From NCBI GenBank assembly GCA_905236805.1, contig CAJOPH010000072.1, positions 1-42,556 on the forward strand: 42,556 nt of DNA, given 5' to 3'. A program made the position numbers and the translations under genes. The stretch comes from an uncultured Eubacterium sp. Lineage in GTDB: Bacteria > Bacillota > Clostridia > Lachnospirales > Lachnospiraceae. Positions 1 through 42,556 of this stretch are shown here, piece by piece. Under the pieces are notes generated by a model. It saw only the letters and a program-made list of their open reading frames with translations, was not told where the DNA came from and searched no databases. Each line of letters opens with the position of its first letter. Within the stretch, counting starts at the first letter, position 1.

Positions 1-35
1 AAAAGCTTTATTGAAAATGCAAAAAAAAAATCTAT

Positions 36-111
36 GGAACTGTAGAATAATAAGTTGTGCATATGAACGAAAAGACAAGTCAAAATGTGCAATTTATTGT
101 TCTATAGTTCC
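36..111. repeat. Long inverted repeat (27-bp arms 36-62 / 85-111, 22-nt loop) next to the last gene's stop codon; possible operon terminator on the minus strand (A10 on plus at 21-30 = T10 on minus)
   Basis: ggaactgtagaataataagttgtgcat / atgtgcaatttattgttctatagttcc. All 27 positions pair as Watson-Crick or G.U in plus-strand RNA; 22/27 pair on the minus strand, followed by a T-run. Confidence 0.75.
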
Positions 112-797
112 TATTCATGAGTAATGCTCTTAAGAACCGAAAGCTCCATCGTGTATACCTTATCCGCATACTCTTTTACGCCCTCTTCATGGGTAACAAC
201 AAAAACTCCCGCTCCCTCATCCGCAGCCATCCTAAGAAGGGAAAGTACAAATCCTGTATTTTCGTCATCCAAATCTCCGGTGGGCTCATCCGCAAATATA
301 TAAGAGGGTTTTCTTACCAGGGCCCTCGCTATGGCCATCCTCCTCATCTCTCCGCCGGAAAGCTCCCCGGATGAGACATCCCTCAAATGAGCTATTTGCG
401 TCTTTTCCAACAGCCCTAATGCGTAGTTTTCCGAGTCGTTTTCAAGCTCATCATGGATTAGAAATGGGAGCATCACATTTTCCAGTACCGAAAAGTTTCC
501 CAAGGCGCTTTGTCCCTGGGGAACCACTCCCATCTTTTTTCGCCTCAGGGAGGATTGTTCATCATCAGGCAAAGAATAAATATCGATCCCATCCAAAAAG
601 ACGCACCCCGACGAAGGGGGAAGTATGCCGCATAGCATGTTCAAAAAAGTGGTCTTTCCGCTCCCGGACCTTCCCATCAGGGTGACAAACTCTCCTTCAT
701 TCAATGAAAAATCCGTTTCCTTTACGGCTACGAAGGTATTTGATTTTCCGGTTTTCCTTATGAATCTCTTTGAAATTTTTTTCGCTTCTATTCCCAT
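111..797 (-). CDS. ABC transporter ATP-binding protein (MacB/LolD-type)
   Basis: Walker A GRSGSGKTT, signature SGGEMRR, Walker B YIFADEPTGDLD. Confidence 0.93.
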   Translation of the reverse strand: MGIEAKKISKRFIRKTGKSNTFVAVKETDFSLNEGEFVTLMGRSGSGKTTFLNMLCGILPPSSGCVFLDGIDIYSLPDDEQSSLRRKKMGVVPQGQSALGNFSVLENVMLPFLIHDELENDSENYALGLLEKTQIAHLRDVSSGELSGGEMRRMAIARALVRKPSYIFADEPTGDLDDENTGFVLSLLRMAADEGAGVFVVTHEEGVKEYADKVYTMELSVLKSITHE

Positions 798-854
798 GCC
801 CCTATTCCCATGACTCTATTCCCACGCTATTATTCCCATGTTTCTATTCCCATC
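789..854 (-). repeat. Five tandem repeats with exact 14-bp period at the ATPase translation start
   Basis: TATTCCCAT/CG/C units begin at 789, 803, 817, 831 and 845 on the plus strand; minus-strand unit is ATGGGAATAnnnnC. Confidence 0.95.
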
Positions 855-2043
855 AGTTCCCCTCTCTTAATACGGTTCCGGCATCTATTCTGCTAAGCCG
901 TACCGCGCTTATCCCTGCGCTGATGGCCCCCGCCGACACGGACAAGAGGAAAGATCCCACAAAAATCCCCACCAGACTCCCTGCGCCAGGCATAAGGAAA
1001 GGAAGACCCATGAGATCTTCTATCAGTGTCCTAAAAGGCACCATTATCAAAAGACCGAGCAAAGCGCCCAAAAGACCCCCTATGCCTATGAGGATCCCCG
1101 CCTCTTTCATCACCAGGGAAAGAAGCTTTTTCCTTGAGGCTCCAATGACCCTCATTATGGCAAATTCCCTCTTTCGTTCATTGGTGATCATGGCAAACGA
1201 AATGATCATGATCACGGCACACAGGACCCAAAGCGCAACAATAAGAATACCTATCACAGAAGATGTTCCCTTAAGGCTCATCTGGACATCCGTTATCATA
1301 TCATCCGTCTTTACCGCCACTACTTTCCTGACGTGAAGGTTTATGTCATTTAGCACCTCATCTACCGTATATCCTTCCGCTACCTTGATAAGGACACAGG
1401 AAACCACATTGTCAGGATCTACGTCATATAGATTCATCTTTTTTCCCACCGACGATGATATGAGCTCTTTTATGGTCTCCTCGGAAGTATATACGGTAGT
1501 ATCCATGGATGTTCCTGTCTTGTCAAGCTTTGCCACCACACTACAGTCCATGTCATAAAAGGTAAGTGTATCACCGACAAAGGCATTCAGGTCATTTCCC
1601 ACCACGATGTCCATTTTTTCAAGGTCTTTTCCATAGCTTTTTAATATCCAGGGCTGAACCGTAAAGTCGCTTTCGGGTTCTATCCCTATTATTTCCACGG
1701 GTATGGAACAGCAAGAAGAACTTAACGATGCCAGGTAAAACTGCGCGGAAATATTTCCTATGCCATCTAAGGACTTTATCTTGTCATAATATTTTTCATC
1801 CATGTAAAAATAGCCGGTATTTCCCTGGAGAACTATCCCTGAAAGGTTTGCCTTGGTGGTAGCCTCGTAAGGAACTACCATGATGTCAGCCCCCAGTCTG
1901 TCCTCCAGGGAAGAAAAACCATTCTTAAGCGAAAAAATCATAAAAGACCCCGAAAGCACCGCAAAGCTAAGAAGGAAGGATATGAAACAAAGCGCAAAGC
2001 TTCTTAAGGGTTTGTTTTTTATATTGGTAAGATAGATTCTCAT
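853..2043 (-). CDS. ABC transporter permease, FtsX/MacB family
   Basis: N-terminal TM, large extracytoplasmic domain, C-terminal FtsX-like TMs (RKREFAIMRVIGASRKKL). Confidence 0.9.
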   Translation of the reverse strand: MRIYLTNIKNKPLRSFALCFISFLLSFAVLSGSFMIFSLKNGFSSLEDRLGADIMVVPYEATTKANLSGIVLQGNTGYFYMDEKYYDKIKSLDGIGNISAQFYLASLSSSCCSIPVEIIGIEPESDFTVQPWILKSYGKDLEKMDIVVGNDLNAFVGDTLTFYDMDCSVVAKLDKTGTSMDTTVYTSEETIKELISSSVGKKMNLYDVDPDNVVSCVLIKVAEGYTVDEVLNDINLHVRKVVAVKTDDMITDVQMSLKGTSSVIGILIVALWVLCAVIMIISFAMITNERKREFAIMRVIGASRKKLLSLVMKEAGILIGIGGLLGALLGLLIMVPFRTLIEDLMGLPFLMPGAGSLVGIFVGSFLLSVSAGAISAGISAVRLSRIDAGTVLREGN

Positions 2044-2060
2044 GCTATATTCTTCCCGGC

Positions 2061-2669
2061 TTATTTCTTTTTCTTCCAGTCAGATACGGCCTTTGAGATA
2101 AGGTTTGTCAGGGAGTCTACCACAGCCACGATGATTATGAGCACCGCCATTACTATGACGAATGGCCTCATATACGCATGGCATCTCATATCGGCCATCA
2201 TGCAGAGGTTTATTAGTGTTCCCGGGATAACGGCCATAAGGGCGGCCGTAGGTATCATGGCCAGCGCCAAACCTGTTTTTACCTGCTTCCCGGGGATGAT
2301 AAGGAGAAGAAGGGACTGCAGGATGAGTATGATGCTGACACAAAATACTGCCTCTTGCGCCCAATGGCAGCTCATGATATTATCAGAATTCACGGCGCAT
2401 GCGGAAAAGACAGTCTTTACCCCTGCCATAAGGATGATACTCATGATCAAAAGGGATACTCCAAGTACATATGAAACGGTCTTTTTTCTCTTTGCATCCT
2501 TTGTTTCTTCCTTTTCTTTGACCTCATCTTCGGACACATAGACCTTGGCTTCCTTGGAAAAATCCTTATTATTTTGCCCTTGTTCTTCATTGACAGAGAC
2601 GCTTTTTATGTACTCTTCTTCTGTCCCATCCCCCTGATCTGCGGGAAGATTTTTTTCGTTTTCATTCAT
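2061..2669 (-). CDS. DUF4418-like multi-TM membrane protein with a charged N-terminal extension
   Basis: Four TM segments with conserved-looking Cys/His (SACAVNSDNIMSCHWAQEAVF, CMMADMRCHAY); family recognised from memory. Confidence 0.65.
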   Translation of the reverse strand: MNENEKNLPADQGDGTEEEYIKSVSVNEEQGQNNKDFSKEAKVYVSEDEVKEKEETKDAKRKKTVSYVLGVSLLIMSIILMAGVKTVFSACAVNSDNIMSCHWAQEAVFCVSIILILQSLLLLIIPGKQVKTGLALAMIPTAALMAVIPGTLINLCMMADMRCHAYMRPFVIVMAVLIIIVAVVDSLTNLISKAVSDWKKKK

Positions 2670-2672
2670 GTT

Positions 2673-3659
2673 TTAACACCTCCTAAACACATGATTTGAC
2701 AAATCAAAAGTGATTCCCGGATGGTTCCGCACTTCGCACTCCCACCGGAGAACAATATAATCATATTTTCCTGTTTGGTATTTATCCGTAAAATCTTTTG
2801 TCAGAAATTCGCCATCCCTTTCGTGGCTTGTGAAATTATTATCAGACTTCAGGTAATAATCATATCCGCCCGTCATTGCGTCCCAGGTAATGTCTGTATT
2901 GTAATACATCCCATCTACCTTTACAAGGTTCCATGAGTGGTATTCCTTTCCGTCATCATACCTGGCCTGCCCTGTCACTATCCTGTTATCTATCCCCGCC
3001 TCCTTGAGCATCCTATAGAAAAGAACGCAAAACCCCTGACAGACGGCGGTTTTTTTCATCAGGGCGTAATAGGCGGTGGATTTTTTGTGGTTGTAGGAAT
3101 TTTGCTTGTGAACTGTGTCATATGATACATTTTCCACTATGTAATCATGGATCCTTCTTACCTTTTGCTCATCCGTCATATCCTCCGTGAAGGAAAATGA
3201 ATCCATGACCTTTTCCACATTCAAGCTTAGTTCTTCTTCCCACAAAGGATAGGAATAATATTTCGGATAGATCTTCAAGAACTTTTTTTGGGGGTCTTTA
3301 TCCTCATATCCATATTCCAGATCATATCCTCCTATCTGGTACTTTAAATAATCCCCTTCGTCAGGCAGATCGCCATAGCTATACGCATCTTCCAACAATG
3401 AATCCGCAAGCTTTGATATTTCGGATATGTCCTTTTTTTCAGAGTAATACCTGACGGTAATATATTCAGAAAAACCTTTGAGTCCCTCCCGTAAAGTATA
3501 TACCACCTTGCTTCCATTTGAAAAATATTCAAAATATTTTTCATCGAGGTACTTATCTTCCGATGAAAGTCCTTTGCTGTCATATGGGGCACCGGAGGAT
3601 GATACTAAAAGGATTGCCGTCATTATAAAAATGATGGTCACCCTAATGGCTTTTTGCAT
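2673..3659 (-). CDS. Secreted transglutaminase-like domain protein
   Basis: Signal peptide; Cys-His-Asp triad candidates TAVCQGFC, EYHSWN, NTDITWD. Confidence 0.85.
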   Translation of the reverse strand: MQKAIRVTIIFIMTAILLVSSSGAPYDSKGLSSEDKYLDEKYFEYFSNGSKVVYTLREGLKGFSEYITVRYYSEKKDISEISKLADSLLEDAYSYGDLPDEGDYLKYQIGGYDLEYGYEDKDPQKKFLKIYPKYYSYPLWEEELSLNVEKVMDSFSFTEDMTDEQKVRRIHDYIVENVSYDTVHKQNSYNHKKSTAYYALMKKTAVCQGFCVLFYRMLKEAGIDNRIVTGQARYDDGKEYHSWNLVKVDGMYYNTDITWDAMTGGYDYYLKSDNNFTSHERDGEFLTKDFTDKYQTGKYDYIVLRWECEVRNHPGITFDLSNHVFRRC

Positions 3660-4332
3660 GTTTTCTCCAGATGGCTATTTTATTTGACCTTGCAAGCAGG
3701 TTGTCGATATTTATCTTCATGGGGCAGATATTCCTGCATGAGAGGGATTTGGCGCATTTATCATATATGTGGGTTTTGTAGTCTTTTGCCCTTTTTTCAT
3801 CATCCTCCTGAATAAACATCCTTGAAAGCGGCACCAAAAAGGCCGTCCCGTAAAAGTCCCCATCATGGTTAAATGAAGGACAGACCTCAAGGCACAGACC
3901 ACACTGGAGGCATTTTAATGACTCATAGGAATCTTCCACCGTGTTTTTTTTATCAAAAGAAGCATAATCTTTTATAAAAGCATCTGTCTCTAAGAGGTTT
4001 TTTTTCAATATGCTCCTATCTACCACGAGATCCTTTATCACGGGAAACTTCCTTAAGGGCTCTATGGTGATTACGCCCTTTTTATAATCCCCAATCTTTG
4101 CAGCGCATGCAAGGGATGGCTTTTGGTTTATCACCATGGCGCAGGCTCCGCATTTTTTCTGGAGGCAGCTGTGTTCAAAAAAGATTTTTCTTTCATCTTC
4201 AAGCCCTTTGTTTATTTCCAAAAGAACCGTGGATATCGCCATGTTAGATTCATCTGTTTCAAACTCAAATTCCTCCCAAAAAGGATCTTTGTTTTTTTCT
4301 TTTTGCCTTAAAATCCGTATCTTATACTTCAT
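3643..4332 (-). CDS. Succinate dehydrogenase/fumarate reductase-like iron-sulfur subunit
   Basis: [2Fe-2S] SCLQKKCGACAMVINQKPSLAC; ferredoxin motif CLQCGLCLEVCP; third cluster region CAKSLSCRNICP. Confidence 0.88.
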   Translation of the reverse strand: MKYKIRILRQKEKNKDPFWEEFEFETDESNMAISTVLLEINKGLEDERKIFFEHSCLQKKCGACAMVINQKPSLACAAKIGDYKKGVITIEPLRKFPVIKDLVVDRSILKKNLLETDAFIKDYASFDKKNTVEDSYESLKCLQCGLCLEVCPSFNHDGDFYGTAFLVPLSRMFIQEDDEKRAKDYKTHIYDKCAKSLSCRNICPMKINIDNLLARSNKIAIWRKHAKSH

Positions 4333-4337
4333 GACCT

Positions 4338-5927
4338 TTAATCTATTTCCTGAAGGGAAATGTTTATTTCTTCATCCCTGTATTCTGACACCGTTTTTTT
4401 CCGGTATTCTTCCCTGGTCTTTGGGTAATCGATCCTGTAATGAGCCCCCCTGCTTTCCTTTCGCAAGATGGCTGACTTTATCATGGCTTTTCCCAAGGTT
4501 AGTTTCTTTTTATCCATATTTTTACAGGCTTTTTCTTGAAGAAGCTCCATCTGGTTAAGACCTTCCTGGAGGGAGGATTCATCCCTTACTATGTCAAGAC
4601 ACTTTCTTAGTATTTCACCTGACCTTGCGGATATTTCGGGGTCATCTGTCCCATAGCTTAGGGGCTTTATTTCCTTATCCGAATCCCTCGAAAAATCATC
4701 CCAGGCGTCATTTTCCATGATGGTCTGTGCGGCCCTCTTACCCCCGTATATGGCCCCCATGGTGGAATTCCCCCCCAGCCTGTTTGCCCCATGGTAAAGG
4801 GATGTGGCTTCGCCTGATGCATAGAGGTTTTTTATGTTTGTCCTGTGCATTTCATCCGTGTCTATCCCTCCCATGAAATAATGAATTCCGGGGGATACTT
4901 TGACGGGTGTTTTTTTAGGGTCAATGGATAGGTAATCCATGATCTCATCCCTTAGGTCGGGGAGCTTTTCCTTCCAGGTCTTTTTGGAAAGACCCCTCAT
5001 GTCAAGGTAGATGGGGCTTTCATTTTCCTCATGGGATATAAAATACATCTCCCTCGATACCACATCCCTTGGCATAAGGTTCTTTAGCTCCGGATATTTT
5101 TCTTCCATGAAATAATATGGCTTTTTATCTTTTTCCACATAGAGCCTTCCGCCTTCCCCCCTGGCCGCCTCGGATATAAGGCACCTTTTCCCACTTATAC
5201 CGAAGGTGGTGGGATGGTACTGTATCATCTCAAGGTTTGAAAAACGAACCCCGCAGGAAAAAAGAATGGCCTGTACGAAGGCATTGTTCTGGGTGGTGCC
5301 GGTGGTAAATCCGGGAAACAGGCCGTTTAACCCCCCGCAGGCTATGATCACAGGTCCCCTTAAAAGAATGGGGCTGTGGGAAGGGGCGTATTCATCCGCA
5401 ATCCATGCTCCAAGGCAGGTATCCTTTTTTCCTTCGGGAAAAACAAGCCCCAAAAAGCAATGAGCGGAAAACCTCCTTACAAGCCCCATTTTTTCATATT
5501 TCCTGCACTCATCCGCAAGCGTATTTACAAGAATCCTTCCTGTTGAGCTCTTCGCGTAAGCCGTCCTTCGTTTCTTCTGTCCCCCGAAATACCTTTGCAC
5601 TATGCGCCCGGATTCCATATTAAAGGGCATCCCAATGGAATGGAGGTACTCTATTACCGAAGGGGCGTTTTGGGTAAGGTTTCTTACGGCCTTTGGGTTT
5701 GCAAGATATACCCCGCCTTTCATTGTATCATCGTAATGATCTTCTATGGTGTCTCCATCCCCCATGGTATCAAGGACCGCATTTATCCCTCCTTCCGCAA
5801 GGGTCGACTGGGAACGGTAGGAGTCCTGACGGGAAACAAGGTTTACGTGTATGTTGTGTTCCGCAAGGCTAATGGCGCAAGATAGGCCTGAGAGCCCCGC
5901 CCCTATTATGTTTGCTACCTTATCCAT
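4338..5927 (-). CDS. Fumarate reductase/succinate dehydrogenase-like flavoprotein; start reassigned to MDKVANIIGAG at 5927 (ORF track gives 5960)
   Basis: NIIGAGLSGLSCA dinucleotide fold, AEGGINAVL, IQYHPTTFG, EAARGEGG, SPGIHYFMGG, HGANRLGGNS. Confidence 0.88.
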   Translation of the reverse strand: MDKVANIIGAGLSGLSCAISLAEHNIHVNLVSRQDSYRSQSTLAEGGINAVLDTMGDGDTIEDHYDDTMKGGVYLANPKAVRNLTQNAPSVIEYLHSIGMPFNMESGRIVQRYFGGQKKRRTAYAKSSTGRILVNTLADECRKYEKMGLVRRFSAHCFLGLVFPEGKKDTCLGAWIADEYAPSHSPILLRGPVIIACGGLNGLFPGFTTGTTQNNAFVQAILFSCGVRFSNLEMIQYHPTTFGISGKRCLISEAARGEGGRLYVEKDKKPYYFMEEKYPELKNLMPRDVVSREMYFISHEENESPIYLDMRGLSKKTWKEKLPDLRDEIMDYLSIDPKKTPVKVSPGIHYFMGGIDTDEMHRTNIKNLYASGEATSLYHGANRLGGNSTMGAIYGGKRAAQTIMENDAWDDFSRDSDKEIKPLSYGTDDPEISARSGEILRKCLDIVRDESSLQEGLNQMELLQEKACKNMDKKKLTLGKAMIKSAILRKESRGAHYRIDYPKTREEYRKKTVSEYRDEEINISLQEID

Positions 5928-6466
5928 AAAATATAATACCCAATGAAGCCTGCCGCGCAAAACAGCATGACCACCGACAAAACGAACAAAATATCCCCCG
6001 AGTATTTTCTAAGGGAAGGTATCCCCAGGGAAATAAGGAGAGGGTTGATATTTGAAATAATATGAATGGCCAGGCATACAACAAAAACGAGGGAGATGAC
6101 CAGTTCAAAGGAACCAAACAAATTCAACCTGAAAAAACCATCCTCGCTTCTCCCCGCAAATATAAGTACGTGAAAAACCATGAAAAGGATAATGGCAAAT
6201 CCCGAAACCCTCCTTGCCCAAAAGACAAGGTTTTCCCTGAAATAATATACACCGCTTTTTTTTATGGTTCTTAAGGAATCCGCGGTAAGCTTTGCCCCTA
6301 TCAGTATATGGATAAATGCCAGGATCACAAAAAGGTTTGTGGCCACAATAAGCAGCATGCTTCCCCCTTCCATGATATTAAGCATCATGAATGCACCTGA
6401 TATGGCATGAATCAGGAAAGTCAGCATCATAGCCCCCGTGATTATTGAATTTATCCTTCTCATCAT
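5915..6466 (-). CDS. SdhC/FrdC-like cytochrome b membrane anchor
   Basis: Multi-TM protein with His in membrane segments (MMLTFLIHAISG, LAFIHILIG, MVFHVLIFAG, CLAIHIIS); overlaps flavoprotein start. Confidence 0.75.
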   Translation of the reverse strand: MMRRINSIITGAMMLTFLIHAISGAFMMLNIMEGGSMLLIVATNLFVILAFIHILIGAKLTADSLRTIKKSGVYYFRENLVFWARRVSGFAIILFMVFHVLIFAGRSEDGFFRLNLFGSFELVISLVFVVCLAIHIISNINPLLISLGIPSLRKYSGDILFVLSVVMLFCAAGFIGYYILWIR

Positions 6467-6969
6467 TTGATCCCTTCTGTTTCGGATACGTCTATTTTAA
6501 TTATGCCGTCTATTCCTTCAAGGGTCTTTGCCCCATACATATCATAATACTCCTTGGACATGATGATGATATCAAACCGCTTAGCTTCCGCCTTTGAAAG
6601 CATCATGGTCGCTTCCTTGATATACACCTTCATCTGGTTTTCGGGAAGGTGGGACATAAAGCTTTCAGCCATGGTCTCTCCCTGCTCATCACCCTTTGCC
6701 ACATAAGCCCTTATGTCCTCAAAGAGAAATGAAATCTCTTCTCCTTTGAAAAAGCAAATCCAGGTCTTTAGGTTATCTTCGTCAGGATGCATGTCTTTAT
6801 TTATAAAGACCACAAATTTTCCCGAAGGCTCATCCAGTGCCACAGATGCCGAAGATACTGCATCCTCCCCCGAAACAAGGGTTTGGAAAAAGGGGGAGGT
6901 AAGAAATGGAACCCCCAGCATTATGAAAAGGGACAAAAAAACAATGATTATATGCTTGATCAGGTTCAT
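6463..6969 (-). CDS. Uncharacterised protein with N-terminal signal/anchor
   Basis: 168-aa ORF in operon; ATGA overlap with the next gene; N-terminal hydrophobic segment. Confidence 0.75.
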   Translation of the reverse strand: MNLIKHIIIVFLSLFIMLGVPFLTSPFFQTLVSGEDAVSSASVALDEPSGKFVVFINKDMHPDEDNLKTWICFFKGEEISFLFEDIRAYVAKGDEQGETMAESFMSHLPENQMKVYIKEATMMLSKAEAKRFDIIIMSKEYYDMYGAKTLEGIDGIIKIDVSETEGIK

Positions 6970-6977
6970 AATACATA

Positions 6978-7436
6978 TTATTCTTCTGCCTGGGAGAGGG
7001 CATCTTCCACGGCTTCCTTAAACTCTTCGTAATTGATGGTGGCTCCCGATATGGCGTCAACCCCTGAAAGGGAGCCTGTTTCTACCAGCTGCGCCGCATA
7101 TTCATCGCAGGCGGCCACAGCCTTTTGGGCCTTGGTGTAATAATCCTGGTTTGCCACGGCTCCGCCTTCCTTGCCATATTCTGAATCCTTCAAAGTTCCA
7201 TCCAGCATATAGGTTTGGTAGGTACACTCTGATATCGCACCGTCCTTGACAGTGATATTTACGATGCCGTACCCATTTCCCTCTTCAGAATCATCTTCCC
7301 CCTCTTGCGTATGCTCCTGGCTTTTTCCTTCATAGGATCCATCCACATAAGATTTGGGCTCTGATGAGCCGCAGGCAAAGAAAATACAAGAAGAGATGGC
7401 AACTGTCAATATAAAGGTTAAATTCTTTTTAAGCAT
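6978..7436 (-). CDS. FMN-binding domain lipoprotein
   Basis: Lipobox-like ISSCIFFACGSS; C-terminal GVDAISGATINYEEFKEAVEDAL typical of FMN_bind. Confidence 0.85.
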   Translation of the reverse strand: MLKKNLTFILTVAISSCIFFACGSSEPKSYVDGSYEGKSQEHTQEGEDDSEEGNGYGIVNITVKDGAISECTYQTYMLDGTLKDSEYGKEGGAVANQDYYTKAQKAVAACDEYAAQLVETGSLSGVDAISGATINYEEFKEAVEDALSQAEE

Positions 7437-7465
7437 CTGTAACTCCTAAAATCACGCTATGATTT

Positions 7466-8179
7466 TTATTCATTACCTTTTTCGGTAAGCGTTATCTTTT
7501 TTATTTTTCCCGTAAAGTTTTCATTTACTATTTCGTGGTCATATTTACCGGACCTTAAAACCATAGTCCTTTGCGCCACCTCGGCCACCTCCGGGTTATG
7601 TGTGACCACTACCAGCGTAGTCCCTTCCGCATGAAGCTTCCTAAAGAGCTCGACCACTATCTCCTCGTTCTTCTCATCGAGGTTTCCCGTGGGCTCATCT
7701 GCCAAAATGATCTCCGGATAATTTATAAGGGCTCTTGCCACGCAAACCCTCTGCTGCTCTCCTCCCGAAAGCTGGGAGGGAAGGTGGTGTGCCCTGTCCA
7801 AAAGTCCTACCCTGTCCAAAGCCTCCAGGGCTTCTTTTTCATCGGGCACGCTGTGGTAATACTGGGATACCATGACATTTTCCACGGCCGTTAAGTATTG
7901 GATCAAATGGAACTGCTGGAATATAAGGCCTATCTTATCCCTCCTTATGGCGGTAAGCTGCTTCGAGCTAAGCTTCGTAAGATCCTCACCGTCCAGAAGA
8001 ACCTCTCCTTCTGATGCATGATCCATACAGCCTATGATATTCATCATGGTACTTTTCCCCGAACCGGAAGGTCCCATGATGGAGACCCACTCTCCCTTTT
8101 CAACGGAAAAGTTCACATGGTCTAAGGCATACAGTTTTCCGTATATCTTGCAAACGTCTTTTAATTCCAATAAACTCAT
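7466..8179 (-). CDS. ABC transporter ATP-binding protein
   Basis: GPSGSGKSTMMN, LSGGEQQRVCVARAL, ILADEPTGNLD. Confidence 0.95.
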   Translation of the reverse strand: MSLLELKDVCKIYGKLYALDHVNFSVEKGEWVSIMGPSGSGKSTMMNIIGCMDHASEGEVLLDGEDLTKLSSKQLTAIRRDKIGLIFQQFHLIQYLTAVENVMVSQYYHSVPDEKEALEALDRVGLLDRAHHLPSQLSGGEQQRVCVARALINYPEIILADEPTGNLDEKNEEIVVELFRKLHAEGTTLVVVTHNPEVAEVAQRTMVLRSGKYDHEIVNENFTGKIKKITLTEKGNE

Positions 8180-8181
8180 GT

Positions 8182-9393
8182 CTACTCTCCCTTCAAAACT
8201 AACGCGGGATCTATCAGGGTGGCACTCCTTATGGGAAGAATGCAGGCTATGGCCGTAACCGCCACGGACGATAGCACGGATATCGGTATGAGCAGCGGCC
8301 TGAATACTATGGAGCTGCTAAAAACATTTATCGATACTTCCTGTGCAAACAAAAATCCAAGACCTGCGCCCAAAAGCCCTCCCAGGGCTCCAAGAAGGAT
8401 GTTTTCCCCCATGAATTCCCATATGATCTCGGTATTGGTCGCGCCAAGCGCCTTCTTTAATCCTATCTCCCTGCGCCTTTCAACCACCACGGCCATCATC
8501 GTGGTAGCCACACATATCATGGTAAGGGCAAGCACCACTATGGTGACAAGAAGCACCAAGGACTGAAGCTTTCCCAATACCGTGGTCTCTGATGCGGTAA
8601 CCCTCTTTATGAGCCTTGCGTCAATGGCAGGGACACTGTCTGATATCTCCTTGGCATATGCACTTAGCTGCTCGGAATCGGATGATACGGAAACCTCCGC
8701 AAGATCATATGTAGTATCATCCCCTGTCAAAGTCTCCATATCTCCCAAGGTCATATAAAGATAATCTTCTTCCGAACCTCCTGTCTCAAGGATCGCGCTG
8801 CACTTGAGTGTAATCTCATTGTCAAAGACTATCTCTTCCTCATCGGATACCTCATCAGAATCTTCATAGGAATAATCCTCCGAAACCAAAGCGTTGCCCT
8901 CTTCCGTATCAGGCGCAAAGGTGATGGTAACATCTTCTCCCTGCTTTATGCCATAGGTATCTGCTACCGTGGCACCCACCATGATCTCCCCGTCGCCGGC
9001 AGGCCACTCTCCGTCTACTGACCAGTAGGGGGATGTCTTTTCGGCTCCCTCCATATCGGTAGCCGCCGCAAGTACGGGCGTGGAATTGATCCTTACCGTC
9101 TCATACCTGTATGGGGCAACCCCCACCACCTCATCTTCCGGAATGAGGCAGATCCCATCATCTATGTCGCTTTGGGAAAAATCTTCCCCGGAGGCCACAA
9201 AGAGCATATTTGCCCCGTAGTTTCTAAACTCCGCGCCCATCTGCCTTGGAACATCATAATATATGGTGATAAGTCCGCATAATATGGTAGCCCCTATAGC
9301 TATGGCAAGAAGAGCCACGAGCATCCTGGACCTTCTCCTTATCAGGGAGGCTGTGATCATCCTAAAATACATCTTACGCTTCATGTCCGTCAC
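8182..9393 (-). CDS. ABC transporter permease, FtsX family (GTG start; alternative ATG at 9384)
   Basis: Four-TM FtsX architecture; VVERRREIGLKKALGATNTEI. Confidence 0.9.
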   Translation of the reverse strand: MTDMKRKMYFRMITASLIRRRSRMLVALLAIAIGATILCGLITIYYDVPRQMGAEFRNYGANMLFVASGEDFSQSDIDDGICLIPEDEVVGVAPYRYETVRINSTPVLAAATDMEGAEKTSPYWSVDGEWPAGDGEIMVGATVADTYGIKQGEDVTITFAPDTEEGNALVSEDYSYEDSDEVSDEEEIVFDNEITLKCSAILETGGSEEDYLYMTLGDMETLTGDDTTYDLAEVSVSSDSEQLSAYAKEISDSVPAIDARLIKRVTASETTVLGKLQSLVLLVTIVVLALTMICVATTMMAVVVERRREIGLKKALGATNTEIIWEFMGENILLGALGGLLGAGLGFLFAQEVSINVFSSSIVFRPLLIPISVLSSVAVTAIACILPIRSATLIDPALVLKGE

Positions 9394-10688
9394 CTCCCAT
9401 GCAGCACTTCGGCAGGTCTAAGGCGAAGCAGCATCCTTATGGCGGGTATGCTGCCAAGCAAAGTCACAAGTATCACCAAAACCGCCACTATGGGAATCAC
9501 CATCGGCCTCATGGTGATGGATGACCCAAAGACCGTAAGCCCTATTATCTGCGCAAAGCCATATCCCGCAAAAAAGCCTGCCACACCGCCTAATATAGCA
9601 GAAATAATGATTTCTGTCAATACCAAACCGGTGACCGCGCCATTTTGGGCCCCTATGGCCTTCATAAGCCCTATCTCGCCCGCCCTCTCCATGACGGATG
9701 CGGTAACGAGGTTACAAATGCCAAGGGCAGCCCCTATCATGGAAAGTATGGTGATAAGGATCATAAGCAGCTGAGTCTTTTCAAGGATGGAGCCTTCTGA
9801 GTCCGCCACCTGGCGTACGGCCGATGCCACAGAATCCGTGATAACTTCCTGAATCTGGTAACAGATGGCGCTGACATAGGCCGTGCAGTACCAGGTCTCA
9901 TACTGGCTGATGGTAAGGGATGAAGGATCCTTTGCGGCCTTTTCGGAAAGCTCGTTGTCAGGCGTGGTAAGCGCTGAGACTTCAATATTATCAACACACC
10001 CATCAAGCCCGCTAAGGGCCTGCGCCTGATCTAATGTGACATAAATATTGTCATCCTCTTCTCCACCTGCGTCAAATATCCCAACCACGGTGAATGTTTC
10101 GGAAGACTTAAGACCTTTAAGGCTTATGCTATCTCCCACGGAGAGACCTTCTTTTTCGGCAACCGCTGTTCCTGCCATGCAGGGATTTTTGGCAGAAGAA
10201 GCCTGCTCATCTATCCACTCTCCGTCTGTTACCTCCCACCAGCTCCGCAGGCTCTGCATTCCCGCATCAAGGCTCTCGCCCGTTGGAAGATCCATGTGGT
10301 GGTTAAACCACGCCCCAATCACATTGACATCGTTTCCCGATTCATCAGTGACGGAAGCGTTAAGGAAAGGGGAATAGTCCACTATGTTAAACGCCCAGAA
10401 TATGGTCTTTATATTTCCCAGCTCATCTTCCTTGAGGTATGAACCTATCTCGCCTCCACCAGTGTCATCTTCTATGTCATAAAGGTCTGATATGACGGAT
10501 GAGTCCTTGGGAACCACGTTGATATTTGCCCCATAGGTCTTTAGCTCCTGGTTCACCTTGTCCCCTACATCCAGCATGACCGACAGCATCGCCGTAGCCA
10601 ATGATGAACCCAGCGCAATGGTGAAAGCAATCATGAGCATCTTTTTCCACTGCCTGAAAAAAGCACCCCTGATCATTCTGATAAACAT
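9390..10688 (-). CDS. ABC transporter permease, FtsX family
   Basis: FtsX architecture; SVMERAGEIGLMKAIGAQNGAV; 4-bp overlap with next gene. Confidence 0.9.
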   Translation of the reverse strand: MFIRMIRGAFFRQWKKMLMIAFTIALGSSLATAMLSVMLDVGDKVNQELKTYGANINVVPKDSSVISDLYDIEDDTGGGEIGSYLKEDELGNIKTIFWAFNIVDYSPFLNASVTDESGNDVNVIGAWFNHHMDLPTGESLDAGMQSLRSWWEVTDGEWIDEQASSAKNPCMAGTAVAEKEGLSVGDSISLKGLKSSETFTVVGIFDAGGEEDDNIYVTLDQAQALSGLDGCVDNIEVSALTTPDNELSEKAAKDPSSLTISQYETWYCTAYVSAICYQIQEVITDSVASAVRQVADSEGSILEKTQLLMILITILSMIGAALGICNLVTASVMERAGEIGLMKAIGAQNGAVTGLVLTEIIISAILGGVAGFFAGYGFAQIIGLTVFGSSITMRPMVIPIVAVLVILVTLLGSIPAIRMLLRLRPAEVLHGR

Positions 10689-10704
10689 ACTGTCCTCCTA
10701 AAAA

Positions 10705-11955
10705 TCATTTGAACTCTGATTCGTATTCCAATAGTCCTTCTATCGGGACTATTATCATCCCATCCGATATGGAGTAATCTATCACTATCGGGTTGCACCC
10801 GCCCTTAAATCCTATCGTTGATATATTCATTACTACGTCACAGAGCTTGCAAACTACCTGTCCGTCCCTTTCATAATATCCCGTCTCACCGCAGATATCG
10901 CAGGCATCAAGCCCCACTCCGTAGGAAGAAGATGACTTTTGTATGACTATGAACCTTATATTGGTGCCGTCTTCCGTTTCATAGGCAAACCTGTGAAGAT
11001 GCCCGTCAGAGACCTGCTCAAAGGATACATATACGTTTTCATCATCCACATCCGCCGCGTCCTCAACGGGAGAAAGCTCCACCACCTTTGTATCATAGGC
11101 CTTTACCACCGTCATGTTCAAAACCACAAGCACAAAGCAAACGATAGCCGTCGTAGCCCACCTTCTCGCACTCCTCCACTTCGCCTTTATCTTCCTGTGT
11201 TCGGCAGGGTTTGACCAGGGCTCTTTTTCCATGGAAAAGCTCCTTGCCCACAAAATCATGGGAATCGCCAAAGCTACCGCCATGGTCAGGTAAATAAAAT
11301 AATCAGAGTGATTCGATGAAAAGACCGTTATCGAAAAAACCATATGATTTGATTCTATTATCCTCTTCGCGAGCATAATGGACAAACATACCGTAACCTG
11401 CCTTAGAGCGTTGATAAGGAGGGTTAGGAAAAACAAAACAGATACTATCTTCAGGGAAAGCTTGTTTGCTCCCTTGTACACCGAAAACCCCGCCACCACG
11501 GCAAGGATTATCCCGCAAAGATAACCTATCGTCTTGTATAGGTAGTCCGTGGAGATAACGCTCGAAGATGTCTCAAGGAAAGTATATGGGTAAGCTATCA
11601 CATCAGGCAACGCATATAAGATGAGCGTGGCCAGCAAAAGCGCCAAAATAACAGCCGATATGACGCCTATTATTCTTATCTTCTTGACCGGTGTAAATGA
11701 CAAGATGGTAAACAGCACAAAAAGGCATAAAGATACCGAAAAAATCCTCAGGTTCCATATACCCGTATCTATCCTGTTCGTGGCATTTTTCATGTAGGAC
11801 ATAATGAAAGCCAAAACAAGTCCCAATCCTATCCCGCATAAATGAATCACCATCCCCTTGGGCATGTTTTTCAACTTCACGAAGGACAGCGAAAGACAGG
11901 TGACTATCACTACGGATATAAGGTTTTGTGATGTGGAAATAAGGTAGCTAAGCAT
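10705..11955 (-). CDS. Multi-TM protein with C-terminal DUF2318-type Cys-rich domain
   Basis: Many TM helices, then CDICGETGYYERDGQVVCKLCDVVMNISTIGFKGGCNPI; next to P19 and FTR1. Confidence 0.8.
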   Translation of the reverse strand: MLSYLISTSQNLISVVIVTCLSLSFVKLKNMPKGMVIHLCGIGLGLVLAFIMSYMKNATNRIDTGIWNLRIFSVSLCLFVLFTILSFTPVKKIRIIGVISAVILALLLATLILYALPDVIAYPYTFLETSSSVISTDYLYKTIGYLCGIILAVVAGFSVYKGANKLSLKIVSVLFFLTLLINALRQVTVCLSIMLAKRIIESNHMVFSITVFSSNHSDYFIYLTMAVALAIPMILWARSFSMEKEPWSNPAEHRKIKAKWRSARRWATTAIVCFVLVVLNMTVVKAYDTKVVELSPVEDAADVDDENVYVSFEQVSDGHLHRFAYETEDGTNIRFIVIQKSSSSYGVGLDACDICGETGYYERDGQVVCKLCDVVMNISTIGFKGGCNPIVIDYSISDGMIIVPIEGLLEYESEFK

Positions 11956-11989
11956 TTAAACTTCCCCCCAAAAACAAGCCATTACCATA

Positions 11990-12036
11990 AACGCAAATTT
12001 GCGTTATGCCGAAATCCTAAGAAATCGACATAACGC
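11990..12036. repeat. Overlapping inverted repeats in the P19-DUF2318 spacer (mutually exclusive hairpins)
   Basis: 16-nt palindrome AACGCAAATTTGCGTT (11990-12005); GCGTTATG (12001-12008) complementary to CATAACGC (12029-12036). Confidence 0.7.
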
Positions 12037-12081
12037 CGGCTCACTCATAGATATTTATTGTACTGGTGTTTGCTAAATATT

Positions 12082-12774
12082 TTACCACTCCTGCGGTGTG
12101 TACTCCCATCCCTCAAATGTATAGGTAAGGTTTCCATCTGCAAAATAATCATCGAATGATCCCCCGGGACCTGTCTCAGAGTCCGTGTGAAGAAGGTATC
12201 CATTCTCACCGGGGCTGTGGATGGTGATGGTAAGGTCATATGTACCTGCATCGGGAAGGGCGATGTTTGCGCCATAGTGCGGACCGTCCGACGCACTCAT
12301 GGTCATGAACGTACCCTCTGCGGCAACATTTCCGTCCTGATCGGCTACGGAATAGTCTACCGTAAGGTAAGGTACCCAGTCGCCCACGCCAAAACCAAGG
12401 GTGTTTTCAAGGGCAGAGATATCAGCCTCAAGATGGATGTCAAAGTCATCCGTACCAATGGTGGTGTCCCCGCCATTGGACATGGGTACCGGCTGGAAAT
12501 ATACAGCCGAAAGGTTGATAAATCCTACTTCCTCATCCTCAAATATGGGATACTCCGTAAATCCTGACTCTTCACCCGGAGCAGCTGCGCCCGCGTCAGC
12601 GGTCTCTGTGGTAGCGGCGTCCGTGGTGGTATCAGCAGTCTCCTGCGTCTGCTCCTGATTGCTTGCGCTCTCAGAACTACCGCTCCCGCAGCCAACAAGT
12701 GCCATAGAAGCTACGCACGCAGCCGTAAGAAGAGCCATTAAATTCTTCTTTCTCATTTTCTTAATCCTCCTCAT
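12082..12774 (-). CDS. P19/Tp34-family iron transport lipoprotein
   Basis: Lipobox SMALVGC; EVGFINLSAVYFQPVPM, DDFDIHLEADISALENTLGFGVGDWVPYLTVDYSV; context with FTR1. Confidence 0.85.
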   Translation of the reverse strand: MRRIKKMRKKNLMALLTAACVASMALVGCGSGSSESASNQEQTQETADTTTDAATTETADAGAAAPGEESGFTEYPIFEDEEVGFINLSAVYFQPVPMSNGGDTTIGTDDFDIHLEADISALENTLGFGVGDWVPYLTVDYSVADQDGNVAAEGTFMTMSASDGPHYGANIALPDAGTYDLTITIHSPGENGYLLHTDSETGPGGSFDDYFADGNLTYTFEGWEYTPQEW

Positions 12775-12860
12775 TTACAAAAATATCTAAGTGATAAAAT
12801 ATATCATAAAGCCTCTTTTAGGAAGGCATCATGAACTTTTTTTTATATCTGTCAAAGTCA

Positions 12861-14657
12861 TCAAGCCGCCTCCGCAGCCTCTTTTTCCATTTGTTCCTTA
12901 AGCTTTTTATTTCTCTTAAGCTGCCAGATAAATACTATTATGGTGACCACAAGAAGTATTAGCTGTGGGAAGACTGTCTGGTCACAGGGGTATACCCCAA
13001 GTATCTCAAGCACGGAGTTGGAGGGGATCCATGATACCAAAGGCGATGATGTCATGGTGATGACATCCCCCTCTATAAGCTCCTTTATTCCCGATCCAAG
13101 GAAGGCTATAGACATGATAAACATCAGTATGCTGGTTCCCAGGAAAAATGGTTTCAACGGAAGCTTCAGGCTAAAGAGCCTGATGGCAATGTAAACAAAG
13201 ACGAGGCACACGCACCCTACCCCAAAGCCTGCCCATACCATGTTGATGTCGGTTCCTAAAAGCATGGGCTGGAAGAAAAGTATCACTTCCGCCCCCTCCC
13301 TGTACACCGCAAGGAAGGCCGTAAACGCCAACGCAAAAACCGAACCTTTTTCGGAAGACGATTTTACTTTTGACTTTATATACGCACTCCAGGCCTCGGA
13401 CTCTGACTTCGACACCATCCAGTTTGATACCCAGTAAAGAACCACAACGGCTATAAGGGCCGTAACGCCTTCTATCACCTCCTGGGAAGCGGAATTTGCA
13501 AGCTTTAGCTGATTTAGCGCCCATGCGGATATGAAGGATGCGACTATCCCAAGGACAGCCCCCCAGTATACAGGATGAACCAGTTTTTTTTGCTTTTCCT
13601 TATCCTCCGTGGTCTTAAGAAGATATGCCAAAATGGCTCCCACCACAAGGATGGCCTCAAAACCCTCCCTAAGGATGATGGTAAAGCAGGCTATAAACGT
13701 GGCTACCGCGGCAGACCTGGTGGTTCCTGAAGAGCCCTCATCAGCCGCAGACGTATCAGATGCATCGTCTTCTTCGGTGGTACCATCCAGTATATGCGCA
13801 TCGGTGCGGAGCATGGATTTTAAGGTGTCGCATTCCGAAACAAACTCATCCTCCGTACCGTTATTTTTTGTGACAGACTTACACGATGAAAACTGAAGCT
13901 CCATTTCGGACTTTCTGGCTCCTGAGATATAGCCCATGGCCACCCTCTCGAAGCCTGTGGTCTCATAGTATCCATAGTAGGCATCGTTTATGCAGTCATA
14001 GGCGCCTTCCATGTCACCGTCCGCAAACTTTACCTTGCCTGCTTCTATGACCTCGTCCATGGCATCCACCACATCTATCCATGTCACGGTCTCAATACCC
14101 GCATCGGCAAGATATTCATCCCATGTGGAATAATATTTTGATGCAAAAAGCTCTGTCGCCAGGGTATCTTCTGTCTCCTCGGTCTCCGTACCGGAAGTCC
14201 CGTCCAAAACATTTGCATCCTCATGGAGCATGGAGGATAATGTATCAACCTCAGTGTTAAACTCATCTACGGAGCCATTTTTCTTGGTTACGGATTTGCA
14301 GGACGAAAACTGAAGCTCCATCTCGGACTTTCTGGCCCCTGAGATATAGCCCATGGCCACCCTCTCAAAACCCGTGGTCTCATAGTATCCATAATAGGCA
14401 TCATTTACACAAGCATAGGCTCCCTCAGCATCCCCCGCCGCATACTTTTCCTTTGCACTGTCAAGCACGGCATCCATGGCATCTACCACTATGTTCCATG
14501 TGGCATCCATCGTGCCGGTACCTTCCTGATATTCGCTCCAGGTGGAATAATAATCCCCGTCTGCCAAAGCCGACACGGGGAAGGATAATCCCAAAAGCAA
14601 GGCAGCACCCAGAACAAAACAAGAGATTTTTTTGACAGAATATTTATACAATTTCAT
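12861..14657 (-). CDS. FTR1-family high-affinity iron permease with duplicated extracytoplasmic N-terminal module
   Basis: REGFEAILVVGAIL and REGAEVILFFQPM iron-permease motifs; signal peptide; two 139-aa repeats. Confidence 0.92.
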   Translation of the reverse strand: MKLYKYSVKKISCFVLGAALLLGLSFPVSALADGDYYSTWSEYQEGTGTMDATWNIVVDAMDAVLDSAKEKYAAGDAEGAYACVNDAYYGYYETTGFERVAMGYISGARKSEMELQFSSCKSVTKKNGSVDEFNTEVDTLSSMLHEDANVLDGTSGTETEETEDTLATELFASKYYSTWDEYLADAGIETVTWIDVVDAMDEVIEAGKVKFADGDMEGAYDCINDAYYGYYETTGFERVAMGYISGARKSEMELQFSSCKSVTKNNGTEDEFVSECDTLKSMLRTDAHILDGTTEEDDASDTSAADEGSSGTTRSAAVATFIACFTIILREGFEAILVVGAILAYLLKTTEDKEKQKKLVHPVYWGAVLGIVASFISAWALNQLKLANSASQEVIEGVTALIAVVVLYWVSNWMVSKSESEAWSAYIKSKVKSSSEKGSVFALAFTAFLAVYREGAEVILFFQPMLLGTDINMVWAGFGVGCVCLVFVYIAIRLFSLKLPLKPFFLGTSILMFIMSIAFLGSGIKELIEGDVITMTSSPLVSWIPSNSVLEILGVYPCDQTVFPQLILLVVTIIVFIWQLKRNKKLKEQMEKEAAEAA

Positions 14658-14690
14658 AGAACTAATCCTCGTTTTCTGTAACTTATCTAG

Positions 14691-14706
14691 GTTAGTATTT
14701 TCTAAC
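14691..14706. promoter_or_regulatory. Dyad GTTAG-N6-CTAAC in the FTR1 promoter region; candidate operator
   Basis: GTTAGTATTTTCTAAC about 15-30 bp downstream of a predicted -10 box. Confidence 0.45.
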
Positions 14707-14721
14707 TCACCCCAAGTGCAT

Positions 14722-14750
14722 ATGATACCACATATCTATCAAAAAGTAAA
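14722..14750 (-). promoter_or_regulatory. Predicted sigma-A-type promoter for the iron operon
   Basis: Minus strand TTTACT-17 nt-TATCAT with TGn extended -10. Confidence 0.55.
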
Positions 14751-14787
14751 GGGGATTTATTGATATAAATATATCAATAAATCCCCC
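14741..14787 (-). terminator. Intrinsic terminator after the (p)ppGpp synthetase gene
   Basis: GGGGATTTATTGATAT...ATATCAATAAATCCCC near-perfect 16-bp stem followed by TTTACTTTTT on the minus strand. Confidence 0.85.
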
Positions 14788-14816
14788 TGAAAATCCATGC
14801 AAATCCTTCAGAATCC

Positions 14817-15644
14817 TTATGCCTGGTCTATCCTGTCCCTTATCTGCATCATCCTTCTGTCCAGCTGGTTTATGATGTCGGCACTGTATCGAAGCTCTTC
14901 CACTATGGACTCAGAATGTGGGATTTCTTTCTTATATTTCATCTTATGCTCGACCGATGCCCAAAAATCCATGGCTATCGTCCTAAACTGCACCTCCACA
15001 TGCATGATCTTTTTCTCATTCATGAGGAAAATGGGAACCCCCAGTATGAGGTGTAAGGACCTGTAGCCGTTCCTTTTGGGATTGTTTATGTAATCCTTTT
15101 GTTTGATAAGGGATATGTCGTCCTGCTTTATCAAAGCATCCCTTAACCTGAAGATATCGTCCACGAAGGAACATATTACCCTTACCCCCGCAATGTCATC
15201 CAGCTGGGTTTCTATGTTCTTCATGTTGAATTCCAAAGACCTTCCCTTTATCTTGTCATAGATGGAAGAAGGGGTCTTTATCCTGCTTTTTATGGACTCT
15301 ATAGGGTTTCTGTTGTCCCTTACGGTAAGCTGGTTGTTCAAGACGTCCAGCTTGGTACGCACCTCTATCATGGCGCACTCATAGCACATCATAAGGTAAC
15401 GGAACTCCTTCATCTCATCCTGAATGGAAATAAGCTCCGCCACCCTGTTATCGGATATCTGATGGAGATTTTCATCAAAGCCATTGCCTGTCAGATGGTT
15501 CTCCAGGTAATTAAGCATTATCTGCTCTTCCTTACCGGAAAGGGAAGAATCCGATTCATCCAAAATGAGCCTTTCCTTTGGATCGTCAATTTTTCCTGCA
15601 TCATCCCTGACCAATACGCCGGTAAAATCATTTTTTTCATCCAT
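14817..15644 (-). CDS. Small (p)ppGpp synthetase (RelQ/YjbM-like GTP pyrophosphokinase)
   Basis: RIKTPSSIYDKIKGR, DDIAGVRVICSF, NPKRNGYRSLHLIL, EVQFRTIAMDFWASVEHKMKYK; no HD domain. Confidence 0.9.
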   Translation of the reverse strand: MDEKNDFTGVLVRDDAGKIDDPKERLILDESDSSLSGKEEQIMLNYLENHLTGNGFDENLHQISDNRVAELISIQDEMKEFRYLMMCYECAMIEVRTKLDVLNNQLTVRDNRNPIESIKSRIKTPSSIYDKIKGRSLEFNMKNIETQLDDIAGVRVICSFVDDIFRLRDALIKQDDISLIKQKDYINNPKRNGYRSLHLILGVPIFLMNEKKIMHVEVQFRTIAMDFWASVEHKMKYKKEIPHSESIVEELRYSADIINQLDRRMMQIRDRIDQA

Positions 15645-15656
15645 GGCTAAATACTC

Positions 15657-16685
15657 CTACCACATTTCAGCCAGCTCATATATGAGCCTTTCGCTCTTTT
15701 CCCATCCAAGACATGGGTCTGTAATGGACTTTCCGTACACTCCTTCCCCTATTTTCTGTGAACCGTCTTCTATGTAGCTCTCTATCATTATGCCCTTCAC
15801 CAGACCTTTAATGTCATTGGAAAGCCTGCAGCTGTTTAAGACATCCTTGCTTATCCTTATCTGCTCCAAATATTTTTTGCCGGAATTGGAGTGGTTTACG
15901 TCCACTATGACCCCGGGATTCTTTAACTGTCTTTCCTGGTAATTTTGGTACAAAAGTTCCAGATCCTCATAGTGATAATTAGGATGGTTCTTTCCGTAAT
16001 AATCCACGTACCCCCTTAATATGGCATGGGCCAAAGGATTCCCCGGGGTCTTTACCTCCCATCCCCTGTAAATGAACATATGGGAGCTTTGGGCGGCCGT
16101 AATGGAGTTCATCATCACGGAAAGGTCTCCCTCCGTGGGATTTTTCATGCCCGCAGGGATCCCGAGTCCACTGGCCGTCAGCCTGTGCTGCTGGTCTTCT
16201 ACAGACCTTGCTCCTACCGCCACATAAGACAAAAGGTCTGAAAGGTACCTGTGGTTTTCGGGATAGAGCATCTCATCCGCACAGGTAAACCCCGTCTCCT
16301 CCGCAGTCCTTTGGTGCATGCGCCTTATTGCCAAAATCCCCTGCAACATGTCCTCATGCCTCGAAGGATCCGGCTGATGGAGCATCCCCTTGTAGCCCGT
16401 ACCTAAGGTGCGGGGCTTGTTCGTATATATCCTGGGAATGATAAAAAGCTTGTCAGATACCTTGTCCGCAGCCTTCCTAAGCCTTCCCATGTAATCCAAA
16501 ACTGCGTCTTCATTGTCAGCGGAACAAGGTCCTATGATGAGAAGGAGCTTGTCAGATTTGCCCTCAAATATGTCCCTTATTTCCCTGTCCCTTTCTTCCT
16601 TTAGTCTTGCCACCTTCTCCCCGACAGGATACTGCTCCTTTACCGTTTTGGGCACAGGAAGCTTTCTTAAAAAATTCATATCCAT
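15657..16685 (-). CDS. 3-deoxy-7-phosphoheptulonate (DAHP) synthase, AroFGH class
   Basis: LLIIGPCSADN, RIYTNKPRTLGTGYKGMLHQPDPS, ADEMLYPENHRYLSDLLSYVAVGARS, VIVDVNHSNSGK. Confidence 0.95.
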   Translation of the reverse strand: MDMNFLRKLPVPKTVKEQYPVGEKVARLKEERDREIRDIFEGKSDKLLLIIGPCSADNEDAVLDYMGRLRKAADKVSDKLFIIPRIYTNKPRTLGTGYKGMLHQPDPSRHEDMLQGILAIRRMHQRTAEETGFTCADEMLYPENHRYLSDLLSYVAVGARSVEDQQHRLTASGLGIPAGMKNPTEGDLSVMMNSITAAQSSHMFIYRGWEVKTPGNPLAHAILRGYVDYYGKNHPNYHYEDLELLYQNYQERQLKNPGVIVDVNHSNSGKKYLEQIRISKDVLNSCRLSNDIKGLVKGIMIESYIEDGSQKIGEGVYGKSITDPCLGWEKSERLIYELAEMW

Positions 16686-16735
16686 GACTAAAAACCACCC
16701 TTAATCATAATAATTCATAACATCCAAACCAATCA

Positions 16736-16764
16736 ACAATACACCAAAACAAACGTTTTGTCAA
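16736..16764 (-). promoter_or_regulatory. Predicted sigma-A-type promoter upstream of the DAHP synthase
   Basis: TTGACA-17 nt-TATTGT on the minus strand; CAAAAC-AAAC-GTTTTG dyad within it. Confidence 0.5.
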
Positions 16765-16778
16765 CATCACAGGCTATA

Positions 16779-17537
16779 TCACATATCTATATCAAGCTCC
16801 ACCGGGCAATGGTCAGAGCCGTAGACACCGGTGTGAATCTTTGCATCCTTTAGCCTTTCTTTTAAGATTTCTGACACAAGAAAATAATCTATCCGCCACC
16901 CGGCGTTTTTCTCCCTTGCCTTAAAACGGTAAGACCACCAGGAATATACGCCCTCCCTGTCAGGATAAAAATATCTGAATGTATCTATAAACCCTGATTC
17001 CAAAAGAGCTGAAAATTTCCCCCTCTCCTCATCGGTAAAGCCCGCGTTGCGGCGGTTGGTCTTTGGATTTTTAAGGTCTATCTCCTTGTGGGCTACATTA
17101 AGGTCGCCGCACACTATGACAGGCTTATTCTTTTCGAGGTTCTTTAGATAATCCTTAAAATCATCCTCCCATTGCATCCTGTAGGGCAGCCTTTCCAATT
17201 TTTGTTTGGAGTTTGGGGTGTAAACGGTGACAAAATAAAATCCGTCATATTCCAGCGTAATGATCCTTCCCTCATGGTCATGTTCATCTATTCCCATTCC
17301 ATATGAGGCGCGAAGGGGTTTATTTTTTGTGAAGACGGCCACGCCTGAATATCCCTTTTTTTCGGCATAGTTCCAATACTGATGATAGGTGTCGGGGATT
17401 TTAAGGTCGATCTGACCCTCTTTAAGCTTTGTTTCCTGGACACAGAAAAAATCCGCATCAGCCTCATCGAAAAATTCATGGAAATTTTTGCCCACACAGG
17501 CCCTTAGGCCATTCACATTCCAGGAAATACACTTCAT
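16779..17537 (-). CDS. xth: Exodeoxyribonuclease III; start reassigned to MKCISWNVNG at 17537
   Basis: MKCISWNVNGLRA, FFCVQETKLKEGQI, VYTPNSKQKLERLPYRMQWE, CGDLNVAHKEIDLKNPKTN, GSDHCPVELDI; ATGA overlap with upstream gene. Confidence 0.95.
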   Translation of the reverse strand: MKCISWNVNGLRACVGKNFHEFFDEADADFFCVQETKLKEGQIDLKIPDTYHQYWNYAEKKGYSGVAVFTKNKPLRASYGMGIDEHDHEGRIITLEYDGFYFVTVYTPNSKQKLERLPYRMQWEDDFKDYLKNLEKNKPVIVCGDLNVAHKEIDLKNPKTNRRNAGFTDEERGKFSALLESGFIDTFRYFYPDREGVYSWWSYRFKAREKNAGWRIDYFLVSEILKERLKDAKIHTGVYGSDHCPVELDIDM

Positions 17538-18976
17538 GCGGTAAATCCCTCCCTGCCAAGGATATAGTCTATAAACTGCCGGGCACACCTTCCCGAATAC
17601 CCCCCGTGTGCGACCTCCCATTTATTCGCCTCTTCCAAAAGCTCATTTTCAGGCATTTTGCAGCCGTTTCTTATGGCAAGGATCTTGACCATTTCCCTGA
17701 ATTCCGTGGAAGATGGCTTTCCATAATAAATCTGCATCCCGAAGCGGGCAGCAAGGGAAGTTTTTTCCTGCACCGTATCAGATGTATGCATGTCTTCGTC
17801 CCTGTCGTTTTTGTCAGATACACTCTCCCTAATAAGGTGCCTTCTGTTCGATGTCGCATAGATAAGGACATTGGAAGGACGAACCTCCAGCCCCCCTTCT
17901 ATAACGGCCTTTAAGTATTTGTAATCGGTCTCAAATTCTTCAAAGGAAAGATCGTCCATGAAAAGAATGAATTTATAGTTTCTTGGCTTTAGCGAGGATA
18001 TTATCCCGTTTATTTCCCTAAACTGGTGCTTATATATCTCTATCACCCTAAGGCCGTCCTTGTAATATCTGTTCATAATGGCCTTTACGGAAGAGGACTT
18101 GCCTGTTCCCGCATCACCGTAGAGAAGGCAGTTGTTGGCAGGAAGGCCCTTAAGGAAGCTTTCCGTATTTTCGATCAGCTTTTGCTTTGCGTATTCATAC
18201 CCGATAAGGTCATCCAAATCCATTGAAGAAACATTTTCAATGGGGATAATGGATGTTTCATCATCACCATCTATCACCCTGAAAGCCTTGTGAAGACCTA
18301 AAGCTCCTACCCCGTAATCCTTATAAAAACCCGTACAGTAGTCCTTAAATTCCATGGCATTATCGGTATTGGCAAGTATCTTTGACAGGTGGACTATGCT
18401 ATCTCTTATGTCAGGGTTAAAGGAGATTACCCCTTCATCGGAAGACCTCCTGTAATTTGCTATCACGGGGTAAAGCATAACACCGCAGGTATCTGCCACC
18501 TGACCCAGCGGATAGTCGAAAAGGGATTTTAAGATCTCAAAATCGTGAAGGGCTATTTCATTGATGCTTCCATCCACCATACCTCTTCCTTCACATGAAA
18601 GGCTGTAGGGGTTTTCGTGTGTCACTATTAAAAATGTCAGGTAATCCTGCCAAAGGTTTCCCTCGAATCCAAACCTCTGGGCATAGTCAATGAGACCTCC
18701 AAACACCTCATAAAACGTGGTCCTTATATCCCAGGCGTCATCATCGTCATCCCAGTCGTCATCATCGTCATCGTCCCAGTCATCATCGTCGTCATCAGGC
18801 AAAATATCATCCTCATAGTCATGTATGATCTCCCATACACTGTCAAAAATCTCCCCCTCTGCAAAGTCCCTGAAAAGTATAAGTTTATCCTCATCGTGCA
18901 TAAACCTGTCAATCTCCTTTATCTTGTGGAATCTGTACTCACCGGATTTGTTTTGAAACATGAAAAATCTAGCCAT
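17534..18976 (-). CDS. AAA-type ATPase, DUF815-like, with Asp/Trp-rich repeat
   Basis: LLYGDAGTGKSSSVKA Walker A, FILFMDDLSFE Walker B, VLIYATSNRRHLI; DDDDDDWDDDDDDDWDDDDDAWD tract. Confidence 0.85.
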   Translation of the reverse strand: MARFFMFQNKSGEYRFHKIKEIDRFMHDEDKLILFRDFAEGEIFDSVWEIIHDYEDDILPDDDDDDWDDDDDDDWDDDDDAWDIRTTFYEVFGGLIDYAQRFGFEGNLWQDYLTFLIVTHENPYSLSCEGRGMVDGSINEIALHDFEILKSLFDYPLGQVADTCGVMLYPVIANYRRSSDEGVISFNPDIRDSIVHLSKILANTDNAMEFKDYCTGFYKDYGVGALGLHKAFRVIDGDDETSIIPIENVSSMDLDDLIGYEYAKQKLIENTESFLKGLPANNCLLYGDAGTGKSSSVKAIMNRYYKDGLRVIEIYKHQFREINGIISSLKPRNYKFILFMDDLSFEEFETDYKYLKAVIEGGLEVRPSNVLIYATSNRRHLIRESVSDKNDRDEDMHTSDTVQEKTSLAARFGMQIYYGKPSSTEFREMVKILAIRNGCKMPENELLEEANKWEVAHGGYSGRCARQFIDYILGREGFTA

Positions 18977-19004
18977 AATATGTAATACCTGTTAAATGTT
19001 ATAC

Positions 19005-19061
19005 CTCAATAAGTATAATCAATAGCACAATCAATAATATGTATCAATGACGCGCATCAAT
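19005..19061. repeat. Five regularly spaced ATCAAT motifs (CTCAAT in the first) in the spacer upstream of the DUF815 ATPase
   Basis: Motif starts 19005, 19018, 19030, 19043, 19056 (spacing 13, 12, 13, 13). Confidence 0.8.
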
Positions 19062-20187
19062 AGTTGCCAAGTATCCTTAAATTTATCGCTTCTTCCCTTA
19101 ATCCCCTTATCGCATTCTTTACCGGGGACTCGGCAAGGTTTCCCTCGAAATCCACAAAGAAGCAGTACTCCCATGTCCTCCCGGGGATGGGACGTGACTC
19201 TATCTTTGACATATTAAGGCCATTGAATATGAAGTGGCCTATCAGCCTGTAGAGGGCTCCCCTCTCATGGGGCAAAAGGAAGGAAATGGATATTTTCCCG
19301 GCATCCTTACGGAATATCCTCTGATTTGTAACCACGATGAAGCGGGTAAAATTTTCATCGTCCAGGCTGATATTTTCCGCCAGAATATCCAGCCCGTAAA
19401 GCTCAGCCGAATGCCTGGATGCTATGGCCGCCTGGTTAAAGAGATTATCCTCCTTTACCTTCTGCGCCGCCATGGCGGTATTTTCGGCTTCCACCTGCCT
19501 CATCCTCCTGTGGGCATCCAAAAATCTTGCGCACTGGGAAAGTCCCTGTGGGTGGGAGTAGACGGTATCTATGTTTTCCAAAGATGATTTGGGAAGCCCT
19601 AAGAGGCAATGCTCTATTTTTACCACGACTTCCCCCACTATATAATTTTCAAACTCGGCCAACATATCGTAATTCTGGGAGACTATTCCGGCCGTGGAAT
19701 TTTCTATGGGAAGAACCCCATAGTCGGCCGCCCCGTCCGCTATAAGATGCATGGCGTCACGGAAGGTCTCTACGTTCACCCTGTCGGTATCTTCCCCAAA
19801 ATACTTGATGAGGGCCATCTCCGAATAGGCACCCTCCACTCCCTGGAAGACTACCCTGACGTCCTTTTTTTTCAAAGAATCCACCGCTATGAAGGGAAGG
19901 TTTCCCTTAGCTCCCCGTTCGGTAAGCTTTTTGTACTGAAGCTTCCTGCTCATGGACATTAACTGTTCGAAGAGTTCCCTTATGCCTTCCCTGTTAAAAT
20001 CATTGGAAGCCATGGCAGATACCTCGGCAATCTTTTGCCTCTCCCTCTCCTTGTCAAATACGGAGCGTCCGTTTGAAATCTTGTATTCGGCCACTTCCTC
20101 ACAAAGTGCCATCCTGTCCTCGAAAAGGGAAACGAGGTTTTTGTCTATATCATCTATCCCTTTTCTTAATTCACTTAAATCTCTCAT
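19057..20187 (-). CDS. pheA: Bifunctional chorismate mutase/prephenate dehydratase
   Basis: N-terminal chorismate mutase helix (LRKGIDDIDKNLVSLFEDRMALCEEVAEYK), prephenate dehydratase VVFQGVEGAYSEMA, LPIENSTAGIV, ACT domain ESRPIPGRTWEYCFFVDFEG. Confidence 0.95.
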   Translation of the reverse strand: MRDLSELRKGIDDIDKNLVSLFEDRMALCEEVAEYKISNGRSVFDKERERQKIAEVSAMASNDFNREGIRELFEQLMSMSRKLQYKKLTERGAKGNLPFIAVDSLKKKDVRVVFQGVEGAYSEMALIKYFGEDTDRVNVETFRDAMHLIADGAADYGVLPIENSTAGIVSQNYDMLAEFENYIVGEVVVKIEHCLLGLPKSSLENIDTVYSHPQGLSQCARFLDAHRRMRQVEAENTAMAAQKVKEDNLFNQAAIASRHSAELYGLDILAENISLDDENFTRFIVVTNQRIFRKDAGKISISFLLPHERGALYRLIGHFIFNGLNMSKIESRPIPGRTWEYCFFVDFEGNLAESPVKNAIRGLREEAINLRILGNY

Positions 20188-20190
20188 ATA

Positions 20191-23100
20191 TTACACCATA
20201 TCAAAAAGCGATATCTGGTTGGTCTCCGGTAGCCCCACCAGGATTCCCAGCTCTTTTAATTTATCCGTCATGGAATTACCGACCTTTGCCCTCTTCCTAA
20301 AGTCATCCATGGAAAGGAAGGGGCCTTCCTTTGCCGCAGTCTCTATATTTACCGCAACGCTCTCCCCGAGGCCGGGTATCGTATCTAAGGAAGGCATGAG
20401 CTTTCCTTCAATCACCCTAAACCTTGTGGATTTTGCCTCGTAGATATCTATCGGGGCAAATTCAAAGCCCCTTTGGTACATCTCATAGACATTCTGCATG
20501 GCATCCATGGTGCCTTCTTCCGCCTGGCTTAGCTCTTTATTGTCAGAGCGCCTCTTGAAATCCTCCATATGGTAGGAAAGCCTGTCCTTCCCCATCGTCA
20601 TTATCTCATAGTCAAATTTCTTCTTTGCCCTTATTGAAAAATACGCCGCGTAATATTGAAGAGGATAATTTATCTTAAACCAGGCTATCCTCCACGCCAT
20701 CATGACATAGGCCGCGGCATGGGCCTTTGGGAACATGTAGGAAATCCTGTTGCACGACCATATGTACCAATCCGGTACACCATTTTTTTTCATCTCCTCC
20801 TCAAACTCACCGGTAAGACCCTTTCCCTTACGGACATTTTCCATGATCGTAAAAGAAAGCTCACTTTCCATACCCTTTCCTATGAGATAAGACATTATGT
20901 CATCCCTGGTACAGATAGCCGTGGATATCGTAGCCTTACCTGCCAGGATAAGGGTCTGGGCGTTGTCCAGCCATACATTGGTCCCGTGTGAAAGACCGGA
21001 TATGCGCACAAGGTCTGCAAAGGTGGAAGGCTTTGTATCCTCAAGCATCCCTATCACGAATTTGGTTCCAAACTCAGGCACCCCCAAAGAGCCTGTGGAG
21101 ACGTTTATGTCTTTCGCGGATACCCCCAGGGCTTCGGGGGATTTGAAAAGGGACATTACTTCCCTGTCATCCAAGGGTATTTCTTTGGCGTCTATATCCG
21201 TCTCATCCTCCAGCATCTTTATCATGGTGGGATCATCATGTCCTAGGATGTCAAGCTTAAGGAGGTTGTGGTCTATGGAATGATAGTCAAAATGCGTGGT
21301 AATTATGTCCACGTCCTTGTTTGCGGGATGCTGTATCGGCGTAAAGGAATAGATGCTTTCACCGTGGGGAAGGACTATTATCCCTCCCGGATGCTGGCCC
21401 GTGGTCCTTCTCACCCCCACGCACCCCTTGAGGAGACGGTTCATCTCGCACTTTCTTTTCTTTATTCCCCTATCCTCAAAATAATTTTTGACAAACCCGA
21501 AGGCATTTTTTTCCGCCAAGGTGCCTATGGTGCCTGCCCTGAAGGTCTGGCCTTTGCCGAATATGACCTCGGTATAGGCGTGTGCCTGTGACTGGTATTC
21601 ACCTGAAAAATTAAGGTCTATATCAGGCTCCTTGTTTCCCTTGAACCCTAAGAAGGTCTCAAAAGGAATGTCAAACCCGTCCTTTAAGAGCTTTTTTCCA
21701 CATACGGGGCAGGGTTTGTCGGGAAGATCGCACCCCGCCCCTCCCGCATGGGCCTTTACCTCATCAGAATCAAAATCCACATAATGGCAGGATGTGCAGT
21801 AATAATGGGGAGGCAGGGGGTTTACCTCCGTGATCCCTGACATCGTGGCCACAAAAGATGAACCCACGGACCCACGTGATCCTACCAGGTACCCGTCATC
21901 ATTGGAATGCTTGACCAGCCTTTGGGCAATAATGTACATCACGGCAAAGCCGTTTGATATAATGGAATTAAGCTCTCTTTCCAGTCTCTCAGTGACCAAA
22001 GCCGGCAGGGGATCCCCATACATGCTCTTTGCCTTTTCATAGCACAAATGCCGCAGCTCCACATCGGAATTTTCTATTACGGGAGGGCATTTGTCGGGAC
22101 GTACCGGAGATATCACGTCACACATGTCCGCTATCATATTGGTGTTTTTTACAACCACCTCATATGCCTTCTCGTACCCCAAATAAGAAAACTCATCCAG
22201 CATCTCCTGCGTCGTATGAAGGTACAAAGGGGGCTGCTCATCCGCATCCTTGAACTTTTGGCCGGCCATGATGATCCTTCTGTAGATTTCATCCTCAGGA
22301 TTAAGGAAGTGGACATCGCAGGTTGCAACCACGGGTTTTTCCAGTTTCTCACCGATGGAGACTATTTTTTTGTTTATCTCCTGCAAGTCTTCCACCGTAT
22401 CTATGCCGTTTCCCTCTTCCTTTAGCAAAAAGGCGTTATTGCCTACAGGCTGTATCTCCAGGTAATCATAAAAGGATGCGGTCTCCGTGACCTCATCATA
22501 TGGCCTGTTATTTACGATCTTTCTGTATAATTCCCCTGCCTCACAGGCAGAGCCTATAATGAGCCCTTCCCTGTATTTTTCAAGGAGGCTCTTTGGAATG
22601 AGGGGACGGGAATTAAAGTACTTAAGATGGGACTCGGAAACCAGCCTGTATAAATTTATCCTTCCTATCTCATTTTTTGCCAGGATTATCACATGGTATG
22701 AATAGAGCTTCTTTATGGAATCATCAGACATATGGGCGGCCCTGTTCATTTCATCCAGGGTATATACGCCCTGTTTGTCAAGCCTTTTGCAAAGCTCTAT
22801 GAATATCTGCGCGGTGCACCGAGCGTCATTTACCGCCCTGTGATGCCCCTCCAGGGGAATCTTTAATTCCTTTGCCACCTGGTCGAGCTTGAAACGCTTC
22901 AGCCTTTGCAAAACAAGCCTTGACATCCCTACGGTATCTACCTCCGTAAAATCATATGGAATGTCAAGATTTTCACAATTGACCCTGATAAAGGAAGTGT
23001 CAAACGACGCATTGTGCGCAACCAAAGAAGATCCCTTACAAAACTCCATAAACTTTGGAAGGATATGGTCTATCGTGTCTGCATCCGATACATCAACATC

Positions 23101-24591
23101 CCGTATTCCCGTCAGCTTTTCTATCGAATATGGAATCGGTGTCTTTGGGTTTACAAAGGTAGAAAATTCATCAACTATTATTCCGTTTTCTACCTTTACC
23201 GCCCCTATCTCTATTATTTTATTTTTCTTTGCGCTAAAGCCCGTGGTCTCTATGTCAAATACCACGTACGAATCCTTAAGGCTTTGGTTTTTGGAATGCT
23301 TCGCTATATTTTCCAGGTCATTTACCAGATATCCTTCACAGCCATATATCACCTTGAAATCAGGGTCTCTTCCCACCATATGGTAGGCGTCCGTAAAGGC
23401 CTGCACCACACCGTGGTCGGTAATGGCCAAGGCCTTGTGTCCCCATTTTTTCGCCTGCGCTATAATGTCTGTAACATCAGATACCGCATCTAAGTTGCTC
23501 ATCTTGGTATGGCAGTGAAGCTCTACCCTTTTTTCCGGGGCTTCATCCATGCGCTCTTTCCTGAAAGGCAAGATCTCCTTTATGCCATAAATCCTGTCAA
23601 ATACAACCTCCCTGTCATAATCAGAATACGAAGCGTTTCCCTTTACGAGGATGGTTTTTCCCCCGGTAAGATAAGGCCTTACGTCATCTGCCTCATGTAC
23701 CTTTGAGAAGATTTTTAAGTTTATGCTGTCTGTATAATCCGTTACGGATATGGTAAAGATTACCTTGTCCCCGCGCCTGGTGGTTATTTCCTCAATATCG
23801 AATATCTCACCCTTTATTACTATATTTTCGATGTCTCCCGTGATCTCGGAAATGGATATTATGCAATCTTCCTGAAAATCCTTCCCATATAAAACATCCG
23901 GATGCTTTGATCTGTATTTTTGCCGTGGTGTCAATTCATTGTCATCAGATAACGCTTCTTTGTCATCAGATGGCGATTTTTTGTCATTAGATGGCGCCTC
24001 TTCTTCATTTGATGTGGGTGGGATGTTTTCATTGTCTTTGGCAACGGACATTTCCAAAGCAGGCTCATTTTCATGCTCTTTTTTTTCAGGCAGATAAAAC
24101 TCCTGCCTTATCTCCACATCCACTCCGCATTTTTCTGCAATTATATGCTTTAACGCACCGGTAAGCTCTTTGGATTTTTCATCCTTCACCACTCCCTTTG
24201 GGATTTTTAGCATCATTATCCTTTCATCGGGAAAGGTGATTTTGCTCTTCCTGTAGAGATAGTAATCGATCCTGCTGGTAAATTTAAGTTCATCCTCTAT
24301 GCTTTTTTTGTACATATCATAGAGGCTCTTAGCGGTATATTGGTCAGACAATGCAAAATGAGGCACTATCTTAAGGTCTATTTTTTTCCACTGGGAAAGA
24401 TTTGCCTTTAGTTCGTCCTCCATCTCCAGTATCGATGAAAACGGGATAAGGTGGGAGCTTTTTATGTGGATTATCATACGGGTCCATTTAGAATCCCTTG
24501 ATATCTTTAGTACCTCTACGTCCTCAAAGATATCCTTTAAGTCCCCCTTGGGTTCATATTTAGGAAATACATCAAGAAAATTCTTAGTCAT
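20191..24591 (-). CDS. polC: DNA polymerase III PolC-type alpha subunit
   Basis: 1466 aa; PHP domain (ELHCHTKMSNLDAVS), inserted DEDD exonuclease (YVVFDIETTGFS), C-family polymerase core (KEPDIDLNFSGEYQ). Confidence 0.98.
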   Translation of the reverse strand: MTKNFLDVFPKYEPKGDLKDIFEDVEVLKISRDSKWTRMIIHIKSSHLIPFSSILEMEDELKANLSQWKKIDLKIVPHFALSDQYTAKSLYDMYKKSIEDELKFTSRIDYYLYRKSKITFPDERIMMLKIPKGVVKDEKSKELTGALKHIIAEKCGVDVEIRQEFYLPEKKEHENEPALEMSVAKDNENIPPTSNEEEAPSNDKKSPSDDKEALSDDNELTPRQKYRSKHPDVLYGKDFQEDCIISISEITGDIENIVIKGEIFDIEEITTRRGDKVIFTISVTDYTDSINLKIFSKVHEADDVRPYLTGGKTILVKGNASYSDYDREVVFDRIYGIKEILPFRKERMDEAPEKRVELHCHTKMSNLDAVSDVTDIIAQAKKWGHKALAITDHGVVQAFTDAYHMVGRDPDFKVIYGCEGYLVNDLENIAKHSKNQSLKDSYVVFDIETTGFSAKKNKIIEIGAVKVENGIIVDEFSTFVNPKTPIPYSIEKLTGIRDVDVSDADTIDHILPKFMEFCKGSSLVAHNASFDTSFIRVNCENLDIPYDFTEVDTVGMSRLVLQRLKRFKLDQVAKELKIPLEGHHRAVNDARCTAQIFIELCKRLDKQGVYTLDEMNRAAHMSDDSIKKLYSYHVIILAKNEIGRINLYRLVSESHLKYFNSRPLIPKSLLEKYREGLIIGSACEAGELYRKIVNNRPYDEVTETASFYDYLEIQPVGNNAFLLKEEGNGIDTVEDLQEINKKIVSIGEKLEKPVVATCDVHFLNPEDEIYRRIIMAGQKFKDADEQPPLYLHTTQEMLDEFSYLGYEKAYEVVVKNTNMIADMCDVISPVRPDKCPPVIENSDVELRHLCYEKAKSMYGDPLPALVTERLERELNSIISNGFAVMYIIAQRLVKHSNDDGYLVGSRGSVGSSFVATMSGITEVNPLPPHYYCTSCHYVDFDSDEVKAHAGGAGCDLPDKPCPVCGKKLLKDGFDIPFETFLGFKGNKEPDIDLNFSGEYQSQAHAYTEVIFGKGQTFRAGTIGTLAEKNAFGFVKNYFEDRGIKKRKCEMNRLLKGCVGVRRTTGQHPGGIIVLPHGESIYSFTPIQHPANKDVDIITTHFDYHSIDHNLLKLDILGHDDPTMIKMLEDETDIDAKEIPLDDREVMSLFKSPEALGVSAKDINVSTGSLGVPEFGTKFVIGMLEDTKPSTFADLVRISGLSHGTNVWLDNAQTLILAGKATISTAICTRDDIMSYLIGKGMESELSFTIMENVRKGKGLTGEFEEEMKKNGVPDWYIWSCNRISYMFPKAHAAAYVMMAWRIAWFKINYPLQYYAAYFSIRAKKKFDYEIMTMGKDRLSYHMEDFKRRSDNKELSQAEEGTMDAMQNVYEMYQRGFEFAPIDIYEAKSTRFRVIEGKLMPSLDTIPGLGESVAVNIETAAKEGPFLSMDDFRKRAKVGNSMTDKLKELGILVGLPETNQISLFDMV

Positions 24592-24597
24592 AATCTA

Positions 24598-25650
24598 CTA
24601 CCATAAGTATCCATCACTTACCAGCTCTTTTTTTAATTCCTCCAAAAGGTCATCTTCCTTAACCTTCCTTAAGACCTTCCCCTTCTTCATGATGATCCCT
24701 TCACCGTTCCCTCCGGCTATCCCGATGTCTGCATCCTTGGCCTCCCCGGGTCCATTGACCGCACATCCCATAACGGCTATTTTTATGGGCTTTTTTATGG
24801 AAAGCGCCATTTTTTCCACCCGGTTTGCCAGGGCTATTAAATCTATCTTTGTCCTTCCGCAGGTGGGGCAGGAAATGATTTCGGCTCCCGTCTTTCTTAG
24901 ATCAAGGGCAGAAAGTATGGTCTTTGCGGCCCTTATTTCCTCCACGGGGTCTCCCGTAAGCGACACCCTTACCGTATCACCTATTTTCTCATTGAGAAGA
25001 ATCCCTAAGCCCACGGCGGATCTAACAGAGCCGTTATATACGGTGCCTGATTCCGTAATCCCTACATGAAGCGGATATGGGGATTTTTTGTCAACCATCT
25101 CATATGCCCTTACACAGAGCATCACGTCGGATGATTTTATGCTTATTACTATATTGTCGTAACCTAAATCCTCTATGATCCTTACCTTATCCAACGCGCT
25201 CTCGGAGAGACCTTCCGGCGTAACCCCGTTATATTTTTCACGTATTTTTTTTTCCAAAGAACCTGAATTTACCCCCACCCTTATGGGAATATTTCTTTCC
25301 CCGGCCTTGTCCACGATTTTTTTAATGCCTTCCGTGCTCCCGATATTCCCGGGATTTATCCTTATCTTATCGGCACCGTTTTCAATGGATTTAACGGCCA
25401 GCCTGTAATCAAAATGTATGTCGCAGACCAAGGGGATATGGATTTTTTTCTTTATTTCCTTTATGGAATCACAAGATTCCATGTCAGGGACCGCACACCT
25501 TATGATGTCGCACCCGGCTTTCTCAAGTTCAAGGATCTGTTTTACCGTGGCATCTGCGTCCCTTGTGTCTGTGTTGGTCATGGACTGGATAAGGATTGGG
25601 TTTTTACCGCCTATTTTTTTATTTCCTATCTGTATTTCTTTTTTCATCAA
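24598..25650 (-). CDS. ispG: 4-hydroxy-3-methylbut-2-enyl diphosphate synthase
   Basis: PILIQSMTNTDTRDADAT, CDIHFDYRLA, RINPGNIG, SCPTCGRTKIDL, MGCAVNGPGEA. Confidence 0.97.
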   Translation of the reverse strand: MMKKEIQIGNKKIGGKNPILIQSMTNTDTRDADATVKQILELEKAGCDIIRCAVPDMESCDSIKEIKKKIHIPLVCDIHFDYRLAVKSIENGADKIRINPGNIGSTEGIKKIVDKAGERNIPIRVGVNSGSLEKKIREKYNGVTPEGLSESALDKVRIIEDLGYDNIVISIKSSDVMLCVRAYEMVDKKSPYPLHVGITESGTVYNGSVRSAVGLGILLNEKIGDTVRVSLTGDPVEEIRAAKTILSALDLRKTGAEIISCPTCGRTKIDLIALANRVEKMALSIKKPIKIAVMGCAVNGPGEAKDADIGIAGGNGEGIIMKKGKVLRKVKEDDLLEELKKELVSDGYLW

Positions 25651-26684
25651 AAAAGATTCCTAATGTCATTTGCCATTATGACGACCATAAGCCCCAGAAG
25701 GATCATAAGCCCCGCAAAATGCACCATGGCTTCTTTTTCAGGATTTACCCTCTTTCCCCGGATAGCTTCAATGATAAGGAAGATAAGCCTTCCTCCGTCC
25801 AGTGCAGGTATGGGCAAAAGATTCATTACGCCAAGGTTTGCGGTAAGGAGTATCGATATGTTCATAAGGTTTACCACTACCGCAAAAATACTGACTTCAA
25901 GGCTTTGTGTATAGGTCTGTCCTATGGTGTTTACTATCCCCACGGGTCCCGAAACATCATTTAATGAGACATTTCCCGTCACCATGAGCTTTAGGCTGTC
26001 TATTGTCACGGCTATCCAGTACTTTACCTCGTAAAAGCTATATCCTATGATCTTTAAGGGATTAACCTTTTTTCTTTCCGAACCTACCACTCCCAAAAGA
26101 TACCTTCCCGACTCCTCGTCATATTTAGGAGAAAGCCGGCAGGTGTTTTTTTCACCGTCCCTTATGTAGGTAATGGTAAGGACATCGTCTGCCTTGCCGG
26201 GATGAAGGGTTAGGTAATTTGAAATATCCCTGTATACCCCTATATGGGTGCCATCTATACCGGTGATCTTATCTCCCTGCTTAAGGCCTGCCTCCATGGC
26301 CGCACTTCCATCCACCACCTCTGAAATATATGGCTCATCTACCCCTATCATGGAAATAAGGACGATAGATAGTAAAAATGCCAGAATAAAATTAAAAAAA
26401 GGTCCCGCAAATACCACCGCCATCCTGGCCCACACGCTCTTTTGGGAGAAGGACTTTGGGTCATCTGAAGCTTCATCCTCACCCGTCATTACGCAGGCTC
26501 CCCCAAAGGGAAGAAGCTTTATGCAATAAAAAGTCTCTCCCTTCTTAAAGCCCACAAGCTTTGGTCCCAAACCCACGGAAAACTCTTCCACCCTTATGCC
26601 ATTTTTCTTTGCCACTATGCAGTGCCCAAACTCATGAAAAATGATTATCAGGCTGAAGATCAAAATAGCTATCACTATACTCAT
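25647..26684 (-). CDS. rseP: Site-2 membrane metalloprotease
   Basis: HEFGH active site, PDZ domain, NLLPIPALDGGR. Confidence 0.95.
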   Translation of the reverse strand: MSIVIAILIFSLIIIFHEFGHCIVAKKNGIRVEEFSVGLGPKLVGFKKGETFYCIKLLPFGGACVMTGEDEASDDPKSFSQKSVWARMAVVFAGPFFNFILAFLLSIVLISMIGVDEPYISEVVDGSAAMEAGLKQGDKITGIDGTHIGVYRDISNYLTLHPGKADDVLTITYIRDGEKNTCRLSPKYDEESGRYLLGVVGSERKKVNPLKIIGYSFYEVKYWIAVTIDSLKLMVTGNVSLNDVSGPVGIVNTIGQTYTQSLEVSIFAVVVNLMNISILLTANLGVMNLLPIPALDGGRLIFLIIEAIRGKRVNPEKEAMVHFAGLMILLGLMVVIMANDIRNLF

Positions 26685-26707
26685 AGATCATTCCCTCATT
26701 CACATAT

Positions 26708-27856
26708 TTACTTTCCTATGTATTCCTTCGCCTCTTCCATTACTCCAAGGATATCATCCACCGAAGGGTTTGCGATGAAAGGCATCTTTTCGATGCATTT
26801 TTCTATCATGTCAGGAATATCCAAAAAACCTATCTTCCCATCAAGGAATTTCCCTACGGCTATCTCATTTGCGGCATTATATACCGCAGGGACATTCCCA
26901 CCCTTTTCCATGGCATAAAACGCAAGTCCAAGACCTTTAAAAACCTTGATATCGGGCTTTTCAAAGGTAAGGCTTCCCAATTCAAAAAGGTCAAGTTCAT
27001 TTTCTTTCATGGGGAGCCTCTTTGGATATGTAAGCGCATACTGGATGGGAAGCTTCATATCAGGAACACCCATCTGCGCTATCACGGCATTATCTTCAAA
27101 CTGCACCGCGGAATGAATGACAGATTCCGGATGTATCATCACCTCAATATCTTTGTAACAGGTATCAAAAAGCCAGCTTGCCTCCATCACCTCAAGACCC
27201 TTATTTACCAATGTGGCTGAATCTACGGTGATCTTTTTTCCCATGTTCCAGTTTGGATGTTTTAAGGCATCCCCGACAGTCACTTTTTCAAGGTCTTTTA
27301 ATGAATATCCCCTGAAAGGTCCCCCCGAACATGTAAGGATTATTTTTTTTATCTTATTTTCCCTTTCCCCGTTAAGGGACTGGAAAATCGCGGAATGCTC
27401 GCTGTCTACGGGGAGTATGGGGACATTTTTTTCTTTTGCAAGGGGCATTATGATATGCCCGGCGCATACCAGGGTTTCCTTGTTCGCAAGGGCAATCTTT
27501 TTTTGGCTCTTTATAGCCCAAAGGGTGGGGAGTATGCCTATCATTCCCACCACTGCGGATAACAGATACTCCGAATCATTGTCACAGGCGCACTCAATAA
27601 GGCCATCCATCCCATAAAGGACCCCTACATCAAGGTCTTTTACCTTATGCTTTAGTTCAAGGGCTTTATCTTCTTCAAATACGCAGACCTTTTTGGGCTT
27701 AAATTCCCTGATCTGTTTTTCCAGCTCCTTTATGTTGCTTTTTGCGGCCAAGGTTTCTACCTTCATTTCAGGATTGTTCCTTACCACTTCAAGACCCTGG
27801 CTTCCTATGGAGCCTGTGGAGCCTATGATTGATATTTTCTTGATTTTCTTAAACAA
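26708..27856 (-). CDS. dxr: 1-deoxy-D-xylulose 5-phosphate reductoisomerase
   Basis: IGSTGSIGSQ, ALANKETLVCAG, LPVDSEHSAIFQ, ILTCSGGPFRGY, HPNWNMGKKITVDSATLVNKGLEVMEA. Confidence 0.97.
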   Translation of the reverse strand: MFKKIKKISIIGSTGSIGSQGLEVVRNNPEMKVETLAAKSNIKELEKQIREFKPKKVCVFEEDKALELKHKVKDLDVGVLYGMDGLIECACDNDSEYLLSAVVGMIGILPTLWAIKSQKKIALANKETLVCAGHIIMPLAKEKNVPILPVDSEHSAIFQSLNGERENKIKKIILTCSGGPFRGYSLKDLEKVTVGDALKHPNWNMGKKITVDSATLVNKGLEVMEASWLFDTCYKDIEVMIHPESVIHSAVQFEDNAVIAQMGVPDMKLPIQYALTYPKRLPMKENELDLFELGSLTFEKPDIKVFKGLGLAFYAMEKGGNVPAVYNAANEIAVGKFLDGKIGFLDIPDMIEKCIEKMPFIANPSVDDILGVMEEAKEYIGK

Positions 27857-27867
27857 GCATTAAGTCC

Positions 27868-28671
27868 TCATTTCAAACACATGGCAATGGCATAAACCAA
27901 TGGAGCCGTCACCATCACGGAATCAAATCTGTCCATTATCCCCCCATGCCCCGGGATAAGGTTTCCATAGTCCTTTATTCCTTTTTCCCTCTTTATGCCG
28001 GAAGCAAAAAGGTCACCGGCCTGGGAAAAGACGGAAGCTATCGCACAGATGGCGGGAAAAATATATAATACATTTCTGTCAAACCCAAAAAAGCTAACAA
28101 CCACTTCCGCATATATAAACCCTAGCAATCCTGCTCCCACAACGCCCCCCACGGCCCCCTCGATGGATTTTTTGGGGCTTAAGGTGGGTGAGAGCCTGTG
28201 CTTTCCAAAGAGCCTTCCTACGCAGTACGCCATGGTGTCACATCCCCATGAGGAAATAAATATCAGCCACGAATAAAAAAGCCCCCCCTCCATCCCCCTC
28301 ACTAAGGGAATAAATGACAAAAGTAAAGGCGCATAAAGCACCCCAAATAAGGTATGGGCTATTTCACCCGAAGATATCTTTGGGTATGAAAGCACGTATA
28401 CCATAAAAAGGATAAGGATAAGCCCCGCAAATACCAGGTATATATACCCTTCCATGCCAAACATCAAAACCAGGAAAATAATCCCCGAAGCCACAAACCC
28501 GAGAACGCACAAAACAATCTTTTCCGTAAGTCCAAAGGCTTTGTACAACTCGTACAAGGCTACGAAGGATATAAGGGCAAAGCCTGTTACGGTAACAGCC
28601 TTTCCGGGAATGATCAAAGCCAAAAGAACCAAAATAAGGACTATCCCACTTAAAAGCCTTTTTAAAAACAT
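27868..28671 (-). CDS. cdsA: Phosphatidate cytidylyltransferase
   Basis: Polytopic; SPKKSIEGAVGG and DLFASGIKREKGIKDYGNLIPGHGGIMDRFDS. Confidence 0.96.
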   Translation of the reverse strand: MFLKRLLSGIVLILVLLALIIPGKAVTVTGFALISFVALYELYKAFGLTEKIVLCVLGFVASGIIFLVLMFGMEGYIYLVFAGLILILFMVYVLSYPKISSGEIAHTLFGVLYAPLLLSFIPLVRGMEGGLFYSWLIFISSWGCDTMAYCVGRLFGKHRLSPTLSPKKSIEGAVGGVVGAGLLGFIYAEVVVSFFGFDRNVLYIFPAICAIASVFSQAGDLFASGIKREKGIKDYGNLIPGHGGIMDRFDSVMVTAPLVYAIAMCLK

Positions 28672-28674
28672 TGC

Positions 28675-29433
28675 CTACTCCTTTAACCCGCCGTACCTTC
28701 TGTCCCTTTTTTCGTAAACATCTATGGCCTCTTTAAGATCTTCTTTCGAAAACTCAGGCCACATCCTGTCCGTGAAGTACAGCTCTGCATATGAAAGCTG
28801 CCACATCAAAAAATTAGAAAGCCTCATCTCACCGCCTGTCCTTATCAGAAGGTCAGGGTCAGGGATATCTTTGGTATCTAAATAAGAGCTTATGGTCTCT
28901 TGGGTGATACGAAACGGCTTTCCTTCGGAATCCATTTCATCATAGGCTTTATTTACAGCCCTTACTATCTCATCCCGGCCGCCGTAGTTTATGGCAAGCT
29001 GCATCTTAAGGCCTGTGTTTTTTGATGAGGCATCCTCGAGGTTTAGTATGTCTTTTTGGAGCTTTTGGGAAAGCCTTGATATATCGCCTATCACCCTTAC
29101 GCGGATATTGTTTTTGGTAGTCTTTTTGATGGAGGTCTTCATATAGTCCGAAAGAAGAGCCATAAGCTTATCTACTTCTTTTTGGGGTCTTTCCCAGTTC
29201 TCCGTGGAAAAGGCGTAATATGTAATATACTCTATCCCAAGATTATCCGCGGCTTCGGCAATTTTTTCCACGTTTTTGGCTCCCATCGTATGCCCTGCCT
29301 CCCTGGGAAGGGCCCTTTTTTTTGCCCATCTGCCGTTTCCGTCCATTATAATGGCTACATGCCTCGGAACTGCCATACAACCCTCCATGTGAATTTCATC
29401 TTCTTGGGAACTTGTACCTATAGCAAAGCGCAC
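28675..29433 (-). CDS. uppS: Isoprenyl transferase (undecaprenyl diphosphate synthase); true start may be at the internal Met before VPRHVAIIMDG
   Basis: VAIIMDGNGRWAKKR, TYYAFSTENWERP, LAINYGGRDEI, DLLIRTGGEMRLSNFLMWQ. Confidence 0.96.
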   Translation of the reverse strand: MRFAIGTSSQEDEIHMEGCMAVPRHVAIIMDGNGRWAKKRALPREAGHTMGAKNVEKIAEAADNLGIEYITYYAFSTENWERPQKEVDKLMALLSDYMKTSIKKTTKNNIRVRVIGDISRLSQKLQKDILNLEDASSKNTGLKMQLAINYGGRDEIVRAVNKAYDEMDSEGKPFRITQETISSYLDTKDIPDPDLLIRTGGEMRLSNFLMWQLSYAELYFTDRMWPEFSKEDLKEAIDVYEKRDRRYGGLKE

Positions 29434-29446
29434 AATTAAGAAGATA

Positions 29447-29474
29447 CGGGGACACAGATTGCACCATGTCCCCG
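29447..29474. repeat. GC-rich palindrome between frr and uppS (REP-like or attenuator candidate)
   Basis: CGGGGACA-cagattgcacca-TGTCCCCG, perfect 8-bp stem. Confidence 0.7.
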
Positions 29475-29498
29475 CCCTAAGATCCTAACAGTACAATT

Positions 29499-30047
29499 TC
29501 ATACCGCCATTACTTCTTTTATTTTTTCTTCCACAGCCTCGTCCATCTCCTTGATATATTTGTCGGTGAGCTTTTGAATCTTTTCCTGAAGCTCTTCTTC
29601 TTCATTCTCGGAGATATCACCTGCCTTTTGGGATTTTTTCGCGGCCTCATTGGCATCCCTGCGGATGTTCCTTATGGCCACCTTGCCATTTTCACCCTTT
29701 TTCTTGACATCCTTCGAGACTTCTTTTCGCCTCTCCTCAGTCATCTCGGGAAATACTAGGCGGATGGTTTTTCCGTCGTTGGTAGGATTAATCCCCAAAT
29801 CCGATGTCAGAAGGGCCTTTTCTATGGTTCCCAGCATATTCTGCTCCCAGGGACTTATCTGTATGATCCTTGCCTCGGGGACAGCTATATTGGCTACCTG
29901 GTTTATCGGGGTGGGAGAACCGTAATAATCCACCGTAATCTTATCCAAGACATGGGGGTTCGCCCTTCCTACCCTGATGCTCCCGAATTCTGAAAGCAGA
30001 TTTTTGTAAGACTTTTTCATCTTGTCTTCGTAAACATTGATATCCAT
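29499..30047 (-). CDS. frr: Ribosome recycling factor
   Basis: SEFGSIRVGRANPHVLDKITVDYYGSPTPINQVANI. Confidence 0.97.
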   Translation of the reverse strand: MDINVYEDKMKKSYKNLLSEFGSIRVGRANPHVLDKITVDYYGSPTPINQVANIAVPEARIIQISPWEQNMLGTIEKALLTSDLGINPTNDGKTIRLVFPEMTEERRKEVSKDVKKKGENGKVAIRNIRRDANEAAKKSQKAGDISENEEEELQEKIQKLTDKYIKEMDEAVEEKIKEVMAV

Positions 30048-30071
30048 GAACCTATCCTCCTTGAAAAAGCA

Positions 30072-30767
30072 TCAGACGGTGATCTTTGTCCCGGTAAATT
30101 TGCCTGTCATGCTGTTTATTATGGAATTTTCTCCCTTTAGGGCGAACACATACATCGGAATCTTGTGCTCTGATAAAAGCGCTGAAGCCGCAAGATCTAT
30201 CACGCCCAGCTTTTCTTCGACCACTTTTTCGATGGAAATCTCATCGTACTTTATGGCATCCTTGTATGTCTTTGGATCTTTGTCATAAACACCGTCTACC
30301 GCCTTGGCCAGGTAGATGCAAGAAGCCTCCATTTCAATGGCCCTTAGGACGGTGGCCGTGTCAGTAGAAAAATAAGGGTGTCCGGTCCCCCCGGCGAAAA
30401 AAACAGCCTTTCCCTCATCGAGATCTTCCATGAGGCGGTCTTTGGAATAAAGATTTGAGAAATCAGCGCATTCAAAGGGTGTAAGTATGTCAGTCCTTAT
30501 ACCTTCGGAACGGAAAATCTCAGACACATATATGCAATTCATGACCGTGGCAAGCATCCCTATCTGATCGGCCTTTGTTCTTTCTATGGATGATGACGAC
30601 CTGCCCCTCCAGAAGTTTCCTCCGCCTATGACTACGCCAAGACGGATTCCGGTATCCATCGCCCCCTTTACCTGGGAAGCAACATTCTTTACTGTATCTT
30701 CGTCAAAACCAAAACCCTTATCCCCGGACAAGGCCTCGCCACTTAGCTTTAGAAGGATGGATTTCAT
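30072..30767 (-). CDS. pyrH: UMP kinase
   Basis: LKLSGEALSG, GVVIGGGNFWRGR, FAGGTGHPYFSTDTA. Confidence 0.97.
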   Translation of the reverse strand: MKSILLKLSGEALSGDKGFGFDEDTVKNVASQVKGAMDTGIRLGVVIGGGNFWRGRSSSSIERTKADQIGMLATVMNCIYVSEIFRSEGIRTDILTPFECADFSNLYSKDRLMEDLDEGKAVFFAGGTGHPYFSTDTATVLRAIEMEASCIYLAKAVDGVYDKDPKTYKDAIKYDEISIEKVVEEKLGVIDLAASALLSEHKIPMYVFALKGENSIINSMTGKFTGTKITV

Positions 30768-30770
30768 ACA

Positions 30771-31697
30771 TTACGCCTCTGATATCTTTCCGAAGAGCTC
30801 ATCCACATCCACATCTGCGTATGCCTGTGAGCAGAAGCCCTCGATAACAGCTCCGTTGTTTATCTGTACTGACTTTGACTTTATGTTTCCCACTATGATG
30901 GCCGTGGTATCTACTATGACAGGTCCCCTAACGTCAAGATCTCCCTTTACCGCACCTGCAATGACAGCAGAAGAAGCCACTATATTTCCGACAATGACAG
31001 ACCCGTTTCCTATCTTCACCGACCCGTCGGAATTAATTTCGCCATCTACCCTTGCGGAATCCGCAAAGAACTCCTTGGAATTGGAATTTCCCCTGATCTT
31101 TCCGCTGATCATAAGCTTGCCATTGGTCTTGACATTACCATTTATAACTCCCCTTATCTCAACAGAACCAATGGACTCTAAGTCACCCGTGATGGTCATC
31201 CCCTTTGTGATGACGGCCATCTCAGCCTCATCAGTCTCATCTGACGACCCGAATATACCCTCCACATCTATCGGGGTCTGCGGCTCGTATTTTACGGCCT
31301 CCTTCGCCTCGTCGGTTCCAACAACAGGCTCATCCATAACCGGTTCCTCCTCATTTGTAATAACATCCTCAAAGACCACGTCAGATGTTTCCCCCAAAGA
31401 GGTATCCTGCGCAGTCTCTTCTTCATCTGCCTTCATATCCTCCGCTATGGCCTGATCCATATCCATGGGGATATCCTCATTTAAGGCCTCTACTGCGGCT
31501 GCCAAGTCTATCGTATCAGTCTCTCCTTCATCAGAATTTTTGGGAACTGATTCTTCTGCCGCATCCCCTATCTGTGCCTCATCTTCCGTGGTTTCCCCAT
31601 CCAATGCCTCTAAAGCATCTTCATCCGGAAGAAGGTCTCCTAACGCCTCTGAAAAATCTTCTTGATAATCCTTGAAAAAACTCATATTTACCTCCAC
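30771..31697 (-). CDS. Bactofilin-family protein with long acidic N-terminal extension
   Basis: C-terminal beta-repeat region ITGDLESIGSVEIRGVINGNVKTNGKLMISGKIRG...; ends VDELFGKISEA. Confidence 0.85.
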   Translation of the reverse strand: MEVNMSFFKDYQEDFSEALGDLLPDEDALEALDGETTEDEAQIGDAAEESVPKNSDEGETDTIDLAAAVEALNEDIPMDMDQAIAEDMKADEEETAQDTSLGETSDVVFEDVITNEEEPVMDEPVVGTDEAKEAVKYEPQTPIDVEGIFGSSDETDEAEMAVITKGMTITGDLESIGSVEIRGVINGNVKTNGKLMISGKIRGNSNSKEFFADSARVDGEINSDGSVKIGNGSVIVGNIVASSAVIAGAVKGDLDVRGPVIVDTTAIIVGNIKSKSVQINNGAVIEGFCSQAYADVDVDELFGKISEA

Positions 31698-31706
31698 GAT
31701 CCCGGA

Positions 31707-32663
31707 TTATTTTACGGAATCACTGCTCACATGCTGAACCAAAGGAGTATCCTTATCTATAGCCTTTAAGGTAGCATCCCTCTTTTGGAGGGTCTCTATA
31801 AGGACGGGAAGCGCCGCTACGGTGTTCATCTTCGCGTTCGTATCATGAAGAAGAACCACTGCGGTCTTATGTTTCCCTATATCAGCCATGACTGTTTTTA
31901 TGACGCTTTTTTTTGTGTATGACTGACTGGTGGCATCTCCACCTGTGACATTCCAGTCAAAATAAGTAATATCCTCGCTGTTTAGGTAGGATATCAAATC
32001 CGCCATAGGGACATTTGACACCTCATTGGAACTGCCTCCGGGAAAACGAAACAGCCATGGCTTAACACCCGTAAGCTTCTCCAGTAGCTTTTGTTCTTTC
32101 TTTATTTCTTTTTTGAATGAATCCGAAGACTCATACAGGGAACTGTACTTGTGGGTATAGGAATGCATAGCCAGAACATGGCCCCTGTCCACTATTTCCT
32201 TACACATATCCTTGTATTTTTGAACCGATGTTCCCACCACGAAAAAAGTAGCCTTTACATCGTATTCATCCAGAATGTCCAAAATCTTTTCGGTATTATC
32301 CGAAGGTCCATCGTCAAATGTCAGGTAAATATCCTGATGAGCATCTATCCCGTACTCACCCGAAGCATCACTATTCCCATCCACCGTGGCAAGGGAAGCA
32401 TTGATATCCCCATAGTCCCCGTCGAACCTTTCCTGAAAATTGACCCTTCCCTGGGCATCCGCCGAAGCCACGGCTTCCAGTGTATCTATCCTCTTTTCGA
32501 GACCGGAAACTTTTTTGTTCAGCGAAAATACAAAATAAGAAAGAACAATACATACTATCAGCAACACGGTAAGGACAGCCACCAGGCTCCCCACAAGCCT
32601 TTTCCTGATGCGGGCAACCCTCCGGCTCCTCACCCTCTGCCTATGTAAATCATTGCTGCCCAT
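31707..32663 (-). CDS. Membrane-anchored polysaccharide deacetylase (NodB domain)
   Basis: N-terminal TM; LTFDDGPSDNT, MHSYTHKYSS, FRFPGGSSNEV, VVLLHDTNAK. Confidence 0.92.
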   Translation of the reverse strand: MGSNDLHRQRVRSRRVARIRKRLVGSLVAVLTVLLIVCIVLSYFVFSLNKKVSGLEKRIDTLEAVASADAQGRVNFQERFDGDYGDINASLATVDGNSDASGEYGIDAHQDIYLTFDDGPSDNTEKILDILDEYDVKATFFVVGTSVQKYKDMCKEIVDRGHVLAMHSYTHKYSSLYESSDSFKKEIKKEQKLLEKLTGVKPWLFRFPGGSSNEVSNVPMADLISYLNSEDITYFDWNVTGGDATSQSYTKKSVIKTVMADIGKHKTAVVLLHDTNAKMNTVAALPVLIETLQKRDATLKAIDKDTPLVQHVSSDSVK

Positions 32664-32690
32664 GTATGCACCTCTTGAACCCTAAGCGCA

Positions 32691-33629
32691 TCAGGAACCA
32701 AGCTGGGCGGCTACCTCCGCCGCAAAGTCGTCCTCCTTCTTCTCTATGCCTTCACCTGTCTCGAAACGCACGAAGCCGGCAATCGAAAGGGTCCCCCCTA
32801 CGGACTTGGATACTTGCTCTAAATACTTTCCAACGCTCTGCTTTCCATCTTCGGCCTTTACATATACCTGATCAAGCAGGCAGATTTCCTTCATTTCCTT
32901 GTTGACCCTTCCGGTAACTATCCCCTGGATGACCTTTTCAGGCTTTTTAGACTCCTTGGGATCGTTCATGATCTGTGCAAGAAGTATCTCCTTCTCATGA
33001 TCGATATATTCCTGCGAAATCTCGTCCTGGGATACATACTTGGGGTTCATGGCGGCTATCTGCATGGAAATGTTATTGAGCGCTTCCTTAACCTCATCAT
33101 TTACCACATCGGTCTTGGCAGATACTATGACACCGATCCTTCCCTCTCCATGCGTATACGTGGAAAGCAGCCCGTCCGTGGCAGTAACCTTCTTGAAACG
33201 CCTTATGGTAAGCTTTTCACCTATCACGGCTATCTGATCTACCAAAGCTTCCTTAACCGTCTTTGATGAATCCTTGATCCACGCTTCCTCCATGAATGCT
33301 TCTATATCTTCAGAATCAGATGCCAAAGCCTGGTTTGCCACGTCAGATACATACGCCCTGAACTTTTCGTTCTTGGCAACAAAATCCGTCTCGGAATTTA
33401 CCTCCACCACGACGGCTTTCTTATCCCCATCCGATGCAATCTTGCAAAGACCTTCCGCGGCTATCCTGTCCGCCTTCTTGTCTGCCTTGGCCTGCCCTTT
33501 CTTACGAAGCTCCTCTATGGCCTCATCCATATTTCCGTCAGTTTCCGCAAGAGCCTTCTTGCAGTCCATCATGCCGGCTCCCGTCTTCTCGCGAAGCTCT
33601 TTTACCATTGCAGCTGTAATTGCAGCCAT
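32691..33629 (-). CDS. tsf: Translation elongation factor Ts
   Basis: VKELREKTGAGMMDCKKALAETDGNMDEAIEELRKKG. Confidence 0.98.
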   Translation of the reverse strand: MAAITAAMVKELREKTGAGMMDCKKALAETDGNMDEAIEELRKKGQAKADKKADRIAAEGLCKIASDGDKKAVVVEVNSETDFVAKNEKFRAYVSDVANQALASDSEDIEAFMEEAWIKDSSKTVKEALVDQIAVIGEKLTIRRFKKVTATDGLLSTYTHGEGRIGVIVSAKTDVVNDEVKEALNNISMQIAAMNPKYVSQDEISQEYIDHEKEILLAQIMNDPKESKKPEKVIQGIVTGRVNKEMKEICLLDQVYVKAEDGKQSVGKYLEQVSKSVGGTLSIAGFVRFETGEGIEKKEDDFAAEVAAQLGS

Positions 33630-33689
33630 CTTATCCTCCTATCAAAAAAAATATGAAAAACACGAATTTCTCTGTTTCTTATTCAAGTC

Positions 33690-33804
33690 AGCCCCCAGCG
33701 GACTTGGCGCGAGATTTGCGGTGCGAAGCACCTTCCTATGCAAATCTTTAGCGCATCCCGCCGAAGGCTTTATCACGGACGGGGTATTCTCCGTTCGTGA
33801 TAAA
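33690..33804 (-). ncRNA. Candidate structured RNA in the rpsB-tsf spacer (nested multi-helix element plus separate hairpin)
   Basis: Pairings AGCC/GGCT (33690-93/33766-69), GCGG/CCGC, GCGC/GCGC, AGATTTGC/GCAAATCT (33712-19/33740-47), inner GGTGC/GCACC; hairpin 33769-33782/33791-33804. Confidence 0.55.
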
Positions 33805-33813
33805 ATACTAATA

Positions 33814-34587
33814 TCATTCATCATCAGACGATAACTCCAGATCAGGAATATCGTCCCCATCATCTGCGAGCGGAAGGTCTTCATCCCCATCCGTCTCATA
33901 TATCTCTCCCTGGTTGGCTTCTACCACTGCGTCAGCCATGGTGGATACGATGAGCCTTACGGCGCGGATCGCATCATCATTTCCCGGAATAATGTAGTCT
34001 AATTCCTCAGGGTCGCAATTGGTATCGGCTATCCCGATAAGGGGTATCCCCAAGGCATGTGCCTCATGCACACAGATCCTTTCTTTTTTGGGATCTACGA
34101 TGAAAATAGCATCCGGAAGGGACTTCATTTCCTTTATTCCGCCCAGGTTCTTCTGGAGCTTTTCCATCTCCTTCTTAAGCTTTATGACCTCTTTTTTGGG
34201 AAGTACCTCGAAGGTGCCATCCTCCTGCATCTTCTCGATGGCTTTCAGCCTGTCTATACGGCTCCTTATGGTCTTGAAGTTTGTAAGCATTCCTCCCAGC
34301 CATCTCTCATTTACATAGAACATCCCGCATCTTTGGGCTTCCGCGGCCACAGTATCTTGAGCCTGCTTCTTTGTTCCCACAAAAAGCACCGTGCCGCCTT
34401 CCGCGGCAATATCAAAGACCGCCTTGTAGGCATCATCTATCATGCCCACGGTCTTTTGCAGGTCTATGATATAGATACCGTTTCTCTCTGTGTAGATGTA
34501 TGGAGCCATCTTAGGGTTCCATCGCCTTGTCTGATGCCCGAAGTGGACACCCGCTTCTAACAACTGTTTCATTGAAAGTACGCCCAT
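33814..34587 (-). CDS. rpsB: 30S ribosomal protein S2
   Basis: [41 protein letters not shown]. Confidence 0.98.
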
Positions 34588-34856
34588 TTTTTAATCCTCC
34601 ATTTTTGTTGGTGCGTCCACGCACATCCTACCCCTCTCAGGCATCGGAATAAAGTATACCGACACTGGCCCAAAGGAGTCCATGCATGTGTTTTTTTATT
34701 CCCTGCCAAACGGCAGGCAAAACTATATGGCAACGCATAAATGTTAATGCACACGGATTTTGCAAAGAAATACGCAGCTTCCAGCCGCCAAAATCCGGCG
34801 CAGGAAACGAACAAAACGCTAACATTTTGTTCGTTTCTTATAACATGCGAAACCGA
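34588..34856 (-). promoter_or_regulatory. Structured 5' leader of rpsB (about 270 nt)
   Basis: 13-bp perfect hairpin 34804-34837; 9-bp stem 34754-62/34789-97 with nested helix; CCTGCC-GTTT-GGCAGG; GTGCG-TGGA-CGCAC next to the RBS GGAGG. Confidence 0.6.
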
Positions 34857-34862
34857 CTAAGT

Positions 34863-34891
34863 ATTATATCACAGGTAAATGAGTATTTCAA
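34863..34891 (-). promoter_or_regulatory. Strong sigma-A-type promoter for rpsB
   Basis: TTGAAA-17 nt-TATAAT with TGn extended -10 (TGATATAAT). Confidence 0.85.
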
Positions 34892-34896
34892 GCCTT

Positions 34897-35595
34897 TCAT
34901 TTCAAAATTTCGGAAATTATTTCGTCATAGCTCATGTTGGAATTTACGCTGAAGGATATCCCTTCCCGCAGCGATGTGTCATAACCTTTTGACACCATGT
35001 ACTCATCAAAATCCGAAGCATCCTTTATGATGCCGGCCTCCTGGAGCTTTTTGGCTACGTCGAATGAATTGTCAGACCCCGTGATCTTTAATGTAAGCTC
35101 ATGGTATGAGTCATCATCTGTGCCTTCTTCGGAAGATCTGTCTGTCCCTGAGGATGAATCTGTACTTGAAGATGAATCATTGCCTGAGGATGTATCTGTC
35201 TCGGAAGAGGTATCTTCCTCATCCCGGCTTTTGGTTTCATCCTTTTCATCAGAGGCGGATGCATCTTTGTCATCACCGGTATCTTCGGAATTGGATTGTG
35301 TATTATTGGTAATCGTGCCGGTATCCGTGTCATTTTTATTGTAAACACCTACCCTCCCGGCATTTTGCCTTTCATATTCATCCACGGTCATGGAATCATC
35401 CGCATCCCCCGATACATATACATATCCCAGCTCCGTAGCCCTTTTTACGGCGGATTTGTCGTTTAATATACCGCCATGGCTGTTTATCGCAAATATAAAG
35501 ATAAGCGTGGTTATTAATATACCCACGCCAATCCCCCTTATATAATATTTGAATCTCAAACCTATCTCCTGCCTATCTCCTGGATCTTTCCTCAT
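34897..35595 (-). CDS. Membrane-anchored protein with Ser/Asp-rich linker and MltG/YceG N-domain-like C-terminus; no MltG catalytic domain visible
   Basis: N-terminal TM; LTLKITGSDNSFDVAKKLQEAGIIKDASDFDEYMVSKGYDTSLREGISFSVNSNMSYDEIISEIL. Confidence 0.65.
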   Translation of the reverse strand: MRKDPGDRQEIGLRFKYYIRGIGVGILITTLIFIFAINSHGGILNDKSAVKRATELGYVYVSGDADDSMTVDEYERQNAGRVGVYNKNDTDTGTITNNTQSNSEDTGDDKDASASDEKDETKSRDEEDTSSETDTSSGNDSSSSTDSSSGTDRSSEEGTDDDSYHELTLKITGSDNSFDVAKKLQEAGIIKDASDFDEYMVSKGYDTSLREGISFSVNSNMSYDEIISEILK

Positions 35596-36394
35596 AAAGG
35601 CCTATTATGAGCTGAACCTCACCCCTGCCCATGCCAAGCTCCTTAGCTATCTCTATGTCGGACATTCCCCTGAGGTGACGACTATATATCTCTTCATGGG
35701 AAGAGGACGATGTCCTCACAAATTCCGCGGGAGCATTTCCTTCCTTCACCAAGGGCTTTTCCACCGGAGGCTTCGGCGCATCCTCTTTTTCAGGAAGAGG
35801 GGGCTTTGGTAATGCTTGGGGACTTTTACCTGCCTCATTATGGAAAGGAGGAATAAGCTCCTCTTCAGCCGGCATAACGGGGTCTTTTTTTGGAACGGTA
35901 CTTGCCGGTTCGGAAGGCGCAGCTTCCTTCGGTGCGCTGTTTTTTATCTTTTCCAGTTCCCTAGCCTTCGTATCGGCATGCTCTGCCGCATTATTAAGCC
36001 TGCTATTAAGGGTCTGGGCATCTGAAACAGTTTTTTTCAGGTCATCTTCCTTGTCATTTAGCATACTGTAAAGAAACAAAACCTCCGTATGGGTCTTGTG
36101 GAGGGATTCTGTCACTTCATTTGCATACTCTTCTATGGACATAATCTTCTCATTGGAGATCTTTTCCATCTGCCTCTGGGAGGTTTCCGAGGCTTCCTGT
36201 ATCTTTTCATCTATGCGACTTTGTATCTTCACATCGGCATCAGAAAAGCTGTTGTCCAATATTTTATTAATCTCGTCCTTTGATAAGGATGAGAGATACT
36301 CTACTTCTTTATTGTTTAATTTTTCAGATACCATAAAGCTCCCGAAGATGAAAACGAGGGCTACCAGTATCATTATTATCTCAAGAGCTGTCAA
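35573..36394 (-). CDS. Membrane-anchored coiled-coil protein with C-terminal HTH-like motif; in SwrB-like genomic position
   Basis: N-terminal TM, coiled coil, Pro-rich linker, RGMSDIEIAKELGMGRGEVQLIIGLYEERSR. Confidence 0.65.
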   Translation of the reverse strand: MTALEIIMILVALVFIFGSFMVSEKLNNKEVEYLSSLSKDEINKILDNSFSDADVKIQSRIDEKIQEASETSQRQMEKISNEKIMSIEEYANEVTESLHKTHTEVLFLYSMLNDKEDDLKKTVSDAQTLNSRLNNAAEHADTKARELEKIKNSAPKEAAPSEPASTVPKKDPVMPAEEELIPPFHNEAGKSPQALPKPPLPEKEDAPKPPVEKPLVKEGNAPAEFVRTSSSSHEEIYSRHLRGMSDIEIAKELGMGRGEVQLIIGLYEERSRR

Positions 36395-36405
36395 CTTTTC
36401 TTACC

Positions 36406-36738
36406 CTATACAGACATATCAAAAGAACTCCTAGAGCTCTTTATGAAAAAAGTATCCTTTCCTTTTTCATCGGAATCGGATGATTTTTTCTTTTTTCCTT
36501 CTTTTTTATCATACTTATTTCTGCCTTCTTCCTTGGCATCAAACTTAAAGTCTTCCTTTTCGGTATCATCTGCCTCCTGGACAGTCTCCCGCCTGTCATC
36601 TTCTTCCTTGCGGCCTTCGATCATCATGTCAAACTGCTGGATGGTGGGCTTATTGTCTTCATTGGCCTTGATCACGCTCATGTCATATGTTCTTAACATC
36701 ACGCCGTTATTTATATCTATTGAATTAACCATGGCCAT
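36406..36738 (-). CDS. Small highly charged protein of unknown function
   Basis: 110-aa ORF in flagellar/chemotaxis operon; YDMSV near N-terminus and FDMSV at C-terminus. Confidence 0.65.
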   Translation of the reverse strand: MAMVNSIDINNGVMLRTYDMSVIKANEDNKPTIQQFDMMIEGRKEEDDRRETVQEADDTEKEDFKFDAKEEGRNKYDKKEGKKKKSSDSDEKGKDTFFIKSSRSSFDMSV

Positions 36739-36803
36739 AACTATATTACCTCCCTGAAGCTATTTACATCCTTAGGACATAATCATTCTTACAATGGCAT
36801 TTA

Positions 36804-38426
36804 TCATACGCTGGTAAACCTCACGTCAGCCCCGTCCTTAACGAGCTTGGTGCAGGAATATTTGTCGGTAATAGACCTCTGCGCGCCCGATATCGTGACA
36901 AGGCATCCGGAGTAAAGATCCCCCTTCACCACGATGGAGGCATTTTCTGCTATCTCCATCTCTTCATCGAGCTTGGCCTTTTCTTTTGCCACCTCAAGAA
37001 GCTGTTTTTTGACATCCTGATAGGCCTTTGCCACGCTCTTTAAAAAAACCATTTTTTCCTCGGGCAAAACCATTCCCTCTGCCACCTTCTTGCCTATCCC
37101 GGTGATGGTAGGCTCCATCTTTCCCTGTTCCGCCTCAAGCTCCTTTTGCTTTTCGCCAAGGTCATGCGCTTTCTTTTTCATGGCCGTGGAAACCCCTACC
37201 TCTATCCTGGTAGATGCACCCATCTCGGAACCTAAGGTCTGTGTAAGGACCTTGGAGCCTGCCCTTATCTTTCCGCCCGATATAAAGCCTTTTTTTCCCT
37301 GAACCCTTACCTCGTACTTAGCAGATACATTGCTGTGGAGGATGGAATCGGTATTTATGCTCTCATCACTGTAGACCTCGGCATTCTCAATGAACTTTAC
37401 GGTAACGGACTTTCCGGCCTGTAAGAGAGCCTTGGACATGCCATGGATCCCACGGGCCACCACTATGTCACCTCCGGCCTTTAAGGTGGCTCCTTCGACT
37501 ATGCCCCCCACCGTGATGTTTCCTCCCGCTTCCACGGTAAAGCCGCTGTTAACATTACCCTTTATCTCAACAGAACCTGAATACTCTATGTTCCCGGTGG
37601 AATTGTCCACATTTGCCGGAACTATATATACATCAGAAACAAATACCTGACCATCTATGAGCGAGGCATGACCCTCCACCAGGGATCTAAGCTCTGTATG
37701 ATCCTCGGACAGCTCCATGTTTTTCCCGGGCGAAAGGAAGAGATGCTTCACATCATATGCCCTCATGCTTTCCCCGTAAACACTCGTCCCGGGAACGCCT
37801 TCCACCGCGGGGGTAAGCTTTGCCAAAAGGTCTCCCTCATGTACATGAGATATGATGTTAAGGTCTTTGTAATTTACCGTTCCGTCTTCATTAAGGGTAG
37901 GCGAAAGGTTCGTCTCGGTATTAAAAAAATACTCTATGGAAGCATGGGAACCCTCTACAGGCTCTTTACCCTTGGCCACTATCACGTCGGTACACCACAT
38001 GGGCGCTTCGACAAAGGTTTTAAGAAGATCCTCATCAATGCCAAATTTAATCTTTTCACGCTCCAGCGTTGACTTGATGTCATCCATGGTCAGGGGCTGC
38101 CCGTTCACGGACGGTGGATAAAACCTCGCAACCGCCTTCATGTGATCTGACCCGTGATCTACTATCATGGTGGCGCTCTCTTCGAAAGGAAGCTTGTCAC
38201 ACAAACGGCATCCCTTGGGATCCAAGGGGGTATCATGGTCTGCCCCTTCAGGAACTTCCATGCTGAGCGAGTCGCTTATCGCCTTTACATCATATTCGGT
38301 AATGTTCTTGTAGGTAAGGTACTTGGAAACATCATTGAATGAAGGCATGTTCCCGCCGTCCATAGGCGGATATACCAAAAGATACGTTCCATCATCTCGA
38401 ATATCCAGGCGAAAATATCCATCCAT
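36804..38426 (-). CDS. FapA/DUF342 family protein
   Basis: 540 aa; GNVNSGFTVEAGGNITVGGIVEGATLKAGGDIVVARGIHG beta-helix repeats. Confidence 0.9.
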   Translation of the reverse strand: MDGYFRLDIRDDGTYLLVYPPMDGGNMPSFNDVSKYLTYKNITEYDVKAISDSLSMEVPEGADHDTPLDPKGCRLCDKLPFEESATMIVDHGSDHMKAVARFYPPSVNGQPLTMDDIKSTLEREKIKFGIDEDLLKTFVEAPMWCTDVIVAKGKEPVEGSHASIEYFFNTETNLSPTLNEDGTVNYKDLNIISHVHEGDLLAKLTPAVEGVPGTSVYGESMRAYDVKHLFLSPGKNMELSEDHTELRSLVEGHASLIDGQVFVSDVYIVPANVDNSTGNIEYSGSVEIKGNVNSGFTVEAGGNITVGGIVEGATLKAGGDIVVARGIHGMSKALLQAGKSVTVKFIENAEVYSDESINTDSILHSNVSAKYEVRVQGKKGFISGGKIRAGSKVLTQTLGSEMGASTRIEVGVSTAMKKKAHDLGEKQKELEAEQGKMEPTITGIGKKVAEGMVLPEEKMVFLKSVAKAYQDVKKQLLEVAKEKAKLDEEMEIAENASIVVKGDLYSGCLVTISGAQRSITDKYSCTKLVKDGADVRFTSV

Positions 38427-38450
38427 TCCTAACCCTCCAAAAAGCCATAA

Positions 38451-39218
38451 TCAGATGCGAAGCACATCCATGTACCCGCCTAAGCTTTTTTTCATCTTCT
38501 GTAACGCCTTGGTGTGCAACTGGGAAACGCGGGACTCTGAAACCTCAAAGACCTGACTAATCTCCTTAAGCGTCATGTCCTCATAATAGTAAAGCAATAT
38601 TACCTTTCTTTCTTTCTCGGTAAGAAGCTCCATGGAAGCTACAAGCTTTTGCTTTAGCTCCTTTTCTTCTATCATATCCTCGGGAGAAGAAAACCTCGCA
38701 GCGCCATGATATGAATCCGTGGGTTCATTACCCTGCTCGATAAATTCGTTTAGGGAAACCACGTTTGTAACCTTGAGCTGGGACTGCCATTTGGAAAGCT
38801 CTTCCTCCGAAAGACCCAGGTGAGAGGCTATCTCTTCATCCGTGGCAGGCCTGCCCTTGCTGGCCTCTACGTATTTTATGGCATCATCTATCTTTCTTTG
38901 GCGCTGCCTCACCGTACGGGGAATCCAGTCCATCTTCCTTATCTGATCCAAGATGGATCCCCTTATCCGCAGGGAGGCATACGTCTCGAATTTGACATCC
39001 TTGCTTAAATTAAATTTGTCTATGGCGTCAATAAGCCCAAAAACACCATAACCTACAAGGTCGTCATATTCCACATTGCTACCCAGGTACATAGAAAGCT
39101 TCCCGGCCACTATCTTTACCAAAGGAGCATACTCTACTATGATCTGCTCACGAAGCTCCTGGGTGGGTGATTTTGCGTATAATTCCCAAAGTTTTTCTTT
39201 GCTTACATCGTTAGCCAT
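38451..39218 (-). CDS. RNA polymerase sigma factor, FliA/WhiG/SigD family
   Basis: DLVGYGVFGLIDAIDKFNLSKDVKFETYASLRIRGSILDQIRKMDWIPRTVRQR; C-terminal EISQVFEVSESRVSQLHTKA. Confidence 0.95.
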   Translation of the reverse strand: MANDVSKEKLWELYAKSPTQELREQIIVEYAPLVKIVAGKLSMYLGSNVEYDDLVGYGVFGLIDAIDKFNLSKDVKFETYASLRIRGSILDQIRKMDWIPRTVRQRQRKIDDAIKYVEASKGRPATDEEIASHLGLSEEELSKWQSQLKVTNVVSLNEFIEQGNEPTDSYHGAARFSSPEDMIEEKELKQKLVASMELLTEKERKVILLYYYEDMTLKEISQVFEVSESRVSQLHTKALQKMKKSLGGYMDVLRI

Positions 39219-39220
39219 AT

Positions 39221-39556
39221 CTAAAACTCTTCGTCATCAAACGATCCATCTTCAAACAAGTCAAGCTCTTCGTCCGCATCTTCTGATTCTTCTTCATCGC
39301 TCTCTAAGGAAATATCCTCCCTTTCACCGACAGGCTCCTGTGCCAGGTCATCCTCATCCTCATCAAGCTTTTTTACGGCACCAAGGTTCCTGTCAATAAT
39401 TATCCTTATGATGACTCCCACCACATAAAAGATGACGAGCACCAAAAGCAAGGTAAGAAGAAATTCTATATTGGATACCCCCCGTAAAAGGAGGACGATA
39501 CAGGTGACAAATCCGGCCAAAAGCATCACCAATGCCGGGATATTCTTTGTATTCAT
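39221..39556 (-). CDS. Small membrane protein with two TM segments and acidic cytoplasmic tail
   Basis: Between cheD and sigma factor; tail EDEDDLAQEPVGEREDISLESDEEESEDADEELDLFEDGSFDDEEF. Confidence 0.7.
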   Translation of the reverse strand: MNTKNIPALVMLLAGFVTCIVLLLRGVSNIEFLLTLLLVLVIFYVVGVIIRIIIDRNLGAVKKLDEDEDDLAQEPVGEREDISLESDEEESEDADEELDLFEDGSFDDEEF

Positions 39557-39571
39557 TGTCCAAACGCCCCG

Positions 39572-40060
39572 TCATATAACTTTTTTGCCTTTGCCAACGG
39601 CCTTTATATGATACTCCCCTGTATCACAGTAAAGTTCCACGGTACGCCCGTAGTCAAGTCCGCAGTCCTCGGCTATAAGCCTTATTCCGTGCATCTTAAG
39701 GCGTTCCCTTACGGCCGCTGCATTCCTGTCCCCTACATTTCCTACGGTGGATTTATCAGAGAACGAAAACATCTTTGCACCGCCGGCTATCTTGGCAACC
39801 AAGTTTCTCTTTTGGACGCCTGCCGACAGCATCCTTTTCACCAGCTCATCCACACCGGTGTCTGCGAATTTTGAGGGATTGTTTCCGGGATTCCTGATCT
39901 GGGTGCTGTCAGGCAGCATTATATGCACCAGCCCGCCCGTCTTTGTCGTTTTGTCAAACAAAGCCACACCTATACAAGACCCCAGGCCCAAAGTGGTAAT
40001 CGCATCAGGAGCCTTCGTCACCGCAATATCCGCAATGCCAATCTTAATCATTTTGCCCAT
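39572..40060 (-). CDS. cheD: Chemoreceptor glutamine deamidase CheD
   Basis: TLGLGSCIGVALFD, GGLVHIMLPDS, KIAGGAKMF. Confidence 0.95.
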   Translation of the reverse strand: MGKMIKIGIADIAVTKAPDAITTLGLGSCIGVALFDKTTKTGGLVHIMLPDSTQIRNPGNNPSKFADTGVDELVKRMLSAGVQKRNLVAKIAGGAKMFSFSDKSTVGNVGDRNAAAVRERLKMHGIRLIAEDCGLDYGRTVELYCDTGEYHIKAVGKGKKVI

Positions 40061-40072
40061 ACGAATACTCTC

Positions 40073-40708
40073 CTAACTCACGATACCCAGTGATTTCAAT
40101 ATCTTGTCATAAGAATCCACATTGGGCATCAAAATAAAATAACCATTCAGATCAAAGTCATCCCCGAATTTGGACTCTATGAGCAAAGCATTATCCCCGT
40201 ACATACCAAACTCCGTAGCCGGAACGCTAAGAATCGCCGCCGTCATGTCTATACATATGTATGGGATTGACGGCGTAATCATCATATTGGTAAGCGAGGC
40301 TAAGGCAGACAGATATGAAGCCGCTATTATGTTTCCTATTTCCTTTAAAGCCGAAAGCTCTATTTCCGTAAAGTTAAAATTGTCCTTCTGGTCAGTCCCC
40401 ATCAGCTTGTCGACAAAGAACCTGGCGGAATGCATGTCAAGAAGGAACATCATGCTCCCTTCGATATCTGCCTCCACCTCCAGATAGATTCCCACTATCA
40501 GATCTTCTTCTTTGCCTATGGCCTTGGGCAGCTCCTCAACGCTCATCAAAAGCACCTGGGGAACCTGCATATCCAGCTTGGTATTTACCATATTGGCCAT
40601 AGCTGTTGTGGCATTGCCTGCTCCGATGTTCCCTATTTCCTTAAGGACATCGAAATACATATTATTTACATTTTCTAAAACACCGTCTTCTGGCATAACG
40701 ACCTCCAA
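40073..40708 (-). CDS. cheC: CheY-P phosphatase CheC
   Basis: DVLKEIGNIGAGNATTAMANM and second motif LSALKEIGNIIAASYLSALA. Confidence 0.95.
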   Translation of the reverse strand: MEVVMPEDGVLENVNNMYFDVLKEIGNIGAGNATTAMANMVNTKLDMQVPQVLLMSVEELPKAIGKEEDLIVGIYLEVEADIEGSMMFLLDMHSARFFVDKLMGTDQKDNFNFTEIELSALKEIGNIIAASYLSALASLTNMMITPSIPYICIDMTAAILSVPATEFGMYGDNALLIESKFGDDFDLNGYFILMPNVDSYDKILKSLGIVS

Positions 40709-40717
40709 ACAAAAGGC

Positions 40718-41185
40718 TTAAGCGTTATCCTTATCCTCTATCACGCGCATGACATCAAGGAGCGAAACGAGCTCTTCGCCATTTTTTCCTATGCCATACA
40801 AAAAGTTCAATGGGTCAGACTTGGCATCAGATGAAATATCCTCGATCTGATTTTCTCCCAAGGTGACGACCTCGCGCACGGCATCCACGACAACACCGAT
40901 GACACCGGATTCTTCGACCTTCAATATGATAATACGGGAATCCTTGGTAAATTCATCATCATCAAGCTCCATGCGGCGCCTCAAGCTCATGACAGGCACA
41001 ACCTCGCCGCGAAGGTTTATTATGCCCCTGAAATACCTCTGCGCGGAAGGAACGCGCGTGATGCTCTGCATGCGGACTATGTTGTCGACATATTTGATGT
41101 TGATGCCGTAGTTCTCGCTTCCTACCTTCACCACGATGAACTGAATGCGTTCCCCAACATTTTCTTCTATTGCCAATGCATCCAT
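40718..41185 (-). CDS. cheW: Chemotaxis coupling protein CheW
   Basis: YGINIKYVDNIVRMQSITRVPSAQRYFRGIINLRGEVVPVMSLRRR. Confidence 0.95.
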   Translation of the reverse strand: MDALAIEENVGERIQFIVVKVGSENYGINIKYVDNIVRMQSITRVPSAQRYFRGIINLRGEVVPVMSLRRRMELDDDEFTKDSRIIILKVEESGVIGVVVDAVREVVTLGENQIEDISSDAKSDPLNFLYGIGKNGEELVSLLDVMRVIEDKDNA

Positions 41186-41200
41186 AGGTTCTATCCCTCC

Positions 41201-42556
41201 TTACATCAAAGCGTTCACATCAAGGATAAGGGCTACCTCTCCATCCCCAAGGATGGTGGCTCCGCTTATGACCTTGCTGTTGTTTATGTATTTGCCCAAA
41301 GACTTTATTACTATTTCCTGCTGGCCTATAAGGTTGTCCACGACAAGACCCGCCAGTGAATCGCCCTTCTTGGTAATTACCACTACGAGGCTTTCTTTTT
41401 CTTCCTCGCTCTGTGGAAACTCCAGTATCTGGTCAAGCCTTATGATGGGAATGACGGTTCCCCTTATATTTATCACTTCCTTGGATTGTACGAACTTGAT
41501 GTCACTGATGGGTATATCCTCTATGGTCTGGATGCTTCCCAGGGAAATGGCATACTTTTCATCCCTTACCTCTACCATGAGAGCCTGAATGATGGCCAAA
41601 GTAAGCGGCAGCCTTACGATGAACTTAGTCCCTTCGCCCAGGACGGATTTGACCTCGACATCCCCGCCCAATGCCTCGACATTGGAACGCACCACGTCAA
41701 GCCCGACGCCTCGACCTGAGATATCCGTGATCTTCTTTGCCATGGAAAAGCTTGGCAGGAACAAAAGGTCTGTAATCTCCTTCTGGCTCATGGTCTCAGC
41801 ACGCTCCGGGGATATGACCCCGCGCTCTATGGCTTTTTGCTTGATGGCCTCGGTATCTATTCCATTACCGTCATCACCTACCTCTATGATGACATTGTTT
41901 CCTTCCTGGAAGGCATTTAGGAATATCTGCCCTACCTCGGGCTTGCCCCTTGCGACACGGGTCTCATTGTCCTCAAGACCGTGATCTGCGGAGTTTCTAA
42001 GAAGATGCTGCAGGGGATCTCCTATCTCGTCCACCACGGTACGGTCGAGCTCCGTGTCCTCACCTGTTATGACCAGCTCCATCTTTTTGTTCAAGGTCTT
42101 GCAAAGATCCCTGATCATCCTCGGGAACTTGGAGATGCTGTTTTCTATCGGCACCATCCTTACCTTCATGACTGACTCGTGGAGGTCTGTGGTCACCCTC
42201 TCAAGGTACTCTATCTGCTCAGAAAACTGCTGTGAGTCCGTACTCGACGAATCCTCGGAAGCAGATGCTATAGATACCAGAGAGTTCTTTGCTATGATAA
42301 GCTCTGAAACCTGGTTCATCAGGGCATCGAGCTTTTCTATGTCCACACGCACCGTACGGGAGGTAACGGGTTTGTTGGCTTTCTTTGCGGGAGCCTTCTT
42401 CGTATCCTGCTTGGCCTGGGGCGCGGCGGGAGGAGCAGCGGCCGGCGCGGGCGCAGGCGCGGCGGGTGCCTCTTCCTTCGGAGCTTCCTGCGCAGCGGGC
42501 GCAGGAGCCGCCTGGGCAGGCTCAGGTATGGCCGTAACCTTTTTGCATATGATCTT
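41201..42556 (-). CDS. cheA: Chemotaxis histidine kinase CheA, partial (5' end beyond window; ORF track start at 42352 is an internal GTG)
   Basis: Dimerisation, HATPase (HLLRNSADHGLEDNETR; DISGRGVGLDVVRSNVEALGG) and CheW-like domains; open frame continues through an Ala/Pro-rich linker to the window end. Confidence 0.95.
   Translation of the reverse strand, partial: KIICKKVTAIPEPAQAAPAPAAQEAPKEEAPAAPAPAPAAAPPAAPQAKQDTKKAPAKKANKPVTSRTVRVDIEKLDALMNQVSELIIAKNSLVSIASASEDSSSTDSQQFSEQIEYLERVTTDLHESVMKVRMVPIENSISKFPRMIRDLCKTLNKKMELVITGEDTELDRTVVDEIGDPLQHLLRNSADHGLEDNETRVARGKPEVGQIFLNAFQEGNNVIIEVGDDGNGIDTEAIKQKAIERGVISPERAETMSQKEITDLLFLPSFSMAKKITDISGRGVGLDVVRSNVEALGGDVEVKSVLGEGTKFIVRLPLTLAIIQALMVEVRDEKYAISLGSIQTIEDIPISDIKFVQSKEVINIRGTVIPIIRLDQILEFPQSEEEKESLVVVITKKGDSLAGLVVDNLIGQQEIVIKSLGKYINNSKVISGATILGDGEVALILDVNALM

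Follow-up and report, generated by a model that had tools for sequence, protein, structure and literature searches.

The locus and its array

The window, i.e. the whole stretch of 42,556 nt analysed here, carries on its minus strand an FtsX-like permease gene followed by the gene of an ABC transporter ATPase (Table 1). An ABC_tran ATPase adjoining an FtsX-like permease identifies the pair as an ABC exporter of the LolD/MacB type. The ATPase scores best among LolD/FtsE/MacB-like models, yet falls under every equivalog cut-off listed, and a substrate was not assigned. Upstream of the pair lie genes for a DUF4418 protein and a transglutaminase-like protein.

The junction between the two genes is occupied by five head-to-tail units of 14 bp, 70 nt in total. 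A preliminary description had placed this array at 789-854 and called the repeats exact. The number and arrangement of the units stand, whereas the span is corrected to 784-853 and the exactness is lost, since no two units are identical and the third begins with GTG. Nine of the 14 columns (2-9 and 14) are invariant across all five units, column 1 is A or G, and columns 10-13 vary. The rest of that description holds: the permease stop TGA (853-855) overlaps the first start, ATG1, as TGATG, the first four units open the four mini-ORFs that it listed, and only the fifth opens the ATPase.

Table 1. Features of the permease-ATPase junction (window coordinates)
Feature	Position	Strand	Sequence	Remarks
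ABC transporter ATPase, 228 aa	111..797	-		LolD/MacB-like group; ABC_tran E 6.7e-31
FtsX-like ABC permease, 396 aa	853..2043	-		Pfam PF02687 E 1.1e-15; upstream partner of the ATPase
Shine-Dalgarno	859..867	-	AGAGAGGGG	within the permease 3' end; serves ATG1; anti-SD duplex -8.2 kcal/mol
Unit 1	840..853	-	ATGGGAATAGAAAC	mini-ORF1 MGIETWE*, 830-853; ancestral start position
Unit 2	826..839	-	ATGGGAATAATAGC	mini-ORF2 MGIIAWE*, 816-839
Unit 3	812..825	-	GTGGGAATAGAGTC	mini-ORF3 VGIESWE*, 802-825; start GTG
Unit 4	798..811	-	ATGGGAATAGGGGC	mini-ORF4 MGIGAWE*, 788-811
Unit 5	784..797	-	ATGGGAATAGAAGC	identical to the array consensus; opens the ATPase (MGIEAKK)

The array is not a product of chance. 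Tandem Repeats Finder calls it as 14 x 4.8. Its 9 invariant columns compare with 3 in the best 5x14 window obtained from five Markov genomes of 1.27 Mb. A pair of adjacent units occurs in the organism's own genome at the ATPase start only, three consecutive units occur at this site only among the 397 family genomes searched, and a scan of viral contigs for the array was empty. The genome is metagenome-assembled and fragmented (102 contigs), which might raise the suspicion of an assembly artefact. We consider this hardly credible: the spacers differ between units, the array is shorter than a usual read, and a short-read assembly is unlikely to invent it.

Within the window, in-frame (3n) arrays, an acidic stretch included, lie in coding sequence at 18728-18796, 23935-24002, and 35141-35199.

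Orthologous junctions have a single start

Orthologs of the permease and the ATPase were sought in the family, in its relatives, and in named genomes, and their junctions were inspected. At eight loci with 46-59% permease identity (L034-L041), the distances from permease stop to ATPase start are 0, +11, +11, -1, +3, 0, +27, and 0 nt. The spacing is about -1 to +6 nt in seven further pairs (L063-L069), mostly from MAGs of rumen Clostridiales and Ruminococcus, and the pairs of L004-L005 are also closely spaced. The array is absent from the orthologous junctions with at least 46% permease identity, where a single start abuts the permease stop. In the comparison within the genus, the operon was found in genome G001 only, with a junction of -1 nt and no array. 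The permease 3' end of nearly all these junctions holds a Shine-Dalgarno-like stretch, as it does in the window.

The N-terminus of the ATPase aligns with those of its orthologs from the methionine of unit 5 (MGIEAKKISKRF / MVLKAEGVSKQF) and has the same length. The Shine-Dalgarno at 859-867 and the TGATG overlap both belong to ATG1, but the conserved protein begins at unit 5, with its frame intact from there on. ATG1 therefore marks where the ATPase originally started, and an insertion of four units (56 nt) in the lineage of the window has widened the gap between permease and ATPase to 55 nt. The single-copy state in relatives is the one expected for a tandem duplication at a gene edge. The array almost certainly originated by tandem duplication of the ATPase start region: replication slippage or unequal recombination would have multiplied the first 14 nt of the gene. 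The suggestion that slippage had duplicated the start region, made earlier from the window by itself, is thus well supported by the single starts of the orthologs and by other, unrelated tandem duplications at gene edges in this genome.

Arrays elsewhere in the genome

The organism's own genome was surveyed over about 74% of its length, with 1.255 Mb of non-N sequence. Of 1047 called genes, 9 have a start and 11 a stop that lies within a tandem duplication passing a strict threshold; in the controls (two 200-kb stretches and 385 kb of mixed loci), this holds for no start and one stop over 655 genes. A start-specific enrichment of duplications is therefore rejected, as starts and stops are struck about equally. 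This equality argues against a start-specific device and is what one would predict for gene edges that simply put up with duplications whose length is not a multiple of three (non-3n). Short same-strand junctions, 26.7 kb in all, hold 11 non-3n arrays by Tandem Repeats Finder, and the remaining intergenic sequence (60.5 kb) holds 9, a density ~2.8-fold higher in the former; these category counts are approximate, because the genes come from a simple caller (the purE-purM junction was counted among the divergent ones, and dnaG among the contig edges). The controls hold 4 such arrays in 19.3 kb, three of them from one locus.

Two of the arrays lie in start regions and are unrelated to the one in the window. 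The first, at the junction of what we take to be purE and purM (L167:1270-1326, contig 24), consists of ~4.4 copies of the 13-bp unit GGAGAATCATGAC; each unit holds an SD-like GGAGA and an ATG, so that the serial mini-ORFs MMPENHAGES*, MPENHDRE*, and MTENDDGD* precede the purM ATG. The second, upstream of and at the start of a presumed dnaG (L161:19629-19689, contig 19; like purE and purM, named from reading the protein sequence), has 2.7 copies of a 23-bp unit containing ATGGAAAATGAC. Its upstream ATGs open mini-ORFs, the longer of which stop 10-18 nt inside dnaG. Neither array has a counterpart in the same genus, at the five purM loci or the six dnaG loci inspected. The presence of such arrays at other junctions, with none in the sister species, makes the ATPase array one case of a tendency of this genome, not a device specific to the transporter. 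As for loss of mismatch repair as the cause, a MutS domain is present, in an open frame of 598 aa near a contig end.

Non-3n arrays were also noted in the short same-strand junctions L158:3378-3457 (14 bp), L171:8588-8637 (13 bp), L186:3935-3972 (11 bp), and L228:16439-16498 (16 bp, with AGGAGG in the unit). Duplications of two to three copies span the starts of four genes which, judging from their N-termini, are presumably gpsA-like (L206:8437-8471), acyl-CoA ligase-like (L236:8550-8582), rlmN-like (L162:16732-16757), and ispD-like (L162:8177-8217).

Start signals and translation across the array

The preliminary description had the best Shine-Dalgarno before ATG1, and the computed duplexes agree: with an assumed standard 16S tail (the 16S of this genome was not found), pairing there amounts to -8.2 kcal/mol, whereas the remaining starts reach -4.2 to -5.6. 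A suitably spaced GGGA gives the internal starts weak pairing (-4.2), and ATG5 has the best of them (-5.6). The stops of mini-ORF1, mini-ORF2, and mini-ORF3 lie 4 nt before GTG3, ATG4, and the ATPase ATG5, respectively, and that of mini-ORF4 falls 10 nt inside the ATPase gene. Both the TGATG overlap and these +4-nt steps lie within the stop-to-start distance of about -8 to +10 nt typical of coupled pairs; the direct permease-to-ATPase gap taken alone does not. In double reporters of E. coli, a gap of +2 nt reduces reinitiation by 5, 20, or 70%, one of 38 nt by 80-100%, and as little as 15 nt of the upstream gene suffice for reinitiation (PMC10666635). Since 38 nt already has this effect, a bare gap of 55 nt should uncouple the two genes.

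We therefore favour, with a probability of about 0.6, the reading that the array is a lineage-specific multiplication of the start region, tolerated through serial restarts that keep the genes coupled. At the ancestral junction, permease and ATPase would have been translated by termination-reinitiation. Each added unit would bring an RTG start, a weak GGGA at Shine-Dalgarno spacing from the start that follows, and a TAR stop that closes the mini-ORF before it, and the insertion would be tolerated because every unit duplicates all three. A ribosome finishing the permease at TGATG would translate mini-ORF1, halt, and restart 4 nt further on at GTG3; on ending mini-ORF3, it would restart 4 nt further on at ATG5. 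Judging from geometry only, this relay from ATG1 over GTG3 to ATG5 may pass ribosomes to the true start. Coupling thus probably survives the 55-nt insertion in a weakened form, and its lower efficiency would reduce the ATPase:permease ratio.

One alternative is a neutral duplication without any relay. Ribosomes would then initiate independently at ATG5, with the GGGA or GGGG of unit 4 serving as a weak Shine-Dalgarno, and the mini-ORFs would have no effect or a mildly inhibitory one. It fits with the rank of ATG5 among the internal starts and with the many intergenic places of this genome that hold non-3n arrays. However, the strongest Shine-Dalgarno and the stop overlap both favour ATG1, ribosomes loaded there would cross the array, and the GGGG of unit 4 sits just 1 nt from ATG5, so that we regard this alternative as unlikely.

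We also considered an array of sites for an RNA- or DNA-binding regulator, e.g., CsrA; each unit contains one GGA, the core motif of this protein. The genome does encode CsrA (PF02599, E 1.8e-25), and five GGA cores spaced by 14 nt in a start region would suit it. Yet any weak Shine-Dalgarno also contains GGA, the flanks in the array match the CsrA consensus poorly, and the genome has no second copy of the motif array. Moreover, the array region folds no better than its shuffles (z -0.34), which leaves no unusually stable structure to present the sites, and it matched no Rfam family. A binding-site array is thus very improbable.

Constraint and copy number

The units depart from the consensus at eight positions, and seven of these are clustered in four adjacent columns (p 0.0043 for random placement and any 4-column window). 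When eight substitutions are placed at random, all four starts and stops are kept in ~7% of trials, or in 3.6% once trials with premature stops are discarded as well. All of these tests were made post hoc on a single array and are suggestive only. The clustering is a hint that the constant block may be under selection and not purely neutral. The constant block may be read as start, GGGA, and TAR stop, and the variable block as a spacer.

Such retention would suit a selected, adjustable attenuator of translation, in which the share of ribosomes arriving at the ATPase depends on the copy number, especially on whether it is odd or even. With an odd count, the +4-nt relay from ATG1 would hit the ATPase start; with an even one, it would end 10 nt inside the gene. 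The array has five units, an odd count, and its relay ends on the ATPase ATG, while starts, GGGA, and stops are retained as the spacer varies. Against this, the odds of such retention are merely marginal, no copy-number variants are known, the array is limited to the species of the window among the family genomes and ortholog junctions compared, and the other arrays in the genome (periods 13, 23, and 16) share no common design. We hold an attenuator of this kind to be quite unlikely. The broader proposal is that the odd or even count of a serial mini-ORF relay decides whether forward reinitiation lands on the downstream gene, so that slippage could adjust a heritable ATPase:permease ratio, and that several junctions of the genome (purE-purM, dnaG, and others) evolved in the same manner; it strikes us as a long shot.

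Tuning of ATPase translation by copy number through reinitiation is geometrically plausible, and on geometry only, because +4-nt gaps are within the range of reinitiation in E. coli (PMC10666635). A regulated switch is possible and unsupported. In phase-variable repeats, a change in copy number breaks or restores the reading frame; here, the ATPase frame is intact at any whole number of units because every unit has its own start, and this leaves no fixed switch logic. A dedicated regulatory role need not be assumed, and the array looks more like a copying error compatible with translation than like a demonstrated switch.

Relation to known systems

The closest known arrangement is termination-reinitiation at overlapping gene pairs (PMC10666635, PMC6728339). 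The junction resembles it in the TGATG (-1 nt) overlap of permease and ATG1, in that permease and ATPase are subunits of one complex, and in the +4-nt gaps between mini-ORFs, which are in the permissive range. It differs in the four duplicated mini-ORFs that intervene, so that coupling would, by geometry, need two successive reinitiations. In the case of leader minigenes (e.g., axe-txe mg2 and B. subtilis ycbK; PMC8708949), a gene is likewise immediately preceded by very short ORFs that lie in other frames and act in cis through their spacing to the next start. However, those are one or two unrelated minigenes, whereas here four near-identical ones overlap serially and derive from the gene's own start. 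The TAACTGA direct repeats before start codons of Beggiatoaceae, compared here together with long simple sequence repeats, are also short intergenic tandem repeats adjoining start codons, and slippage has been discussed as their source and a translational role as possible (PMC4679880). The Beggiatoaceae repeats consist of a single genome-wide heptamer without start codons, in contrast to arrays that each copy the start of their own gene. Our literature search on tandem duplications of start codons found no direct precedent.

If the relay works, it shows how an insertion much longer than reinitiation usually spans can be accommodated between coupled genes, because the duplicated start brings its own stop and the next start, and the array would offer a natural adjustable series (1-6 units) for measuring serial reinitiation. 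If it fails, the junction still illustrates clearly that gene edges can tolerate slippage, and it warns against taking repeats at start codons for switches.
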